From an uncultured Alphaproteobacteria bacterium (GTDB taxonomy: Bacteria > Pseudomonadota > Alphaproteobacteria > Methylaequorales > Methylaequoraceae): a stretch of DNA of 64,000 bases. The DNA is taken from NCBI GenBank assembly GCA_902563305.1, contig CACEWP010000006.1:1-64000 (forward strand), read 5' to 3'. Positions 1 through 64,000 of this stretch are shown piece after piece. The number at the start of each line of letters is the position of its first letter. The first letter of the stretch is position 1. Position numbers and translations under genes: made by a program. Below the pieces are notes generated by a model. That model worked only from the letters and a program-made list of their open reading frames with translations. It ran no database searches and was not told the origin of the DNA.

Positions 1-1
1 T

Positions 2-700
2 GAAGAATTTAGTTCAACAACTACACAAACACAAACTGGAACATCTGGGAGTGATACGATTTCCAAAGTTAATTCAACTAATCCATGGACATTAAACGGA
101 TTAGATGGAAGTGATATTCTTGTAGGTGGCAACCAAAATGATATTATTATTGGTGGTCTTGGAGCAGATACCATGACTGGAGGCCTTGGTGATGATAAAT
201 TTTATTATAGACAAGGAGATGCGGATGCAAATATTTTTGATAAAATAACTGACTTTAGGCAAAGTGGGTTAGGCAATGACCAAATAGTTGCAGGTGTAAC
301 TCAAACTAGTTCGTACACTCGTATACCAATTTATAACGACGCTGCTCAAGGTGGTAGTTATTATATTTTTAATAACCACTCTAATCAGTTGCCAACAATA
401 TTTAATTTTACTCATGATACGAGCACATCAAATATAAATACTGCAAGTTCAGTAAGTTCATATTTAGACCCTGATTTTTGGGTAACCCCAGACGGAAACA
501 CTTGGACTTCATCACTTGTAGAACAATTTATATTAGTATTTGGCGATGGAAATGATACATATACTTGGCTTTGGGAAGATACATCTAAAGGAGGAGCACC
601 AGATGCCGATGAGCTCTACCCAATAGCAATATTACCCGGTTTCGATAACGATACTATGGATGGAAGTGAGTTCCAATACCAAACCATCTCTGGTGTATGA
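2..700 (+). CDS. RTX calcium-binding repeat protein, C-terminal part
   Basis: The reading frame is open from base 2, so the gene begins outside the window and only its last 232 residues are seen. Glycine/aspartate nonapeptide repeats of the hemolysin type lie at the start (for example LDGSDILVGG and GGLGADTMTGG, then GGLGDDKFYY). After these comes an FDKITDF segment typical of the end of RTX repeat blocks, then a serine/threonine/aspartate-rich tail. RTX proteins are exported in one step by type I secretion and fold on binding calcium outside the cell. The ABC protein and adaptor immediately downstream on the same strand fit this one being their substrate. Its enzymatic or adhesive N-terminal part is not visible. 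Confidence 0.85.
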   Translation, partial: EEFSSTTTQTQTGTSGSDTISKVNSTNPWTLNGLDGSDILVGGNQNDIIIGGLGADTMTGGLGDDKFYYRQGDADANIFDKITDFRQSGLGNDQIVAGVTQTSSYTRIPIYNDAAQGGSYYIFNNHSNQLPTIFNFTHDTSTSNINTASSVSSYLDPDFWVTPDGNTWTSSLVEQFILVFGDGNDTYTWLWEDTSKGGAPDADELYPIAILPGFDNDTMDGSEFQYQTISGV

Positions 701-741
701 TGATTTTCTGTTGTATCTTTCAATTAATTAAAAGTTAAATT

Positions 742-2331
742 ATGATGTATTGGTTTCATATATTAAAGAATAGTAATTCATTAGGAACAATATTACTTTT
801 AACCCTTTTTATTACAATTATGGGGCTTCTCAGTCCAATTTTTATTATACACATTTTTAATAGATATATAGCATTTGGATTACAGGGGACTTTAATTTTT
901 CTTTTATCAGGAGCACTTGCAGTTGCAACTTTTGAATTTATTTTTAGGAATTTAAGAAATAAAATCTTATGTGACATTCTTATTAACCCAATTAAGACTT
1001 TTAAATTAGATTTAATAAAAACATTTTTTGAAAGAGAGAGTAAACTTAAAAAAAGAAACTTTATTGAAATTATTGATTTTAATAATAATTTTTTTCAATT
1101 TATCTCACCTAAAATTCAATCAAATTTATTGGATGCCTTTTTTGTAATATTCATTGTTATAATTTTATTTTTTCTTAACCTTTTATTGGCAATTATTTTT
1201 TTAATTCTAGTAATATTTTTTTTAATATTTCAACAAAGGTTGATAAAAGCAAAAAACAATCTACTTAATAAAAAAAGTCCTCTTATAAAAGACAGATTTA
1301 TTATGAAGGAGTTAGGTTCTAATGAGGAATTATTGAAATCAACTCATTCATTTAAATATACTGGATTCTATATAGAAAGTTTTTTAAATAAAAAGCTCGA
1401 CTTTGATTCCTCCCTAGCGAAATATGACGCTCAGCAAATATCATCAACTAGTTATTTTATATTGATTTTCTCTATTTTAACAATTGGTATTGGGAGTATG
1501 TTAGTAGTGAATGGAAATTTATCTATAGGAAGTCTTATAGGGTTTAATATATTTGCAACTAGAGCAATAGGTACAATCTCGTCAGTACAGAATTCACTTT
1601 CAGTACTTGAGAAGATTAATGTTTATCTCGAAGATTGTAAAAACTTTTTTAAAGATTCAAAAAATAGAGCAGAAGGAATGCAGTTAAGTAAACTTACAGG
1701 TAATATTAATCTGAATGACATTAGTTATGTATACGATACTGAGTCTAAATATGTTATAAAAAACTTTTCAACAAAATTTAGCTCATCAAAAATTAATGTT
1801 ATTTTAGGAAAAAATGGATCTGGTAAATCTACTTTGGCTAAACTAGTAGTAGGTCTATTAAAGCCAGAATCTGGAAACGTTTCAATAGACGACACGAACC
1901 TAGATAAACTCTCATTGATTTGGTTTAAAGAGAATGTTGCTTATATACCTCAAGAATCAGATATACTCAATTCTTCTGTTTTGAATAACATTTTGATATC
2001 TAATCCTGACTTAAATCAACAAGAGGTGAGTAGGTTGTTACAAAATGTTGGATTAGACGAAGAATTAAAAAATTCAAATTTAACCTTAACAGACACAGTT
2101 AATAATAAATTATCAAAAGGAATTTTAAAAAAAATTCATATCGCCAGATCAATTTCTAAAAATTATCAAATTTACGTTTTTGATGATCCAACACTTTATC
2201 TTGATAGTGAGGGAAGGATTATGGTAATTAAATTAATAACATCGTTAAAGAGAGCTGGTAAAACGATAATATGCTTTTCAGAAGAAAAGGAAATTATTGA
2301 GTTAGCTGATACTAAAATAAAATTAGAATAA
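742..2331 (+). CDS. Type I secretion ABC transporter (PrtD/AprD-like)
   Basis: A 529-residue fused permease-ATPase. It has hydrophobic helices through about residue 290 and a nucleotide-binding domain from about 320. Walker A (GKNGSGKS) lies near residues 356-363. It has no peptidase-like N-terminal domain, which matches the PrtD/AprD class that exports RTX proteases and lipases. The ATPase motifs are unusual: the signature reads LSKGI instead of LSGGQ, Walker B runs into FDDP with Asp where the catalytic Glu is normal, and the switch His is replaced in a CFSEEKE stretch. It lies 41 bp after the RTX gene and 3 bp before the adaptor gene, so it is co-transcribed with both. Family assignment is firm; ATPase strength is uncertain. 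Confidence 0.88.
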   Translation: MMYWFHILKNSNSLGTILLLTLFITIMGLLSPIFIIHIFNRYIAFGLQGTLIFLLSGALAVATFEFIFRNLRNKILCDILINPIKTFKLDLIKTFFERESKLKKRNFIEIIDFNNNFFQFISPKIQSNLLDAFFVIFIVIILFFLNLLLAIIFLILVIFFLIFQQRLIKAKNNLLNKKSPLIKDRFIMKELGSNEELLKSTHSFKYTGFYIESFLNKKLDFDSSLAKYDAQQISSTSYFILIFSILTIGIGSMLVVNGNLSIGSLIGFNIFATRAIGTISSVQNSLSVLEKINVYLEDCKNFFKDSKNRAEGMQLSKLTGNINLNDISYVYDTESKYVIKNFSTKFSSSKINVILGKNGSGKSTLAKLVVGLLKPESGNVSIDDTNLDKLSLIWFKENVAYIPQESDILNSSVLNNILISNPDLNQQEVSRLLQNVGLDEELKNSNLTLTDTVNNKLSKGILKKIHIARSISKNYQIYVFDDPTLYLDSEGRIMVIKLITSLKRAGKTIICFSEEKEIIELADTKIKLE

Positions 2332-2334
2332 AAA

Positions 2335-3609
2335 ATGAGCGATAACTGGACTAAATGGAGCATTAATGAAAACGTTAAAACTGAAGCCAGGGTTTTAATT
2401 AGTAAAAAGCTAAAGTTATCTTTACTTTTTTTTCTTATTACTTTCTTAGTTCTCATTAATGTGAAGATTATTGAAGTATTAAGCTTAGCAGAAGGTAAAA
2501 TCATACCACAAGGAAGAATAAAGTATGTTCAACATTTAGAGGGTGGTATTGTTGAACAAATTTTAATCAGTGAGGGTGAAAAAGTGCAAATTAATCAACC
2601 TCTCGTTATTTTATCTAAAGAAAAAGCATCATCAGAATTTGAAGAAATAAATGCAAGACTAAAATCCATTGAATTATCAATTTTTAGAGTTGAAGCAGAA
2701 AAGAATCAAGATATTTTAATAAAGATTCCTGAAAGCAAAAAGAAATTATTTGACAAAGAACTTGTTAAATCTGAAAATGAGCTTTTTAAAAGTAGAAAAA
2801 AGGCAATTAATTCTGAAATAAAATCTAAAAAAGCAAACATTGATAAAGCTACAAAAAATTTAAGAAATTTAAAAAAAAGATTAAAAATAGTTAAAGAACA
2901 GGAATCAATTAGTCAGAAACTATTGGAGGTAGAGGCAACTAATAGACTAAAACATCTAGAGTTACTTAGTGAACGTCAAGAAGTTGAATCAAGTATTGAT
3001 GAACAACAATCAATTATCGATTTAAGTAAAAATGACTTGGAAAAGGTCAAAAATAATTATGCTGAGCAAATTAATAGAGAATTATCTGAGTACAAAAATG
3101 AAAAAGAGGAATTAAATAAAAGAATTCAAAAATATTCTGATAGCCTCAAAAGAACTGTTTTAAAAAGTCCAGTTTCTGGAACTGTAAAACTTATTTCAGT
3201 AAACTCAAAAGGTGCGATTGTTGCTCCTGGTGTAACAGTTGTAGAAATAGTTCCTGAGAATGAAAAACTCATCATTGAAGCAAAACTTCCTTTGTCTGAA
3301 ATTGGTTATGTAAAAAAAGATCTGGAAGCAAAAATACGTCTAAATACCCCTGAAGGTTCAAGATTTAGATCAATTAAAGGAAGAGTTGTGTTTGTTGGGG
3401 CAGACAGAATTTCAAGTAAAGAAGATGATGGTTTTTATTTGGTAAAAGTCGAAACTTCTGAAAGATCATTTTCACGGAAGAATGAGGAATATCGGCTTTT
3501 TTCAGGAGTTCCTGTTGTTGTGGGTATAATTACTGGCAAAAGAAGTTTTATAGACTATTTTTTAACTCCATTTTTAACAAATGTATCTTTTGCGTTTTCA
3601 GAAAGATAG
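2335..3609 (+). CDS. Type I secretion membrane fusion protein (HlyD/AprE family)
   Basis: A 424-residue periplasmic adaptor. It has one N-terminal transmembrane helix (about residues 27-50), a biotinyl-lipoyl-like segment around residues 60-95 (HLEGGIVEQI), a long lysine/glutamate-rich coiled coil (about 95-275), then the returning lipoyl half and a beta-barrel segment (LKSPVSGTVKLI onwards). HlyD proteins link the inner-membrane ABC protein to TolC. It starts 3 bp after the ABC gene, which shows a shared operon. No TolC gene follows here; the one at 14434-15795 could serve both secretion systems. Confidence 0.9.
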   Translation: MSDNWTKWSINENVKTEARVLISKKLKLSLLFFLITFLVLINVKIIEVLSLAEGKIIPQGRIKYVQHLEGGIVEQILISEGEKVQINQPLVILSKEKASSEFEEINARLKSIELSIFRVEAEKNQDILIKIPESKKKLFDKELVKSENELFKSRKKAINSEIKSKKANIDKATKNLRNLKKRLKIVKEQESISQKLLEVEATNRLKHLELLSERQEVESSIDEQQSIIDLSKNDLEKVKNNYAEQINRELSEYKNEKEELNKRIQKYSDSLKRTVLKSPVSGTVKLISVNSKGAIVAPGVTVVEIVPENEKLIIEAKLPLSEIGYVKKDLEAKIRLNTPEGSRFRSIKGRVVFVGADRISSKEDDGFYLVKVETSERSFSRKNEEYRLFSGVPVVVGIITGKRSFIDYFLTPFLTNVSFAFSER

Positions 3610-3615
3610 ATATGA

Positions 3616-3915
3616 TTATTTAACAGACGATTTAGCTATTGTATCAGATTTGAAAATAACCCCATTTTTTTGAGTAGCTAGTTTAAGATGATTGTATAAC
3701 TCATCAAAAACTGAATTTCCTTTTCTTTCTTTAACTATTAAAGTTAAAATATCAGCTTCACTTGCATCACCAAACTGTTGGATATCAAAAATATCTGAAG
3801 CTCTTCCATTTGCAAAACCTACAGAGACTACATCTTTATTGTTGGAAAATTTTTTAACAACTGATTGTCCAAGCCCTTTTTTGATTAGACCGCCAATTTC
3901 AACAAATTTAGACAT
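3616..3915 (-). CDS. Small PII-like protein
   Basis: A 99-residue protein in a PII-type pair. Its start overlaps the stop of the upstream PII-like gene (TAATG), so the two are translationally coupled. The sequence is divergent, and a PII-like fold is inferred from size, from beta-alpha-beta-like spacing and from position behind a clearer PII homologue. PII proteins are trimeric sensors that bind ATP/ADP and small metabolites and gate membrane transporters. With the DUF1538 gene upstream it forms a three-gene unit, so its likely partner is that membrane protein. No uridylylation tyrosine motif was found. Confidence 0.6.
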   Translation of the reverse strand: MSKFVEIGGLIKKGLGQSVVKKFSNNKDVVSVGFANGRASDIFDIQQFGDASEADILTLIVKERKGNSVFDELYNHLKLATQKNGVIFKSDTIAKSSVK

Positions 3916-4277
3916 TATCTTGTTCCTCCAGCTCTTTTTATAACGTCTTTAGGTATATGGGTAGCTACCCTGTCTAATTTTACCATCCACATAATTCCTT
4001 TTCCAGGGGTATCAAGATCTCCTGCTAAATACATTGATTCAAAAACTCTGTTTGACTGTTCTTTTGAAACAATAATCCTTATTATTTCTTTTTGTTCGTC
4101 GATAGTTACTCCCAACAGTCCCATTCTATTTCTGATACCTGTTCCTCTAGCATAGTTGATTGTAGCACCCTGAGCTCCTACATTGGTTGCCGCATCAATT
4201 ATCTTGTCGGCTAAGCCACTTTCAACTACACATGTTATTAAAAAAACATCTGTTAAATAAGTAATTTCTCTAGCCAT
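3915..4277 (-). CDS. PII family signal transduction protein
   Basis: A 120-residue protein. An N-terminal strand and helix (YLTDVFLITCVVESGLADKI) and a short loop containing GATINYARGTG, where the T-loop of PII proteins sits, are followed by a C-terminal GKGIMWMVKLDRVATHIP segment like the PII C-loop. It lacks the canonical GlnB T-loop tyrosine motif, so it belongs to a divergent group rather than GlnB/GlnK. It is 6 bp downstream of the DUF1538 gene and overlaps the next PII-like gene by one base. I infer that it regulates DUF1538 transport in response to a nucleotide or metabolite, as PII does with AmtB. Confidence 0.75.
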   Translation of the reverse strand: MAREITYLTDVFLITCVVESGLADKIIDAATNVGAQGATINYARGTGIRNRMGLLGVTIDEQKEIIRIIVSKEQSNRVFESMYLAGDLDTPGKGIMWMVKLDRVATHIPKDVIKRAGGTR

Positions 4278-4283
4278 AATAAT

Positions 4284-5987
4284 TTATCCTTTATTTTTTT
4301 GTTTAAATTGTATAAAAAGTCCCATCAAAAGCACAGCAAGTATAGGGCAAATACTTGCCATTGATAAGATACCAAAACCTTCGGTAGCTGATACAGCATT
4401 ACCTAACCCAAGACCCATTGCGAGGACAAGAGGTACAGTTACTGGCCCAGTAGTCACACCAGCACTATCCCATGCAACATTAACAAATTCTTCTGTTGAA
4501 AAATAAGTTAAAACAACAGCTAGTAAATATAGAGGGATTAGAACAGTTGCCAAATCAAAAGCAAAAACAATTTTTCCTACTCCCAAAGCAATACCAAATG
4601 CAACCCCGCCTGCAACGCTGTACATTAGCATAGATTTTTTAAAAGCTCCGTTAGTCAATTCTTGCACAGTTAAACCTAAAGCATTTAAAGCAGGTTCTGC
4701 AAGTGTAGCACCGAAGCCTAAAAGCCAAGCAAACAGTATAACTATAGTTAGGCCTAGCAATTCAGAATAGATAGGGGAGACTTCACTAATTGAAACTTCC
4801 ATAAATGCAGCGGGAAGATTTGTTCCTGCCTGACCACCAATAGCTCCTAAACCGTACGTAAGACCAATATTAAAAACACACATTCCTACAATTGAGAGTG
4901 TTAAACCATATGTTGTAATTAAATTATTTGGTAACTTAGATCGTAATATTACAAATAGAACAAGCATTAAGAAAATTACAAGAGGAAGTATTGCTCTTAC
5001 ACCGCCAATTATTTCAACAAATGGTGTTTGCGACCATTTTGAGATTTGAGATGAGCTTGCATCAGATGCTGTTGATGCTATAGCTAAAATCTCATCAACT
5101 GACATTGTTTGAGAAACTTGAATAGCTAGTATCAAAACAGCAATAATTGGAAATAGCGAGGCCATTGTTACAACACCAAATCCAGATAAAGATGAATCTC
5201 CTTTTCCAGCAGATGCAGCTATTCCAATTCCCAGAGATAGAACTAATGGAACAGTTACTGGACCGGTTGTCACTGCTCCACAATCCCATGCCAGCCCAAG
5301 TATTGTTCTTAAATCAGGGTTGCTCCAAACATACGCAGTTAATAATATTGTTGGTGTTAGTGCAAGATATATAAGTGGTTTTAATGACCATCCTCTCACA
5401 AAACGAATTGTTCCTATTATAGCAGCGAGCCCTACACCTGCACCCACCATCACTACTAACGTTTCACTTCTATTATTTAAAATTTCGTATAAATATGGTG
5501 CATCCTGAGGATTGATTGATGATCCAAATGCTTTCAAGGCTCCTATGGCCGGTTCTGCATATGTTACACCAACACCTAAAATTCCAATAATTATCAATAC
5601 AAGAAACATAGGTGCTTTTTTAGGTAAAGTATCACCAATTACATTTCCAAAAGGCATTAATCCAGTTTTCAAACCCTCCATGAATATGGCAAGACCTACA
5701 ATAACTGCTATTAGTCCAAGACAAATAGTGGTTGCAGAAGATATTGGTTGTCTTAAAATCAAAAGTTGAAAAAGAAATAAATAAGCCGCCAAAGGAACAA
5801 CAGCTTTAATTTGTTCCATTATACGAGTTAATGTATAGGGTGCTAAAAGAGAAAGCGCTTTGGCTGGCGAAACTTTTATTTTCCCAGGTTTAAGGGATTT
5901 TCCTTTTGCGGGTTTTGGAGTAAGCAGATTATAACTTAAGGATTTATGATTAATTTCTGATTCGTGTATATAATCTGAATACTTCAT
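4284..5987 (-). CDS. DUF1538 membrane protein (predicted transporter)
   Basis: A 567-residue polytopic inner-membrane protein with a clear internal duplication. EPAIGALKAFG in the first half matches EPALNALGLTV in the second, and WDCGAVTTGPVTVPLVL matches WDSAGVTTGPVTVPLVL. Two inverted or parallel repeats of this type are typical of carriers. The conserved acidic and threonine/glycine motifs within the membrane probably form the substrate site. The cytosolic N-terminus is about 60 residues and lysine-rich. The family has no established substrate that I know of. It is followed immediately by two PII-like genes, which suggests gating by nucleotide-binding regulators. Confidence 0.85.
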   Translation of the reverse strand: MKYSDYIHESEINHKSLSYNLLTPKPAKGKSLKPGKIKVSPAKALSLLAPYTLTRIMEQIKAVVPLAAYLFLFQLLILRQPISSATTICLGLIAVIVGLAIFMEGLKTGLMPFGNVIGDTLPKKAPMFLVLIIIGILGVGVTYAEPAIGALKAFGSSINPQDAPYLYEILNNRSETLVVMVGAGVGLAAIIGTIRFVRGWSLKPLIYLALTPTILLTAYVWSNPDLRTILGLAWDCGAVTTGPVTVPLVLSLGIGIAASAGKGDSSLSGFGVVTMASLFPIIAVLILAIQVSQTMSVDEILAIASTASDASSSQISKWSQTPFVEIIGGVRAILPLVIFLMLVLFVILRSKLPNNLITTYGLTLSIVGMCVFNIGLTYGLGAIGGQAGTNLPAAFMEVSISEVSPIYSELLGLTIVILFAWLLGFGATLAEPALNALGLTVQELTNGAFKKSMLMYSVAGGVAFGIALGVGKIVFAFDLATVLIPLYLLAVVLTYFSTEEFVNVAWDSAGVTTGPVTVPLVLAMGLGLGNAVSATEGFGILSMASICPILAVLLMGLFIQFKQKNKG

Positions 5988-6029
5988 TTCTCTATAATAT
6001 CATATTTGTAAAAAAATTAAAATATTTAT

Positions 6030-6506
6030 TCAAATGGAATAGAAGGTATGATCTGTGGATCTTTCTAATCTATAAAATATCTGCTTTGTTATTTTAGTAA
6101 TTAACTCATTTTCTGATTTTAATATTTCGTCAATCTCTACTCGAGAATATTTTACAGTCTGAAACTCTGATCTTTTAGACAGTTCTTTACAAAGTTCGAT
6201 TATTAATTGTTTTGCTTTTTCAGAAGCCGAACTTAGAAGTTCATCAAAGTTTTCTTTATTTATTGATATCAATTCAGTGGGTTTGTTTGAGATAATTGTA
6301 GCACTTCTATTTTGATCAAGAATTAATGCCATTTCTCCAAATACTTCACCGTCTCTCATTGCTCCAACTTTTTTTCCGTCAACCAATACATCCATTACCC
6401 CATGTACAATCATGTAAGCATGATCTCCTTTATCTCCTTGATTAAATAGGGTTTCTCCGTCTAGCATCAAAACCTTCTTTGTTTTTCCATAAGTAATAAA
6501 TTTCAA
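6030..6506 (-). CDS. Small cyclic nucleotide-binding protein
   Basis: A 158-residue soluble protein made of one CNB domain (about residues 10-115) and a helical tail with no DNA-binding helix-turn-helix recognised. The phosphate-binding cassette reads GEVFGEMALILDQNRSATI, keeping the FGE and Arg needed to bind the cyclic phosphate. The start codon overlaps the stop of the upstream CNB gene (ATGA-type overlap). It is the last gene of the cyclase/secretion operon, so it probably reads the cAMP made by the adenylate cyclase two genes upstream. Being a lone domain, it may act by binding a partner rather than DNA. Confidence 0.82.
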   Translation of the reverse strand: MKFITYGKTKKVLMLDGETLFNQGDKGDHAYMIVHGVMDVLVDGKKVGAMRDGEVFGEMALILDQNRSATIISNKPTELISINKENFDELLSSASEKAKQLIIELCKELSKRSEFQTVKYSRVEIDEILKSENELITKITKQIFYRLERSTDHTFYSI

Positions 6507-6943
6507 GAAAATATCCTTTGTGAGAGTCTGTAATGCAGTTGTAAAGCCAATGCTCTAATCACATTGGGAGCATCTTTTGAAAGTTCAAGCAGTTGAGATT
6601 TTGTAATTGGGAGTTTCTGCTCATTGTTTTTACCCAATTCTTTAGACATTTCATTAATTGCTTTGTGAAGATCGATATTTGAGGACAGTAAAATTGCTTC
6701 AAGAGCCTTTTTTTTAATTTCTACTACCTCACTTGGCACAATAGCTTTTATACTAGCTTTTCTATTTTCATTAAGAATTAAAGATAGTTCGCCAAAGATT
6801 TCTCCGGTTTCAATTTTTCCTACTTTTTTACCATCCACTTCAGCAACTAGTCCTCCAGATATAACTAAAAATGCTGTTTCACCCTTATCATTTTGCTTAA
6901 CAATATACTGATCTGGTAATACTCTTATTTTTTTTAAACCCAT
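6503..6943 (-). CDS. Small cyclic nucleotide-binding protein
   Basis: A single CNB-domain protein of 146 residues. The phosphate-binding cassette reads GEIFGELSLILNENRKASI. I chose the ATG at 6943, which begins MGLKKIRVLP; a longer frame opens at 6988 but would overlap the cyclase gene by 34 bp and adds residues outside the domain. It is a paralogue of the next gene and of the CNB domain fused to the secretion adaptor, so three CNB domains share one operon with one cyclase. It has no membrane segment and no recognised output domain. Confidence 0.82.
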   Translation of the reverse strand: MGLKKIRVLPDQYIVKQNDKGETAFLVISGGLVAEVDGKKVGKIETGEIFGELSLILNENRKASIKAIVPSEVVEIKKKALEAILLSSNIDLHKAINEMSKELGKNNEQKLPITKSQLLELSKDAPNVIRALALQLHYRLSQRIFS

Positions 6944-6954
6944 TTTTAAACTAA

Positions 6955-9327
6955 CTATTTTGATGTAGCAATAAACACTCCATCCCATTCTTTAGGAGGA
7001 GGTGATAATTTAAATTCATTAATTCTTTCTGTCATCATTTCATAGTAATCACTCATTACATTTTTACAAAGAGTTTTTGCTTTTATAATCTCTTCGAGTG
7101 CCTCTTTCCATTTTTGATTAAAATAAAACTCTAAAATTTTGTTATGTTTTTTTTCAAGTTCTTTAAATTCTTTTGATTCTTTATACTCAGGGTCTCCAAG
7201 TAAACAATAAATTGATACAGCTTCTTTTTTTCCTTTCACTGCCAACATATCAAGCTGAAGTGTTGCAAAAGAATTTTTAACCGCTTCATTGGTTTCCTGT
7301 CCGATTACAGTTTTAACTCCATAACCTTTTGATTGTCCTTCTAATCTTGAAGCTAAATTTACAGCATCTCCAAGAACCGAGTAATCAAATCTCTGGTCAG
7401 ACCCCATATTTCCAACAACACATCCTCCAGTGTTTAAACCTATTCCTATTTTTAATTCTAAAAATTTTTTATTTACTTCTCTAGCTTCCTCTTCTCTTTT
7501 ATCATTAAGTTCTTGGAGTGCTTTATGCATACTTAGAGCAGCTTCACATGATATTTTCTCATGATCATTAACATCAATCGGAGCATTCCAAAAAGCCATA
7601 ATGCAATCCCCCATATACTTATCAATTGTTCCATTCTTACTAATAATTTCATTTGTAAGTGGAGTAAGGAATCTATTAATTAATTTTGTTAAACCCTGTG
7701 GATCAGATTTGAATGCCTCCGAAATTGTTGTAAAACCTCTTACATCACAAAAAAGAAAAGTCATTTTCTTTGTTTCTCCTCCTAAAACTAACTTTTCAGG
7801 ATCTTCTGCTAATTGCTCAACAAGGGCAGGGGAGAGGTATTGAGAAAATGCTCCTCTAATTTGTTTTTTCTCATTAGCATCTCTTAAATAATTGGCAAAT
7901 GTATTACTAAAATAGATTATAAAAGTTGATACTCCAGCAAATGTTGGGTCAAAAAGAGTTTTTTGGTCTAAAAAGAGTTTAACACTCATGTAGAATGCAG
8001 ATCCAATAACAGTAACTAAAAGTGAAATATTTAGAATTGGTCCAAACTTTAATGCAGATATTGTAATAAACAAAGCTAACAGAACTGAAAATAGAGCCTC
8101 ATAAAATTTCATATTAGCTCCAGACTTAAGAAAAGGCGATCCTTTTATCTGAACCTTATTTTTTTGAACTAAAGCATCCTCTTCAGACATTCCTTTTTTA
8201 ATAGCCTGTTGGTATGTTTTTTCTGAATTTTTAGATGATGTATAGAATAAAATAGCAGAAATCACTGTATCAATTAAGTTTGCATGAATTTCAACTCCAG
8301 GCATTCTGTCATCAACAGGAGTCGGACGAATGTCTTTTAAACCAGTTGCTGAAGTTCCTAGAATTCCAAGTTTCCCTTGAAGCCTCTCTTTGCCAACTCT
8401 TCCTTTGATAATGTCTACAGCACTTACATAATATCTTGACTCATTATCTTTAGCTTTAGGAGCGTCAGACTCACCGTAGTATATCCATACTCTTCCATTT
8501 TCATCAGTAGGAATTGCAGCATTTCCTATTGCTTTAGTTTGAATTATAATTTCTTCAATTCCAGTTATACCCGTTCTTGTAGCAATACTATTTCCTTGAA
8601 ATGCCACTCTAATCATATCTAAACCAAGAGTTGGTCTAATTTTACCTGCTACATTAGATATTAGTGGAACTCTTCTTATTATTCCATCGGGTTCCTCTGC
8701 AACGGAAACTGTACCAGAGCCTGAAGCTGCCTTTTCAAATTCCTTAACATTAGCAAGTAACCCAGGGTAAGATACAAGCCAATCTTTTGGGCTTTTTCCT
8801 TTACCTAAAAAAACTTTGACTGAGGATTCATTGATGTCCTCTCTTTTTGCATCACCTTCAACATCAAGTCCTGAATGACCGATTACAATTGGAAATTTTT
8901 CCATAATCGCCATTGCTAAAAGTTCGTTGGAAGGTAGCTCTTTCAGAAGCCTTGCAAGTTCAGGGTTTCTCTTTTCCAAATCTTTAGAGATTAATTCAGG
9001 GGAGGTCCTATCTTTTTCGGCAAATAATACATCTAATCCTAGAACCAGCATACCCGCATCTTTAGATTTTTCAAAAAGATCAGCTAAAACAGTTCTTGGC
9101 CACGGCCATTGCCCAATTTCCCTTAAGGATTTTTCATCAATGTCGACAATTACGGAATAAGTTTGACCATCTGTTGATCGAGGATACTTTTTTTGAAGAA
9201 CATCAAAATATTTCAGTCTCATTACTTCAACAATTTCAGGGTCTGCTATTCTCACCAACCCAAAAAACAATGCCATAAAAATAGAAGCTAATGTAACAAT
9301 AAATCTAAAGCTTACTTTAAATTTCAT
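6955..9327 (-). CDS. CHASE2-domain adenylate cyclase
   Basis: A 790-residue class III nucleotide cyclase that makes cAMP from ATP. An N-terminal membrane helix (about residues 5-25) leads to a long periplasmic CHASE2 sensor (about 35-400), then three closely spaced transmembrane helices (about 405-485) and a cytosolic catalytic domain (about 515-700). Both metal aspartates are present (FCDVRGF near 525 and YMGDCIMAFW near 570). The substrate and transition-state region reads FDYSVLGDAVNLASRL, whose Asp favours adenine over guanine. The start overlaps the stop of the CNB-adaptor gene by one base, so it is in the secretion operon. CHASE2 ligands are unknown; I infer it senses a periplasmic or envelope signal linked to secretion. 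Confidence 0.9.
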   Translation of the reverse strand: MKFKVSFRFIVTLASIFMALFFGLVRIADPEIVEVMRLKYFDVLQKKYPRSTDGQTYSVIVDIDEKSLREIGQWPWPRTVLADLFEKSKDAGMLVLGLDVLFAEKDRTSPELISKDLEKRNPELARLLKELPSNELLAMAIMEKFPIVIGHSGLDVEGDAKREDINESSVKVFLGKGKSPKDWLVSYPGLLANVKEFEKAASGSGTVSVAEEPDGIIRRVPLISNVAGKIRPTLGLDMIRVAFQGNSIATRTGITGIEEIIIQTKAIGNAAIPTDENGRVWIYYGESDAPKAKDNESRYYVSAVDIIKGRVGKERLQGKLGILGTSATGLKDIRPTPVDDRMPGVEIHANLIDTVISAILFYTSSKNSEKTYQQAIKKGMSEEDALVQKNKVQIKGSPFLKSGANMKFYEALFSVLLALFITISALKFGPILNISLLVTVIGSAFYMSVKLFLDQKTLFDPTFAGVSTFIIYFSNTFANYLRDANEKKQIRGAFSQYLSPALVEQLAEDPEKLVLGGETKKMTFLFCDVRGFTTISEAFKSDPQGLTKLINRFLTPLTNEIISKNGTIDKYMGDCIMAFWNAPIDVNDHEKISCEAALSMHKALQELNDKREEEAREVNKKFLELKIGIGLNTGGCVVGNMGSDQRFDYSVLGDAVNLASRLEGQSKGYGVKTVIGQETNEAVKNSFATLQLDMLAVKGKKEAVSIYCLLGDPEYKESKEFKELEKKHNKILEFYFNQKWKEALEEIIKAKTLCKNVMSDYYEMMTERINEFKLSPPPKEWDGVFIATSK

Positions 9328-11060
9328 TAAGGCTCCGCGAAACTATTACCAAGTGTTCTTATAAGGGGATATATAAAGTATGTGATCAATCTTCTTTGAC
9401 CAACTTTAAATTTTCCTGATACTTTCATTCCAGGCATTAGATTAAATCCTGGTGGGGTGTCCTTTAATTCATTTTCTGTTATCTGTGCTCTTGCTCTGTA
9501 AAAATTACCTGGATTACCATCAACATCTTTGTCAATTGTATCTGCTGAAACATAAATAAGTTTCCCTTTTAATTCTCCGTGTTTTTGTGCAGGCAGTGCA
9601 TTTAGTTGAATCTTTACTGATGTATCAGTTATTAATTTACTAATGTCGGATGGGTCAACATCAAAGACTGTTAGCAACTCAACTCCAGTTGGAACTAATG
9701 TAACAACACTTTTCCCTTTGGTTATAACAGCTCCAGGGTATAATGAATGAAGATTTAAGATCATTCCATCAGAAGGAGCTCTGACTATCACATCAGTCTG
9801 TTCACGTTCAAGTTTTTTCAAATCCTCATTTAATGACATTCTTTGATCTTCAAGTCCAACAAGTTCATCGTTAATTCCTCCGAAAAATTGGCTATTATAT
9901 TCTTTTCTATTAGACTTTAACTCACTTAGTTTATTACTTGTTTTGGTAAATTCCTTTTCAAGAGATAGACTTTTATTTTTTTCAGCTAAAACTTGTGATT
10001 CAGCTACAAGATCAAGTTCAAACAACTCCACTTTTGAATCTTCAAGCTTTTTTTGAATATCAAGTTGTTCCTTAATGAATTTTAGATCATCTTCTGTTGA
10101 ACCAATTTGTTGATCAAGTGACGCAATCTTTGCTAAATATTGATCTTTTTTATCCCTAAAGATCCTACTTTGTCTTTCATCATTAGGATTTGCTACAGAC
10201 ACATTGTTTCTCAAAAGTGACTGTTTTTTTAATCTATCAATTTTTGAATTAACTACAGTAAGTTGATAATCAAGTTTCATTCTATCGGCTTTTTGAAGTG
10301 TTGCATCAAATATTACAAGAGGCTCTCCTTTTGCAACACTTTCACCTTTTTTAACTAATATTTCTTTTACAACAGAATTGTAATTAGACTGAACTTCGAC
10401 GTTTGGAACTACTGTAGTTATTTTTCCGGATGCGGATATTGTTGTATCAATTTCAGAAATTGTACCCCATGCTATCAAAAATAAAACGAGAAAGCCAAAT
10501 GAATAGACTGACATTTTTACAGATTTAGGCACTTGCTTAGTTTTTATTCTATCAATATCATCGTCAAACTCATCTAAAAGCTCATTCATCATTTTTTTCT
10601 TAAATCTACTTTCTTTATCCTCTTTGGTCAGTTCTTCTTCTGATTGTTCCAGGATTTCTCCATCATTTCCAGATTCAAATGCATCGACTGAAAGTTTTTC
10701 GTTTGCATTCCTTGCATAACTTGCAAGTTGTTGCATCATGTTAAAAGCAGTTTGAGGTGAGTTTTTTAAATAACCTAACAACGCATTCTGATCTATTTCT
10801 TTAACTGTTGTTTCTTCTGTTGCACGAGCCATTGCACTTCTAGGTTGTTTATCAATTAAAGCCATTTCTCCAAAAAGCGCACCTTTCTCTAATATAGATA
10901 AAGTGACGTATTCATCGCCATTAAACTTACATACTTCTATCTTTCCTTTGACAACCTGGTAGGCAAAGTCTCCTACTTCACCTTCTCTGAAAAGAACATC
11001 TCCTGCTGCTAAATTTCTAACAGCCGGTTGTTGGGTTTGTGAGGACTTTTTTTCAGCCAT
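9327..11060 (-). CDS. CNB domain fused to HlyD-family secretion adaptor
   Basis: A 577-residue fusion. Residues about 15-135 form a cytosolic CNB domain with an intact cassette (FGEMALIDKQPRSAMARA). An acidic linker follows, then one transmembrane helix (about 180-205), a lipoyl half, a long coiled coil (about 255-415) and a second lipoyl plus beta-barrel part, as in HlyD. HlyD proteins normally have only a short cytosolic tail, so the CNB domain sits exactly where it could report cAMP to the ABC protein at the start of export. The gene lies 4 bp after the ABC gene and overlaps the cyclase gene. The frame is continuous and shows no sign of artificial joining. Confidence 0.9.
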   Translation of the reverse strand: MAEKKSSQTQQPAVRNLAAGDVLFREGEVGDFAYQVVKGKIEVCKFNGDEYVTLSILEKGALFGEMALIDKQPRSAMARATEETTVKEIDQNALLGYLKNSPQTAFNMMQQLASYARNANEKLSVDAFESGNDGEILEQSEEELTKEDKESRFKKKMMNELLDEFDDDIDRIKTKQVPKSVKMSVYSFGFLVLFLIAWGTISEIDTTISASGKITTVVPNVEVQSNYNSVVKEILVKKGESVAKGEPLVIFDATLQKADRMKLDYQLTVVNSKIDRLKKQSLLRNNVSVANPNDERQSRIFRDKKDQYLAKIASLDQQIGSTEDDLKFIKEQLDIQKKLEDSKVELFELDLVAESQVLAEKNKSLSLEKEFTKTSNKLSELKSNRKEYNSQFFGGINDELVGLEDQRMSLNEDLKKLEREQTDVIVRAPSDGMILNLHSLYPGAVITKGKSVVTLVPTGVELLTVFDVDPSDISKLITDTSVKIQLNALPAQKHGELKGKLIYVSADTIDKDVDGNPGNFYRARAQITENELKDTPPGFNLMPGMKVSGKFKVGQRRLITYFIYPLIRTLGNSFAEP

Positions 11061-11064
11061 TTAA

Positions 11065-13236
11065 TTATCCTGCCTTTTTCATTGATTTGACTTTAGTTTC
11101 TAATCCTAAAATTGACATTTGTTTTGTATAGGTTTCGCCAAAATATCCAGATGCGTTTTTTAAGTCTTCAAAGGATCCACTCTGAATAATTTTACCATCA
11201 TTTAAAACAAAAATTCTATTACATAATCTCAGATGCCATACACGATTTGACACAATAATTATGGTTCGTCCAAGAGCAATATCCGACAATGCATCATATA
11301 ATTTTATTTCACTGTCTACATCAAATCCTGTAAAGGCATCGTCTAAAATTAAAATTCTAGGATTTCTAATTAATGCTCTTGCAATTGCTAATTTTTGTCT
11401 TAACCCTGTTGACAAATTCGTGGCATTTTCTTCTAGAAAAGTTTCATATCCATCTGGATATGATTCTATTTCATCATGTGCAAAGACCTTTTTTGCTGCC
11501 CATGTTATTCTGTCCATTGATGAATTAGGCATAGCACTCGCAATTGTTTCTCTTATTGTACCAGGAAAAAAATAACTATCAGTTCCAACCAGTGAAACTT
11601 GAGACCTAACATGACTTAAATCTAACAAACGTAGGTCAATATTATCAAGTGCAACAATTCCCGCCTGAGGTCTATACAAGCCTTGAATTAATTTAGCTAT
11701 TGTACTTTTACCACATCCACTTTTTCCTGTAATTCCAACAATTTGCCTAGGATTAATTTCTATATCAATATCATTTAAGACTTTAGTATTGTCATCATAT
11801 CCAAACTCAACATTTTTAAAGCTCACTTGTCCCATAAGTTGAGGTTTTTGTCCTCTAACAGTTGTTTCTGAATTTGCATCAACAATACCAGAAATGATTT
11901 GGAGTGATTGAACTAATTTTGTAATTTCAGTTTTAAGTGTAACTAAATCAATAATTGGTTTGGATACTCTCGATGCTAGCATATTAAAACCAACCAATAT
12001 ACCTGCAGAAAGCGAGCCAGAAAAAACTAGATGAACTCCAACAAAGATCACCATTGCTGTCATTAATTGATTTATAGTAGAAGAGATATTATTCAAAACT
12101 GCAGATTTTTTTTGCATCTCTTCGTTGGCAATAATATAGTTTGCTTCTAAATCTCTCCATTGATCTTTTAAATTTGGCTCAAGCGCAAGCCCTTTAACAT
12201 TTTCAATACCATTTACAGCAACAGAAATAAATTCTTGCCTTTGGGATTCAGCCTTACTTAACCCTGACAAAGAATCTCTTTGTTTTTTTGAGTAAAACAT
12301 TGATGCTAGGGCTCCAAGAATACTGAAAGAGAAAACAACGATAAAAAGTAAAGGACTATAAAAAAATAAAATTGGAACAAAAACGAGGAGACTTATTGAG
12401 TCTAATCCTGTAGATATGACTTTTTGTGTTAGAAGGCTTTTAATCTGAGAGATCTGACCAGTAAATCTTAAAAATGTAGCAGATTCTTTGTGGAACCTCT
12501 GCATTGGAAGAGCTATTAGTTTTTCAAAAACTTTAACAGAGAGTTTGGCTTCAACTTTTTGTGCGAAAAAATCTAAAAGATAAGATTTTAAATAACCTAA
12601 TATTCCGTTAAAAATATATGCTACAACTACCCCAGATGTAATTACGTATAAAGTTGAGTATGCTTCGTAGTTTACTACTTTATCAAGTACAAGCATCATA
12701 AAAACTGCTGGTATAACTGCAAATATATTAAGAATTAAAGCTACAATGATTACCTGAGTCATTACTGACTTATTTCTGAAAGACTCGCCAATAAGCCATC
12801 CTAATTTTAATTCACTGTCCTCCTCAAATTTTTTTAACTTGGCTTTTAATAGAATTACTTCGCCTTCCCAACCTTTGGTTAGTTCTTTAATATTTATTTG
12901 TTGAGGTTTTGGTGAGGTTACACCTGTGTCCAAACACAGTATAGATTTGTCACTTTCTTTTTCGCCAGTTATTACTCTAAGTGCAATAATATATCTTCCA
13001 TTTTTTAATCTTAGGATTTGTTGTTTTTTTGTTAATAATTTTAATAATTCTTTTTCGTTAATTTTAGTTGCTTTTGCTTTTAAATCAAATGTTTGGGCTA
13101 GCTCACACATTTCAGATGGTTTTAATTCTCTATCATCGATTTGAAATCTCTCTGGAATATCATTTGGACCAATATGGACCCCTAGTTGTCTTGCAACTAA
13201 AATAATAGATTTTTGAGAACCACGCATTGCTTCCAT
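11065..13236 (-). CDS. Type I secretion ABC transporter with peptidase-like N-domain (HlyB-like)
   Basis: A 723-residue protein. An N-terminal C39-like domain (about residues 1-140) lacks the catalytic Cys, as in HlyB. It is followed by a six-helix membrane domain (about 155-440) and a nucleotide-binding domain. Walker A is GKSGCGKST near 503-511. The signature is LSTGLRQ instead of LSGGQRQ, Walker B continues as LDDAF with Asp in place of the catalytic Glu, and the switch region reads VSNR where His is expected. Non-cleaving N-domains bind unfolded type I substrates. The substrate candidate lies directly upstream, the adaptor directly downstream. The same three ATPase deviations occur in the other ABC protein of this window. 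Confidence 0.9.
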   Translation of the reverse strand: MEAMRGSQKSIILVARQLGVHIGPNDIPERFQIDDRELKPSEMCELAQTFDLKAKATKINEKELLKLLTKKQQILRLKNGRYIIALRVITGEKESDKSILCLDTGVTSPKPQQINIKELTKGWEGEVILLKAKLKKFEEDSELKLGWLIGESFRNKSVMTQVIIVALILNIFAVIPAVFMMLVLDKVVNYEAYSTLYVITSGVVVAYIFNGILGYLKSYLLDFFAQKVEAKLSVKVFEKLIALPMQRFHKESATFLRFTGQISQIKSLLTQKVISTGLDSISLLVFVPILFFYSPLLFIVVFSFSILGALASMFYSKKQRDSLSGLSKAESQRQEFISVAVNGIENVKGLALEPNLKDQWRDLEANYIIANEEMQKKSAVLNNISSTINQLMTAMVIFVGVHLVFSGSLSAGILVGFNMLASRVSKPIIDLVTLKTEITKLVQSLQIISGIVDANSETTVRGQKPQLMGQVSFKNVEFGYDDNTKVLNDIDIEINPRQIVGITGKSGCGKSTIAKLIQGLYRPQAGIVALDNIDLRLLDLSHVRSQVSLVGTDSYFFPGTIRETIASAMPNSSMDRITWAAKKVFAHDEIESYPDGYETFLEENATNLSTGLRQKLAIARALIRNPRILILDDAFTGFDVDSEIKLYDALSDIALGRTIIIVSNRVWHLRLCNRIFVLNDGKIIQSGSFEDLKNASGYFGETYTKQMSILGLETKVKSMKKAG

Positions 13237-13268
13237 AGGAATATAATATATTAATTTTTCATTTAATC

Positions 13269-13306
13269 AAAAAAAAAACCCCCTTAGAAACTCTAAGGGG
13301 GTTTTA
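13269..13306 (-). terminator. Strong intrinsic terminator between substrate gene and ABC gene
   Basis: A GC-rich hairpin with stem AACCCCCTTAGA paired to TCTAAGGGGGTT lies 19 bp past the stop of the Pro/Gly/Asp-rich gene and is followed on the minus strand by a run of about ten T. It sits inside a transcription unit of secretion genes, so it would make the substrate transcript abundant and the transporter transcript scarce by partial read-through. Confidence 0.85.
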
Positions 13307-13324
13307 AACATAAGAAGTGTAGCT

Positions 13325-14317
13325 TTAAACTACTTCTCCACCATCATTTGGATCATCAGGAGGTGGCGGCATATCTGCCGGCATATCACCTGGTTCCATT
13401 CCAGCAGCAGGGTCTATTGGAGGCCCTTCTGGAGCATGATGAGCTCCTGCGTCGTCCATGTGCGTATGCATATCACCCATTCCATCTGGAGGGGGCATAT
13501 CACCTGGTCCACCTGGTCCACCTGGTCCCATATCACCCGGAGGAGGCATGTCGCCTGGAGGAGGCATATCACCTGGTGGTGGGCCACCAGCTGGTCCACC
13601 CTCACCAAATAATGGATCTGGTCCGCCTGGTCCCATATCGCCTGGAGGAGGTGGAGGCATTCCGTCACCATCCATATCAGCACCTGGAGGAGGTCCACCT
13701 GGTCCCATATCTCCCGGAGGAGGCATATCACCTGGTCCGCCTGGACCCATATCTCCCGGAGGAGGCATATCACCTGGTCCGCCTGGACCCATATCTCCTG
13801 GAGGAGGCATATCACCTGGTCCGCCTGGACCCATATCTCCTGGAGGCCCCATTTCTGTCATAGGTCCTGGTTCCCACGAATCAGGCATAGCTCCAGCGTC
13901 AAATTCAGGTCCACCAGCAAAGTCTCCATAAGGAGGTGCACCGTCCATAAAACCGCCAAAGTCATCAGGCATAGGAGGCATATCGCCAGCCATATCCATA
14001 CAAGGCATATCAGCAGGAAAATCTGCTAAAAACATATCAACTCCACCGCCGACTGCATCAAATGCATCCATTGGGGGAGAATCAGGATTAGCTGCCATGT
14101 GGGCATCAAAACAACCCTGAGCGACATCTGCTATATTTGCCATCATATCAGGTGGCATACCAGCATCAGCCATAAAGTCCATTGCTGCTCCCATACCTTC
14201 AGAGAAGGCTGCACTGGGATCCGCAGCAAAGTCAGCCGCTTGAAACGGACCCATTGCTGCATCGCCGGCGGCTTCAGCAAAAGCTTCCATTTCAGGTGGC
14301 AAAGTAAATTCTGCCAT
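13325..14317 (-). CDS. Pro/Gly/Asp/Met-rich repetitive protein without Lys or Arg, probable type I substrate
   Basis: A 330-residue protein of extreme composition. Residues 1-150 are Ala/Asp/Met/Pro-rich; residues about 150-290 repeat a 14-residue unit (PGDMGPGGPGDMPP). No lysine or arginine is present anywhere, and acidic residues dominate. It has no Sec signal peptide. The C-terminus ends in acidic residues and EVV, which resembles some type I export signals. It sits between tolC and the ABC/adaptor genes on the same strand, which makes it the best candidate cargo. It may bind calcium or form a disordered, sticky surface polymer; both are inference. GC is far above its surroundings because of Pro/Gly/Ala codons. 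Confidence 0.8.
   Translation of the reverse strand: MAEFTLPPEMEAFAEAAGDAAMGPFQAADFAADPSAAFSEGMGAAMDFMADAGMPPDMMANIADVAQGCFDAHMAANPDSPPMDAFDAVGGGVDMFLADFPADMPCMDMAGDMPPMPDDFGGFMDGAPPYGDFAGGPEFDAGAMPDSWEPGPMTEMGPPGDMGPGGPGDMPPPGDMGPGGPGDMPPPGDMGPGGPGDMPPPGDMGPGGPPPGADMDGDGMPPPPPGDMGPGGPDPLFGEGGPAGGPPPGDMPPPGDMPPPGDMGPGGPGGPGDMPPPDGMGDMHTHMDDAGAHHAPEGPPIDPAAGMEPGDMPADMPPPPDDPNDGGEVV
13700..13850 (-). repeat. 42-bp in-frame tandem repeat
   Basis: About three and a half nearly identical 42-bp units, each encoding one 14-residue PGDMGPGGPGDMPP unit of the surrounding gene. Degenerate units continue on both sides. Near-identity at third positions points to recent expansion by slippage or unequal recombination, so copy number probably varies between strains. 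Confidence 0.8.
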
Positions 14318-14433
14318 AATAAATTCCTTTATTTATGTAAGATTATTTTGTGTTAATACTTTTTAATTTAAAGTCAATACAGTCTATTTTAACAATATAA
14401 TAAATTAATAATTTAATCAATCTTTTTATAAAA

Positions 14434-15795
14434 TTAAATTCCTAGATTTTCAAAATTCAAAATACCACACAATTTGAGAAGTTCAAAAGATGATACTATT
14501 AGTTGAAATTGGGCATTAACCAAATTTGATTCGGCATTAGTAAGATCTTTTTGAGCGTCTAATATTTCCAATGTAGTTCTTGTTCCAACACTTGCTTCCT
14601 TAGTTACACCTTCAACCGCCATAACATTCGATTCAACTGATACTTCTAATGATTCAATACTCGATTTAGAACTTTCAATTTTTTTCCATGCAGATTTTAT
14701 TTGAAAAGTTAGATCTAATTTTTTAGTTTCAATAGACTTAATGATTGTCAGTGCGGAGTCTTTTGATTTTTCAAGATTCAACATATTATGCCCTTTGTTA
14801 AATAAAGGTAAAGTTACTTTTCCTGTAACTGAGAAGGAATCAGTTCTTTCAACTGTTCTCGATGAATCAAGAGATTTTCCTACTGAACCAGTTACGGAAA
14901 ATTCAGGAGCGAAATTTAGATTATTCTTTTTAATGTCTAGCTTAGAATTTGTTAATTGAATTAAGAGCTTTCGATAATCTGGATTTTTTTTTAAACCAGT
15001 TTCAATTGAGTCATCAAGAGAAGAGGGTATAGATGGCATTTCACCAAATCTTGACCAATCTTTTGGATTAGATTCTACAACTTGCGTATCATCAGAGTTG
15101 TCAAACCATTTAATATTTGGTTCTCTTCCGACTACAGACTTAAAATCTGATTCAGAGATTTCAAGATTATTTTCTGCTTCTATTCTCTTTGATACAGCTT
15201 CTGCTAACCTTGCTTTAGCTTGAAATACGTCTGTTTTTGTAACGTCTCTAAACTCAAATCTTTTTTCAGTGGCCTCTAGTTTGGTTATGAGATTTTGTTC
15301 GTTTCTTTTTGCTACATCAAGAAGAAAGTGATCTTTGAGAACAGTATAATATGCTTTGCTAGCCTTAAAAAGTACATCTTGCGTAGTTGCATAAAAACTT
15401 AATCTTGCAATACTCAGTTTATTTTTTGCTTGCTTTAAATTTATTGCTTTTGTGTATCCTAAGGGTTGCGATAAATCAACATCAAACGTTGAAGGATTGA
15501 ATGCACTGTCATTAATTCTTGAAGTATCTGGATTGCTTTTTGTAATTTTTCTACCCTGAGTAGCAGAAAAGTCGAGAGAGGGTAAAAAATCAGTCTTAGA
15601 AATAGTTACGTCTTTTTCAGAAATCTTTAACTCTGTTTTGCTTTTTTCAATATCAGGATAAAAATTATACGCATCACGTAAAACATCAGCAAGTTCCTCA
15701 GAGTGTGAGGTAAAAGGTAAGAATATACTCAGTATTAAGATTAACTTTAGTTTACAATTCACTTTTTTGGCAACCATTTCCTCACAATTATTCAA
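14434..15795 (-). CDS. tolC: TolC-family outer membrane efflux/secretion protein
   Basis: A 453-residue TolC-like protein with an N-terminal signal peptide (hydrophobic segment LILILSIFLPFTSHS) and two related halves rich in long alpha helices. It has the family's typical asparagine/alanine heptads near the end (ILDAQKDLTNAESNLVNAQF). TolC forms the outer-membrane channel for type I secretion. It is the first gene of the minus-strand secretion region and 116 bp upstream of the repetitive-protein gene. It is the only TolC homologue in the window, so it may also serve the RTX exporter at 742-3609. Confidence 0.9.
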   Translation of the reverse strand: MNNCEEMVAKKVNCKLKLILILSIFLPFTSHSEELADVLRDAYNFYPDIEKSKTELKISEKDVTISKTDFLPSLDFSATQGRKITKSNPDTSRINDSAFNPSTFDVDLSQPLGYTKAINLKQAKNKLSIARLSFYATTQDVLFKASKAYYTVLKDHFLLDVAKRNEQNLITKLEATEKRFEFRDVTKTDVFQAKARLAEAVSKRIEAENNLEISESDFKSVVGREPNIKWFDNSDDTQVVESNPKDWSRFGEMPSIPSSLDDSIETGLKKNPDYRKLLIQLTNSKLDIKKNNLNFAPEFSVTGSVGKSLDSSRTVERTDSFSVTGKVTLPLFNKGHNMLNLEKSKDSALTIIKSIETKKLDLTFQIKSAWKKIESSKSSIESLEVSVESNVMAVEGVTKEASVGTRTTLEILDAQKDLTNAESNLVNAQFQLIVSSFELLKLCGILNFENLGI

Positions 15796-15894
15796 TATTA
15801 ATGTAAGTTACATTTAACAACAACATCTAAAAGAAAAATTTAAATATAATTTTTCTCTTTTAATTGACGAGTTCATATATTATAAGCAAATTAT

Positions 15895-15971
<77 letters not shown>

Positions 15972-16019
15972 GTGGCAGTGTTTGGGAAGCATAAATATTG
16001 ATCTTATAGGGAGAAAATT

Positions 16020-16631
16020 ATGTTTAAAAACTTTATTTTAATATTAACTTTAACATTTATTGTTACCAGAGCATTTGCTAATGACTATTTTAAAGCTTTG
16101 GAATTTTTCAATAAAAAAAAGACCGAACAATCCTTGGTTCATTTTAAAAAAGTTGCTGAAGATGAGAATCATGAAAAAAGAAGCGATGCAATGTTTAATA
16201 TAGCTTTAATTTATGATAATGGTTTAGGAGTACAGATAGATAAGACTAGAGCTTTATATTATTATGAAGCCGCATCACAATTATCTAATAAATTTGCATT
16301 ATTCAATTTAGGGTGGATTTATTATAATGGTGAGAATGTAAATAAAGACGTTATCAAAGCTTTTGAACTTTACAAGTTAGCATCAGATTTTGGACACCCA
16401 AGAGCAATGTATAACTTAGCTAATATGCATTTTTCTGGAACAGGTACTGTTAAAGATTTAAAAATGGCATATAAACTTTTTTTAAAATCAAAAATGAACG
16501 GTATTGTTGAAAGTGAATATTTTATTAATCAAATATCAAATATTTTAAGTCCAGAAGAGTTAAGTTTGCTAAATAGTGAATTTGAATCACTGATTGAAAA
16601 AAAGATTGTTTTACCAGTTTCAAATAATTGA
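16020..16631 (+). CDS. Exported Sel1-like repeat protein
   Basis: A 203-residue protein with a signal peptide (cleavage probably after TRAFA) and at least three Sel1/TPR-like repeats, recognisable by spaced A/G motifs such as [28 protein letters not shown] and [14 protein letters not shown]. Sel1 proteins are alpha-solenoid scaffolds for protein-protein contacts, often in the envelope. It follows tRNA-Pro, with a short AGGGAGAAAATT leader supplying a ribosome site. No enzymatic domain is attached, so the function cannot be read further. Confidence 0.85.
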
Positions 16632-16890
16632 TTTTCAGCTAAAAGTTGAATAAATATTTTAGTAATACTAATGTAATGTAAAACGAAACGAAAAAGCAAA
16701 GTAAGGTTTTGCTTAATTTGTTATTTTTTGAACTAAGATAGTACTTATAAGAGTAATAAGTATCAAGGGTTGCAACAATAAGGGCAATCAAATATATATT
16801 CATGAAATAAATAAACTATATTAGTAAAATAAATTTTACTTATTACTATCAATTGTTATCTTTAATATAACTTCCTCCCCATGTTAGTAT

Positions 16891-16921
16891 AAAAAAGGCG
16901 TTTTTTAAAAACGCCTTTTTT
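16891..16921. terminator. Bidirectional intrinsic terminator
   Basis: A symmetric hairpin (AAAAAAGGCGTTTTT with AAAAACGCCTTTTTT) with T-runs on both strands. Its stem includes the last codons and stop of the minus-strand gene ending at 16905, so it terminates that gene and anything coming from the Sel1 gene side. The 16632-16890 stretch before it shows no gene. Confidence 0.8.
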
Positions 16922-17237
16922 CCTTTGTGCAATTATATATTTTAACGAATTGCCCCTTATACGTTATCCATTTGCTAGTGTAAATATTGTATGTACTTCT
17001 AGTATCAAAAACTTTATTATTTAGAACAATCTCATTTCTTCCAAATAAAAGTACATTATCAAAATAACCTCCAGAGTAGTTCAATAGCGTTTGTTCTTTA
17101 AAATTAACTATTTTTGAGAAACTTGAGCTTAGTTCACTTTTGGGTGATACATTGGTTTCGGAGCAAACAAGTTTAAATTCCTCAGATAAAGAAATCTTAT
17201 GAAATAAAATAATTATTATGACAAATATTTTAAACAT
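16905..17237 (-). CDS. Hypothetical exported protein, 110 aa
   Basis: I do not recognise this family. It has an N-terminal hydrophobic signal (MFKIFVIIIILFHKISLS), then a short beta-rich mature part with two cysteines (LVCSE and YNCTK) that could form a disulfide in the periplasm. Its stop codon lies within the following terminator stem, a compact arrangement. It is the same size class as several other short secreted proteins here. Confidence 0.7.
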   Translation of the reverse strand: MFKIFVIIIILFHKISLSEEFKLVCSETNVSPKSELSSSFSKIVNFKEQTLLNYSGGYFDNVLLFGRNEIVLNNKVFDTRSTYNIYTSKWITYKGQFVKIYNCTKEKRRF

Positions 17238-17250
17238 ACATAATTGGCAT

Positions 17251-17327
17251 TGGCGACCCCGGTACGATTCGAACGTACGACCTACTGCTTAGAAGGCAGT
17301 TGCTCTATCCAGCTGAGCTACGGGGCC
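17251..17327 (-). tRNA. tRNA-Arg (TCT)
   Basis: A 77-nt cloverleaf on the minus strand. Acceptor GGCCCCG pairs with CGGGGTC (one wobble pair), the anticodon loop is CTTCTAA with anticodon TCT, the T-arm is GTTCGAATC, and the CCA end is encoded. Confidence 0.96.
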
Positions 17328-17406
17328 ATAAATTTATTTATACATAAAGAAATAAAAGATTTAAATATTTCTTTTTTTAAATTGTTTTTTAAAATTCTAA
17401 TTTTAA

Positions 17407-17706
17407 TTATTGCTTAGCTAATTTTTTTTTCATCATTACAGCAGGAAACAATGTAATAAAAGAAATTACTAGTGAAATTATTGAAAAAGTTATCATCCAA
17501 TATGTAGTAATTATTTTTTCACAAATGTTTGCTTTTTTATTTTCATTAGATTCACTACAATATTCGTGGTTGGTGAATAAGTATTCAGATAGGTCTAAAT
17601 TTGAAAAATAAAGTGTTTTTATTAAAAAAAATGAGCTGCTACAGAAAATCAGTAGAAAAACAAATCCAATCAGCCCTAAGAACAGTCTTAAAAAAAAAAA
17701 TCTAAT
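17407..17706 (-). CDS. Small two-helix membrane protein, start uncertain
   Basis: The minus strand is open for about 100 codons and reads as a membrane protein. A first helix (LRLFLGLIGFVFLLIFC) is followed by a soluble loop with two Cys (EYCSES and NICEK), then a second helix (MITFSIISLVISFITLF) and a basic tail. The frame has no ATG, GTG or TTG near its beginning. I give an ATT start at 17706 tentatively. A run of about eleven T next to this point may hide a sequencing or slippage frameshift. It follows the HD gene directly. No family recognised. Confidence 0.5.
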   Translation of the reverse strand: MRFFFLRLFLGLIGFVFLLIFCSSSFFLIKTLYFSNLDLSEYLFTNHEYCSESNENKKANICEKIITTYWMITFSIISLVISFITLFPAVMMKKKLAKQ

Positions 17707-17726
17707 TATACACCACCGTATTTTGA

Positions 17727-18317
17727 TTAGCTCTTTATTTTATATTCCAATTCATTAACATTTCTTTGAAATTTGTCTTTAAGAGATTTATGATTTTTTA
17801 AAAACTTTTTAAAATTCTTACACAAGCCTTTATAATACCATAAAATATCTTCCGGAGTTTGAAAATAATTTTTCCAAAGTTTTTTACCTATCTTATTATG
17901 ATCATTAATCATACAACCGATACTGTGAAGTTTATCGCATAAAATTACTAAAAGAGAAGATTGAGATTTTTTTTGCATATTTTCTAGATATTTCTTTTTT
18001 TTAACCATCCAAAGATCTTGATCCATATTATACTCTTCAAGATCCGAACATTGTTTAACAATATTAAATACCTTAATTCCAAATTTTTTCTTGATAAAAT
18101 TTGATTTTCTTGAGATCTTTTCTAATTCAAAAAAATCGTGAATTAATGCTGCGATTGCCTCATCAGTATTTCCATTATTTTCTATAATTAGGTTACTTAC
18201 TGAAGATAAGTAATTAAAATAAGGAAACTTTATACCTTTTCTAAACTTGTCTTTATAAAAGATGTAAGAAAAATCTAAAGCTTTCTTGTATTGTACTAAG
18301 TCTAATTTCTTTCCCAT
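17727..18317 (-). CDS. HD-domain phosphohydrolase-like protein (RelA/SpoT hydrolase type)
   Basis: A 196-residue protein resembling stand-alone (p)ppGpp-hydrolase-like HD proteins. The line IEEN..TDEAIAALIHDFFE matches the HD motif region, and CDKLHSIG matches the downstream Asp motif. The first metal-binding His of the family (usually in PYxxHL) is replaced by Asn (PYFNYL). The enzyme may therefore be altered or inactive. It is followed by the small membrane protein at 17407-17706 and preceded by a 49-bp gap from the HDAC-like gene. Confidence 0.7.
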   Translation of the reverse strand: MGKKLDLVQYKKALDFSYIFYKDKFRKGIKFPYFNYLSSVSNLIIENNGNTDEAIAALIHDFFELEKISRKSNFIKKKFGIKVFNIVKQCSDLEEYNMDQDLWMVKKKKYLENMQKKSQSSLLVILCDKLHSIGCMINDHNKIGKKLWKNYFQTPEDILWYYKGLCKNFKKFLKNHKSLKDKFQRNVNELEYKIKS

Positions 18318-18366
18318 TGCAATTATTTAATGCATAACAGGATTAATAACAGTATTGGAGTTTATT

Positions 18367-19380
18367 TTAAATGTTTTTATTAAAATTATTTAAAATATCT
18401 ATATGTGCACATGCAGCCAGAGCATTTCCTTCAATATTATAGCCTCCTTCTAAAATTGATAAAACCCTACCATTACAAAACTTTTGTGCTATTGTCATTA
18501 CGATTTCAGTTAGTCTTTTGAACCCTTGATCTGAAATATTAAAACAACCAAGTGGATCATCTTTTCTACTATCAAAACCTGCAGAAATTAGAATAAACTC
18601 TGGCTTAAATTTATTAGCTTTTTTTAATAGTATATTTTTAAAAACACCTAGAATTTTTTTATCTTGAGTTCCACAAGGAAGATGAACATTAATATTAAAA
18701 CCTTTACCTTCACCTTTGCCTTTTCTATTTTCAAAACCTGTTCTTGGATATGCATTAACGTCATGAGTTGAAAAAAAAAGAATTGATGGATCTTTGTAAA
18801 AAAAAAATTCTGTAGAGTTACCATGATGATAGTCCCAATCAACAATTAAAATTTTTTTTAGAAAATATTTTCTTTGTATGTACCTTGCTGCTATTGCAAT
18901 ATGATTATAAAAACAGAAACCTTCATCTTTTCCTGTATTTAGTGCATGATGACCTGGAGGCCGAACAGCACAAAAAACATTTTTAGTGTTTTGATTCATT
19001 ATTTCGTCAACGCCTTGTAAGCATCCTTTAACTGCAAATGCAGAAGATTCTTCACCAATCGGAAAATTTTTCTTTAGTGATTCAATATGTTCTATTGAAT
19101 GAATTGTTTCAATCCATTTTCTTTCGTTGATCTCAATATTAATTTCTCTTAGTAGTAAGTCTAATTTTTTTTTTCTTAAAATATTGAGAATACTAATTAA
19201 TCTGTCAGGACTTTCAGGATGCTCTTTACTGAATAAATGATTAAAAAAAGCTTTATGAGTTAAAATTTGTGTTTGATTTTTTTTAATAATATTAGCTAAA
19301 AGTTTGTTAAACCATTTAATTTTTATAAATGAGGTTATTAGAATAAAAAGACTGACTAATAAAAATACTCTTCTACTCAT
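18367..19380 (-). CDS. Histone deacetylase-like amidohydrolase with N-terminal membrane anchor
   Basis: A 337-residue protein of the HDAC/AcuC/acetylpolyamine amidohydrolase family. Family motifs are complete: HPESPDR, RPPGHHA (catalytic His pair), GFCFYNHIA, the zinc ligands in DWDYHHGN, the third ligand in SAGFDSRKDDPLG, and LEGGYN. The first 20 or so residues form a hydrophobic helix not found in the soluble family members; no good alternative start lies closer to the catalytic core. Substrates of bacterial members are acetylated polyamines or small amides; which one cannot be read here. It is 9 bp downstream of a lipoprotein gene. Confidence 0.88.
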   Translation of the reverse strand: MSRRVFLLVSLFILITSFIKIKWFNKLLANIIKKNQTQILTHKAFFNHLFSKEHPESPDRLISILNILRKKKLDLLLREINIEINERKWIETIHSIEHIESLKKNFPIGEESSAFAVKGCLQGVDEIMNQNTKNVFCAVRPPGHHALNTGKDEGFCFYNHIAIAARYIQRKYFLKKILIVDWDYHHGNSTEFFFYKDPSILFFSTHDVNAYPRTGFENRKGKGEGKGFNINVHLPCGTQDKKILGVFKNILLKKANKFKPEFILISAGFDSRKDDPLGCFNISDQGFKRLTEIVMTIAQKFCNGRVLSILEGGYNIEGNALAACAHIDILNNFNKNI

Positions 19381-19389
19381 GCGAATTAA

Positions 19390-19986
19390 TTATTGCACTA
19401 CTCGAAATACAGATTCATAAGTAGTTTCGTATATTTTCTTAATCAAATTATCTAGAGCTTTTTGTCCGGACTTAATAGCACCATCTTGCAAATTACAATT
19501 TAGAAAGATATTTTTTTCCCAATTCATATTTGAGGATATTTCATTAGTTACATTTCTAGAAGAATTCTCAACTTTAATAGAAATATTTAATGATATTTCG
19601 TATTTTCCAGTATTTCTTTCGGTTTTAAATTTTGAAATACTTTTAAAATTCATAAAAGAGATCTGCGATTCATAACCTTTTTTCTCTATTTCGGACTTCA
19701 AAAGCTTTTTTCCAGTTATTGTATAATCCATAAACATTTCTTTTAACAAATTTTCAATAGATGATCGTAATGGTTCATCAATTTTCAAATTTAGAGCCCA
19801 CGATTCACAATCTTCAGATTTAATATCTTTTATTTGATTTAATTCTTTATCAGAAATATATATTAAATGTTTACCTTCTATTTTGGCAGCTACTGGAGGA
19901 TTTACAGCAAGTATGTTTTGTTTATTAAATTCTTTTGCGCAACCTGCTAATAAAACAAGAAAAAATATTAAAATAAATTTATTCAC
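19390..19986 (-). CDS. Hypothetical lipoprotein, 198 aa
   Basis: The N-terminus has a lipoprotein signal with lipobox LLAGC, so the mature protein is lipid-anchored. The rest is mixed alpha/beta with two Cys (SEDCESW and FLNCNLQ) and no recognised domain; the layout recalls small LptE- or PBP-activator-like lipoproteins, but this is not supported by a motif. It is 9 bp upstream of the HDAC-like gene and probably in one operon with it. Confidence 0.75.
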   Translation of the reverse strand: MNKFILIFFLVLLAGCAKEFNKQNILAVNPPVAAKIEGKHLIYISDKELNQIKDIKSEDCESWALNLKIDEPLRSSIENLLKEMFMDYTITGKKLLKSEIEKKGYESQISFMNFKSISKFKTERNTGKYEISLNISIKVENSSRNVTNEISSNMNWEKNIFLNCNLQDGAIKSGQKALDNLIKKIYETTYESVFRVVQ

Positions 19987-20043
19987 TATAATTTAAATAT
20001 TATGAAAGTTTATTACACTTTACAATTATGAAATTATAAAAAA

Positions 20044-20079
20044 AATACGTGGAAAAATAAATTTATCTCCACGTATTTA
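20044..20079 (-). terminator. Intrinsic terminator after the 40-residue peptide gene
   Basis: A perfect 11-bp stem (AAATACGTGGA with TCCACGTATTT) followed on the minus strand by eight T. It lies 13 bp past the stop of the small gene at 20093-20215 and supports that gene being transcribed on its own. Confidence 0.8.
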
Positions 20080-20092
20080 ATTTCAATGTTTT

Positions 20093-20215
20093 CTAACCTT
20101 TTTTACAAAGTCTGAATCCCCACCTGTTTTCAGAGGTATCCCAAATTCGTTTTGTTTGGTTTGGAATTCTAACGAAAAAATTATTAAACTTAATGATATT
20201 TTTAGTTAATAACAT
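20093..20215 (-). CDS. Basic 40-residue peptide, unknown
   Basis: A short open frame of 40 codons with an ATG 9 nt after a GTGAAAGG ribosome-site-like stretch and a strong terminator behind it. The peptide is basic and aromatic (it contains NNFFVRIPNQTKRIW and ends GFRLCKKG) with one Cys and no signal peptide. A small hairpin (CGCAT..ATGCG, 20261-20275) lies in the leader. The complete unit of leader, start, stop and terminator argues for a real product. It could be a leader peptide, a modified peptide precursor or a small regulator; nothing decides between these. Confidence 0.5.
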   Translation of the reverse strand: MLLTKNIIKFNNFFVRIPNQTKRIWDTSENRWGFRLCKKG

Positions 20216-20489
20216 ACCTTTCACTCCATTGTGTTAAAGTTAATTAGCATGTACTTTTGACGCATGTACGATGCGCCACTTTTAAACCATGTGGATGGTA
20301 AGGTTATAATACTATTAAATAAAGTTATTACAATAACAATTATTTCATTAATAATATCTTCTTCATCTTTGTATTAATTAAATTAAAAATTATTAAAATA
20401 AATTGTTATTTTTATAAAAAGTAAAATAGATTAGTAATATTAAGTATAAAATTGGATACCATAATAGATTAATGCACTCAAGAGGATGA

Positions 20490-20852
20490 ATGATTAAAAT
20501 TTTTTTTCTTATTTTATCTTTTTCATTCCCAGTCAATTCTGGCGAAATTGACGGAAAAGGGGTAATTTGTAATATATATGGAGATACCATAGGTTATTTT
20601 TTTGACGCTGATAGGGCTTATGAATATAAGATTTCTGGGGGAAAAGAGGGTTTAGAAATTGTTAAAAAAGATATTGGCAAATACATTACGAATGAAAATT
20701 CTATTTTTATAAACGAAATTAAAATAAATAGAAAAAACTTAAATTATCAGAAATACTCGTCTTTTAGAGGAGAGTGTGAGGCGTATGAAGATTTTGATTC
20801 TTTTAAAAAAGGTTTTGATATAGAAAAATTAATAAAGGACAATAAAATATAG
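20490..20852 (+). CDS. Hypothetical exported protein, 120 aa
   Basis: A signal peptide (MIKIFFLILSFSFPVNS) precedes a mature part that opens with a GKGVICNIYG motif and ends with a second Cys (RGECEAY), suggesting one disulfide. The same GKG-x-x-C opening and spacing occur in the exported protein at 23965-24426, so the two look like distant paralogues. The stop overlaps the GTG start of the DUF2721 gene. Function unknown. Confidence 0.7.
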   Translation: MIKIFFLILSFSFPVNSGEIDGKGVICNIYGDTIGYFFDADRAYEYKISGGKEGLEIVKKDIGKYITNENSIFINEIKINRKNLNYQKYSSFRGECEAYEDFDSFKKGFDIEKLIKDNKI

Positions 20853-21271
20853 TGAATGAATTTAATTTGACTTATGCAGCATTTCTTTTTCCTGCAATTC
20901 CACTTATGATGCTTACTTTTGGAAATAGATGGATTTCTATTAGCAAATTGATTAGACAAATGCATTATGATTTTTTAGACAAAAAAAAAAAAAGAAGCGA
21001 GTCAGCTTCTAAATATCTTGCACAAATTAGAATTTTAAATCAAAGATTACATTATGTTAAATACATGCAGTTATTCTCAGGAACATCCTTTATACTAAAT
21101 CTTTTTACGATCCTATTGGGAATGAGTGGGAATAATTATTCTAAATACCTATTTGCACTTGCTTTGATCTTTTTTTCTATTGCTTTGTTTATTTTCTTAA
21201 TTGAAATTAATCTTAGTAGTAAAGCATTGAAAACCCACTTGGAAGATATTGAGTACAAAGAAAATAATTAA
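20852..21271 (+). CDS. DUF2721-like membrane protein
   Basis: A 139-residue protein with three predicted membrane helices (about residues 5-25, 70-92 and 97-120). The first is followed by a basic stretch beginning NRWISISKLIRQMHYDFL, which fits the small DUF2721 family of unknown function. The GTG start overlaps the stop of the preceding gene (TAGTG), so the two are coupled. Confidence 0.72.
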   Translation: MNEFNLTYAAFLFPAIPLMMLTFGNRWISISKLIRQMHYDFLDKKKKRSESASKYLAQIRILNQRLHYVKYMQLFSGTSFILNLFTILLGMSGNNYSKYLFALALIFFSIALFIFLIEINLSSKALKTHLEDIEYKENN

Positions 21272-21330
21272 AATTTTTTTTAGTATTAAATTTGTCTTGT
21301 GTTTTTTTTATTTAACATTAAAAAACTATT

Positions 21331-21972
21331 ATGAATTATTTTTCATCAGACAAAACTTTTGTGTTTTTGTTTATCCTCTTGGTATTAATTTCTAACCCAA
21401 TTTTTTCAAACGATTTTAGTTCGAGAGATAATTTCGATAAAGTTCTAAAAGGCTTTTACAAGAATGACATTTACAAATGTAACTATATTAATAAATCATG
21501 GAGTACTGGTTTTGAAGAATATCCCTATGGTATGGTTGTTAACAGCGGTGCATTCTCAAATATACTTGTATTTACAAACAGAAATATCGTTGGAACTTTG
21601 TGGCCAAATATTGGAGAAATATCTGTTGAACGTGGTGTAAGAAAATATCAGCTGTGGAAAAAGAACAAAAACGATGAATATAACCTTTTAAATTCTGATT
21701 ATTTAGAAGATTCAAATAGTGCTGATATTGATTTAAAGTCTAAAACTGATGAAAGTTACAAAACGTATTTTGATAAAAACACTCTAAAAATTAACATCAA
21801 ACATTGGATCACTGATTTCTACAGCTGTGAAATTATTGAATCATCAAGATTTGCAAAAAAGAAGCTCATAGATATTTTTGTAAATCAAAATGAGTATGTA
21901 AAAAAAGATTTTGCGTATAGAGAAAAAAATCCTAGTTTGTTTAACAATAAAATTGAGTTACTACCAAATTAA
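21331..21972 (+). CDS. Hypothetical exported protein, 213 aa
   Basis: An N-terminal hydrophobic signal (VFLFILLVLISNPIFS) is followed by a soluble, aromatic-rich mature part with two cysteines (YKCNY and YSCEI). I recognise no family. It stands alone with 60 bp upstream and 217 bp downstream; the downstream stretch contains no gene I can support. Confidence 0.7.
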   Translation: MNYFSSDKTFVFLFILLVLISNPIFSNDFSSRDNFDKVLKGFYKNDIYKCNYINKSWSTGFEEYPYGMVVNSGAFSNILVFTNRNIVGTLWPNIGEISVERGVRKYQLWKKNKNDEYNLLNSDYLEDSNSADIDLKSKTDESYKTYFDKNTLKINIKHWITDFYSCEIIESSRFAKKKLIDIFVNQNEYVKKDFAYREKNPSLFNNKIELLPN

Positions 21973-22189
21973 AATGTGGTAGAAATGTGGTATAATTCTT
22001 AAAAATACCCTGAAAAGAAAGAATCTTTACGGTATATAAGCGAATACTAAATTTACAGGATATATATTACTTTTTTTAAATTTTTAGTACGAATTAGAGC
22101 TGATCCTCCTTGATAAAGTATAAATCTTCTTTAAAAAAGGGGTATTAGATATTTATAAATAATGACTTTGATGTTAAGAAGTGAAAAGA

Positions 22190-22390
22190 TTAAACTTTTA
22201 AATTGACTGCTGCGTTTTTTCCATTTTCCTCAGCAATCTCAAATGTTATATCTTGACCCTCTTCTAAATTATCAATTCCAGAATTTTTTAAAGCGGTTTT
22301 ATGAACAAAAACGTCTTTTGAACCATCTTCAGGCTGGATGAAACCATAACCTTTTTTAAAATTAAACCACTTAACTTTACCTTTTATCAT
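22190..22390 (-). CDS. Cold-shock domain protein (CspA family)
   Basis: A 66-residue single-domain RNA/DNA-binding protein. RNP1 (KGYGFIQ) and RNP2 (DVFVHKTAL) are intact, and length and sequence fit the CspA family. Members melt RNA secondary structure in the cytoplasm and are often induced by cold or growth changes. A purine-rich ribosome site (AAGGAG-like) lies before the ATG. Confidence 0.95.
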
Positions 22391-22596
22391 TATACTCCTT
22401 ATTTTAAAGTTTATTTAGTAACATTATGTTCTAAATTCATCAAATAAACTGAATTGATTCCGTACGATATTTCAAGATGAGATATTATTATAGTATTCAA
22501 TAACATTTTATTTATAGCTTTTATATTATACATTATTAGATAGTTCTATAAAATAAAAAAGCAATATTTAATTAAAAATAAAGTTTTAATGTGAAA

Positions 22597-22642
22597 CCAC
22601 CTTGCTTTTGCTTCAATCTAAGGATTTACTGTTACAAGGTGG
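22597..22642. other. Isolated hairpin, possible small RNA or regulatory element
   Basis: CCACCTTG is paired with CAAGGTGG across a 30-nt loop, in an otherwise AT-only intergenic stretch between the cold-shock gene and a short plus-strand operon. There is no T-run for a terminator directly after it. It could be a leader structure for the operon starting at 22677. Confidence 0.35.
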
Positions 22643-22676
22643 CTAATTTATTTTATATCTTTTTTAAACTTTTAAA

Positions 22677-23024
22677 ATGGTAATCCTTTTTTATTTTATG
22701 TGTTTTACTTTTTTCTCCACGGAATCTAATGACTTCTGCAATGTTGAAAATCTGTTATTGAATACTAAGGTTAAAAACTGCAAAAAAAATCAGATATTAT
22801 TTGGAAACATTGATTTTAATAGTAAAATTTCTAAATTAGAATTTGAGTATAATGATGAATTTAATGTAAAAATCCCAGTAATTTATAAAAACGAAATAGT
22901 CTTATTCATTAAAAAAAATTGTCGCAAAGATAATATGAAAATTAAAACCATTACAAATTTGATTCCAAATACCAACATTAATTTATATAGCAATAGAGTT
23001 ATTGTTTCTTGTATATTTAAGTGA
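22677..23024 (+). CDS. Hypothetical exported protein, 115 aa
   Basis: A hydrophobic N-terminus (VILFYFMCFTFFSTES) acts as a likely signal peptide. The mature part has four cysteines (NDFCNVE, VKNCKKN, KNCRKD and VSCIFK), consistent with two disulfides. The last base of the stop overlaps the ATG of the next small gene (TGATG). No family recognised. Confidence 0.6.
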   Translation: MVILFYFMCFTFFSTESNDFCNVENLLLNTKVKNCKKNQILFGNIDFNSKISKLEFEYNDEFNVKIPVIYKNEIVLFIKKNCRKDNMKIKTITNLIPNTNINLYSNRVIVSCIFK

Positions 23025-23167
23025 TGGAAAAAGATAAACAAATTTTTTTAAGAGTTTGCAGAAAATGTGATGCTCCATTGCCATATAGGCCGGATACTCT
23101 AAACTATTTTAATAATAGTAAAATTATTTGTGATGACTGTTTGGAAATTATGACAAGTGAGAATTAG
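23024..23167 (+). CDS. 47-residue zinc-ribbon protein
   Basis: A short frame with two CxxC knuckles, VCRKCD near residues 12-17 and ICDDCL near 35-40, spaced as in zinc ribbons. Its start overlaps the upstream stop and its end overlaps the start of a second tiny CxxC protein, so three genes are translationally chained. It probably binds zinc and contacts RNA, DNA or another protein; no partner is evident. Confidence 0.6.
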   Translation: MEKDKQIFLRVCRKCDAPLPYRPDTLNYFNNSKIICDDCLEIMTSEN

Positions 23168-23339
23168 AGAAACCAGAAACTGTTTTAAATGTGATAAATT
23201 ATTTTCCGAATTGTTTAGATGTAAATTTGATGAATCTGGAAATTGGGTTTTTTTATGCAAAACATGTCTTGAACACTCAAAGATAAATAATTTATTTTAT
23301 CAATATGGAGGAACATGGAAATCAAAAAAAAAAAAATAG
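23157..23339 (+). CDS. 60-residue zinc-ribbon protein
   Basis: It begins with a GTG inside the end of the previous zinc-ribbon gene. Two knuckles, NCFKCDK near residue 8 and LCKTCLE near 33, make a zinc-binding pair, and the tail is lysine-rich. It is similar in layout to its neighbour but not a close copy. It precedes the SRAP gene by 9 bp, so it may belong to a DNA-repair-related operon. Confidence 0.6.
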   Translation: MRIRETRNCFKCDKLFSELFRCKFDESGNWVFLCKTCLEHSKINNLFYQYGGTWKSKKKK

Positions 23340-23348
23340 GTTAGACTT

Positions 23349-23906
23349 ATGTGTGGTAGATATGCTTTGTTTTCTCAAAAAAGGTTTGAATTAAAATTTA
23401 AGTCTAATATTAATAAAAATTACAATATTTCTCCTGGCCAAAAAGCTGTAGTTATTAATGAAGAAAACAGTCTTAAAGCAATGAACTGGGGAATTAAGCC
23501 TAATTGGAAAAAAACAAATATAATTAATGCACGATTAGAAACGCTAAATCTAAAAAAAACCTTTTATAATACAAAAAGATGCGTTTTTATTGCTGACGGT
23601 TATTTCGAATGGCAACGTAACTCTGGATTAAAAATTCCTTTTTTCCATTATTTAATAGACAAATTTTTATATTTTGCTGGAATATACGATTCCAGTGGTT
23701 GTTGTATTGTAACTATGAATAGTTTTGACTATCTTTCAAATATTCATTCAAGACAACCTTTTTTTTTGCAGGAAAACCAGATAAACCAGTGGCTTAATAA
23801 AAATATTAAATCTAGCGCTTTCAATGAAATTATAAATTTTCATAAAGTATCTACAAAAGTTAATATGGCCTGGAATAATTCTTCTGATTTAATAATGGAA
23901 AGTTAG
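23349..23906 (+). CDS. SRAP/YedK-family abasic-site protein
   Basis: A 185-residue member of the SOS response-associated peptidase family. It begins MCGRYALF, so the Cys2 exposed after Met removal can form a thiazolidine link to abasic sites in single-stranded DNA. Further family residues seen are the NARLET segment, the catalytic-type ADGYFEW and a late NIHSRQPFF region where the family has H-x-R-M-P. It is slightly shorter than the usual 210-230 residues. It lies in a cluster with an alkyltransferase (24688), which fits DNA repair. Confidence 0.88.
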   Translation: MCGRYALFSQKRFELKFKSNINKNYNISPGQKAVVINEENSLKAMNWGIKPNWKKTNIINARLETLNLKKTFYNTKRCVFIADGYFEWQRNSGLKIPFFHYLIDKFLYFAGIYDSSGCCIVTMNSFDYLSNIHSRQPFFLQENQINQWLNKNIKSSAFNEIINFHKVSTKVNMAWNNSSDLIMES

Positions 23907-23964
23907 TATGATAAAAATATATATAAAAAACATAATCCAATATTTTAAAAGAATCTCATTAGTA

Positions 23965-24426
23965 ATGATTAAATTCAAAATTATTTTAATATCATCATTT
24001 TTTTTAATTTTTAATTATTCATATAGTTCGCCAGTTGGGAAAGGGTTGTCATGTATTATTAAGAATAAAAAAGATTTAGCGAATTTTGAGGATTTTCGTG
24101 GACTTTTTTTTGAGACTAATGAATCTGTTCGTGTTGTAATTTTCAAAAATAAGAATAATTCTCTAAAAATTATATCAAAACAAACTCCATTTAGAGCTAC
24201 AAACAGTGATATTAACTTTAAAATTAAATTTATTTGGTATGGAAATATTTCATTTGAGAACTTTGTTTTAGATAGAAAGTCGTTAACACTCCATCAAAAA
24301 ATTGATAATCAATCTAATAAATTTGAATGTAAAGTCTTAAATGGTGAATTTATGAATGAAATGAATCAGTTTAAATCTGAATTTCAAATCAAATTAAAAA
24401 ATGATTTAAAAAATAATAAAATTTAA
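23965..24426 (+). CDS. Hypothetical exported protein, about 153 aa
   Basis: I chose the ATG at 23965 because it gives a normal signal peptide (MIKFKIILISSFFLIFNYSY); an in-frame ATG at 23908 would add 19 residues. The mature part opens with VGKGLSCIIKN and has a late NKFECKV Cys, the same plan as the protein at 20490-20852. Unknown function; small disulfide-bearing periplasmic proteins of this type recur in this region. Confidence 0.65.
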   Translation: MIKFKIILISSFFLIFNYSYSSPVGKGLSCIIKNKKDLANFEDFRGLFFETNESVRVVIFKNKNNSLKIISKQTPFRATNSDINFKIKFIWYGNISFENFVLDRKSLTLHQKIDNQSNKFECKVLNGEFMNEMNQFKSEFQIKLKNDLKNNKI

Positions 24427-24427
24427 T

Positions 24428-24691
24428 ATGACAAAAGGAAACAATAAAATTGATATTAATTCTAAAATTGACTTTTGGCGTTGGTTAGGCTTCGGTCTGG
24501 CCGTTTTAGGTGCGTATATTCTAGGAAGTGCGGAACTAAGATCTCAGTGGATAGGTTGGACAATATGCAGTATTTCTTGTTTTATTTGGATCATTATGGG
24601 TATTAAAGATAAAGACACACCTAGAACACTTATGGAAATAATGTATTTACTAATTGGTATAAGAGCTATAATTAATTGGTTAAATTTATGA
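24428..24691 (+). CDS. Small membrane protein, 87 aa
   Basis: Three short hydrophobic segments (about residues 20-37, 42-60 and 68-85) separated by charged loops. No family recognised. It starts 1 bp after the exported protein gene and its stop overlaps the ATG of the alkyltransferase gene, so it is in the same operon. Confidence 0.6.
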   Translation: MTKGNNKIDINSKIDFWRWLGFGLAVLGAYILGSAELRSQWIGWTICSISCFIWIIMGIKDKDTPRTLMEIMYLLIGIRAIINWLNL

Positions 24692-24999
24692 TGATTAGAA
24701 AAGGAACCCTTTTTCAAAAAAAAGTATGGAATGAGGTGAAAAAAATTCCTGTCGGAGAAGTCCGTACTTACAAACAAATTGCAATATCTATTGGGTGTCC
24801 AAACTCCTATCGGGCAGTCGGAAATGCATGCGCCAAAAACTCGAATCCTCAGAAAATACCATGTCATAGAGTAATTAGGACTAATAATGATCTTGGAGGG
24901 TATAGCCTAAAAGGTGGAAAAATTAAAAAAAAAGAAATTCTTAAATCAGAAGGGTTTAAGTTTGATAAGCAATTAAGATTTAAAATCAGACACTATTGA
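24688..24999 (+). CDS. Methylated-DNA-cysteine methyltransferase domain protein
   Basis: A 103-residue protein equal to the C-terminal catalytic domain of Ogt/AGT. It has the helix-turn-helix (VRTYKQIA and SYRAVGNA), the active-site PCHRVI with its Cys, and the GGYSLKGG strand. The N-terminal domain of full-length Ogt is missing, as in short alkyltransferase-type proteins, but unlike alkyltransferase-like proteins it keeps the Cys. I use ATG 24688, overlapping the preceding stop; a TTG at 24676 is less likely. It removes alkyl groups from guanine O6 in DNA. Its 3' end overlaps the convergent DUF1826 gene by 14 bp. Confidence 0.85.
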   Translation: MMIRKGTLFQKKVWNEVKKIPVGEVRTYKQIAISIGCPNSYRAVGNACAKNSNPQKIPCHRVIRTNNDLGGYSLKGGKIKKKEILKSEGFKFDKQLRFKIRHY

Positions 25000-25624
25000 A
25001 TTTGATAATATTATCTAAGAATGATGAATCATCCAATCTCATTAAAATGGAGGATTTTTTGTTTAATGCAGAATTAGGAGTCCTATGAAGTATACCTTTT
25101 TGCCCACCCCGAAAGATTGATATATCCCAATTATTTAAAAATTGCAGAGCAGATTTATCTTTAACAATTTCATTATTTGGTTTTCCCTCAATAAATGCAT
25201 TCCTATCAGCCGCATTATTTGGTAAAATTTCAGTTCCTTTACCAGCATACGTAACCAACAATCTAAATGGTACCATATCAACATGGTATCGTTTGCAACC
25301 CCTTTCTGATCCAAGCCAGTAACTAATTCGATCTTGATTTTGAAAAGAACAAAATATTTTACATACTTTGCTCATGTCATCTAACCACCTCTCATAAAAA
25401 GGATCGCATTTAATATCATTCGATATTTTTTTTTCCAAAAGTTCATGAATATTTTTTTTAGCACTACTTAGAGTAACATAACCGAATATCGAAAAAGGAA
25501 ATGAGTTAAACTTTTTAAAGAAGAGATCTGATCTTTGGGGTGCTTTTCTTTCAAATATTCCTATTTGGTCTTTTCCATTTTTAAAGTCTGTTAATGATTC
25601 AACATTATCATAATAATGAATCAT
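24986..25624 (-). CDS. DUF1826 protein
   Basis: A 212-residue protein. The family core GCKRYHVDMVPFRLLVTYAGKGTEILPN, with its His-x-Asp and later HRTPN, looks like a metal-site arrangement. The family is of unknown function but is commonly seen beside zinc-uptake genes. It is the third gene of an operon headed by a TonB receptor with a Zur-like operator, and this is the main support for a zinc-related role. Confidence 0.75.
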   Translation of the reverse strand: MIHYYDNVESLTDFKNGKDQIGIFERKAPQRSDLFFKKFNSFPFSIFGYVTLSSAKKNIHELLEKKISNDIKCDPFYERWLDDMSKVCKIFCSFQNQDRISYWLGSERGCKRYHVDMVPFRLLVTYAGKGTEILPNNAADRNAFIEGKPNNEIVKDKSALQFLNNWDISIFRGGQKGILHRTPNSALNKKSSILMRLDDSSFLDNIIKFNSV

Positions 25625-25630
25625 TTTCTA

Positions 25631-25996
25631 CTATATCATCTCTGATAACAGAAGAGAGGTGTTAAATAAATAAAGTATACTAGATAAAACAATATTATAT
25701 TTAATTTTCTTCTTTGTTGTTTCACATTCTTCTTCGGTGCAACAATCTGCTGCTACAACACATTTGATTTTTCTGTTATAAACTTCTAATGAAATAATTA
25801 GAGAGAAAATTAAAGAAGTGAAGATAAAAAGAAAGAGTTCAGCTTTTTCTAAAAACTCAAAATTTAAAGCAAAAGATTCAAAAATAAAAATATTACTTAA
25901 AACTGAGCTTAGTCCGATTAAAAAGGGGAACCCGCAACATATTAAATGCGTTAGACACGATAGCATTAATAGATATGACGAGTAAAACTTAAACAT
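25631..25996 (-). CDS. MerC/MerT-like small membrane protein with Cys pairs
   Basis: A 121-residue protein with about four membrane helices. The first carries LICCGFPFLIG, the vicinal cysteines typical of Mer-type metal carriers. A cytosolic or periplasmic loop has VVAADCCTEEECETT, another Cys cluster. It lies 6 bp from both its neighbours between the TonB receptor and DUF1826. I infer transport or handling of a soft metal ion such as zinc across the inner membrane. Confidence 0.65.
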   Translation of the reverse strand: MFKFYSSYLLMLSCLTHLICCGFPFLIGLSSVLSNIFIFESFALNFEFLEKAELFLFIFTSLIFSLIISLEVYNRKIKCVVAADCCTEEECETTKKKIKYNIVLSSILYLFNTSLLLSEMI

Positions 25997-26002
25997 TGTT
26001 AG

Positions 26003-27967
26003 TTAATAATATAGTTTTAACATAAATTGAAAGTTTCTCCCAGGTAATTGTACTTGTCCTTTCTTTGCCTCAAGATGATCGCGACCAACTGTATCTAATA
26101 AATTACTTACACTAAACATTGCATGGCCATATAAATCAGAATAAGAGAAGTCTCGTGTAAGATCAAAGTCTAATCTTGAGTGACCACCCGTTCTTGTGTA
26201 AAAAGGTCCTGTAAATTCTTTATCAAAATAATGATAATATTTAAGATTTGTATCCCAGTCCTCATTTTTTAACTGTAAACCTACATTTACTTTTGATTGT
26301 GGAATTCGTGTTAAAGCTTTATCATTAGATGTTCTATAACCCTTCAAAAAGTCACCAACAAAATTAGCAAGAAAATCAAAGTCATTAAATCTTGTAATAC
26401 TATATTGTCCACTCATTTCTAGTCCAGTAAATAAAGCGTTATATTGATCATGAACAACTACATTAAAATCTTCTCCCTCTACTTCTTGGGTAGAGCCGTC
26501 TCTATCTGCAGCAATAAAATCCTGTATATAGTTGTAGTAAGCTTCAATTTTTAAATTATTTAAATCTTTATCATAGTTATATCCCAGTGTTACATTGTAA
26601 GAACTCTCTTTTTCTAAGCTGACATTTCCTGTTTCAACATTTTCTAATGCATGATGTGGTCCATCTGCAAATAATTCGACCGCATTTGGTGCTCTTTGCG
26701 TAAAGTCAAAGCCAAAAAACACATCATTGTTTGGTATGATTTCTTTTTTAGCGGTGGAAGAAAATGCAGCAGGAAAAAAGCCTGTTTCATGTTGTGTTGT
26801 TTTTAAGTTTACAGATTCAACTCGACCACCAAGATCTAAATCAAATAGATCGAATTTTAATTTTTCCAGAACAAAAAATGCGAAACTATTAGTCTTAGTT
26901 GGTGTCAAATGACCTTCCTCTGCCCCTGTTGCACCTTGATTTTTGTTTTGAAAGTGAAAACCAATTAACCCCTCAATACTTTGACTAAAAATAGATTTAT
27001 GATTTAGAGAGGTTTTTAATTCATAGGTATCATTAAAAAAAGTTATATTGTGATTGTTTCCATCACCTGTTCTTTCGGCGTGATTATACTCAGAGACTGT
27101 CCCTTCTAAATTAAACTTTTCGAAGATCAAATAGTCTAATGCTAATGATGATTTAAAATTAATTGTGTTTCTTGTAGGATTCAGCGAGGTCATGTTCTCT
27201 TCTCCTTCGGGACCAGGATTTTGATATACAGCTTCAAGTTTATCAAGAGAAACTCCCAAATAGTTATCATCGTCATTATAAGTTACCCCAACCCCACCAG
27301 ATGTCATAAATTTTGATGAATTGGCTTGCTTAGTTGATACATTTGCAAGGTCGTAAGGACCTGCACTAACTAAACTACCCGAACCTCTTACTGTAAAATT
27401 GTCAATTGATTTACTTAGTTTTAAAGCTGTACCAAGCTCACCTCCGGAAGTTTTATATCCAAAACCTAGCTGATAGTTTTCATCTGCTAATGGTTTGTCA
27501 ACAGCAATTAATGGATTTAAAATATTTACTACTCCAGCAAATCCATTGTTTCCATAAAGTAAAGTACCTGGTCCTTTAATAATCTCTATTTTATCAATTA
27601 AAATTGGATCATATCCAACAATATGGTCCTCACCAAATTCAGATACGTCAGCAAGTGAAGCACTGTTTTGTAAAATTTTGACCCTAGAATTTCCCAGGCC
27701 TCTAATAACTGGACGAGAAGCATTACCAAGACCCTGTGATGCTATTCCAGGTAAATCTTTAAGCATTTGTCCAACAGAATATTGTCTACTCTTTTCTAAT
27801 TCATGGGAATCAAATAATATATTTCCTCTGTCACTTTCGTAATCAGAAGTTGGTTTAATTTTTGATGTTATGAATACTCCCGGTGTAGTAAAGATTGACT
27901 CTAACTTTTCAGCATTAAGGTTATTAGATAGAAGAACGATTGAGATTAAAACTATGATTTTGTACAT
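26003..27967 (-). CDS. TonB-dependent outer membrane receptor, ZnuD-like
   Basis: A 654-residue receptor. A signal peptide is followed by a plug domain (RPVIRGLGNSRVKILQN, then IEIIKGPGTLLYGNNGFAG) and a 22-strand barrel ending in the aromatic FMLKLYY. The segment RAPNAVELFADGPHHALENV is typical of ZnuD-type zinc receptors and puts a His pair in a loop. Import through the outer membrane is powered by TonB. A Zur-like palindrome lies 44 bp upstream of the start, so expression should rise when zinc is short. Two metal-linked genes follow in the operon. Confidence 0.88.
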   Translation of the reverse strand: MYKIIVLISIVLLSNNLNAEKLESIFTTPGVFITSKIKPTSDYESDRGNILFDSHELEKSRQYSVGQMLKDLPGIASQGLGNASRPVIRGLGNSRVKILQNSASLADVSEFGEDHIVGYDPILIDKIEIIKGPGTLLYGNNGFAGVVNILNPLIAVDKPLADENYQLGFGYKTSGGELGTALKLSKSIDNFTVRGSGSLVSAGPYDLANVSTKQANSSKFMTSGGVGVTYNDDDNYLGVSLDKLEAVYQNPGPEGEENMTSLNPTRNTINFKSSLALDYLIFEKFNLEGTVSEYNHAERTGDGNNHNITFFNDTYELKTSLNHKSIFSQSIEGLIGFHFQNKNQGATGAEEGHLTPTKTNSFAFFVLEKLKFDLFDLDLGGRVESVNLKTTQHETGFFPAAFSSTAKKEIIPNNDVFFGFDFTQRAPNAVELFADGPHHALENVETGNVSLEKESSYNVTLGYNYDKDLNNLKIEAYYNYIQDFIAADRDGSTQEVEGEDFNVVVHDQYNALFTGLEMSGQYSITRFNDFDFLANFVGDFLKGYRTSNDKALTRIPQSKVNVGLQLKNEDWDTNLKYYHYFDKEFTGPFYTRTGGHSRLDFDLTRDFSYSDLYGHAMFSVSNLLDTVGRDHLEAKKGQVQLPGRNFQFMLKLYY

Positions 27968-28010
27968 GATACCTTGTAATTATATTTATTGGTTAATAAA
28001 GCTTTATAAA

Positions 28011-28027
28011 GTGTTATAATATAACAT
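28011..28027. promoter_or_regulatory. Zur-like operator in divergent promoter region
   Basis: The palindrome TGTTATAATATAACA (7-1-7) matches the proteobacterial zinc uptake regulator box. It lies between the TonB receptor operon (minus) and the barrel/HMA/MerT-like operon (plus). The identical 17 bp occurs before the COG0523 gene at 45878-45894. Confidence 0.8.
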
Positions 28028-28191
28028 TAATTATTTGTCAATATGATCAAAACTATTCTTAAAGTATTAAGAAAATTTTGGTTGGACCTTAGTTTGAATT
28101 CACGTGCTTTCCAACCAATCTTTTAAAAAATATTATTGTTAAAAAAGCTAAATATTACATATATATATTATAAATTAAGTTTGAGAATAAA

Positions 28192-28839
28192 ATGATGAAA
28201 TTAAAGCTTCTTATCTGGGTTTTTTGGGTTTTTATTTTTACCAATGAATCTCACTCAAGACCAATATCTTATCCTGGTGGGTGGACAATCATGCAAATGA
28301 ATAACTTAAACACTCATAGTTTCCATTTGCATTATAGTCCATCAATAACATATTCATTGGGTTATAAAGGTGAATACTGGCGAGAAAAAGAATGGCAATT
28401 TCATGGCATACAATTAAATTATTTAGTAAAACGTTTTAATACTTCTAAATCTCAATCAAACTTTTATCTAAAAAATGGAGTGGGCTTTGCCTTTAGCGAT
28501 TTTGGAAATCATGAGGCTAAAGCTGAGTCAAATATTTTTTCCGGTATTTCACTAGATTGGGAAAATAGACAATATTTTACTAGTTATGAAAACAAATTTA
28601 ATTACAATAACTCTATTGATAAATTTTTCTTGCAGAAAACACGTATTGGATATGCTCCATACGTAGGTGAGTATGGAGATTTGCACACTTGGATTATGTT
28701 GCAAGTTCAGCATATGCCAAATAACAAAAATATATTTGTATATACACCTATGTTAAGAATGTTTAAAGGTGATTATTTAGCAGAGGTGGGGTTAAGTAAT
28801 ACGCGTGACTTTATGTTTAACGTCATAAGGAGATTTTAA
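28192..28839 (+). CDS. Exported protein, probable outer-membrane barrel, 215 aa
   Basis: A signal peptide (LLIWVFWVFIFTNESHS) is followed by alternating aromatic/polar strands and a C-terminal Phe (VIRRF), as in outer membrane barrels. Several His and Trp residues cluster near the N-terminus (GGWTIMQMNN, HSFHLHYS). I do not recognise a named family. The stop overlaps the next start, placing it first in an operon with an HMA protein and a MerT-like protein downstream of the Zur-like site. Confidence 0.65.
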   Translation: MMKLKLLIWVFWVFIFTNESHSRPISYPGGWTIMQMNNLNTHSFHLHYSPSITYSLGYKGEYWREKEWQFHGIQLNYLVKRFNTSKSQSNFYLKNGVGFAFSDFGNHEAKAESNIFSGISLDWENRQYFTSYENKFNYNNSIDKFFLQKTRIGYAPYVGEYGDLHTWIMLQVQHMPNNKNIFVYTPMLRMFKGDYLAEVGLSNTRDFMFNVIRRF

Positions 28840-29159
28840 TGAGAAATAAAATGAGAGCGCTTTTATCATGTATAATTTTTACTTTTTTTTTAATAACAAA
28901 TAAAAAAATACATTCACAAAATAAATTAGACGAAGAAATTTTATATATTTCCGTTAACGGATTAGTATGTGATTTCTGTGCACGTTCAATCGAAAAACTT
29001 TTTAGTAAAAAAGACTCAGTTGAAAACATAAAAATTAATTTAGAAAAAATGCTTATTACTATTCATTTAAAAAAAGGTAAGTATTTAGATGATGAAACAA
29101 TTAGTAAACTAATTGTAGACTCTGGCTACAATGTAAGAGAAATTAAACGTGGAAAATAG
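28839..29159 (+). CDS. Exported heavy-metal-associated (HMA) domain protein, MerP-like
   Basis: A 106-residue protein with a signal peptide and one ferredoxin-like HMA domain. The metal-binding motif is LVCDFCARSIEKLF, with CxxC. Secreted HMA proteins bind a soft metal in the periplasm and pass it to a membrane carrier. The stop overlaps the start of the MerT-like gene, so the two form a MerP-MerT-like pair. Confidence 0.82.
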   Translation: MRNKMRALLSCIIFTFFLITNKKIHSQNKLDEEILYISVNGLVCDFCARSIEKLFSKKDSVENIKINLEKMLITIHLKKGKYLDDETISKLIVDSGYNVREIKRGK

Positions 29160-29529
29160 TCTATACAAGCAACTTATTGCTCCTTTTATTAGTTTGTTTA
29201 CTAGTATTAGTACTTTAATTTGTTGCGCCTTTCCTGCTTTACTAGTAACGCTTGGTATGGGAGCATCATTAGCTGGTTTAATATCTGTACTTCCATGGAT
29301 TACAATTCTATCCATATATAAACTACATATTTTCATTATAGCTGGATTAATATTAATGTTATCATTTGGATTGTTTTGGCGTGAAAGAAATTCTCCATGT
29401 CCTGTTGACGAGTCATTAGGAAGTTTGTGTTTGAAATTAAGGAGATTTAATCTTATTATATTAATTTTTTCATCTGTTATTTATTTTGTTGGCTTTTTTT
29501 TTTCATTTTGGGCATCAAAGATTCTATAA
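29149..29529 (+). CDS. MerT-like membrane metal carrier
   Basis: A 126-residue protein with three to four helices. LICCAFPALLVTLGMGA in the first helix is the Cys-Cys motif of MerT/MerC carriers, and a loop with NSPCPVDESLGSLC gives a second Cys pair. It probably accepts metal from the preceding HMA protein and moves it inward. The metal is not certain; mercury is known for the family, but there is no MerA or MerR here. Confidence 0.72.
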   Translation: MENSLYKQLIAPFISLFTSISTLICCAFPALLVTLGMGASLAGLISVLPWITILSIYKLHIFIIAGLILMLSFGLFWRERNSPCPVDESLGSLCLKLRRFNLIILIFSSVIYFVGFFFSFWASKIL

Positions 29530-30205
29530 GTTCCAATCAATAGAATATAGAGCTTTCTTATTTTTATTATTTTCAATAATTCTAATATTAAATTCCAATA
29601 AAATTCACTCAAAATCACCTGAACAAATAATTAAAGATTCTATTTCTCAATATCCAGGAAAATGTCCATGCCCTTATTCAGTAATGAACAATGGAAAGAA
29701 ATGTGGAAAAAAAAGTGCATACTCTAAACGTGGAGGTTTTCAGCCATTATGTTATTTATCGGATATTGAGAAAAACAAAAAGAAAATTGAAAAAAAAAGA
29801 GTTAGAGTTGTTGATGGTGACACTATTATTGTTGATAAAGTCAAATATAGATTACATGGAATTGATGCACCTGAAATTGATCAAAAGTGCAATTTAAATA
29901 AAAAAAAATATGAATGCGGCCTAAAGTCCAAGGATCAATTGAAATCTTTAACTTATGGAAAAAAAATTAAATGCAAACAAAAAGATATTGATAAATATAA
30001 TAGAATCGTAGCCGTTTGTTTTGCAGACAATTTGAATTTGAATAAGAAAATGGTAAAGTCTGGATGGGCTATTGCTTATAGATATTATTCTAAGGATTAT
30101 GTTAAAGACGAAATTTTTGCTGCAAATAATAAATTAGGAATTTGGGAAGGTTCATTCATTAAACCTTATATATGGAGAAAGAAAAACAAAAATTTGAAAT
30201 TTTAA
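29486..30205 (+). CDS. Exported staphylococcal nuclease-like (thermonuclease) protein
   Basis: A 239-residue protein. An N-terminal hydrophobic export segment (FLFLLFSIILILNS) is followed by a cysteine-containing insert (GKCPCPYS and GKKCGKK), then an SNase domain from about residue 103. Catalytic motifs are VVDGDTIIV, RLHGIDAPE and DKYNRIVAVC. It cleaves DNA or RNA, probably in the periplasm or outside. The annotated start overlaps the MerT-like gene; a later start near the signal is possible. Confidence 0.85.
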   Translation: MLAFFFHFGHQRFYKFQSIEYRAFLFLLFSIILILNSNKIHSKSPEQIIKDSISQYPGKCPCPYSVMNNGKKCGKKSAYSKRGGFQPLCYLSDIEKNKKKIEKKRVRVVDGDTIIVDKVKYRLHGIDAPEIDQKCNLNKKKYECGLKSKDQLKSLTYGKKIKCKQKDIDKYNRIVAVCFADNLNLNKKMVKSGWAIAYRYYSKDYVKDEIFAANNKLGIWEGSFIKPYIWRKKNKNLKF

Positions 30206-30207
30206 GA

Positions 30208-31137
30208 TTATAAATTCTTAGGTCCTCTTGGTATGATTCTATATGGATTAATTTGTTGATGACTGAAATAGTAATGGCGTTTTATATGATCAATATAATA
30301 TGTTTCCTTAACGGCTGGTATTTTAAGCATATTATACATGAATCTGTGTAAATTTTTGTAATCGATAATTCGCTTCATATTGCACTTGAAATGTGTGAAG
30401 TAAACTGAATCGAATCTCAGCAAAGTTGGAATAAGTCTTAAATCAGCTTCAGTAAAATATTCGCCAAGAAGATACTTTGTTTTACTAAGAATTTCTTCAA
30501 GTATATCTAGAGTTTTAAATAAATTAATAACTGCGTCATCGTAGGCGTCTTGGGAAACTGCAAAACCACTTCTATAAACTCCATTATTTATATTTGTATA
30601 GATTAAGTTGTTCAACTCATCTATTTTTTTCTTCTTTTGTGATGGATAATAATCAATGTGATTATTAGTTAAATTATTAAAAGCTGAATTAAAAATACGA
30701 ATAATTGTTGATGACTCATTGTTAACAATAGTTTCAGTCTTTTTATCCCATAGTACTGGAACAGTAACACTAGTCGTTATACCTGAATTTGCCTTAAGAT
30801 AAATCTCTCTTAAGTACTTGTAATTATAAATGTGATCTTTAGTTGCATGGGGAAATGAATCATCAAAAGTCCATCCATCCTCTAACATATCTGGATGAAG
30901 AACACTCACACTTATATGCTTTTCAAGATCCTTAAGTTTCCTGTAAATAAGGGTTCTTGTTGCCCACGGACACGCATAACTTACATATAAATGATATCTA
31001 CCTGATTCAGGTTTGAATACTTCATGATTTTCAGAGATAACATCTAAAAAGGTTCTAGGAATACGGTTATAGGCTCCAGAATCGTCTGAATTTATAATTG
31101 ATTTAACAGTCCACTTTCCATTTATTAGTTTACCCAT
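30208..31137 (-). CDS. Glutathionyl-hydroquinone reductase (GST omega/YqjG type)
   Basis: A 309-residue protein. The N-terminal thioredoxin-like half has the active-site SYACPWATR, where the Cys reduces glutathionyl-hydroquinones using glutathione. Family signatures SVLHPDML and GWTFDD follow. The C-terminal half is an all-helical GST domain with YLLGEYFTEADLRLIPTLLRFD. Length matches the family. It stands alone on the minus strand behind pqqA copy 1, with no overlap. Confidence 0.9.
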   Translation of the reverse strand: MGKLINGKWTVKSIINSDDSGAYNRIPRTFLDVISENHEVFKPESGRYHLYVSYACPWATRTLIYRKLKDLEKHISVSVLHPDMLEDGWTFDDSFPHATKDHIYNYKYLREIYLKANSGITTSVTVPVLWDKKTETIVNNESSTIIRIFNSAFNNLTNNHIDYYPSQKKKKIDELNNLIYTNINNGVYRSGFAVSQDAYDDAVINLFKTLDILEEILSKTKYLLGEYFTEADLRLIPTLLRFDSVYFTHFKCNMKRIIDYKNLHRFMYNMLKIPAVKETYYIDHIKRHYYFSHQQINPYRIIPRGPKNL

Positions 31138-31197
31138 GTAATTGATGACATTAATTTAGCTGATATTTTTGAAACTGGATTTTAAAAAATTCAGGTT

Positions 31198-31236
31198 AAA
31201 AAAAAACCTGACTCATTAGCCAGGCTTTTTAAAAGA
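31198..31236 (-). terminator. Terminator of pqqA copy 1
   Basis: Stem CCTGGC with GTCAGG around TAATGA, followed on the minus strand by a run of T. The same hairpin with three changes follows the second pqqA at 33018-33052. Confidence 0.75.
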
Positions 31237-31257
31237 AATTTGATCTATACTTTGAAA

Positions 31258-31335
31258 CTACTTCTCAGCGCAAGCGTAAGAATTGATTTCAAGACCAACA
31301 GAGATTTCAGCAATCATAGGTTTTGTCCAAGCCAT
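31258..31335 (-). CDS. pqqA: PqqA precursor peptide, copy 1
   Basis: A 25-residue peptide that begins MAWTKP and contains GLEINSY, so Glu16 and Tyr20 keep the E-x3-Y spacing whose side chains are joined to make pyrroloquinoline quinone. The leader AEIS-VG and ending resemble the Methylobacterium type PqqA. AAAGGA before the ATG is the ribosome site and a hairpin terminator follows. No pqqB, C, D or E gene is in the window, so the biosynthetic genes must be elsewhere. The peptide is modified by PqqE with PqqD and then cleaved. Confidence 0.85.
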   Translation of the reverse strand: MAWTKPMIAEISVGLEINSYACAEK

Positions 31336-31513
31336 TTTCATATCCTTTAAAAAGTTAATATTAAAAATAAATTTATCAGAAGCGTCTTAACAAATACTGA
31401 GTTCATTATTCATATGTTGTTAATATTAAAATATAGTTTAAATCTACTAAAACTATTAGATATACCTGTTTTACTGCTGACTTTAACTTAAATGAAGGTT
31501 AAAATGCCGATTA

Positions 31514-32380
31514 ATGACAAAACTTTTAAATCAATATATATATCACGCAGTGATTTTATTGGTGATTATTGCCTTTCTTAAAGCTTGTTCAAGTACACGA
31601 ATTGTCTACACATTTGTAGAAAATTATATACACGAAGAGATTACCTTTTTTTTTGATTTGGATGAAGATAAGGAAGTATTGTTAAGCCAACAGATTTCTG
31701 AATTGGTTGCCTGGCATAGGACGTCAATGTTACCAATGTACTCATTTTACCTTAATGATATTGCTGATAAGCTACAATTTGGTCAATATGGTGCTGAGGA
31801 TATCGAAAAGGTATTAGCAGACGGCCGCTCTATTATAGAACAAACCGTAATTGGATTAACACCTTATGCTTCAAAATTTCTTATTAATCACCTAACTGAT
31901 CATGACATCGAATTCTTGGAAAAAAAAATGTTAAAACGACAACAAGAGCGCATTGAAGAACTTTCAATACCCGAAAAAATACTTTACAAACAACGTTTGG
32001 ACCGATTGACTTCAAATTTTGAAAGATTCCTAGGTAATCTTACTGATGCGCAAGTTCTTTTACTTGAATTTTATGCTCGTGAGACCCTAGGTGATTCTAA
32101 GACTCGATTACATAACAGAACATTGCGACAAAAAGCGTTTGTTAGGTATCTCCGAACCAAGCCTAACAGTTATGAACTTATCAAGTATATGAACAAACTA
32201 CTTTTACAGGGGCATTTAATAACAAATCCATCCTATAAGGCTTTTTCAATTATTTGGATAGAACGATTCAGGGACTTACTTGTAAACATTTTAGCTATTT
32301 CCTCAACATCACAAAGAGATAAAATCATAAGAAAACTTCGAGATTATGCAGATGATTTCCAATCAGTCTCTGGTGACTAA
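31514..32380 (+). CDS. DUF6279-type lipoprotein
   Basis: A 288-residue protein with a lipobox (FLKACSS) near residue 25. The mature part is alpha-helical and charged, with FFFDLDEDKEVLLSQQISELVAWHR and many Leu-Arg-Glu heptads, as in the DUF6279 lipoproteins. Function unknown; the family sits in the periplasm or inner leaf of the outer membrane. It is followed by the left half of a split array repeat 6 bp after its stop. Confidence 0.75.
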   Translation: MTKLLNQYIYHAVILLVIIAFLKACSSTRIVYTFVENYIHEEITFFFDLDEDKEVLLSQQISELVAWHRTSMLPMYSFYLNDIADKLQFGQYGAEDIEKVLADGRSIIEQTVIGLTPYASKFLINHLTDHDIEFLEKKMLKRQQERIEELSIPEKILYKQRLDRLTSNFERFLGNLTDAQVLLLEFYARETLGDSKTRLHNRTLRQKAFVRYLRTKPNSYELIKYMNKLLLQGHLITNPSYKAFSIIWIERFRDLLVNILAISSTSQRDKIIRKLRDYADDFQSVSGD

Positions 32381-32385
32381 CAGTC

Positions 32386-32470
32386 AGGTATTTTTCCTCC
32401 CCCGGGTCTAAAATTTATGGGGAGTAATCTTGGCGGGGTAAAATTACAAAATCAAGGTTCTAAAGATTAT
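32386..32470 (+). repeat. Array repeat, left half only (copy a)
   Basis: It carries the left parts of the consensus: TTTTTCCTCCCCCGGGT, then GGGGAGTAATCTTGGCGGGG and AAAATTACAAAATCAAGG. It ends at the point where other copies continue into the tRNA-like core. The core half appears 500 bp away at 32978, across a membrane-protein gene. Confidence 0.75.
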
Positions 32471-32540
32471 ATTTTGAATAGTATACGTAAGTGATTGATA
32501 ATCTGTTTCCCAATTGATAGGGTTAGAAGGGTTTACTTAA

Positions 32541-32933
32541 ATGCTAATTTTTACACTCATAACGTTAATAATATTTGGAAATTTGATTTATGCTTATCAA
32601 TGTATTTTCCAAACACGCAAGTACATTGAGAAATATGGCTTCGGTGAAGGCAGTGCAATTATGACAAGACTTGTTGGTACTTTTGCTGCCGGCTTTGCAG
32701 TCACCCTAGCTATTGCTTTACTCACTTCTATCGAAGGCGCTTGGTTACTTTTTGTCTATGGTTTTGTGCAAGCATGTATAGGGGGAGTTGTTTGCTTTAA
32801 AACTATCCATAGTTATTGGGGTTCTGTTGACGGTGTAAAGACATCTGCTGAAGGGTACGTCGCCCCTGCTATAATGGCATTTTTAAATTTAATGGTACTT
32901 ATTACTGGTTGGGATTTCCTGTTTAAAATATGA
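32541..32933 (+). CDS. Membrane protein inside a split repeat, 130 aa
   Basis: Four predicted helices (about residues 1-19, 42-66, 68-88 and 105-128) make almost the whole protein. Loops are short and contain a few charged residues (QTRKYIEKYGFG). No family recognised. It sits exactly between the left and right halves of one array repeat, so it was either inserted into the repeat or lies in an ancestral, longer form of it. Confidence 0.65.
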   Translation: MLIFTLITLIIFGNLIYAYQCIFQTRKYIEKYGFGEGSAIMTRLVGTFAAGFAVTLAIALLTSIEGAWLLFVYGFVQACIGGVVCFKTIHSYWGSVDGVKTSAEGYVAPAIMAFLNLMVLITGWDFLFKI

Positions 32934-32977
32934 ATATTGAATTCAGACTATAGGAGCACTTTTTTGCTGTTCAGGAG

Positions 32978-33012
32978 GTGGCGGAGAGACAGGTAAAAGG
33001 CCAGGTTTTATT
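32978..33012 (+). repeat. Array repeat, tRNA-like core half (copy a)
   Basis: TGGCGGAGAGACAGG at 32979, followed by TAAAAGGCCAGGTTTTA, as in the intact copies. It is preceded by TTCAGGAGG where the consensus has TTCAGATAG. With 32386-32470 it makes up one repeat. Confidence 0.8.
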
Positions 33013-33017
33013 TAGGC

Positions 33018-33052
33018 AAAAAAAAACCTGACTACTTAGCCAGGTTTTTTAA
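33018..33052 (-). terminator. Terminator of pqqA copy 2
   Basis: Stem AACCTGGC with GTCAGGTT around TAAGTA and a T-run on the minus strand. It lies between an array core and pqqA copy 2 and is nearly identical to the terminator of copy 1. Confidence 0.8.
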
Positions 33053-33073
33053 ATTTCATCTTATAGATCGAAA

Positions 33074-33151
33074 TTACTTCTCTGCGCAAGCGTAAGAATT
33101 GATTTCAAGACCAACAGAGATTTCAGAAATCATTGGTTTTGTCCAAGCCAT
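33074..33151 (-). CDS. pqqA: PqqA precursor peptide, copy 2
   Basis: A 25-residue peptide that differs from copy 1 at one residue (Ser for Ala at position 9) and keeps Glu16 and Tyr20. AAGGAG lies 6 nt before the ATG. Homology with copy 1 continues through the terminator and into an upstream TTATTCATAT..TTAAT element, so a complete transcription unit was duplicated. It is placed between two array repeats (32978 and 33261), which makes it a candidate cassette gene. Confidence 0.85.
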   Translation of the reverse strand: MAWTKPMISEISVGLEINSYACAEK

Positions 33152-33260
33152 TGTTTACTCCTTAAATAAAAAATTAATAAAATTGTACTTTTTATATTAT
33201 AATTTTCTTAATCAACTCTGATCGAGTTATTCATATTTGGTTAATCTTTAAATTCAAAAT

Positions 33261-33310
33261 TATGAGGGGTAATTTTAGGGGTTTAAGATAGGTAAGGAGA
33301 GATAAAGAAG
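33261..33310 (+). repeat. Degenerate array repeat (copy b)
   Basis: TATGAGGGGTAATTTTAGGGG matches the left G-rich part and AAGATAGGTAAGGAGAGATA matches the tRNA-like core of the array consensus; the middle is deleted. The match is weak but both blocks are in the right order and orientation, and it lies just before a new gene. Confidence 0.5.
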
Positions 33311-33377
33311 TAAACAGATTAAGATTTAAATTTATAAATATAATAGTAAAAATAAATTTACATATTAGATAATTAAT

Positions 33378-34052
33378 ATGACAATTTTAATTATATTTTT
33401 TTTAATAAGTTTTATTCCCGTTTTGTGGGTTAACTATATATTTAAGAAAAATGATTCAATTTTGCCAAACATGCCCTTTAACGCATATGAATTTGGTGAA
33501 GAGATAATTAGTGAATTAAAATTAAAAAATGTTATGATTGAAAAGACTTCAATTGGTGATCATTACGATTTAGTTGAAAAAAAAGTTAAGGTACATGAAG
33601 ATCGGTTCAAAAGGAAAAGCTTAACTTCAATTAGTATTATATGCCACGAGATAGGTCATGCAATTCAACATTCACAAAATTATTCGCCTTTAATTACAAG
33701 AACTAAACTTGTGAAAAACACTCAATGGATAAACAAAATAAGTATGGCAATTATTTACATTGGATTCCCCTTGATTTTTGCTACAGGATTTTTATCGCTT
33801 ATAAAACTCTGTGCCTTAATAATACTGCTTAGTACATTAATTGGAGTAATTATTCACCTTATTACACTTGAGGTAGAATTTGATGCTAGTTTTAATAGAG
33901 CTTTCCCAATAATTAAAAAGAAAATACCTGAAGTATATCACAATTCCTGCCGTTCTGTTCTAAGGGCAGCAGCTTTCACATATGTTGTTGGTGTATTTAA
34001 AAATTTGATATCTTTACGTATGATATGGACAGTTCTGTCTAAATTAAGATAG
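33378..34052 (+). CDS. YugP-type membrane zinc metallopeptidase
   Basis: A 224-residue protein. An N-terminal helix precedes the zinc motif HEIGH near residue 93, with a second acidic ligand in EVEFDAS near 170, and three further helices. This is the neutral zinc metallopeptidase family of YugP type, membrane-bound with the active site probably in the cytoplasm or periplasm near the bilayer. Its stop coincides with a short array core (34048), which suggests the gene was placed by cassette insertion or was cut there. Confidence 0.82.
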   Translation: MTILIIFFLISFIPVLWVNYIFKKNDSILPNMPFNAYEFGEEIISELKLKNVMIEKTSIGDHYDLVEKKVKVHEDRFKRKSLTSISIICHEIGHAIQHSQNYSPLITRTKLVKNTQWINKISMAIIYIGFPLIFATGFLSLIKLCALIILLSTLIGVIIHLITLEVEFDASFNRAFPIIKKKIPEVYHNSCRSVLRAAAFTYVVGVFKNLISLRMIWTVLSKLR

Positions 34053-34070
34053 TGGCGAAGAGACATGGAT
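34048..34070 (+). repeat. Array core remnant (copy c)
   Basis: GATAGTGGCGAAGAGACATGG matches the array core GATAGTGGCGGAGAGACAGGG with two mismatches plus the final base region. It overlaps the stop codon of the metallopeptidase gene. The left, G-rich part of the repeat is absent here. The following 200 bp to the next gene contain nothing I can identify. Confidence 0.6.
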
Positions 34071-34276
34071 TATCATTCAAATATATTAGTATAATTATAG
34101 CAGTAATTTCAATGAGTTACACACCATTGTCGGGTATTGCAAGTTTTAAGAATTTTAAATAAAGATAATTCAAAAGAAATAATATATAAATTAATAAAAC
34201 TATTTAATGCAATTTAGTTATAGTAATTATTTAAAATTTTATACAAATAAGATTTCTTTTCATTACATATTAAAAT

Positions 34277-35290
34277 ATGATTGAAAACATAAATTTAAAG
34301 AAAAAAACTGATTTTAAATCCAGCGAATCAAGCACCGGTGAGAATAAGCAATGGGATAAGGATAATCAGGCTTGGTGGGATTGGTATGTTTCTCTAGCGG
34401 ATAACTCAAATTCTAAAACTAAGGAGGTTCTTTTAGAACTGCCTGAACCGCCAAATATAAAAGATGCATCAAAAATTGATTTAAAACAGCAACTCTCAGA
34501 ACCTTACAACCTAACAACACAAGATATATCAAATTTTCAAAAAAACGGTTTTATAAAGTTAAAGAACGTTTTAACACCAGCTGCAATTCAACTTTTAAGA
34601 CATGAAATCCTATCGCTTTTAAAAAAGACATTTGAAAATTATAACGAAAATAAAAAAAATCGTTTTTTAAGTCTTGAAATGATGTGGTTAAAAAATACTG
34701 TAATCAAAGAATTTGTTTTAAGTTCACGTATTGCAAAGATTTGTGCTGAATTACTCTCAGTAAAAAAAATTCGTCTTTATCATGATAACGCCTTAGTTAA
34801 AGAATCAGGCTGTGGTCGTACACCCTGGCATTATGATGACCATCATTTTCCATTAGAAACAAATGATGTGGTAACGGCCTGGATTCCTGCTCAAGCAATC
34901 CCGATTGAGATGGGTCCTCTAACTTTTGCAAAGCCATTAGAGATTCATAAACTTGTAGAAAATATTGAATTTAACGAATTTGATACTAGTTACGATAAAA
35001 AAATAATTGATATTTTTAAAAAGGAAAAAGTTTTAATTGTTGAAGAACCTTTTGAATTAGGTGAGGTAAGTTTTCATCATAATCTTAGTTTCCACACTGC
35101 CTCTGAAAATAAAACAACCCAAAGTCGAATTGTTTTAGCCAATACCTATTTTGCAGACGGTGCGCGTGTTGTAAATAATCCTACTATGATCTCAGGAGAT
35201 TGGAAAAAATTTATTCCTGCAACTAAGCCAGGTGAAATTGTCTCAAGTAATTTAAACCCAATTTGTTGGCCTGCAAATAATCAAATTTAG
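34277..35290 (+). CDS. Phytanoyl-CoA dioxygenase (PhyH)-family protein
   Basis: A 337-residue non-haem iron, 2-oxoglutarate dioxygenase. The core has WHYDDHHFP, whose His-x-Asp binds iron, ADVVTAWIP-type hydrophobic strands, and the distal HHNLSFHTASENK with the third His and a following Arg for oxoglutarate (QSRIVL). The substrate is unknown. A methyltransferase gene follows at 12 bp, then a sodium symporter at 7 bp, so the three likely form an uptake-and-modify operon. Confidence 0.85.
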   Translation: MIENINLKKKTDFKSSESSTGENKQWDKDNQAWWDWYVSLADNSNSKTKEVLLELPEPPNIKDASKIDLKQQLSEPYNLTTQDISNFQKNGFIKLKNVLTPAAIQLLRHEILSLLKKTFENYNENKKNRFLSLEMMWLKNTVIKEFVLSSRIAKICAELLSVKKIRLYHDNALVKESGCGRTPWHYDDHHFPLETNDVVTAWIPAQAIPIEMGPLTFAKPLEIHKLVENIEFNEFDTSYDKKIIDIFKKEKVLIVEEPFELGEVSFHHNLSFHTASENKTTQSRIVLANTYFADGARVVNNPTMISGDWKKFIPATKPGEIVSSNLNPICWPANNQI

Positions 35291-35302
35291 TCTAAAAGTT
35301 TA

Positions 35303-36232
35303 ATGCTCCTCAAAAATAATTATAAAAACTTTAACTCTTCATGGATGAATAAAATCGATTCAGGTGAAAACCCAAATAGTCAAGATTTACTAGATCATCT
35401 TCACACTATTCACAATAGATATACAGGTTTTACTGAAAAGATTGCAACCAGTTGTTGTGATTCAAATGGAAAGAATAGTTATGAATTACTAATTGATACT
35501 ATCGATCCAAATTCTCATATCGATATTCTTGATTTGGCATGCGGAAGTGGGATTCTTTTAGAGTATTGTAATAAACGTTTTCCATTTAACGTCAAACTTT
35601 CCGGAGTGGATATGAATGATAACGAACTTAAACTCGCACGGACCAGACTTTATGATCAAGATGTAGATTTTTATAACGCAAAAGCTCAAAAATTAAACTT
35701 TATCAAAGATGCCTCAAAAGACGTTATATTTTGTCATTGGGCTTTAACTTTAATGGACCCTTTAGTTCCAGTGTTAAAAACTATTAAAAGGATACTTAAA
35801 AATCAGGGTATTTTCTCAGCAATTGTTGATGGAGATTTACATTCTGCAACTGGATATTTAGAAATCCACAACATAATATATAAATTTGTTCAAAAAATAT
35901 TTCCTAATTATGGATTATTAGAATTAGGTGATCCAAGGGTTAGATCTTTAAAAACTTTAGATGAACTCGTTAAAAAAATATTTTATGACTGTGAAATAAA
36001 TATTACTCCTCATGTGCTTTCTTTTAAACAAACCCCAAAAGTATTAGCTAAAGAAGTTTCAGGTTTTTTCTACGCTTCACTAGTTCTATCGCCCAAGCAT
36101 TATGAGATTTTAGTATCAGAACTTTCAGATTACTTTGATAAGACTTCAGTTGATGGTTTTAGTGAGTTTAATCTTCCAGTAAATCGATTAGTAGTAAAGA
36201 AGACTTCAAAAATCTGCTTTCTAAAAAAATAA
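35303..36232 (+). CDS. SAM-dependent methyltransferase, class I
   Basis: A 309-residue protein with motif I DILDLACGSGILLEYC near residue 77, an acidic strand GVDMND, and motif II/III CHWALTLMDPL. It is of the UbiE/SmtA type with an extended C-terminal part. The acceptor is unknown. It is in an operon with the PhyH-type dioxygenase and is not closely alike the second methyltransferase at 38973. Confidence 0.82.
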   Translation: MLLKNNYKNFNSSWMNKIDSGENPNSQDLLDHLHTIHNRYTGFTEKIATSCCDSNGKNSYELLIDTIDPNSHIDILDLACGSGILLEYCNKRFPFNVKLSGVDMNDNELKLARTRLYDQDVDFYNAKAQKLNFIKDASKDVIFCHWALTLMDPLVPVLKTIKRILKNQGIFSAIVDGDLHSATGYLEIHNIIYKFVQKIFPNYGLLELGDPRVRSLKTLDELVKKIFYDCEINITPHVLSFKQTPKVLAKEVSGFFYASLVLSPKHYEILVSELSDYFDKTSVDGFSEFNLPVNRLVVKKTSKICFLKK

Positions 36233-36239
36233 TATCTTC

Positions 36240-37637
36240 ATGATATTTTTTAGTTTTTGTTTATTTCTTTTCTTATTTACGTTGATAGGATCTTTGTCAG
36301 TTCTTAAGAAAAAAAATACGTCTCTAGACTATCTCCTTGCAAATCAGGAAGTTAAGCCATGGTTGGCAGCTATATCAGCCATCGCAACATCAAATAGTGG
36401 ATACATGTTTATTGGTCAGATTGGGTTTACATATGTTTATGGTTTGCAATCTGTCTGGCTGATGTTTGGATTGATTTTTGGTGATTTTATTTCATCTCTT
36501 TTTGTACATAAAAATTTAAGGAAGAAATCACAGGAATTAAAGGTTGTTAGTTTTGCTAATTTGGTAAGCCAATGGCATGGCAAAAATTATAAATATGTAC
36601 AATTGTTTGGTGGATTAATCATTCTTATTTTTTTATCTACATATGCAGCAGCTCAGCTTAATGCTGGAAGTAAGTCGATGCATGTTATATTTGGTTTAGA
36701 TTATAGACTAGGTGCCATAATCGGTGGAGTTATTGTATTACTTTATTGTTTTTCAGGAGGAATAAGAGCTTCTATTTGGACGGATGCCGCTCAATCTTTT
36801 GTAATGATAGTTGCCATGTTTTTAATGGTTTTTTTTGGAATTAAAGAAGTAGGTGGGGTTTCTATCTTTATAGATGAATTACACAAAATATCTCCAGATT
36901 ATATGAAATGGTTTCCATCAACAAATTTTTCAGAATTTTTATTAGCTCCATACATGTTCATTATCGGTTGGTTTTTCTCAGGTGTGGGTGTGATAGGTCA
37001 ACCTCACGTTATGGTAAGATTTATGACAATTGATAGTACTAAAAACATACCAAAAACAAGAATATATTATTACACTTGGTATACTTTATTCTATTTATTT
37101 TCCATTTTAGCGGCTTTTGTAGCAAGATTACTAATCCCAGAAACCAACAATATGGACCCAGAATTAGCCTTACCAACTTTGGCACAAAGTTTATTACCTG
37201 AATTTTTTGTTGGAGTAATCTTAGCTGGTATTTTTGCTGCCACAATGTCAACAGCAGATTCTCAAATACTTGCTTGTACAGCTTCAATTACAAACGATCT
37301 TTCATTGAATAAAAATAACAATTATTTAATAAATAAATTAGCAACTTTAATTATCACAGTCTTTGTTGTTACAATTGCAATAAATGATAATAAAAACGTC
37401 TTTAACCTTGTCTTAATGTCATGGTCAACATTAGCTTGTTGCTTTTCTCCTTTATTAATAGTTAACTCACTAAAACAAAAAGTTTCTCAATTTTCATCAT
37501 TAATGATGATGATTATACCCTTGATAACATTAATGGTATGGAGACATTACGAACTAAATACTTATATTTACGAGGTAGCTCCAGGTATAATATCTGGAAT
37601 TCTTACTTTTTTTGTTTTTAAACTATTAAGAAAATAA
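36240..37637 (+). CDS. Sodium:solute symporter (SSS family)
   Basis: A 465-residue protein with about 12-13 helices. The SSS core is recognisable by ATSNSGYMFIGQIG near the first helices, GIRASIWTDAAQSFVMI, and the late FAATMSTADSQILACTASI. Relatives move proline, pantothenate, glucose or acetate with sodium. It is 7 bp after the methyltransferase. A likely role is import of the substrate that the dioxygenase and methyltransferase act on. Confidence 0.88.
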   Translation: MIFFSFCLFLFLFTLIGSLSVLKKKNTSLDYLLANQEVKPWLAAISAIATSNSGYMFIGQIGFTYVYGLQSVWLMFGLIFGDFISSLFVHKNLRKKSQELKVVSFANLVSQWHGKNYKYVQLFGGLIILIFLSTYAAAQLNAGSKSMHVIFGLDYRLGAIIGGVIVLLYCFSGGIRASIWTDAAQSFVMIVAMFLMVFFGIKEVGGVSIFIDELHKISPDYMKWFPSTNFSEFLLAPYMFIIGWFFSGVGVIGQPHVMVRFMTIDSTKNIPKTRIYYYTWYTLFYLFSILAAFVARLLIPETNNMDPELALPTLAQSLLPEFFVGVILAGIFAATMSTADSQILACTASITNDLSLNKNNNYLINKLATLIITVFVVTIAINDNKNVFNLVLMSWSTLACCFSPLLIVNSLKQKVSQFSSLMMMIIPLITLMVWRHYELNTYIYEVAPGIISGILTFFVFKLLRK

Positions 37638-37669
37638 CATCAGTTCGAGCTGCTAAATCCTAAAAAGCT

Positions 37670-38905
37670 TTATGAAGGAGGGGATCGAGCAATTAAAAGA
37701 TTAGGTGTTAATATTGCAAAAATAATTGAGCAAATAAAGATATAAATTACAAATATAATAAATTGGATTTCCAATGTTACACCTGTGTCTAATAATAATC
37801 CTATAAGTGCTGGAGAGATTGAAGTAGTAAGCACAACCATAGAAAAAAACATAGATCTGATTGAACCAAGATAATTAATTCCATAAAGTTCAACCCACAG
37901 AGTACTTATGACAATAGTTGCTGATCCAGCAGATGCTCCCATTAAGATCATAAATATAGGAATAGCAAATGCCTTGTCTGTAGCTACTATTAAGAGCAAA
38001 CCAAATGCAAGCGGTAACAAAAAAAAACGCAATAAATGCACTGTGCCGAATCTATCGATTATCCAGCCAGCCCCAAAAGTTACCCCAATTACACTTAAAG
38101 CAAAAAAAGGGTATGAGGATGCTAAAAGTGTAATCGACCAAGATTTAGTTTCAATCAAGTGAATCTGATGAAAAAAAACTCCAGTCACTATGAAGGGAGA
38201 AGCAAGTAATCCAGGAAGAACCTGGTAAAATCTTAAATCTTTTAACACTTGTGATCGATTCCAAGAAACAATCAAATTTTTTTTTGATTTTGTTTGTTTA
38301 CTATTATATGAATCATGCTTATTTAATTTGATGTGTCTTCCAAGCCAGTAAACTAAAGGTAAAAAAATAATTATTATACACGTACCTATTCCAATCCAGA
38401 TTTCTCGCCATGTGTACTGAAATAAAAAGAAAGTAATGAGAGATGGTAATAGTGCCTCTCCAATAGGGTGTCCCATTAGTGCAACACTTAAAGCTCTTCC
38501 TCTTTTCTTTGAAAACCAGCGGGCCATCGCGGTTACTGCTATATGACTAATCATACTTTGACCAAATAAGCGAAGACCTAATAAAGACAAGAAAAGTATG
38601 AGAAGTGTTTCAGCACTTGATAAAAGAAATGAAAATCCGCTTAATATTCCTAGTGTTATTAATCCAAGAACAGTCAAATTTAATTGGTCTGTAAGTTTTC
38701 CTAACCAAAAAAAAAGTATAGCACTTGTTAGTGTTGCAACTGAATAAAGTATTCCAAACATTCCATGAGAGAGATTAAATGCATTTCTTATTTCTCCAGA
38801 GAAAAGAGAAATAAAGAAAGTTTGACCAACGCTCGAGCTAAAAATTAAAAATAAACCTAGACTAAGTTCTGGTGTGGTAGCGAGTAAAATTCGTTTTATA
38901 AACAT
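37670..38905 (-). CDS. Major facilitator superfamily transporter
   Basis: A 411-residue carrier with 12 predicted helices. Motif A is present as WLGKLTDQLNLT between helices 2 and 3 and GWIIDRFGT in the second half; KKRGRALSVALMGHPIGE matches helix 5 surroundings of oxalate/monocarboxylate-type MFS proteins. Substrate unknown. It runs opposite to the dioxygenase operon and is 67 bp downstream of a second methyltransferase. Confidence 0.85.
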   Translation of the reverse strand: MFIKRILLATTPELSLGLFLIFSSSVGQTFFISLFSGEIRNAFNLSHGMFGILYSVATLTSAILFFWLGKLTDQLNLTVLGLITLGILSGFSFLLSSAETLLILFLSLLGLRLFGQSMISHIAVTAMARWFSKKRGRALSVALMGHPIGEALLPSLITFFLFQYTWREIWIGIGTCIIIIFLPLVYWLGRHIKLNKHDSYNSKQTKSKKNLIVSWNRSQVLKDLRFYQVLPGLLASPFIVTGVFFHQIHLIETKSWSITLLASSYPFFALSVIGVTFGAGWIIDRFGTVHLLRFFLLPLAFGLLLIVATDKAFAIPIFMILMGASAGSATIVISTLWVELYGINYLGSIRSMFFSMVVLTTSISPALIGLLLDTGVTLEIQFIIFVIYIFICSIIFAILTPNLLIARSPPS

Positions 38906-38972
38906 GTATTAAAAATTATGATTGCTTTCTCACATTCGACATCTAGAAAAAAAATACTCTTAGTCATAAAAA

Positions 38973-39809
38973 TTAATCTTTTGATAGAAAAATCATCATT
39001 ACTTCTTGCTTAAAACACCATTGTCCATCTTTGATACAATTGTCTAGATAAGGTCCAGTAACCGAATTTTTGAGCATTTTCTCAAGGTCAATTGTATCAT
39101 CAAAAACACAACGTTGCAGATATCCTTCAACTTGTAAAGATGCTGCCTCTGAAACACCATTTTCGTATGTAATTTTCTCAACTTTATGAGGAATATCAAT
39201 CTCTTTTAGTATTTGTAAAATTTGTTCAGCACTTGAATACGGTTCTCCAGAACCACCTTTGAAACCATTTAAATAATGTCTGTAAAATCGAAGGTAATGA
39301 GATTTTTCACTTGCATGAGCAATAAAACCGGATCTAGCCATACCAAAAATAAAACGTTTTAAAGCCTTTTTAAGTTCGTTTTTTGGAATTGCGTAAAGAG
39401 CGTGCGTTGCCCAGACAATGTCATAAGTTTCTCGCTCACAAGAAAATTCCTGTAGAGTAGTTTCAAATTCTGAACTAGTTTTAAATGGTGACTGAATAAC
39501 CTTGCGTGCTTCTGCAATTGAAAATGAAGACGGATCTAGTAGCGAATATTCCACTGGTAATATTTTTGCGTGTGACAAATTAGCATTTTGAATTAGTGCT
39601 GAAGGAAATTTACCTGATCCACAGGCAATATCTAGAAGTTTTAGTCCACGCTTGCCAATATTAGCCTGATGTGCTTCAAACCATTCTTTCCAGTTAAATT
39701 TCTCTGCTAGATGTTTATAATCAATAGAGGCAAGAGTATAAAAATTCTGCATTTCATTGCGACTTGATTCACTCCAATGTTCACAACTTCGCATAAATGT
39801 ATCTTTCAT
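38973..39809 (-). CDS. SAM-dependent methyltransferase
   Basis: A 278-residue class I methyltransferase. Motif I reads LKLLDIACGSGKFPSAL near residue 57, an acidic strand VEYSLLDPSS follows and IVWATHALYAIP is a motif-II-like strand. The N-terminal helical part (ESSRNEMQNFYTLAS) is typical of histidine/small-molecule N-methyltransferases, but this is uncertain. It reads with the MFS gene. The 39810-40050 stretch upstream has no supported gene; it holds a 25-codon frame at 39931 without other evidence. Confidence 0.78.
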   Translation of the reverse strand: MKDTFMRSCEHWSESSRNEMQNFYTLASIDYKHLAEKFNWKEWFEAHQANIGKRGLKLLDIACGSGKFPSALIQNANLSHAKILPVEYSLLDPSSFSIAEARKVIQSPFKTSSEFETTLQEFSCERETYDIVWATHALYAIPKNELKKALKRFIFGMARSGFIAHASEKSHYLRFYRHYLNGFKGGSGEPYSSAEQILQILKEIDIPHKVEKITYENGVSEAASLQVEGYLQRCVFDDTIDLEKMLKNSVTGPYLDNCIKDGQWCFKQEVMMIFLSKD

Positions 39810-40050
39810 CTATTAAATCCCTTTAAATTTATCTAAACTAAATTGGTGATCGTAACTTGTTATTTCACTTTAAACAACTCTATCGGTGAATATAATTAAA
39901 CAAGTATGAAGTGATTTTAAAAACTTCATAATGAAGAAACAGCGAGGAAATGTATTGCTTCTATATGATATCAAAGAAAATTTAAAAACTCGAATGAGTA
40001 TATCTTAACAGAACATTAAAATGAGATGCATTTGTCAAACTATTTTTTTT

Positions 40051-40175
40051 CGGGTCAATATTTTTTAGGGGTGAAAGTTAGGGGTAAAATTACAAAATCA
40101 AGCTTCTAAAGAGTAGGGAATCCTTGGCTTTCAGATAGTGGCGGAGAGACAGGGAAAAAGGCTAGGGTTTTAAGT
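40051..40175 (+). repeat. Array repeat 1
   Basis: CGGGTCAATATTTTTTAGGGG, then two G-rich direct blocks, AAAATTACAAAATCAAGC, TTTCAGATAGTGG and the core at 40139-40154. It is the most divergent of the full copies (blocks reduced to AGGGG). After the core it continues as AAAAAGGCTAGGGTTTTAAG and then a leader shared with repeat 3. Confidence 0.85.
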
Positions 40176-40210
40176 AGACAACCTCTAGGTTAATTATTTA
40201 TCATGAATAG

Positions 40211-41248
40211 ATGAGAATACTATTTCAGGCAAAAATTCTGATTCTTGTTTTAAGTTTATTTGTAAATGGTTGTCAAACAATATCAAACAAGAGAGAGAAT
40301 GTTATATCGAATTCAACCAACAATAACCTAAATTTAGAAAAAGGTGATTCTCATAATAAAATAACCAATGAAAGTTTTCATAAAATTGAAAACGGAATGG
40401 ATTATATAGAAATAAACTCTGATAATTACATTAACTTTTTATTATGCAGTAATGGTAAAATTAAAGAATTAACTAAGAAATATGAAGATAAGGTAATACA
40501 TTACCAAGAAGCAAGAAAAACTAGGCCTGGAAACATGCCAGATTTTGGAAATAAATACTTCAATAATCTTAAAGAATACAAAAAAAATCCATACAAAATA
40601 TGTCCCATTGATAAGTTATTTATCGAAGAATATTTAACTAATTATTGTAACAGTAAAAACTTTGGTACTCTTAAAAATTACTATTTTCAAGCTTCTAATC
40701 AACATAATGTATATCCCAAAATTTTTTATAAATGTTCTCAAGTAAAGAAAGAACTCCAACAAGCAAAAGAAATTGATAATTTTAAAAATATAGGAATTTA
40801 CAAAAAAGCATGTTCATCTATAGGATTTGAAAATCAAACAAACGATTTTAATCAATGTATTATTGAATTACATAAAAAAAAGAATGATTTAAAAGTTTTT
40901 AAATTAGAAGATTATTCAGTAAATAAAAATGTAACTAATAATTTAAATGAATATTCATCTTATACCGAAGCAAAAAAAAAATGTAGCAAGAAAAAAATGA
41001 TAACAATTTTTGAGAATAATTCTTGGATTTGTTACCAACCAAATATCAATAATAATTATGTCCGTTCTGATAATGATAATACAAATGTCGTTAAAGTTTT
41101 ATCTAATTTATTAGAAATTGGAATACTATTAGGTGCTGGGTATTATTTAGGTACATCATTAAATACGGGCTCAACTTTTTTAAACTCTGCTACAACCATA
41201 GACCCAGGTGTACTTTGTGCAACTGGACTTGCAGGTGTTTGTAACTGA
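40211..41248 (+). CDS. Cassette 1: exported lipoprotein-like protein, 345 aa
   Basis: The lipoprotein signal is MRILFQAKILILVLSLFVNGC. A long asparagine/lysine-rich mature part with about nine Cys follows, ending in a glycine-rich hydrophobic stretch (LLEIGILLGAGYYLGTSL) near residues 300-320. No domain recognised. The first 14 codons and the 40 bp before them are nearly the same as in the unrelated cassette gene at 42383, so the start was probably acquired from the array rather than inherited. Alone in its cassette. Confidence 0.75.
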   Translation: MRILFQAKILILVLSLFVNGCQTISNKRENVISNSTNNNLNLEKGDSHNKITNESFHKIENGMDYIEINSDNYINFLLCSNGKIKELTKKYEDKVIHYQEARKTRPGNMPDFGNKYFNNLKEYKKNPYKICPIDKLFIEEYLTNYCNSKNFGTLKNYYFQASNQHNVYPKIFYKCSQVKKELQQAKEIDNFKNIGIYKKACSSIGFENQTNDFNQCIIELHKKKNDLKVFKLEDYSVNKNVTNNLNEYSSYTEAKKKCSKKKMITIFENNSWICYQPNINNNYVRSDNDNTNVVKVLSNLLEIGILLGAGYYLGTSLNTGSTFLNSATTIDPGVLCATGLAGVCN

Positions 41249-41284
41249 TCAATATCCTCATAGACACTACAACAACCAAAACAA

Positions 41285-41423
41285 GCCGGGGTATTTTTCC
41301 TCCCCCGGGTCAATATATTCATGGGGGGTAATCTTGGGGGGTAAAATTACAAAACCAGGCTTCTAAAGATTAGGGAATCTGGGGCTTTCAGATAGTGGCG
41401 GAGAGACAGGGAAAAGGCCAGGT
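41285..41423 (+). repeat. Array repeat 2
   Basis: A full copy: GTATTTTTCCTCCCCCGGGT, GGGGGGTAATCTT, GGGGGGTAAAATT, the AGGCTTCTAAAGATTAGGG region, and TTTCAGATAG before the core at 41396-41411. AAAAGGCCAGGT follows. Confidence 0.92.
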
Positions 41424-41466
41424 GATTTTTGATGAGAATAAACTAATTCTGTTATAATGTAAGGTC

Positions 41467-42195
41467 ATGAATATGTTATTTAGTTTTAGTCCTCGAGAAA
41501 GATTAGATGCTCTAAAATCCACTGATCCTAAAGAGCTTATTTTATTAAAACAGCAACTAATTGAAAGTTCACCCCAAAAAAGATGGCCTTTTGGAATGCC
41601 AACCTCAATTAATCCATTAATTCTTTTTGTTGGAGCATCTCCTGGTGGATCACCAGACCCATATCAACCTATATTGGATTATAGTCCTTCAATTGGAAAG
41701 CCGCATAATGGTTTATTTTATGACGATAAAGCTGGATTTTGGAGAAAAACACGAAAACTCGGAACTTTAGTAATAAATAATTTAGATTCAAAAGTAACTG
41801 AAGATGAAGCTCTGAGCTTAATTGGTGCATTAAATCTAAGTGAAAGTCAATCATCGAGTGCTTCGGGAATAAGTGAGTTAAGTTATGCAGAATGGACGTT
41901 TAATATAATTAGTAAACTTAAGCCAAGATTTGTATTAATGGGTGGACTGAAGGGTGAACTTCTAAAAAGAAAAGAGATTGGCAAAGCATTTAACAGTTCT
42001 TTAAAACCAATTAATTGGAATAAACCTGAATTTATTATTCGATTCAGAGAGACCAATTATAAAACTTCTGTATGGTTAAGAGATAATATTAAGTTTATTT
42101 TTTTACCTAATCATGTTGGTAGAGTTCCAATGACTGCAGAAGGTTCATTAAAATATGCCGCACAAGATATTATTAAAATAGAAAATAAATACTAA
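41467..42195 (+). CDS. Cassette 2: unknown protein, 242 aa, possibly UDG-superfamily-like
   Basis: A soluble protein with an alpha/beta order: LILFVGASPGGSPDP near residue 50, GFWRKTRKLG near 92, PRFVLMGGL near 156 and FLPNHVGRVP near 216. The GxxPG-type start and the late His recall uracil-DNA-glycosylase folds, but the sequence is too distant for me to assert it. AAGG lies close to the ATG, and a TATAAT box ends 8 bp before it, so transcription probably starts very near the start codon. The only gene in its cassette. Confidence 0.65.
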   Translation: MNMLFSFSPRERLDALKSTDPKELILLKQQLIESSPQKRWPFGMPTSINPLILFVGASPGGSPDPYQPILDYSPSIGKPHNGLFYDDKAGFWRKTRKLGTLVINNLDSKVTEDEALSLIGALNLSESQSSSASGISELSYAEWTFNIISKLKPRFVLMGGLKGELLKRKEIGKAFNSSLKPINWNKPEFIIRFRETNYKTSVWLRDNIKFIFLPNHVGRVPMTAEGSLKYAAQDIIKIENKY

Positions 42196-42231
42196 AATAG
42201 TCCATTCTAAAATTTCCTTTTTAATATTAAT

Positions 42232-42342
42232 TTTATGGGGGGGTAATCTTGGAGGGTAAAATTACAAAATCAAGGCTCTAAAGCTTACGGAATCAGGGGC
42301 TTCTGGATAGTGGCGGAGAGACAGGGAAAAGGCCAGGTTTTA
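42232..42342 (+). repeat. Array repeat 3
   Basis: ATGGGGGGGTAATCTTGGAGGG, AAAATTACAAAATCAAGG, GGGGCTTCTGGATAG and the core at 42311-42326, then AAAAGGCCAGGTTTTAAA. The far-left CCTCCCCCGGGT block is missing. It is followed by a leader shared with repeat 1. Confidence 0.9.
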
Positions 42343-42382
42343 AAACTAGACAACCCCCAGGTTAATTATTTATTATGAATAG

Positions 42383-42868
42383 ATGAGAATACTATTTCAT
42401 GCAAAATTTCTAGTTCTGCTAATTGTTTTGGCTCCATACATTACAAACTCTAAAGCAAGATTATTTTCTTGTTACTATGATACTGGTGTTAAAGAAATTA
42501 ATGGCAGCAAAGTCGATGAAGAGTTTGAGAACAAATCTTTTGGTATGGTTTATCTTCCAAAAAAAGAGTGGTTTTGGTGGCATCCCCCTAATGTTCTTCA
42601 GGTAACCGAGGAAGAATGGAAAAGAGAAAGAAACTATAAGTTTAATCTTGTTGATAATATATTGATTGTATCAACTTACACTCATTTAAAAAATAATGAA
42701 CTTAATTTAGAGAGCAAACAAAAGGAAATACCAAAGGAAATTAATGCCACACAAACTTATGAATTAGATACAAAACTAAATATAACCTGGACTAGTTATA
42801 AGGTATTTTCTTACAATTATTATGAAAAGAAAATTAAACTAACTAGAACTGGAAAGTGCTTATATTAA
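42383..42868 (+). CDS. Cassette 3a: exported protein, 161 aa
   Basis: A signal peptide (MRILFHAKFLVLLIVLAP) leads a mature part with two Cys (LFSCYYD and GKCLY at the end), as for a periplasmic protein with one disulfide. The signal start matches that of cassette 1 while the rest does not. No family recognised. First of four genes in this largest cassette. Confidence 0.65.
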   Translation: MRILFHAKFLVLLIVLAPYITNSKARLFSCYYDTGVKEINGSKVDEEFENKSFGMVYLPKKEWFWWHPPNVLQVTEEEWKRERNYKFNLVDNILIVSTYTHLKNNELNLESKQKEIPKEINATQTYELDTKLNITWTSYKVFSYNYYEKKIKLTRTGKCLY

Positions 42869-42907
42869 ATGAATCAGAAAATAATTTTTTTAAATTTAGG
42901 GTGATAT

Positions 42908-43498
42908 TTGTTTGATTGGATAAAAAAAAAGGGCGAGAATGCTAAGGTTTGGGCTTGTGTTGATATTCTAAAAAGAGATTTAGAAATGTATGAACCAATT
43001 TATAGAGCTAAAGTTTTAGCAATGGCTAATGTACACAGACTTCAGTCAAGTGCAATGATGCCAGAATTTTCAGATGTAATTAGGAATACATATGATTATC
43101 CAAGACAACAATTAATTCGACTTTACGATGAAATCGAATATGTAAGAAATACCTCAAAGATTCAACAATCGCAAATGAGAGCAAATATAAAAAAAATGGG
43201 TGGTGATATTCAAGATGATATTAAGGAAATTCATAAAGTAACAAATGCTTCCTTAGAAGTGTGGATGACACTCATTGCTTGTGGAATCAAACCTGATGTC
43301 AGAGATAAGGTAAGAGATATTTGGGTTCTACTTTGGAACTCCAGACATCTTTTACCTCAAGCAATTGATCAATTAATTTTATTCTTCAATCAAGGAACAC
43401 AATTAATGGGAGGTCAACCTGCCGATAATATGGATAAAGATGAATGGCTAAAAATTTGTGATTTTTTTCCTGAGCAATTTTCAAAATCACTTTTTTAG
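42908..43498 (+). CDS. Cassette 3b: helical cytoplasmic protein, 196 aa
   Basis: A TTG start gives MFDWIKKKG; no closer ATG fits. The protein is helical, with a charged central segment and conserved-looking tryptophans in KVRDIWVLLWNSRHLLP near residue 135. No signal peptide or catalytic motif. I recognise no family. It is 40 bp after cassette gene 3a. Confidence 0.6.
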   Translation: MFDWIKKKGENAKVWACVDILKRDLEMYEPIYRAKVLAMANVHRLQSSAMMPEFSDVIRNTYDYPRQQLIRLYDEIEYVRNTSKIQQSQMRANIKKMGGDIQDDIKEIHKVTNASLEVWMTLIACGIKPDVRDKVRDIWVLLWNSRHLLPQAIDQLILFFNQGTQLMGGQPADNMDKDEWLKICDFFPEQFSKSLF

Positions 43499-43545
43499 TT
43501 TGTAAATATTTTTTAAAAATTATAAGATTTAACAAGGGTACATTT

Positions 43546-43872
43546 ATGGAAGTATATTCATCCTCAGAAGATTTTATTCGTGCTATGCATAGTACAACTT
43601 TTATGACTGTTGGTAGTAAAAATACAATTAACTACAGCCCGAAAGTTGTATACAATTGTGCTTATGACTCAATTCATTGTGTTAGAGAAACAAAATTTTT
43701 GGCTGTTATAAGTAATTTTCCACCAAAATTTGTGCTTAGGTCTTCAAATGGTTGTGTAACTTTAGTTCAAATCAAAGGAATTTTTTCACCGAAGGCGACA
43801 CCTATTTGGTCTTGTCAGCCTGGTGTCTTTGAGTCATCTGTAGAATCTTTACAATGGTTAACTCAAAATTAA
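43546..43872 (+). CDS. Cassette 3c: unknown protein, 108 aa
   Basis: A soluble, beta-rich protein with four Cys (YNCAYDS, IHCVRET, NGCVTLV and IWSCQPG) and no signal peptide. The Cys could bind a metal. Its 3' end overlaps the start of the next gene by 19 bp. No family recognised. Confidence 0.55.
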   Translation: MEVYSSSEDFIRAMHSTTFMTVGSKNTINYSPKVVYNCAYDSIHCVRETKFLAVISNFPPKFVLRSSNGCVTLVQIKGIFSPKATPIWSCQPGVFESSVESLQWLTQN

Positions 43873-44291
43873 AGATTAAGAAAACGTTTGAAATGTTTAT
43901 TCTTAAATCTGGTCTTTATTTTTTTATTTCCCTTTTAACCCTAAGTTCTTATAGTTTTGCATCCGAATTTAAATATGTAGGAACAAGTAGAACTGGAGAT
44001 GATTTCTACCTTGATATTAATTCTATCAAATTAAAAAGAAACAATAAGGTTATAGCTTGGCATATCATAAATTACAATCCACCTTCTAATGGTTTGGTTG
44101 CGTCCGAATTAACTAAATTAGAATATAATTGTGAAGATGATATAATTAGATTCTTGACTATATTTGCCCATCCTAAAAAAAATGGTGAGGGAAAAGTTTT
44201 AGCTAAAGATGCAAATATTCCCAAGGGTGATGTACATGTTCCACCCAACTCTCAATTTGAAAAAATGTTCAACTATATTTGTGCAAGGTAG
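43854..44291 (+). CDS. Cassette 3d: surface-adhesin E-like exported protein
   Basis: A 145-residue protein with a signal peptide (YFFISLLTLSSYSFA); a start at 43893 instead of 43854 would also give it. The mature part FKYVGTSRTGDDFYLDINSIK, with a later Cys pair (YNCED and YICAR), matches the small adhesin E-type domain of envelope proteins. Members have a disulfide-closed fold and bind host or surface ligands. An 87-codon frame after it (44279) runs into repeat 4 and is probably not coding. Confidence 0.65.
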   Translation: MVNSKLKIKKTFEMFILKSGLYFFISLLTLSSYSFASEFKYVGTSRTGDDFYLDINSIKLKRNNKVIAWHIINYNPPSNGLVASELTKLEYNCEDDIIRFLTIFAHPKKNGEGKVLAKDANIPKGDVHVPPNSQFEKMFNYICAR

Positions 44292-44491
44292 AATCGGTTA
44301 TAAAATTATTAACTAATTATTTTTTTCTAGTGAATAGAAAAATAATCAAAAATAATCCACCTAAAATTATAAAGTATATAAAATCAGAGTCTGTTACAAA
44401 TATATTATATAACATATTTAAACTTTATCCTACTATTGACACTTCAACAACTCATATAAGTCGAGCTTATTTATCCTACTTTGGTTTTAAT

Positions 44492-44602
44492 TATTTATGG
44501 GGGGTAATCTTGGGGGGTAAAATTACAAAATCAAGCTTCTAAAGCACAGGGCTTCTGGGGCTTCTGGATAGTGGCGGAGAGACAGGGAAAAGGCCAGGTT
44601 TT
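44492..44602 (+). repeat. Array repeat 4
   Basis: TTTATGGGGGGTAATCTT, GGGGGGTAAAATT, AAGCTTCTAAAG, CTTCTGGATAG and the core at 44572-44587, then AAAAGGCCAGGTTTTATA. The far-left block is missing. The next gene ends 9 bp after the repeat. Confidence 0.92.
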
Positions 44603-44610
44603 ATACTAAT

Positions 44611-45825
44611 TTAAGCTACCTTCTGAAACCATACCGGGAAGGGATCAAGGGCTTTATGATATGAATTTGGATCTTCAAGATAGTTCTTTATCAAACAAGC
44701 ATCCAGTCTCTGACGAATATTCTTTTCATCCATCTCAGATTTTAAACCTATAAAAACAATTTCTTGTCGACGGTCACCAAAATCTTTATTCCAATATTTA
44801 TCCATTAACGCATCAAAATCAGGTCCCTCTGGCCAACGATCTTTAGGTACAGTCGTCCACCACCTACCAATTCCCTGATGACGAACAAATGCACCTGCCT
44901 GAGAAACTTCACCAATAAATTCAGGTCGACTTGAAATCCAAAAAAAACCTTTAGATCTAATTACACCTGGCCATTCTTGATTAAAAAAATTATGGATTTT
45001 TGATGGATCAAATGGTTCACGGGCTAAATATACAAAACTTGTAATCCCATACTCTTCTGTTTCTGGAACATGATCTTTAAAGTTATAGAGTTCTTTTGCC
45101 CACAAAGGATGTGTATGAGCTTGTTTAAGATTAAACAAACCGGTACCAATAACTTCATTTAGATTGACAGTGGAGTGTGAGCATTCAAAGACTTTTGCCT
45201 CAGTATTAAGCCCACTTATAATTGCTTTAACAGTTTTTAATTCCTCAGAGGATATTAAGTCAATCTTATTCAATAGAATTACATTAGCAAACTCAATTTG
45301 TTCGACAAGAAGATCAACAAGTGTTCGTTCATCATCTTCTAGACTTTCTCCTTTGTCTTTTAAAAAATCAGTGGAGCTATAATTTTTGATAAGATTTGCA
45401 GCATCTACAACAGTTACCATTGTGTCAAGTTTTGCTACATCGGATAAACTTGCTCCATCCTCATCACGAAAGTCAAAAGTAGTTGCCACTGGTAAAGGTT
45501 CGGAGATACCAGTACTTTCTATAAGTAGGTAATCAAATTTACCTTCAGTTGCTAATTCTCTAACTTGTACCAAAAGATCTTCACGTAAAGTACAACAAAT
45601 ACATCCATTACTCATTTCTACAAGTTTCTCTTCAGTTTGAGATAAGTTACCACCTCCACGTTCTACTAGATTAGCATCTATATTTACTTCACTCATATCG
45701 TTTACGATAACTGCAACCTTGAGACCTTGTCGATTGTTAAGGATGTGATTTAAAAGAGTTGTTTTACCTGCACCGAGGAACCCCGACAATACTGTGACTG
45801 GAAGTTTTTTATCTAAAACTTTCAT
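44611..45825 (-). CDS. Cassette 4: COG0523 zinc-metallochaperone GTPase (CobW/ZigA-like)
   Basis: A 404-residue G3E GTPase. Walker A is [11 protein letters not shown], the metal site is GCICC (CxCC), the [10 protein letters not shown] switch follows, and NKIDL gives guanine specificity. The C-terminal half ends with FFWISSRPE and a [15 protein letters not shown] segment typical of long ZigA-like members. I use the ATG at 45825 with GGAG 8 nt before it; an upstream frame start at 45870 would overlap the operator region. A Zur-like box lies 53 bp upstream. These GTPases deliver zinc to enzymes when zinc is scarce. Confidence 0.9.
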
Positions 45826-45877
45826 AATAAATTCTCCACAAAATTTAATTAAGTTAAAATCAAAAGACATATATTAA

Positions 45878-45894
45878 GTGTTATAATATAACAT
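45878..45894. promoter_or_regulatory. Zur-like operator before the COG0523 cassette gene
   Basis: The same 17 bp (GTGTTATAATATAACAT) as upstream of the TonB receptor at 28011-28027. It lies between repeat 5 and the start codon, so the promoter and operator travel within the cassette. Confidence 0.82.
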
Positions 45895-45907
45895 TTCAAT
45901 AATAAAT

Positions 45908-46020
45908 TTATTTTGGGGGGTAATCTTGGGGGGTAAAATTACAAAATAAAGGTTCTAAAGAGTAGGGATTCTGGGGCTTTCAGATAGTGGCGGAGAGACA
46001 GGGAAAAGGCCAGGTTTTAA
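45908..46020 (+). repeat. Array repeat 5
   Basis: TTTTGGGGGGTAATCTT, GGGGGGTAAAATT, AAAGGTTCTAAAGAG, TTTCAGATAG and the core at 45988-46003, then AAAAGGCCAGGTTTTAA. The far-left block is missing. Confidence 0.92.
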
Positions 46021-47178
46021 CTAGAAAAAACTTTTAATCTGTTTTATTTCTTTTTCTGAATTAAAGAATCTAATTATAGATGGGACTATTTCATTTTTTT
46101 TCATCCAAACACTTATAGTATTTACAAACTCACTTGGTAATTCCTTATAATAATTTGAAAAAATAAATATTTGATTCTTTTTATATTCTGATGGATTATC
46201 CCAAAAGGAATGTTTTATTAGTCCTATTGATTTTTCATCTTTAGTATCAAACCAAATTAATCCTTTTGAAGTACATTCACTTGGTCTACAAGCAGAAGCT
46301 AATAAATATCTTCTATTTTTTGAATAAATCAATTTATCTGGTGGGCCACCTATGACTGCTCTAAAGCTTCTGATTAATTTCTCTTTTTTTCTTTTTGTAA
46401 ATCCTAACAAAACTTCTATTTCTGGGGTGGTTTTATTAATGTATATTTTGAAATCTTCATCCCATATAAGTTGATTAGTATTTGTGTACTCCTTTTGTGA
46501 ACCCAACCAGGAAAAAAAATCTTTTCTTAATAGCTTTGTTTGTATTTTTTCTTTTTTTTCAATGATAACATCGAAAGCCAAAGGAAGTATAATTTTTTCA
46601 TTATTTAATTCATAAATTCCATAAATATTGTGGTGAGCTACTGGGGGCATAGAACCTGGGAAAAATACTTCAGTATATTTAATGGTTTTTATATCTAAAC
46701 ACTTAAGTTCACGAACAAGTTGAGGTGATAGAATTTGGCATTTAGTTTTTAGATCCTTGTCTTTTAATTTGTCATTAACAACAACCTCGTAAAAATTTTT
46801 TTCATAGTTGATTTTAAAATTCTTTTTTGTAGAACAATCATTTAAAAAAGTAGTTAAGGTAAGATTATCTTTACCCCATGACGCTTCAAAAGTTTCATTA
46901 AGTGGGATATATTTTTTAAAATAATGACCTATCCTTTTAAAAAAAAAATCACTTTTTTGTTGTGAACTCATATCCTGAGTATGATTAGAATAAGCTTCGA
47001 TAACATTTGGTCCGTATTTTAGATAATAATCTTCAAAATTATCACTAGACATCCATTCGTAAACAAAACATTTGGGTGTTAAGTAATTATCTAAAAATTT
47101 CCATGATTTATTCTCAACTGCAAAAGTTTCTGAGCTATAAAATAAGATCAATAATATTATTCCAAAGTATTTTTTCAT
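46021..47178 (-). CDS. Cassette 5: exported protein, 385 aa
   Basis: A signal peptide (YFGIILLILFYSSETFA) leads a large mature part with about eight Cys. Motifs worth noting are PGSMPPVAHHNIYGIYE near residue 180 and VIGGPPDKLIYSKNRRYLL near 285. No family recognised; the size and Cys number suggest a folded periplasmic protein with disulfides. The stop codon lies directly at the end of repeat 5. Alone in its cassette. Confidence 0.7.
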   Translation of the reverse strand: MKKYFGIILLILFYSSETFAVENKSWKFLDNYLTPKCFVYEWMSSDNFEDYYLKYGPNVIEAYSNHTQDMSSQQKSDFFFKRIGHYFKKYIPLNETFEASWGKDNLTLTTFLNDCSTKKNFKINYEKNFYEVVVNDKLKDKDLKTKCQILSPQLVRELKCLDIKTIKYTEVFFPGSMPPVAHHNIYGIYELNNEKIILPLAFDVIIEKKEKIQTKLLRKDFFSWLGSQKEYTNTNQLIWDEDFKIYINKTTPEIEVLLGFTKRKKEKLIRSFRAVIGGPPDKLIYSKNRRYLLASACRPSECTSKGLIWFDTKDEKSIGLIKHSFWDNPSEYKKNQIFIFSNYYKELPSEFVNTISVWMKKNEIVPSIIRFFNSEKEIKQIKSFF

Positions 47179-47256
47179 TTTTAAAAGATTAAACTAATAT
47201 AAAATAAAAATAAACAATCCATTAAATTTGTAATCCAAATAACCTGGATTATTTTC

Positions 47257-47382
47257 ACCTCCCCCGGGTTAGTATATTTATGGGGGGTAATCTTGGGGGG
47301 TAAAATTACAAAATCAAGGCTCTAAAGATTAGGGATTCTGGGGCTTTCAAATAGTGGCGGAGAGACAGGGAAAAGGTCTAGT
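47257..47382 (+). repeat. Array repeat 6
   Basis: CCTCCCCCGGGTTAGTATATT, GGGGGGTAATCTT, GGGGGGTAAAATT, AGGCTCTAAAGATTAGGG, TTTCAAATAG and the core at 47355-47370, then AAAAGGTCTAGTTATTAA. AACCTGG before its left edge is the inverted form of CCAGGTT at the end of repeat 5, so cassette 5 is flanked by an inverted heptamer. Confidence 0.92.
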
Positions 47383-47418
47383 TATTAAATGAATAATATA
47401 TTTTATCTTTAATTAATT

Positions 47419-49275
47419 TTAATATGAGGGAACATAGAAATTCCAAACTCTATTATAAGAATTTATTGCCAATTCTTCTGCTCTTTGCTCAATCACTTCT
47501 TTATTCCAGTTATCAAAGTTTTTTTCATACTTTAGAAAAAATTCTTTTATATGAGGCATTGAATAAAACTCGTCATTTGATAAAAAATCAAATTTTTCTT
47601 TTGGTAATTTATTTCCTAGTTTAATATTAGTTCTAGACGGAATAACTAATAAATTACCAATATTATGAATAACAAAACTCATTTCATTATTATGACTTTG
47701 TGATGGGTTTTGAGGTAACCAGTGTTCAAGGTTATATCTTTTCCTTAGCGTGGGATTCTTAATATCAAAGAATTCATATGCATCTGACACATCTTTCTTT
47801 GAATTAGTATTTTCAATTTTATCAAAAATATACATGAAATCTGAGGTATTATCATCTAAGTAATTTAACTGAGTAAATCTTTCTGTAAATTCTTCTCTAC
47901 CAGCTAATTTCTTTTTTAGCTCTGAAAATAATTCAACATATGTTGATAGAAAACTTTTTTTATCTTTAGCTAATGCAAATTTTTTACAGGTATTTGCATA
48001 TAATTTTTCAATTTCATTTCCAACTCGATCACAAATGAAATTGTTAATAAAATGATAGTTTTCTAATAATAGAAAAAAATTTAAGAGCACTTTATGTTTT
48101 CGATCATAATCTTCAGATAAATTCAATGATCTAAAAGCATTAATAAAAGAATATATTAAGGGGTAACACTGTGTTACTCTAAAAAAATTTATTCCAACAA
48201 TTGATTTTCTTATTTTATGGATTTGCAATTCGTCAACACAATATGTACCATTTTTTTTCAAAGTTATATTTAAAAAATATTCAAGGAATTTTTGTTTATC
48301 ACAATTCATGAAAACGTCAAAAAACTCTGAAAATCTTTTTATGTCAATCAATAATTTTTCAACATTTTTTTCTTTACTTAAATCTTTAAAACCTTTGTAC
48401 AATTTTGATTTAGTAATGTATCCATTCTGACTTACATAAAAGTATTTTAACATTCTTATTAGTTGATTTTGAGAATTCGAAGAAATTTCATCCCATTCTT
48501 CCTCTAAAACTAAATTACTTTTTTTATTCCAATTCATGAAAAGGTGATTTTTAAGTAGGTCTGAAACCTCTAAATCTTTACCTCTTGCATTAGTTCTTTC
48601 AAAAAGGGCAAATGCCTCTTCCATATCATTAATTTCAATTCTTATAATTTTAGTATGTAAGATTGCCTTCATAAAATACTTGAATTTTTTCGGCTCTATT
48701 CCCTGTAACTGTTTACACAAAAATTCAAAAATCGGCTTTATTATTTTGGTTTCTTTTTTTGTATTTATTCCATTATATTCATCAAGAAAGTTTCCATCCC
48801 AATTGTCATGACACATATACTCTATTGTATTAGCAATTTTTTTTGAGGCTTTAAGTTTAGTGCTTTCAAACATTCCAGTAGAAGAATCTGTATAGGCAAT
48901 ATACTCAGAAAACTTATCCCTTATTTTTGAAAAGTTATATCCTTGAACTTCAATTTTTTTTTCTATCCATTCAGATAACTTTGACCTTAAGGCAATTAGA
49001 AGTATAAAAATAGATGTAATTCTTTGTTGTCCATCCACAATTTCATAAACACTATCATTGGCCTTATATAAAATAATAGTTCCTAAGAATAGATTAGTTC
49101 CGTCCGATGATTGGTTATTTTTTCTTTTAGATTTATCATTATAATGCATTTCAAGGTCATTCCAAAATTCTTCAATTTCTGATAATTTCCAGTCATAACT
49201 TCTTTGATATGACGGAACAACTAAATCGTTTTTTTCTATTAAATCTTCTATTTGAATAATATCTGATTTTATCAT
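47419..49275 (-). CDS. Cassette 6: DUF262/DUF1524 protein (GmrSD-like, putative defence)
   Basis: A 618-residue protein. The N-terminal DUF262 part has PSYQRSYDWKLSEIEEFWND and YEIVDGQQRITS (DGQQR motif, near residue 80), FERTNARGKDLEVSDLLKN near 230, and a C-terminal DUF1524-type His-Asn nuclease part with YNLEHWLPQN, then HNIGNLLVIPSRTNIKLGN. This domain pair forms type IV restriction enzymes such as GmrSD, which cut modified phage DNA. Here both are in one chain, as in single-chain members. No methylase or second subunit is near. Its stop lies 37 bp past repeat 6. Confidence 0.85.
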   Translation of the reverse strand: MIKSDIIQIEDLIEKNDLVVPSYQRSYDWKLSEIEEFWNDLEMHYNDKSKRKNNQSSDGTNLFLGTIILYKANDSVYEIVDGQQRITSIFILLIALRSKLSEWIEKKIEVQGYNFSKIRDKFSEYIAYTDSSTGMFESTKLKASKKIANTIEYMCHDNWDGNFLDEYNGINTKKETKIIKPIFEFLCKQLQGIEPKKFKYFMKAILHTKIIRIEINDMEEAFALFERTNARGKDLEVSDLLKNHLFMNWNKKSNLVLEEEWDEISSNSQNQLIRMLKYFYVSQNGYITKSKLYKGFKDLSKEKNVEKLLIDIKRFSEFFDVFMNCDKQKFLEYFLNITLKKNGTYCVDELQIHKIRKSIVGINFFRVTQCYPLIYSFINAFRSLNLSEDYDRKHKVLLNFFLLLENYHFINNFICDRVGNEIEKLYANTCKKFALAKDKKSFLSTYVELFSELKKKLAGREEFTERFTQLNYLDDNTSDFMYIFDKIENTNSKKDVSDAYEFFDIKNPTLRKRYNLEHWLPQNPSQSHNNEMSFVIHNIGNLLVIPSRTNIKLGNKLPKEKFDFLSNDEFYSMPHIKEFFLKYEKNFDNWNKEVIEQRAEELAINSYNRVWNFYVPSY

Positions 49276-49361
49276 AAGTAAAATTCTATTAGATTAACTA
49301 TTAATTTCAAATATAAATATATGATTACACGCTAATCTTAAAACAATAATAACCCGCGATA

Positions 49362-49479
49362 TTTTTCCTCTCCCGGGTCAATATATTTATGGGGGGTAAT
49401 CTTGGGGGGTAAAATTACAAAATTAAGGCTCTAAAGTTTAGGGATTCTGGGGCTTCTGGATAGTGGCGGAGAGACAGGG
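49362..49479 (+). repeat. Array repeat 7, joined to the tRNA-Ser gene
   Basis: TTTTTCCTCTCCCGGGT, GGGGGGTAATCTT, GGGGGGTAAAATT, AGGCTCTAAAG, CTTCTGGATAG, and the core at 49464-49479, which is the 3' end of tRNA-Ser with its CCA complement. Unlike the others it runs on into the tRNA. This is the current attachment site by inference. Confidence 0.92.
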
Positions 49480-49553
49480 ATTCGAACCCTGGAAGGACTT
49501 GCATCCTTGCCGGTTTTCAAGACCGGTGCATTCGACCACTCTGCCATCTCTCC
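49464..49553 (-). tRNA. tRNA-Ser (TGA), array anchor
   Basis: A 90-nt cloverleaf with long variable arm. Acceptor GGAGAGA pairs with TCTCTCC, discriminator G, encoded CCA. Anticodon loop CTTGAAA gives anticodon TGA. The 3' 16 nt are copied at each array repeat to its left; the tRNA itself is complete. Confidence 0.96.
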
Positions 49554-49772
49554 GTTAAGATCAGTAAAGAATTTTTTTATTCTGTTATCTTTTTATTAAT
49601 CAGTACAAAAAATATATTCCGCATAAAAAAAACAAAGATCGTACTCATTCTTAGAAAGAAAATATAATAAATGTCTTACAATTTCAAGATGTGATTTTGA
49701 GTAATATAATAAAATTTGGATATAAATTTAAAAAAATATATAAACGTAAAAATAAATAACTATCTAAGTTAT

Positions 49773-50162
49773 ATGCAAATCTTTATTTTACTTTTAGCTA
49801 TTACAATATCTTCATGTACTCCAATTAAATATTCTCATGATTATTTTTTACGTTGTGAGGATAAATATAACGATTTCACAAGTTTAGCTTCATGTGCTTT
49901 GGGAGACATTATGAAAGATTGTGAAAATAAACCTGATTGTAAAATAAAGAATAAAAGATTCGTGAAAATTATCGAAAGACTGAAACTCATGGTTATTAAT
50001 AAAGAAATTTCAGACAATGAAGCAATGTTTAGATATATGAATTTAATTGATATTGAAACCTCAAAAAATAAAGATTTTATACGAGGGTATTATTCAGAGT
50101 ATATCAATAATTATTATACAAGACCGATATTACCAATGTATTTGAGAAATAATTTTTATTAA
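49773..50162 (+). CDS. Small lipoprotein, about 129 aa
   Basis: I choose the ATG at 49773, which gives a lipoprotein signal MQIFILLLAITISSC; the frame is open upstream to a TTG at 49716. The mature part has several Cys (LRCEDKY, ASCALGD, KDCENKPDC), an even number for disulfides. No family recognised. It starts the region to the right of the tRNA-Ser and is not part of the array. Confidence 0.6.
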   Translation: MQIFILLLAITISSCTPIKYSHDYFLRCEDKYNDFTSLASCALGDIMKDCENKPDCKIKNKRFVKIIERLKLMVINKEISDNEAMFRYMNLIDIETSKNKDFIRGYYSEYINNYYTRPILPMYLRNNFY

Positions 50163-50173
50163 AATTAAATAAA

Positions 50174-50755
50174 TTGAAAACCTTAATTTACATAATTATT
50201 CTTTTGTTTAACTTTTCTAAAGTAAACGCTAGCTCAACAAATATAATAAAATTTGAATGCGAATACGATCCAAATTTAATTGCAAAGAAACAAAAAAATA
50301 TTAGTCAAAATAATAACCCGAATCTTGACCGAACAGAAATTTGCAAAAATTATAATTGTAGGGATGTAGTTGAGGTAAATGTTGAAAAGAGAATATCCAG
50401 AGACAACATTAAATATCGGCTTAGAAATTCATGGTTTAATCATCAAGGAATACTCATCGATGATTTTGTTCAAAAAAAAAATATTATAATTATTAATACT
50501 TTCGTTTCTCAAGCATATTATCTGGAGTCTTATATTATAAATAGATCGACTGGAAAAACAAAAAGAACATTCTATAAGTTCGATTATTATGAACTTTTGG
50601 AGGACATAAATAAAATTGAAAAGACTACCAACAAAAAGATTAATCTTTACAATAAAAACGGAAAAATATCTTTAAAAACTCTAAAATTATTTGATTTGAA
50701 ACCTCAAAAGAAAATTATTTTCGAGGGAAAATGCATGGAAGGGGTAGGGGTATAG
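50174..50755 (+). CDS. Hypothetical exported protein, 193 aa
   Basis: A TTG start 11 bp after the previous gene gives MKTLIYIIILLFNFSKVNA as signal peptide. The mature part has Cys at FECEYD, EICKNYNC and GKCME, and is lysine/asparagine-rich. No family recognised. Likely cotranscribed with the lipoprotein. Confidence 0.65.
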   Translation: MKTLIYIIILLFNFSKVNASSTNIIKFECEYDPNLIAKKQKNISQNNNPNLDRTEICKNYNCRDVVEVNVEKRISRDNIKYRLRNSWFNHQGILIDDFVQKKNIIIINTFVSQAYYLESYIINRSTGKTKRTFYKFDYYELLEDINKIEKTTNKKINLYNKNGKISLKTLKLFDLKPQKKIIFEGKCMEGVGV

Positions 50756-50759
50756 ATTC

Positions 50760-51542
50760 TTAATAATCAATGTTATTAAACGAGCGTCTTAAAAAATTTC
50801 CATATTCACAATTTTCTGAATGATTAGGCCTAGACTTTAATCTTAAGGTTTGATAAATTTGCTTTAGTGTCTCTTCTATCCAATTAAAATTAGTCTTGTA
50901 TTCAATTAATGTCATCTTGAACTCCATTAAAGCTTTATCTTTTTTTAAAAAATTATGTTGAGTAAATCTATCTCCATCGCAGTATAAAAAGAAACCTATA
51001 TCATCAACATCAAATCCCTTTTTCTTCATAATCCAGACGTATAAATCCATCTGTCTTTTGTATGTTGATTTCCAATGATCATCAAGATTTATTGGACCAT
51101 TATCTTGTTTTTGAGAAGTACTTTTGTAGTCAACTATATGAATTTTAGAGGTCTTTTGATTAAGCCATACATCATCTAACCCACCCCCAACTCTTAAATT
51201 TGTATCTAGGTGATCAAAATGCATTCTGTCTTTTGCACCAAAATGTAAACTTTGAGTCCATAATTCAAAATTTTCGTGTTGAAAAGGAATTAGGAATGAA
51301 TAACCTCTACTGATTAAGAAAGGATGACATTCTTGTTTTTTTCTATAAAAATCAAAGTCCCTTTTTAATAAAATATCTGTAGCTTCATTAATATTGAAAC
51401 CTGGAATTGACGGGAAAACAATTCCCTCTACTTGCTGCATATAAAAACATGCAGGGCATTTACAAAAGATTTCTATTCTTGATCTACTTAGTTCATATGG
51501 TTGAGTATTATTAAGATCAAATTTTCCTCTATGTCTTTTCAT
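50760..51542 (-). CDS. PD-(D/E)XK nuclease-family protein (Cas4/RecB-like)
   Basis: A 260-residue protein. The nuclease core has GGGLDDVWLN followed by IHIVDYKST (D-x18-DxK), with a Tyr/Gln-containing YKRQMDLYVW helix after it, as in RecB-type nucleases. Cys at IFCKCPACF near residue 28 and ENCEYG near 245 could form an iron-sulfur cluster of the Cas4/AddB kind. No CRISPR or RecBCD partner is near. It may process DNA ends in repair or defence; its position just outside the array may be chance. Confidence 0.78.
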   Translation of the reverse strand: MKRHRGKFDLNNTQPYELSRSRIEIFCKCPACFYMQQVEGIVFPSIPGFNINEATDILLKRDFDFYRKKQECHPFLISRGYSFLIPFQHENFELWTQSLHFGAKDRMHFDHLDTNLRVGGGLDDVWLNQKTSKIHIVDYKSTSQKQDNGPINLDDHWKSTYKRQMDLYVWIMKKKGFDVDDIGFFLYCDGDRFTQHNFLKKDKALMEFKMTLIEYKTNFNWIEETLKQIYQTLRLKSRPNHSENCEYGNFLRRSFNNIDY

Positions 51543-51609
51543 TGATATTTAAGTCTATTATAAAAATTAAAAAAAGTTATATTAATTTTAAAATTAAATA
51601 AACTTTCTC

Positions 51610-52584
51610 ATGAAAAATCAAAAATTTAAAGCATTTGTAATCCGAGATAAAAATAAAAGTGGTATAGAAAGTATGTACACTGACGAATTAATGCCAGGAA
51701 ACGTGCTTGTTAAAATTATGTTTAGTAGTTTTAATTATAAAGATGGATTGGCTATTTTAAATAAAGCTCCAATTATAAAAAGATATCCTATGATACCTGG
51801 ATCAGATTTCGCTGGAGTTGTTCTAGAGTCCTCTCATAGAAGATTTAAAAGGGGGGATAAAGTCATTTGTAATGGTTGGGGAATTGGTGAAAAGCATTTC
51901 GGAGGTTTTTCTCAATTTGCAAGAGTAAATGGTGATTGGCTAATACATCTACCAAAAAAAATTTCATTTGAACAATCAATGGTCATTGGTGCAGCAGGTT
52001 ATACTGCTGCTCTTTGTGTAAAAGAGATTATTTCAAAGCTAAAACCTTCGCATGGTAATATCATTGTCACTGGATCATCAGGAGGTGTAGGTTCAATAGC
52101 TGTAAATTTATTATATAAACTAGGCTTTTCAGTAATAGCCTTAACTAATAAAGATTCACAATACTTAAAAAACATTGGCGCATCAAATATTCTTAAAAGA
52201 GAAAATTTTAAATACTCTAATAAGCCTCTATCTAAAGAAAAATGGTCAGGTGCTATAGATACAGTTGGAGGAGATATATTATCAACTATTTTAACCGAAA
52301 CTAAGTATAATGGAATAGTTGTTTCAACTGGTTTAGCAAAAAGTCATGTTTTAAATACCACTGTTTATCCATTTATTTTAAGAAATATAACTCTATCTGG
52401 GATTGATTGTGTTTATGCATCTTATAGAAAAAGATTAAATGCTTGGAATTTTTTAGTGAAATATTTAGATTTTAAAATTATTAAAGAAATTAAAAGTTCT
52501 GGAAACTTAAAGGATCTAGAAAAAATATCCAAAAAAATTCTACAGGGTAAAATTAAAGGTAGAACAATTATAAAAATAGATTGA
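51610..52584 (+). CDS. acuI: Acryloyl-CoA reductase (AcuI/YhdH family)
   Basis: A 324-residue medium-chain dehydrogenase/reductase. PGSDFAGVV, NGWGIGEKHFGGFS (family-typical), IGAAGYTAALCV and the NADPH-binding TGSSGGVGSIAVN lie in order. AcuI reduces acryloyl-CoA to propanoyl-CoA and protects from acrylate made during DMSP or hydroxypropionate metabolism. No other DMSP gene is next to it. It reads into cysQ by a 4-bp overlap. Confidence 0.85.
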   Translation: MKNQKFKAFVIRDKNKSGIESMYTDELMPGNVLVKIMFSSFNYKDGLAILNKAPIIKRYPMIPGSDFAGVVLESSHRRFKRGDKVICNGWGIGEKHFGGFSQFARVNGDWLIHLPKKISFEQSMVIGAAGYTAALCVKEIISKLKPSHGNIIVTGSSGGVGSIAVNLLYKLGFSVIALTNKDSQYLKNIGASNILKRENFKYSNKPLSKEKWSGAIDTVGGDILSTILTETKYNGIVVSTGLAKSHVLNTTVYPFILRNITLSGIDCVYASYRKRLNAWNFLVKYLDFKIIKEIKSSGNLKDLEKISKKILQGKIKGRTIIKID

Positions 52585-53384
52585 TTGTTAAAATGAAGAT
52601 TCAAAAAAATGATTATAAAAAAGTCACATCTGATTTAATTAGTATTGCTAAATTAGCTTCAAGTGAAATTATGAAAATTTATAAATCAAATTTTAAATTC
52701 GTTAATAAAGAAGATAATTCTCCATTAACAGAAGCTGATAAAATAGCAAATAAAATAATTATTGAATATTTACAAAATAAATATGCTGGTATTTCAATAA
52801 TATCAGAGGAAAATAAAGAAAAAAAAATTGAAACAGATGATTTTTTTTTGGTTGATCCATTAGACGGAACAAAAGAATTTATAAAAAAAAATGGAGAATT
52901 TACAGTTAATATAGCATTTTTGAAAAAATCTAAACCATGTTTGGGTGTTATATACATACCGGCAAAAAAAATATGTTATTATTCTAATGGAAAAGAATCT
53001 TTTAAAATTAACGAAGATAATAAATTAAAAAAGATTAATTCTGATAAAAATCCTTCTAATACTAATATAGTTATTAGTAGATCGCATATAGATGAGAAAA
53101 CTAAACAAGTTCTAAAAAAAAAAAAAAATAATATCTTAAAAATTGGTTCATCTATTAAATTTTGTTTGATTGCGGAGGGAATAGCTAATTTTTATTTTAG
53201 ATATGGAAATACTATGGAATGGGATATTGCTGCTGGTCATGCAATCTTAAAAACAGCTAATGGTAAAGTAACTGATGAAAGGTTTAATGAAATAAGCTAT
53301 GGAAAAGAAAACTTTAAAAATGGACCTTTTATAGCCTATTCTAGTGCATCAACAAAACAACTTAAAGATTTTCTTGGTTATTAA
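52581..53384 (+). CDS. cysQ: 3'(2'),5'-bisphosphate nucleotidase CysQ
   Basis: A 267-residue inositol-monophosphatase-fold enzyme. Metal motifs are SEENKE near residue 75, DPLDGTKEFI near 92 and EWDIAAGHAIL near 211. It hydrolyses phosphoadenosine phosphate from sulfate activation. TTG at 52581 overlaps the preceding stop; an ATG at 52593 is the alternative start and may be the true one. Confidence 0.88.
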   Translation: MIVKMKIQKNDYKKVTSDLISIAKLASSEIMKIYKSNFKFVNKEDNSPLTEADKIANKIIIEYLQNKYAGISIISEENKEKKIETDDFFLVDPLDGTKEFIKKNGEFTVNIAFLKKSKPCLGVIYIPAKKICYYSNGKESFKINEDNKLKKINSDKNPSNTNIVISRSHIDEKTKQVLKKKKNNILKIGSSIKFCLIAEGIANFYFRYGNTMEWDIAAGHAILKTANGKVTDERFNEISYGKENFKNGPFIAYSSASTKQLKDFLGY

Positions 53385-53405
53385 TTTAAAAAAAATATGT
53401 CTTAA

Positions 53406-54887
53406 ATGTCTAATTATATTAACGTCAAAAATTTAATAAGATTTTTTATTTTAATATACTTAGTTTTTACTAATAAAAATTTATATGAAATATTATTAAT
53501 TGATATAGCGCATAATAGCTTTTTAAAATTTTTATTCTTTTTTAGTATTTCCATTATTTTTTTCGTTATTTTTTACTCTTTACTAGCAATAAAATCTAGG
53601 TTGGTTAGGCTTTTAATTTTTTCGATATTTTTTTTCTCTAGTTTCTTAAGTCAAACTTTTTATGAGATCTCTGGAAATACAATTAATATAAATGACTTAG
53701 AGATCGCAAAGTTGAATTTAAGTTTATATGAAGGATTTTATTTAGAATATAAGAAAGTTATAATTAAGAATTTTATAATATTTCTGTTTGCTTTCTTATT
53801 AGTAATAAATTCTCAAAATGTTAATAATTTTTTCACAACTTTCAGATTTAGATTTTTAACTTTAGTTTTTTTTACTTTCTTATTTGTATTTTCTTTTTTT
53901 AGAGGTGGATTTGGAACACAAGGCTTACCGAGTCAACTTCAGGTATTGATACCATTTCCTTTTTTATTTATGACAAGTAATTATGAAATTATTTATGAAA
54001 ATATTGGAATTAAAGAAGAAATACAAAATAAATTAGTTTTAATAATTGATGAAAGTATAAGTTATAAATATTTTAATAAAGCTTTAAAAATTAATAATGA
54101 AAACAATGATTATTTTTTAGGATTAAAACCATTCTATTCAATACATAATTGTAGTGCCCAATCTGTTTTTGCTTTAATAAACGGTATGCAATATAAAGAT
54201 AGTAAAATATATTTAAGAGAAAATCTTTGGTCTTTAGCAAAAAAAAATGGATATAAAACTACTTATATTTCTGCTCAAGAAACAGATGATCGATATCAGT
54301 ATATGCAGAGCCTTGATGAGTTAAGATCTATAGATAAAAAAATATTTTTTGGAGGCTTTGATAGAAGTATACGTGACAAACTAACATTAAAAAAACTGAT
54401 TACTTTAATAAATAGCGATGAAAAACAGTTTATTATGGTAATAAAAAATGGATCCCATTTTCCCTATCACGCTCAGTTTAATCTAGAAAAGTATAGTTTA
54501 ACTAATCAGCAAAATATTGATACGATTTATATGTATAGTATCAAGGAAAATAGCGTAGATTATTTGAAAAAGTTAATATCTATGATGGATAAAAAGACTG
54601 AAATTATTTATATATCTGATCATGGACAATATATTGCTGAAAATAAACTGACACATTGTAATAGTTTAAATCCCAATGTTAATGAATGGATAATACCATT
54701 CCTCTATTATTCTAAATTTTCAGATAAAAAAGATAATATAAAAATTAGTAATCTAACATTATATGATTTTATATTAGCAAAGTTAGGTTATAGTGTAGAC
54801 TTTATCTCAGAAGAAACAAAATTCCTATTTTATGGGAATATTAACCAAAGATTTGGAAATGAACTCAAATATATGCAAGCGAATTAA
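53406..54887 (+). CDS. Membrane-anchored sulfatase/phosphoethanolamine transferase-like protein
   Basis: A 493-residue protein. Five N-terminal helices (to about residue 190) anchor an alkaline-phosphatase-superfamily domain. Catalytic-like motifs are LVLIIDESISYK (metal Asp/Glu), HNCSAQSVFALING (Ser where Thr is usual in EptA), a KNGSHFPYHA His motif and ISDHGQYI. The plan matches EptA/CptA, which put phosphoethanolamine on lipid A or glycans. It is in a run of envelope genes from cysQ to the GDPD-like gene. Confidence 0.78.
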   Translation: MSNYINVKNLIRFFILIYLVFTNKNLYEILLIDIAHNSFLKFLFFFSISIIFFVIFYSLLAIKSRLVRLLIFSIFFFSSFLSQTFYEISGNTININDLEIAKLNLSLYEGFYLEYKKVIIKNFIIFLFAFLLVINSQNVNNFFTTFRFRFLTLVFFTFLFVFSFFRGGFGTQGLPSQLQVLIPFPFLFMTSNYEIIYENIGIKEEIQNKLVLIIDESISYKYFNKALKINNENNDYFLGLKPFYSIHNCSAQSVFALINGMQYKDSKIYLRENLWSLAKKNGYKTTYISAQETDDRYQYMQSLDELRSIDKKIFFGGFDRSIRDKLTLKKLITLINSDEKQFIMVIKNGSHFPYHAQFNLEKYSLTNQQNIDTIYMYSIKENSVDYLKKLISMMDKKTEIIYISDHGQYIAENKLTHCNSLNPNVNEWIIPFLYYSKFSDKKDNIKISNLTLYDFILAKLGYSVDFISEETKFLFYGNINQRFGNELKYMQAN

Positions 54888-54890
54888 GTT

Positions 54891-55580
54891 TTGAAAAAAT
54901 TTTTTCTAATTTTTTTTCTAATTTTTTGTTTTGGTAAAATTAAAAGTGAGGAAAACGAAAAAACTCAAATTTGGTTACACAAAGCACAGGAAAAATTTAT
55001 TAATTTTGAAAATGGTATAGATATTTTTAAAAATTCTAAAATTAATGGTTTAGAAATAGATGTATATTATGATAAAAATACTAAAAGGGTTTATTTATCT
55101 CATGGAAAGCCTTTGGAAAATTTGAAAAATACTTTAAGTTTAAACTATTTAGACAAATTTAAAAATATCAATCTATGGATAGACTTTAAAAACCTGAAAG
55201 AAGTTCCTTTTAATCAAATTGATATTTTGAGTAACAAATTAAATGAGCTGGCAAAATATAATAATCTCTTTTTGGAAAGTCAAAATTTACTAAAGTTAAA
55301 ACTTTTATCAACCCAAGAATTTAAAATAATTTATAATTTACCTATTTTTTTTAATAACAAATTTTTTTTGATTATTATGAAATATTTTCTAAAGCTAATT
55401 CATTTCAATCTTATTAGTACTTCAGAACAAAACTTATTTTTAGTAGACCAGGTATTCGATTCTAAGAATTTATTTATCTATACTGTTAATAATTCTGATA
55501 AGATTTGCAAAATAATTAAAGAAACCAATGTAAAAGTAATTTTAACGGACTTGCTTTCATTTAATCAAAAGTGTGATTGA
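54891..55580 (+). CDS. Glycerophosphodiester phosphodiesterase-like exported protein
   Basis: A 229-residue protein with a signal peptide (TTG start, KKFFLIFFLIFCFGKIKS). QIWLHKAQEKF and GLEIDVYYDKNTKRVYLSHG match the His and Glu-x-Asp...His motifs of GDPD/PI-PLC barrels, but the usual first HRG is changed to HKA. Possible role in glycerophosphoryl removal; activity uncertain. It starts 3 bp after the sulfatase-like gene. Confidence 0.68.
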   Translation: MKKFFLIFFLIFCFGKIKSEENEKTQIWLHKAQEKFINFENGIDIFKNSKINGLEIDVYYDKNTKRVYLSHGKPLENLKNTLSLNYLDKFKNINLWIDFKNLKEVPFNQIDILSNKLNELAKYNNLFLESQNLLKLKLLSTQEFKIIYNLPIFFNNKFFLIIMKYFLKLIHFNLISTSEQNLFLVDQVFDSKNLFIYTVNNSDKICKIIKETNVKVILTDLLSFNQKCD

Positions 55581-55594
55581 AAACTCTTTTGATA

Positions 55595-56887
55595 TTAACT
55601 GTAAGGTCCAAACTTTGTTGCAGACCAAATATAGTAAATTAATAAAGATGAGAAGAAATATATTTTAATTTTCTTTGCATTTTGATTATTTTGTAAAAAA
55701 TTTGATTTTAAGTAGTGTGTTAAAATAATTGCTATCGGTATTATGATAACAGAAACAATGTCTGAAGGTATATGTCCTAAAACTACGAAAAAAGAAATGT
55801 ACGTAAAAATAAAAAAAATTGCAGAAAAATATATTTTTTTATCTGATTTTATTGAACATCTAATAAAAAATACTAAAGGAATAAACAAAAGTAACAAAGA
55901 ATGTTCAATTAAAAATTTTTTAATAAATCCTACATAACTCATTGAAATATTAAAAATAGTTAAAGTAAGACCATTTTCAGAATAATATTTATAAATCCAA
56001 AATATAAAATCATAGTCCTCTAATGAAGAAATGTAGAAACTATTAGTTATACTTTTAATATACCAAAACCAAATAGAATAGGGTAAAAAATAAATCACTA
56101 ATAATAAAATCATTAACAATAAATTTGACATAGATTTTGAATCAGGTCGCACAAAGAAAAGTATTGTAAATATTAAAAAAGATATAAAAAAGCTTGCATA
56201 AAAAAGCATTAAAAACCCTAGAAAAGAATAAACTAAAATAAATGAATATTTAGTAAATTCATTTTTAAGAATTTTGATTGATATAAAAATTGTAAATATT
56301 GCACAAAATATGTTAAAAAACTTAGTAGATGGCGAAAAAAGAAATTGGTTGACAGTATTATTTATTATTAAAGATGATGAAAGCCAAATATACCAATTCT
56401 CATAGTTTTCTTTCTTAAAAATAGAAAATTCAAATAATTTGAAAAATAGATAAATGGAACATAATAAAATAAAGATATTTACTAAAAAGTAGCTTAAATA
56501 TACTACTTTTGGATTAAATTCTTCATTAATTATTGTTTTGGATCCGTTTGTTATGTTGGTTGTAATTTTAGGATAATTATCATCTTTTAAAAAAAGATTT
56601 ATAAATTTTGAAATATTATAAGTTAAAAAAATTAAACCGGGACGTGATTGCCTAATTGATTCTGATTCATAAAGTCTTGATGGATTATTACTGTTAAGAA
56701 TCCAATCTGCAGAGTCACAATTCATACTATGTCCAAAGAACTTATTAATATAAAAGTTTCTTACGCAAAAATCCTTTTCATCTTTCTTGTCAATTCTTGG
56801 ACCAATCAGTAGAATTGTAATATATAATAAAGAAAGTGACCAAAAAATAATTGGTATTTTTGATTCGTTTAATTTATTCAGAAACAT
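55595..56887 (-). CDS. Polytopic membrane protein, possible GT-C-type or polysaccharide protein, 430 aa
   Basis: About ten helices. A large extracytoplasmic loop after the first helix has GHSMNCDSADWILN and SRPGLIFLT, with two Cys. The size and layout recall dolichyl-mannose-type glycosyltransferases, but the DD/DE motif is unclear. No family asserted. The 256 bp to the next gene (56888-57143) has no gene I can support. It lies at the start of the polysaccharide region. Confidence 0.6.
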   Translation of the reverse strand: MFLNKLNESKIPIIFWSLSLLYITILLIGPRIDKKDEKDFCVRNFYINKFFGHSMNCDSADWILNSNNPSRLYESESIRQSRPGLIFLTYNISKFINLFLKDDNYPKITTNITNGSKTIINEEFNPKVVYLSYFLVNIFILLCSIYLFFKLFEFSIFKKENYENWYIWLSSSLIINNTVNQFLFSPSTKFFNIFCAIFTIFISIKILKNEFTKYSFILVYSFLGFLMLFYASFFISFLIFTILFFVRPDSKSMSNLLLMILLLVIYFLPYSIWFWYIKSITNSFYISSLEDYDFIFWIYKYYSENGLTLTIFNISMSYVGFIKKFLIEHSLLLLFIPLVFFIRCSIKSDKKIYFSAIFFIFTYISFFVVLGHIPSDIVSVIIIPIAIILTHYLKSNFLQNNQNAKKIKIYFFSSLLIYYIWSATKFGPYS

Positions 56888-57143
56888 ACTTTTAGTTTAG
56901 TTATTAATTGAATTATAAGAAACTACTTTGAATTTTAAATATAAAATCTTTTTTACAAAGCTAAATATTTCTATTTATCAATATTTAAAAATAGGATTCT
57001 ATATGAATAATTGACCTGCTTTGTTAAATGTCTAATACCATTCTTTAATATTTTAAATTCATCATATCCAAATATATTCCTAGAATTAGCTTTATTTTTG
57101 TTTTTTATCTTTATTATAGGTTTTGTTTTGTTAAAAAGATCTC

Positions 57144-57857
57144 ATGATTCAATTTATTTTTGAAAATATATTAGTTGCCTTTGATAATTTTTCTCAATAC
57201 AAAAATTTAAAATTTTTAAAAAAATTATACGGACAGAGTTTAGATATAGTTCTTGATATTGGATGTCATAGAAGTGAAACTATAAAATTAATAAATAAAG
57301 TTTTTAATGTAAAAATGATATATGCGTTTGATGCAGACAAAAAGCTAATTGAACATAATAAAAAAATCAATTTTTCTAATGTCACTTTTATTCCTAAAGG
57401 AGTAGGTGAAATTGATGGAAAAAAAAAAATGTTCAAATATAAATTTACACCAATAAATTCATTCGTAGAACCTAATAAAAAATCAAAATATACCAAGAAA
57501 AGGCAAAAAATATTGAACCTTATTTATGGAATAAAAAAACAAAATCAGATCGTTAACGCAGAATTGATCAAATTAGATACTTTTATAAGATTAAAAAAAA
57601 TTAAAAATATTGATTTAGTTAAAATAGATACAGAAGGCTATGAATTAAATGTTTTGAAAGGATTTTCTAAAGAAATCAAAAAAGTTAAAATCATCTTATT
57701 CGAACATCATTATGATAGTATGTTGAAAAAAAATTATAAGTTCTCTAATGTACATAATTTTTTAATAAAAAAAGGATTTAAAAAAGTCTATAAAAACAAA
57801 ATGCTTTTTAGAAATATTTTTGAATACATTTATACAAATCAGAGGAATAAAATATAG
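57144..57857 (+). CDS. FkbM family methyltransferase
   Basis: A 237-residue protein with DIVLDIGCHRSETIKLI (motif I), IYAFDADKK, IKLDTFIRL (the family's 'LD' strand), LVKIDTEGYELNVLKGF and IILFEHHYD. FkbM enzymes O-methylate sugars, as in capsule or O-antigen chemistry. It sits among glycan genes and is likely to methylate a sugar of the surface polymer. Confidence 0.88.
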   Translation: MIQFIFENILVAFDNFSQYKNLKFLKKLYGQSLDIVLDIGCHRSETIKLINKVFNVKMIYAFDADKKLIEHNKKINFSNVTFIPKGVGEIDGKKKMFKYKFTPINSFVEPNKKSKYTKKRQKILNLIYGIKKQNQIVNAELIKLDTFIRLKKIKNIDLVKIDTEGYELNVLKGFSKEIKKVKIILFEHHYDSMLKKNYKFSNVHNFLIKKGFKKVYKNKMLFRNIFEYIYTNQRNKI

Positions 57858-57886
57858 TAACCTCTTGGTATATAACTAAATATATT

Positions 57887-59329
57887 TTATTTGAATGAAA
57901 TTATTTTAAACTTAAAGTAAGCATAGGTAACAAGTTTTAGAAGTTTGATACCGTCCTTGAATCTTGAAATTTGAGTCTCACCATATTCTCTTGAAAAATA
58001 TCTAATCGGAATTTCTTGAACTTTTAAATTTAATTTATTAGCTCCAAAAATTAAATAAAAGTCTCCAAATGGATCTAATTTATCAAAGATATTGGAAACC
58101 TCTTTCAATCTTATAAAATCTGCCTTTGAAATTACTTTTGTTCCACATAATGTATCAGTGAATCTTTGACCTAAAATCCAACTAAAAAGATGAGAAAATG
58201 TTTTATTTGCAACATAATTCAAAAACTGCATTGCGTTTTTTTTCATTGGATAAATAAGTCTGGATCCATTTATAAACTCACCGTCGTTATTTATAATTTT
58301 ATTCCAGAATTTCTCTAAATCCTCTGGTTGAACTGTCATGTCACTATCAAGGATCATAAGAATTTCATTCTGAGCTTTTTCAAATCCCAACATAACTGCA
58401 TTTTTTTTTCCTTTCCCATCTTGTTTAAATGACCGAATTTTAAACTTTTTTGAATATTTGTTATTTGAAATAATTTCATTAATTTTTTCCCAAGTATCAT
58501 CAGATGAACCACCTTCAACAATTATTATCTCAATCTTTTTACAAAATTCTGGTATTCTCTCTATACACTTTTGTATATTTCCAGATTCATTTTTACACGG
58601 AATGATTATACTTACTGAGTCAGCTACTTTCTTATTTATGATACTATTGGACCGTGCTATTAAATATTGTCTCAAATTTAAATGATTTATAAATGGCAGG
58701 TTCGCAAAAATTCTATTTAAAATTTTTTCTATCCCCAGAAATTTCAAAGGGAAAATGATCTTTTTTTCTATTTTTATTGTTTCAAAATTAGAGATTTCTA
58801 AAAAGGTTCTAAGGTCCAAACTACTAAATAAGGGTGGTTTTAAATCAGGCATTTTAAGATTAAATTTTAATGCAAGAGATAAAATTGGAGACCATAGTGC
58901 AGAAAAGTATGAGACTACAATTCTTGTATCTTTACTACAAATGTTATGAAGTAGGTTTAAATTATTCTGTATATCTTCAAAATATCCTATTGTGTCACTA
59001 AGAATGATATAATCAAACTTCTCTGATCGTTTAAATGTCTCATCTAAATTTTCAACTGCTGAATATAAAAAATTACAGTTTGGAAATTTTTTCTTAGCCT
59101 CGTATATTAATCTATCACTTATATCAATCCCTACAGCCTTATTTACATTTAGATTTCCAATCAGATTGCCGTTACCACAACCAATTTCTAAAACACTACA
59201 ATTTTTAGGAATCAAACTTTTAAAGTAAGCTAAGTCTTCTGAGTGAAAATATTTTGATTTTTCAAGCCATTTCTCTCTAAAATCTGCATAATGGTTAAAA
59301 TGTTTTCTAACTTTTTCTAACGTATTCAT
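57887..59329 (-). CDS. Methyltransferase-glycosyltransferase (GT2) fusion
   Basis: A 480-residue protein with two enzyme domains. Residues 1-220 are a class I methyltransferase (VLEIGCGNGNLIGNL, then GIDISD). Residues about 240-460 are a GT2 transferase (VSIIIPCKNESGNIQKCIE, VEGGSSDDTWEKI, LMILDSDMTVQPEDL with DxD). A hydrophobic segment near the end resembles dolichol-phosphate-mannose synthases. It is likely to add and modify a sugar on a lipid carrier. It is 15 bp upstream of the fucose synthase gene's end in the same direction. Confidence 0.85.
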   Translation of the reverse strand: MNTLEKVRKHFNHYADFREKWLEKSKYFHSEDLAYFKSLIPKNCSVLEIGCGNGNLIGNLNVNKAVGIDISDRLIYEAKKKFPNCNFLYSAVENLDETFKRSEKFDYIILSDTIGYFEDIQNNLNLLHNICSKDTRIVVSYFSALWSPILSLALKFNLKMPDLKPPLFSSLDLRTFLEISNFETIKIEKKIIFPLKFLGIEKILNRIFANLPFINHLNLRQYLIARSNSIINKKVADSVSIIIPCKNESGNIQKCIERIPEFCKKIEIIIVEGGSSDDTWEKINEIISNNKYSKKFKIRSFKQDGKGKKNAVMLGFEKAQNEILMILDSDMTVQPEDLEKFWNKIINNDGEFINGSRLIYPMKKNAMQFLNYVANKTFSHLFSWILGQRFTDTLCGTKVISKADFIRLKEVSNIFDKLDPFGDFYLIFGANKLNLKVQEIPIRYFSREYGETQISRFKDGIKLLKLVTYAYFKFKIISFK

Positions 59330-59344
59330 ATATTAAAAATTTAA

Positions 59345-60322
59345 TTATTTTCTTAATCTATTAAGATTCTCTAGATACCATTGATAATAATTCTTGATTC
59401 CATTTTTAAGTCTGAATTTTGGTTTCCATCCCATTTTTTTTAGTTTTGATATATCGAGTAATTTTTTTTTTATTCCCGAAGGTTTGTTTTTATCAAAAAC
59501 TATTTTTCCTTTATATCCTACTACATTCATTATCAAAAGAGCAAAGTCTTTTATGGATATATCCTCTCCAGTTCCAATATTAATGATATCTTTTTTTTTA
59601 TAATTTTTTAAAATAAAAATACAAGCGTCTGCAAAATCATCGGCATGCATAAACTCTCTGTAGGGTTTTCCATCTCCCCAAATAACAACATTTTTATGGT
59701 CATGTACCTTTGCATAATGAAATTTATCTATTAAAGCTGCAGGCACATGGCTTGTTTCGGGATTGAAATTGTCATTTGCACCGTATAGATTTGTAGGCAT
59801 TACAGTTATAAAATCACAATTAAATTGTTTATTATATGCCTCACATGTTTTAATACCTACTATTTTTGCTAAGGCATAATATTCGTTACTTCTTTCAAGA
59901 TCACCTTTCATCAAATATTCTTCTTTAATTGGTTGTTTACTATCGTAGGGATAAATACAACTTGAACCTAAAAAAATAAGTTTTTTAACTTTTTCATTAT
60001 AAGAAGCGCGGAAGATATTATCTTGGATAGTGATGTTGTTTTGAATAAAGTCTAAAGGATTATTAATATTGGCAGCAATGCCTCCTACTTTTCCTGCAGC
60101 ATTGATAACGATTTCTGGTTTTTCACGCTGAAAGAATTTACTAATCTGGTTTCTATAAAGTAAATTTACTTTTTTTTTCTCAACTGTAATTACTTTACAC
60201 TCTTCTTTTTTCAGTCTTCTTACAATTGCTGAACCTGCCAAACCATTATGACCAGCGACGAAGATTTTTTTTTTTTTAATACAAAATGACATTTCAAAAA
60301 TCTTTTTTTTGTTACTATACAT
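59345..60322 (-). CDS. fcl: GDP-L-fucose synthase
   Basis: A 325-residue extended short-chain dehydrogenase. GHNGLAGSAIVR binds NADP, and SSCIYP plus YYALAKIVG give catalytic Ser, Tyr and Lys. The family-specific NLYGANDNFNPETSHV and PYREFMHADDFADA follow. It makes GDP-L-fucose from GDP-4-keto-6-deoxymannose. The ATG at about 60292 (MSFCIKKKK) may be the true start instead of 60322. No gmd gene is visible in the window. Confidence 0.9.
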   Translation of the reverse strand: MYSNKKKIFEMSFCIKKKKIFVAGHNGLAGSAIVRRLKKEECKVITVEKKKVNLLYRNQISKFFQREKPEIVINAAGKVGGIAANINNPLDFIQNNITIQDNIFRASYNEKVKKLIFLGSSCIYPYDSKQPIKEEYLMKGDLERSNEYYALAKIVGIKTCEAYNKQFNCDFITVMPTNLYGANDNFNPETSHVPAALIDKFHYAKVHDHKNVVIWGDGKPYREFMHADDFADACIFILKNYKKKDIINIGTGEDISIKDFALLIMNVVGYKGKIVFDKNKPSGIKKKLLDISKLKKMGWKPKFRLKNGIKNYYQWYLENLNRLRK

Positions 60323-60489
60323 TATATTATTTAGAGTATTTAGAATATTAAAATTAAAGCTTGTGAAAAAGTGGTTTCAAACTGAGTTTAAGTTGCTTCA
60401 AAATTTTGAATGATCTAAAGTCTTAAAAATAAGTTTTATTATTGTTAATTATCTAATTAAAATTATAAGTTAATAGTCAGTTAATACTT

Positions 60490-62256
60490 TTGTATATGGT
60501 AAAAATTCTCTCTTTACATATAGGACATGATGCAAGTGTCATGTATATGGACAACTTTTCATTAATAGGTCTTTCTGAAGAAAGAGTTTCAAGAATAAAG
60601 AATTTTAATGGATTTCCAAAAAAAGCTATTGATTTTATTTTTAAAGAAAAAAAAATAAATTGGAATAAAATCGATAAGGTTATTATCACTAGTACATCAA
60701 TAAAACACTCTAGAAGTTATAAAAATTATTTTTTTTTTAAATTTAAGTCATTTGATTACTCCAATGAGATACCTTTATTTGTTAGATTAATTTTTTTATT
60801 TTTAAGACGAAAAACATTTCATAATTACTTACAAGAATATTTATCTAATAACAGTTTTAAGGGAGAAATCGTTTATTATGATCATCATTTATGTCATATA
60901 ACCTCATCTTTAGCTACCTATCCGTTAAATAATTCTTATTTATTATCACTTGATGGAGGAGGGGATGGTTTAAATTGGACCTTTTATTCTTATAAAAATT
61001 ATAAACTCAAATTTCTTGAAAATAGTAAAACATTTTACACTAAAAATACTTCAATAGTCCATGATACTCCTGCTGACATATATTCAAATACAACTAAATT
61101 TCTTGGTTTTAAAAGACTTAAAGACGAGGGTAAAATTATGGGTTTATCTGCTCAAGGTAAGGATATTTATGCACAATTATTTGAATCCTTGTTAATTTTT
61201 AAAAATGGAAGGTTTATATCAAGATTTGGACCACAAAAAAGAAGTTTTTACCAAAACATAATAAGGTTTTTCAATTTCTTACTTTATGGAAAATCATATG
61301 ATTCATTACAAATAAATTATATGAAAAATAAATTAAATAAAAGTTTTAACAAAGAGGATGTTTCTGCTTCTTTGCAACTTTGGTGTAGTAAAATTATTAC
61401 TGAATTTATAGACTACTTATCTAAGAAATATAAATTTAAAAAAGAAAATCTTATTGTTTCTGGTGGTTTTTTTTCAAATGTTTTAATTAATCAAATGATA
61501 AAGGAACGAAAAGACATTAATAATATTTATGTTACACCCAATATGGGAGACGGTGGATTAGTATTAGGTGGAATTTACTTAAATTGCTCAAAAAAATATA
61601 AAACCAAATTTTTCAGCAAAGTTACAAATAATGTGTTCTATGGAAATGATATAAGTTCAAATTCATATAAAATAAATTTAACAAAATTTAGAATACTTAA
61701 TTTATCTGATAAGCAACTTTATAACTATATTTCAAACTCCCTAATTAAGAATAAAATAGTTGGAATTGTTAATGGACAAATGGAATTTGGACCAAGAGCG
61801 TTAGGTAATAGGTCTATAATTGCAAACCCACTAAAAAAAAACATTACTGATATATTAAATAAGAGGTTAAATAGATCAGACTTTATGCCATTCGGCCCAA
61901 TGCTCTTGGATAAAGATGCAAAAAAAGTCCTATTAAATTATAATGAATTAGATTTTTCATCTAAATTTATGACTATAACTTACACTGTAAAAGATGAGTA
62001 TAAACAAAAGTTAAAAAATATTATACATAATGATAATACTTTAAGAGTACAAATTATCGATAAACATAATAATAAGTTGTGTTATGGCATTTTATCTCAA
62101 TTTTCAAAAAAAACTAAAATACCTTGTTTAATTAATACTAGTTTTAATGTACATGAAGAACCAATTATTATGAACCTTAATCAGGGTATGATTGCATTAG
62201 AAAATAATGTTGTGGACTTGATTGTTTCTGATAAGAAAATAATTTTTAAATTATGA
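60490..62256 (+). CDS. Carbamoyltransferase (NodU/CmcH family)
   Basis: A 588-residue enzyme. The N-terminal Kae1-like part has LSHIGHDASV, EERVSRIKN, DHHLCHITSS and LSLDGGGDGLNW, and the C-terminal carbamoyl-transfer part has GQMEFGPRALGNRSI, MPFGPMLL and INTSFNVHEEPI. It moves carbamoyl from carbamoyl phosphate to a hydroxyl, often on a sugar. It overlaps the glycosyltransferase by 4 bp. It should modify a surface glycan. Confidence 0.92.
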   Translation: MYMVKILSLHIGHDASVMYMDNFSLIGLSEERVSRIKNFNGFPKKAIDFIFKEKKINWNKIDKVIITSTSIKHSRSYKNYFFFKFKSFDYSNEIPLFVRLIFLFLRRKTFHNYLQEYLSNNSFKGEIVYYDHHLCHITSSLATYPLNNSYLLSLDGGGDGLNWTFYSYKNYKLKFLENSKTFYTKNTSIVHDTPADIYSNTTKFLGFKRLKDEGKIMGLSAQGKDIYAQLFESLLIFKNGRFISRFGPQKRSFYQNIIRFFNFLLYGKSYDSLQINYMKNKLNKSFNKEDVSASLQLWCSKIITEFIDYLSKKYKFKKENLIVSGGFFSNVLINQMIKERKDINNIYVTPNMGDGGLVLGGIYLNCSKKYKTKFFSKVTNNVFYGNDISSNSYKINLTKFRILNLSDKQLYNYISNSLIKNKIVGIVNGQMEFGPRALGNRSIIANPLKKNITDILNKRLNRSDFMPFGPMLLDKDAKKVLLNYNELDFSSKFMTITYTVKDEYKQKLKNIIHNDNTLRVQIIDKHNNKLCYGILSQFSKKTKIPCLINTSFNVHEEPIIMNLNQGMIALENNVVDLIVSDKKIIFKL

Positions 62257-63365
62257 ATAAATTAGTGGTTTTAGATCAAAAATTAATAGACTGGGTAACC
62301 AAGGGAGAGGTGAAAAAAAACTACTTCAATCCTGATAAATTCTACAAAGAGATTACTATTTTAGCTCTTGTTAAAAGTAAAAAACCATCAAAATCTATCT
62401 TAAAGAAGTTATGTGGTACTCGAAGTTTTCGTTATATTGAATTTAATAGCAAATTTTTAACAAATAATTTCCTTAAGTATTTAATTCCATTCTATTTATA
62501 TAAATTGTTAATATTGAAAGAATTAAAAAGTTTAAGAATTTGCAAACCTAAAATAATATTTTGCATCGGGGACGGATATAGCGGTTATATTTCTGGGGTT
62601 ATCTCTGAGATTTTTAATTGTAGGTTAGTAATAAGCCTTCATTCGTTTACAAATTTTACTGTTTTTTTAAAGTATTTTTCTTTTAAAGAAAAGATAATTT
62701 ATTTGATGAATCTAAGATTTAAGCGAAAATCTCATGAATTTGCACACCAAATAAATATTGTATATAAGAAGATTGAAGAAAATGTTGGTGATGAATTTAA
62801 GAAAAAAATTAAATTAATATACAATAAAATTATTTTAAAAAAAAAGAATATAAATGAAACAAATATAAATTTACGCAAAATAAATCTTGTATTTGTAGGA
62901 AGATTAATAAAAGGAAAATCATTATTAAATATTATTAAAGCTCTTCATAATCTTGAAAATGTAACTTTAACAGTCTTTGGAGATGGTCCTGAACGATTAA
63001 AAATACAAAAACAAATTGATATATATAAGTTACACAAAAGAGTATTCTTAAGAGGTTTTATAAATAATGAAATATTAATTAGTAAAATCCAGAGTTATCA
63101 TGCATTTATTGCTTTTCATAAATTCTATGAATTTCCTAAAACAATAATGGAGGCCTTAAGTAATGGCATTCCAGTTATACTAAACTCACAACCATCAAAA
63201 AGTTTATATGAGTTCAAAAAATTTAAAATAATTTGGACCTCTGATAAAGTTGAATCATATAGACAAGAAATTATTAACCTGAAGAAAGGGAAGTATAATT
63301 TAAAATTAATTAAAAAAAATAATGAAAATAAAATTAAAAATCTCTTAAATATGAATGATGATTAA
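62253..63365 (+). CDS. Glycosyltransferase, GT4 family
   Basis: A 370-residue GT-B transferase. GYSGYISGVISEIF in the N-terminal half, LVFVGRLIKGKSLLNIIKA and LTVFGDGPERLKI in the C-terminal half, and the EFPKTIMEALSNGIPVI signature with E-x7-E. It probably adds a hexose or deoxyhexose. Acceptor unknown. ATG overlaps the carbamoyltransferase stop. Confidence 0.88.
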   Translation: MNKLVVLDQKLIDWVTKGEVKKNYFNPDKFYKEITILALVKSKKPSKSILKKLCGTRSFRYIEFNSKFLTNNFLKYLIPFYLYKLLILKELKSLRICKPKIIFCIGDGYSGYISGVISEIFNCRLVISLHSFTNFTVFLKYFSFKEKIIYLMNLRFKRKSHEFAHQINIVYKKIEENVGDEFKKKIKLIYNKIILKKKNINETNINLRKINLVFVGRLIKGKSLLNIIKALHNLENVTLTVFGDGPERLKIQKQIDIYKLHKRVFLRGFINNEILISKIQSYHAFIAFHKFYEFPKTIMEALSNGIPVILNSQPSKSLYEFKKFKIIWTSDKVESYRQEIINLKKGKYNLKLIKKNNENKIKNLLNMNDD

Positions 63366-64000
63366 TATTACATTTGTTTTTGGGACTAGACCAGAATTTA
63401 TTAAGTTGGCAAAAGTTATTGAAAAACTAAAAAATAATAGAAAGTTTTCAATCACAATTATCTCCTCAGGTCAGCAAGACGATTTGTTAAAAGCGTTTAA
63501 AGATTCAAAATTAAATAGCATTAATTTAAAAATCAAAAAATTTAATAATACTGAAATGTTCATTTCTAATTTTTTAGTTGCTTTTGATATGATTTTAAAA
63601 AAAAAAAAAGTAGATTATTTATTTGTACAAGGTGACACTTCCACAGTTTATGCTTCAAGCTTATATGGTTTTCTAAATAAAATACCTATTATACATTTAG
63701 AAGCAGGTTTAAGGACAAATGATATTCATAAACCCTTTCCTGAAGAATTTTATAGACAAAACGTAAGTAAAATTGCAAGTATACATCTTGCTCAAACTAA
63801 TTCCGGAAAGAGAAATTTAATAAAAGAAGGAATAAAATCAAATAAGATTTTTGTAGTTGGGAATCCTGGAATTGATTATCTACTTGATGGTTATACAACT
63901 AAAATATCAAAAAAGTTAGAATCTAAGAATAATATATTAATTACAATGCACAGAAGAGAAGCCATCGATGGAAGTTTGCGAAAATTTATCTACAATCTAA
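63355..64000 (+). CDS. wecB: UDP-N-acetylglucosamine 2-epimerase, N-terminal part
   Basis: The frame opens at 63355 (ATGATG), overlapping the previous stop, and runs off the window edge, so only the first 215 residues are seen. FVFGTRPEFIKLAKVIE, VQGDTSTVYASSLYGF, HLEAGLRTNDIHKPFPEEF and VVGNPGIDYLL, then ITMHRREAI are all typical. It makes UDP-ManNAc for polysaccharide. Three bases of frame shared with the glycosyltransferase tail make it part of the same operon. Confidence 0.9.
   Translation, partial: MMINITFVFGTRPEFIKLAKVIEKLKNNRKFSITIISSGQQDDLLKAFKDSKLNSINLKIKKFNNTEMFISNFLVAFDMILKKKKVDYLFVQGDTSTVYASSLYGFLNKIPIIHLEAGLRTNDIHKPFPEEFYRQNVSKIASIHLAQTNSGKRNLIKEGIKSNKIFVVGNPGIDYLLDGYTTKISKKLESKNNILITMHRREAIDGSLRKFIYNL

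Follow-up and report, generated by a model that had tools for sequence, protein, structure and literature searches.

In Caulobacter, the S-layer protein RsaA, an RTX-type protein that forms a Ca2+ lattice, is an abundant surface protein exported by the type I secretion system (T1SS) RsaDEF, and its gene lies beside those of its exporter. In Ehrlichia, TRP32, TRP47, and TRP120 are acidic tandem-repeat T1SS substrates with a C-terminal signal (PMC10225607). The rules by which T1SSs accept a substrate are contradictory as described, since negative charge helps export by TliDEF and positive charge helps that of HlyA. For a T1SS-type ABC exporter, cationic stretches block export and removing or neutralizing them rescues it; in TliDEF, nearby acidic residues neutralize lysine and arginine (K/R) (PMC9223453), and a total absence of K/R is thus more than a charge filter by itself would require. 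Secretion of HlyA by E. coli increased with positive charge (PMC9235172), and such a filter is therefore not general. An entire exporter clade whose cargo has been purged of K/R over long evolution offers a natural and testable extreme. We found no published literature on K/R-free T1SS cargo or on HlyD exporters with a cyclic-nucleotide-binding (cNMP) domain.

The window analyzed here, the whole stretch of 64,000 nucleotides from an uncultured alphaproteobacterium, carries on its minus strand a gene (13325..14317; start ATG at 14317, stop at 13325) for a 330-residue protein that we propose to be such a cargo. The protein is rich in Met, Asp, Pro, and Gly (P 23%, G 20%, D 15%, M 12%, A 12%) and, as the preliminary description had claimed, contains no lysine and no arginine and is strongly acidic, with a net charge of -60 and a calculated pI as low as the scale allows. 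By contrast, the four neighboring proteins of the T1SS cluster contain 11.9-13.9% K+R. Among the 69 open reading frames of at least 100 residues in the window, this one alone is K/R-free, and the second-lowest in K/R is the antisense frame of the same gene. The gene has a GC content of 54% (GC3 0.27) in a window of 29%, because of its amino-acid content. It is conserved and is coded on the minus strand. Between the window and a homolog (L021), differences fall 28/29/128 on the three codon positions (third position 128 of 185), dN/dS is 0.10/0.82, or about 0.13, and every antisense frame contains stops in all 16 homologs; these observations rule out a chance reading frame or an antisense artifact, including the antisense coding strand that had been named as an alternative.

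The protein opens with about 98 non-repetitive residues that lie outside the repeat. AlphaFold, run with five sequences, predicts a four-helix bundle at residues 8-98 (14024..14296, minus strand, as are all features below; pLDDT mostly 73-91, bounds also from the alignment) and disorder in the rest, so the earlier picture of a disordered acidic polymer describes most of the protein, its repeats included, but not its whole length. Pfam, NCBIfam, and PDB hold nothing that this N-terminal domain matches significantly, the best hits of its profile in PDB being de novo designed helical proteins, and Foldseek gives no match to known folds with E<=0.001. A tandem array of a 14-residue unit, GDMPPPGDMGPGGP, predicted to be disordered, occupies 13692..13846; Tandem Repeats Finder reports a period of 42 bp, 3.7 copies, and a 97% match, and the repeat unit noted earlier is real. 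A DMDGDGM segment at 13658..13678 could, from its sequence, be a Ca2+ loop (D-x-D-G-D-G). The last 50 or so residues (280-330; 13328..13480) form a proposed C-terminal secretion signal, with the motif MGDMHTHMDDAGAHH, an acidic tail, and the end -GGEVV, and the motif occurs in distant cargos. Across cargos of all lineages the C-terminal 50 residues have in common MDxA and then an acidic Pro/Gly tail with a hydrophobic end, which is EVV, DVV, or DIV in many, and a motif 'hMDxAxxxG' with this acidic-hydrophobic end is common to cargos that are distant and otherwise unrelated. T1SS signals are reported to be enriched in LDAVTSIF; most cargo of the order lacks this enrichment, and several other lineages have it. 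By inspection, the N-terminus, MAEFTLPPEMEAFAEAAGD, has neither a basic n-region nor a hydrophobic core and thus no Sec or Tat signal.

In the window the gene order is TolC, cargo, ABC transporter, and HlyD with a cNMP domain. The TolC-type outer-membrane channel (14434..15795) matches PF02321 (E=1e-53) and, just under cut-off, TIGR01844 (E=7e-64). The T1SS ABC transporter (11065..13236; PF00664, PF00005, PF03412), whose best NCBIfam match is HlyB (TIGR01846, under cut-off), begins with a degenerate C39-like domain. The HlyD periplasmic adaptor (9327..11060; TIGR01843, E=1e-65, above cut-off) begins with the cNMP domain (PF00027, E=1e-19). A bacteriocin system with a C39 peptidase and double-glycine leader was considered and rejected: the Peptidase_C39 match begins at profile position 20, the aligned exporter N-termini lack a conserved Cys close to the Q17 motif, and the cargo has no leader. 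Further along lie a CHASE2 sensor joined to a class III adenylate/guanylate cyclase (6955..9327; PF05226, PF00211) and two small cyclic-nucleotide-binding proteins (6030-6506 and 6503-6988; PF00027). A cyclase also lies upstream of the system in L111, L113, and L114. Directly 3' of the cargo stop, an intrinsic terminator hairpin (13275..13305) separates the gene from the exporter operon; terminators follow 30 of 32 cargo genes, compared with 0.8% of shuffled sequences. The cargo is therefore probably its own transcription unit, which is what one would expect if it were needed in far greater amount than the exporter.

The protein resembles RTX proteins of T1SSs in its acidic Gly/Asp-rich repeats, its place beside ABC, HlyD, and TolC genes, its lack of an N-terminal signal, and its proposed C-terminal signal. 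It differs in being Met/Pro-rich, in lacking the RTX nonapeptide, and in containing no K/R at all compared with 0.7-3.4% in the T1SS cargos compared; assignment to RTX or another known family was rejected, since no Pfam or NCBIfam model matches and there are no GGxGxDxUx repeats. As described, RsaA is like it in adjoining its exporter and unlike it in belonging to the RTX type and building a Ca2+ lattice. By description, too, it shares acidic tandem repeats and an alphaproteobacterial origin with the Ehrlichia TRPs but differs in exporter, repeats, and host lifestyle, and the part of that source available to us describes no K/R exclusion for TRPs (PMC10225607). Depletion of K/R is graded among the T1SS cargos compared, and the present clade is the extreme: RTX cargos of a second T1SS of related cells contain 0.7-1.3% K/R (4 in 574 residues in L093, 8 in 637 in L094), others 1.3-3.4%, and an RTX fragment in the window 3%.

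The order, which consists of one family, was examined in 32 genomes, and those relatives that carry names are single-cell genomes of marine origin. The N-terminal domain is matched in 22 of the 32 and the exporter is found in 24, with exporter genes flanking the cargo in nearly all homologs. The order's 22 cargo sequences contain one Lys and no Arg in 6106 residues; all other minor residues occur, among them W (4), C (30), Y (53), I (56), L (69), H (73), N (76), Q (77), S (157), and T (164). A contig end truncates many of the cargos known from any lineage, and the family members, being related, are not independent counts. Of the 2970 possible single-base changes in the cargo, 295 (10%) give K or R; K is only 1 of 759 replacement residues observed. 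Several assemblies end at or beside the cargo gene, an effect to be expected of its repeats. A stand-alone paralog of the N-terminal domain, 111 residues long and without a family match, occurs in the window's own genome (L041:3279-3614, contig C23) and in L042-L051. Ten such paralogs contain 83 K/R in 1120 residues (7%), which shows that the domain accepts K/R when outside the cargo and makes the paralog a matched control for a charge rule. In relatives it adjoins genes for PII (GlnB-type), aminotransferase, and GlnA/glutamine-synthetase-like proteins. Extra cargo copies without an adjoining exporter occur at L030:7220-7708, L024:6695-7534, and L035:8824-9579; the first has an MGPNQD repeat and is Asn/Gln-rich and K/R-free.

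Outside the order, a profile of the N-terminal domain finds the same arrangement in two further alphaproteobacterial families, one of 56% GC, at which arginine is normally common. A scan of the named genomes with an alignment of cNMP-domain HlyD proteins found 23 exporter loci, full or partial, and most of those not cut by a contig end adjoin a K/R-free acidic reading frame with its own repeat type. With HlyD as bait, acidic reading frames free or nearly free of K/R were found beside the exporter in G089/G381 (GC 0.56), G286, L096, L098, L099, L102-L104, and L110-L114, and at six more loci (L190, L191, L193-L196) of another proteobacterial class, probably Magnetococcia. The search for other K/R-free repeat proteins beside type I exporters that the preliminary description had proposed thus finds them recurring across three classes: Alphaproteobacteria, this second class, and, in one genome, Gammaproteobacteria. 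Cargos outside the order contain 3 K/R in 3468 residues. Their repeats include GNMPPDAMGGMTADHM in L111, with the His/Met repeats TADHM and PHDAM, GDVTGLTGDM in L102, DPMAGG in L098, EGEQPPPFDGEHQ in the gammaproteobacterium L108, and, in the second class, QPPMDG, GMPPPPEGE, and others, L190 having QPPMDG/HH. The gammaproteobacterial cargo (L108:5203-7500) has a homologous N-terminal domain with some K/R, and the reading frame of its long EGEQPPPFDGEHQ repeats is broken in the assembly. At L099:13432-14160, in a genome of 62% GC, K/R-free left-handed beta-helix (hexapeptide) repeats with Cys lie 3' of a cNMP-HlyD system.

When 49 HlyD sequences are placed on a tree, keeping one of each pair of apparent duplicates (L098 and L192, Magnetococcales and the same contig; L092 and L039; L094 and L037; L095 and L021; L097 and L087), one clade holds the K/R-free cargo: 31 members have it, 2 show no K/R-free neighbor, and 1 is unassigned. 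The K/R-free label changes 3 times on this tree, compared with 13.7 in shuffles. For L101 and L106, exporters of the clade, no K/R-free neighbor was seen. The exporters of L173, L174, and L198-L202 also have a cNMP-domain HlyD but form separate branches, in which no K/R-free neighbor was seen, and the cNMP domain is therefore rejected as the cause of K/R exclusion. L173 and L198-L202 adjoin large reading frames with about 3-6% K/R (1501 residues in L173, about 620-680 in L198-L202) and a conserved DGAWWADKPDA-like start, possibly another cargo family. The C39-like domain of the exporter is more basic in the K/R-free clade (p=0.0006, ignoring relatedness and with the K/R-free locus L092 misplaced among the others), which speaks for a charge filter. 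The transmembrane domain does not differ in charge from that of other exporters, and a more positive one was rejected as the reason for K/R exclusion. No copy of the exporter was found in viral contigs.

With moderate confidence, we favor a reading in which the protein is a dedicated T1SS cargo and polyanionic exoprotein from which a charge filter in the exporter has kept K/R, possibly under cAMP control. Its starting points are features visible in the sequences: the conservation of the gene, the exclusion of K/R, the linkage to one exporter clade, the common C-terminus, and the terminator. From these we infer a substrate dedicated to a distinct T1SS branch, built of a folded helical N-terminal domain, long disordered Asp/Met/Pro/Gly repeats, and a C-terminal signal made of 'MDxA' and the acidic tail with its hydrophobic end. 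Such a protein would leave the cell through ABC, HlyD, and TolC in one step, without a Sec signal. K/R would be excluded because the exporter accepts hardly any positively charged residue in what it carries, the extreme of a charge filter that certain ABC exporters are known to have. The likeness to TliDEF/LARD3 of Pseudomonas fluorescens is that the exporter there rejects cationic stretches (PMC9223453); the limit in that system is local charge density, whereas here K/R are absent almost everywhere. Export would probably be switched by a cyclic nucleotide from the neighboring CHASE2 cyclase, sensed by the cNMP domain of HlyD, and outside the cell the protein would be a mostly disordered polyanionic polymer in slime or a surface coat. 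Against this reading stand the TliDEF and HlyA results cited above, the lack of LDAVTSIF enrichment in most of the order's cargo, the extra copies away from an exporter (L024, L030, L035), the exporters L101 and L106, the cargos with 1-3 K/R (L022, L102, L113, L190), and the K/R in the N-terminal domain of L108.

The lack of K/R could instead reflect protease resistance, if each K/R in a disordered exoprotein would be a cleavage site for dissolved trypsin-type proteases of seawater. Most of the trypsin-type activity reported from seawater is dissolved (PMC5641328), the bulk of the cargo is predicted to be disordered, and the exclusion affects K and R alike but spares His. This account is nevertheless unlikely to be the main cause: the N-terminal domain, predicted to be folded, lacks K/R as fully as the tail does, the RTX cargos and the RTX fragment mentioned above keep their 0.7-1.3% and 3% K/R in the same water, and sites for other proteases (F, Y, L, M) remain. 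The trypsin resistance suggested in the preliminary description stands insofar as the protein has no trypsin sites, but the evidence better fits an exporter that keeps positive charge out of its cargo, though the two are not fully separated. We rank the export filter first and protease resistance next, and the two could operate jointly. Slightly less probable again is an exoprotein whose Met, Asp, and His scavenge or hold metal ions or Ca2+, binding that K/R would disturb. The DMDGDG loop, the MHTHM...HH motif, and the content of Met (12%) and Asp (15%) in the window cargo point that way, as do the His/Met repeats of L111. The loop, present in many homologs and in L103, is missing from several homologs, the Met/His motif is part of the common C-terminal region, His is absent from the L036/L037 cargo, and no known metal-binding family matches; the calcium or metal holding proposed earlier is not supported as stated, and neither is attachment to the cell surface. 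Metal binding would be compatible with the charge filter as a function rather than as the cause.

Two further accounts fare much worse. An oligotroph might avoid nitrogen-rich side chains in a protein lost to the sea, and side-chain nitrogen per residue is indeed 0.048 in the cargo compared with 0.30-0.33 in its neighbors, with PII-like genes in the cluster. Yet cargos rich in Asn, Gln, or His remain free or nearly free of K/R (L030, 0.216 nitrogen per residue; L111, 0.146; also the QPPMDG/HH repeats of L190 and the EGEQPPPFDGEHQ repeats of L108), and Met is costly, so nitrogen economy is rejected as a general cause and is very improbable, although it may add to the effect in some lineages. 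Least probable of all is the absence of selection, in which a handful of codons, by chance free of K/R, expanded into a simple repeat. The array is nearly perfect at the DNA level (97%), as this account would have it, but the non-repetitive N-terminal domain and the unrelated repeats of other lineages are K/R-free as well, which refutes it, and almost none of the single-base changes that would yield K/R are seen.

Having no trypsin sites, the protein would be missed in trypsin proteomics, as had been predicted from the sequence. Since it also seems to break assemblies and has no family model, a marine exopolymer, possibly an abundant one, could escape proteomics, assembly, and annotation. Tentatively, and with rather less confidence than in the charge filter itself, we suggest that these loci could represent an undescribed cyclic-nucleotide-sensing T1SS branch with a near-absolute 'no positive charge' rule, whose product coats or surrounds uncultured marine bacteria and goes unseen by trypsin metaproteomics.

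Beyond the small cyclic-nucleotide-binding proteins, the window encodes a DUF1538 protein (4284..5987; PF07556, E=8e-107; NF041627 and NF041628 under cut-off), a UmpA-UmpB fusion; the family is one of Na+,Li+,K+/H+ antiporters, and in Halomonas UmpAB exchanges Na+ (Li+, K+) for H+ (PMC5484666). Beside it are a PII-like protein (3915-4277; PF00543) and a small protein paired with it (3616-3915), a pair kept beside DUF1538 in L103 and L111. Two distant alphaproteobacteria, Magnetovibrio sp. (L103, 3870-6298) and UBA4588 (L111, 1913-4301), likewise have DUF1538 and the PII-like pair in the vicinity of this T1SS, and DUF1538 and the first PII are about 70% identical between these and the window (3616-5987). 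The start of the window (1-3609) holds a second type I system, with an ABC transporter at 742-2331 and HlyD at 2335-3609, preceded by the end of an RTX protein truncated by the contig start.
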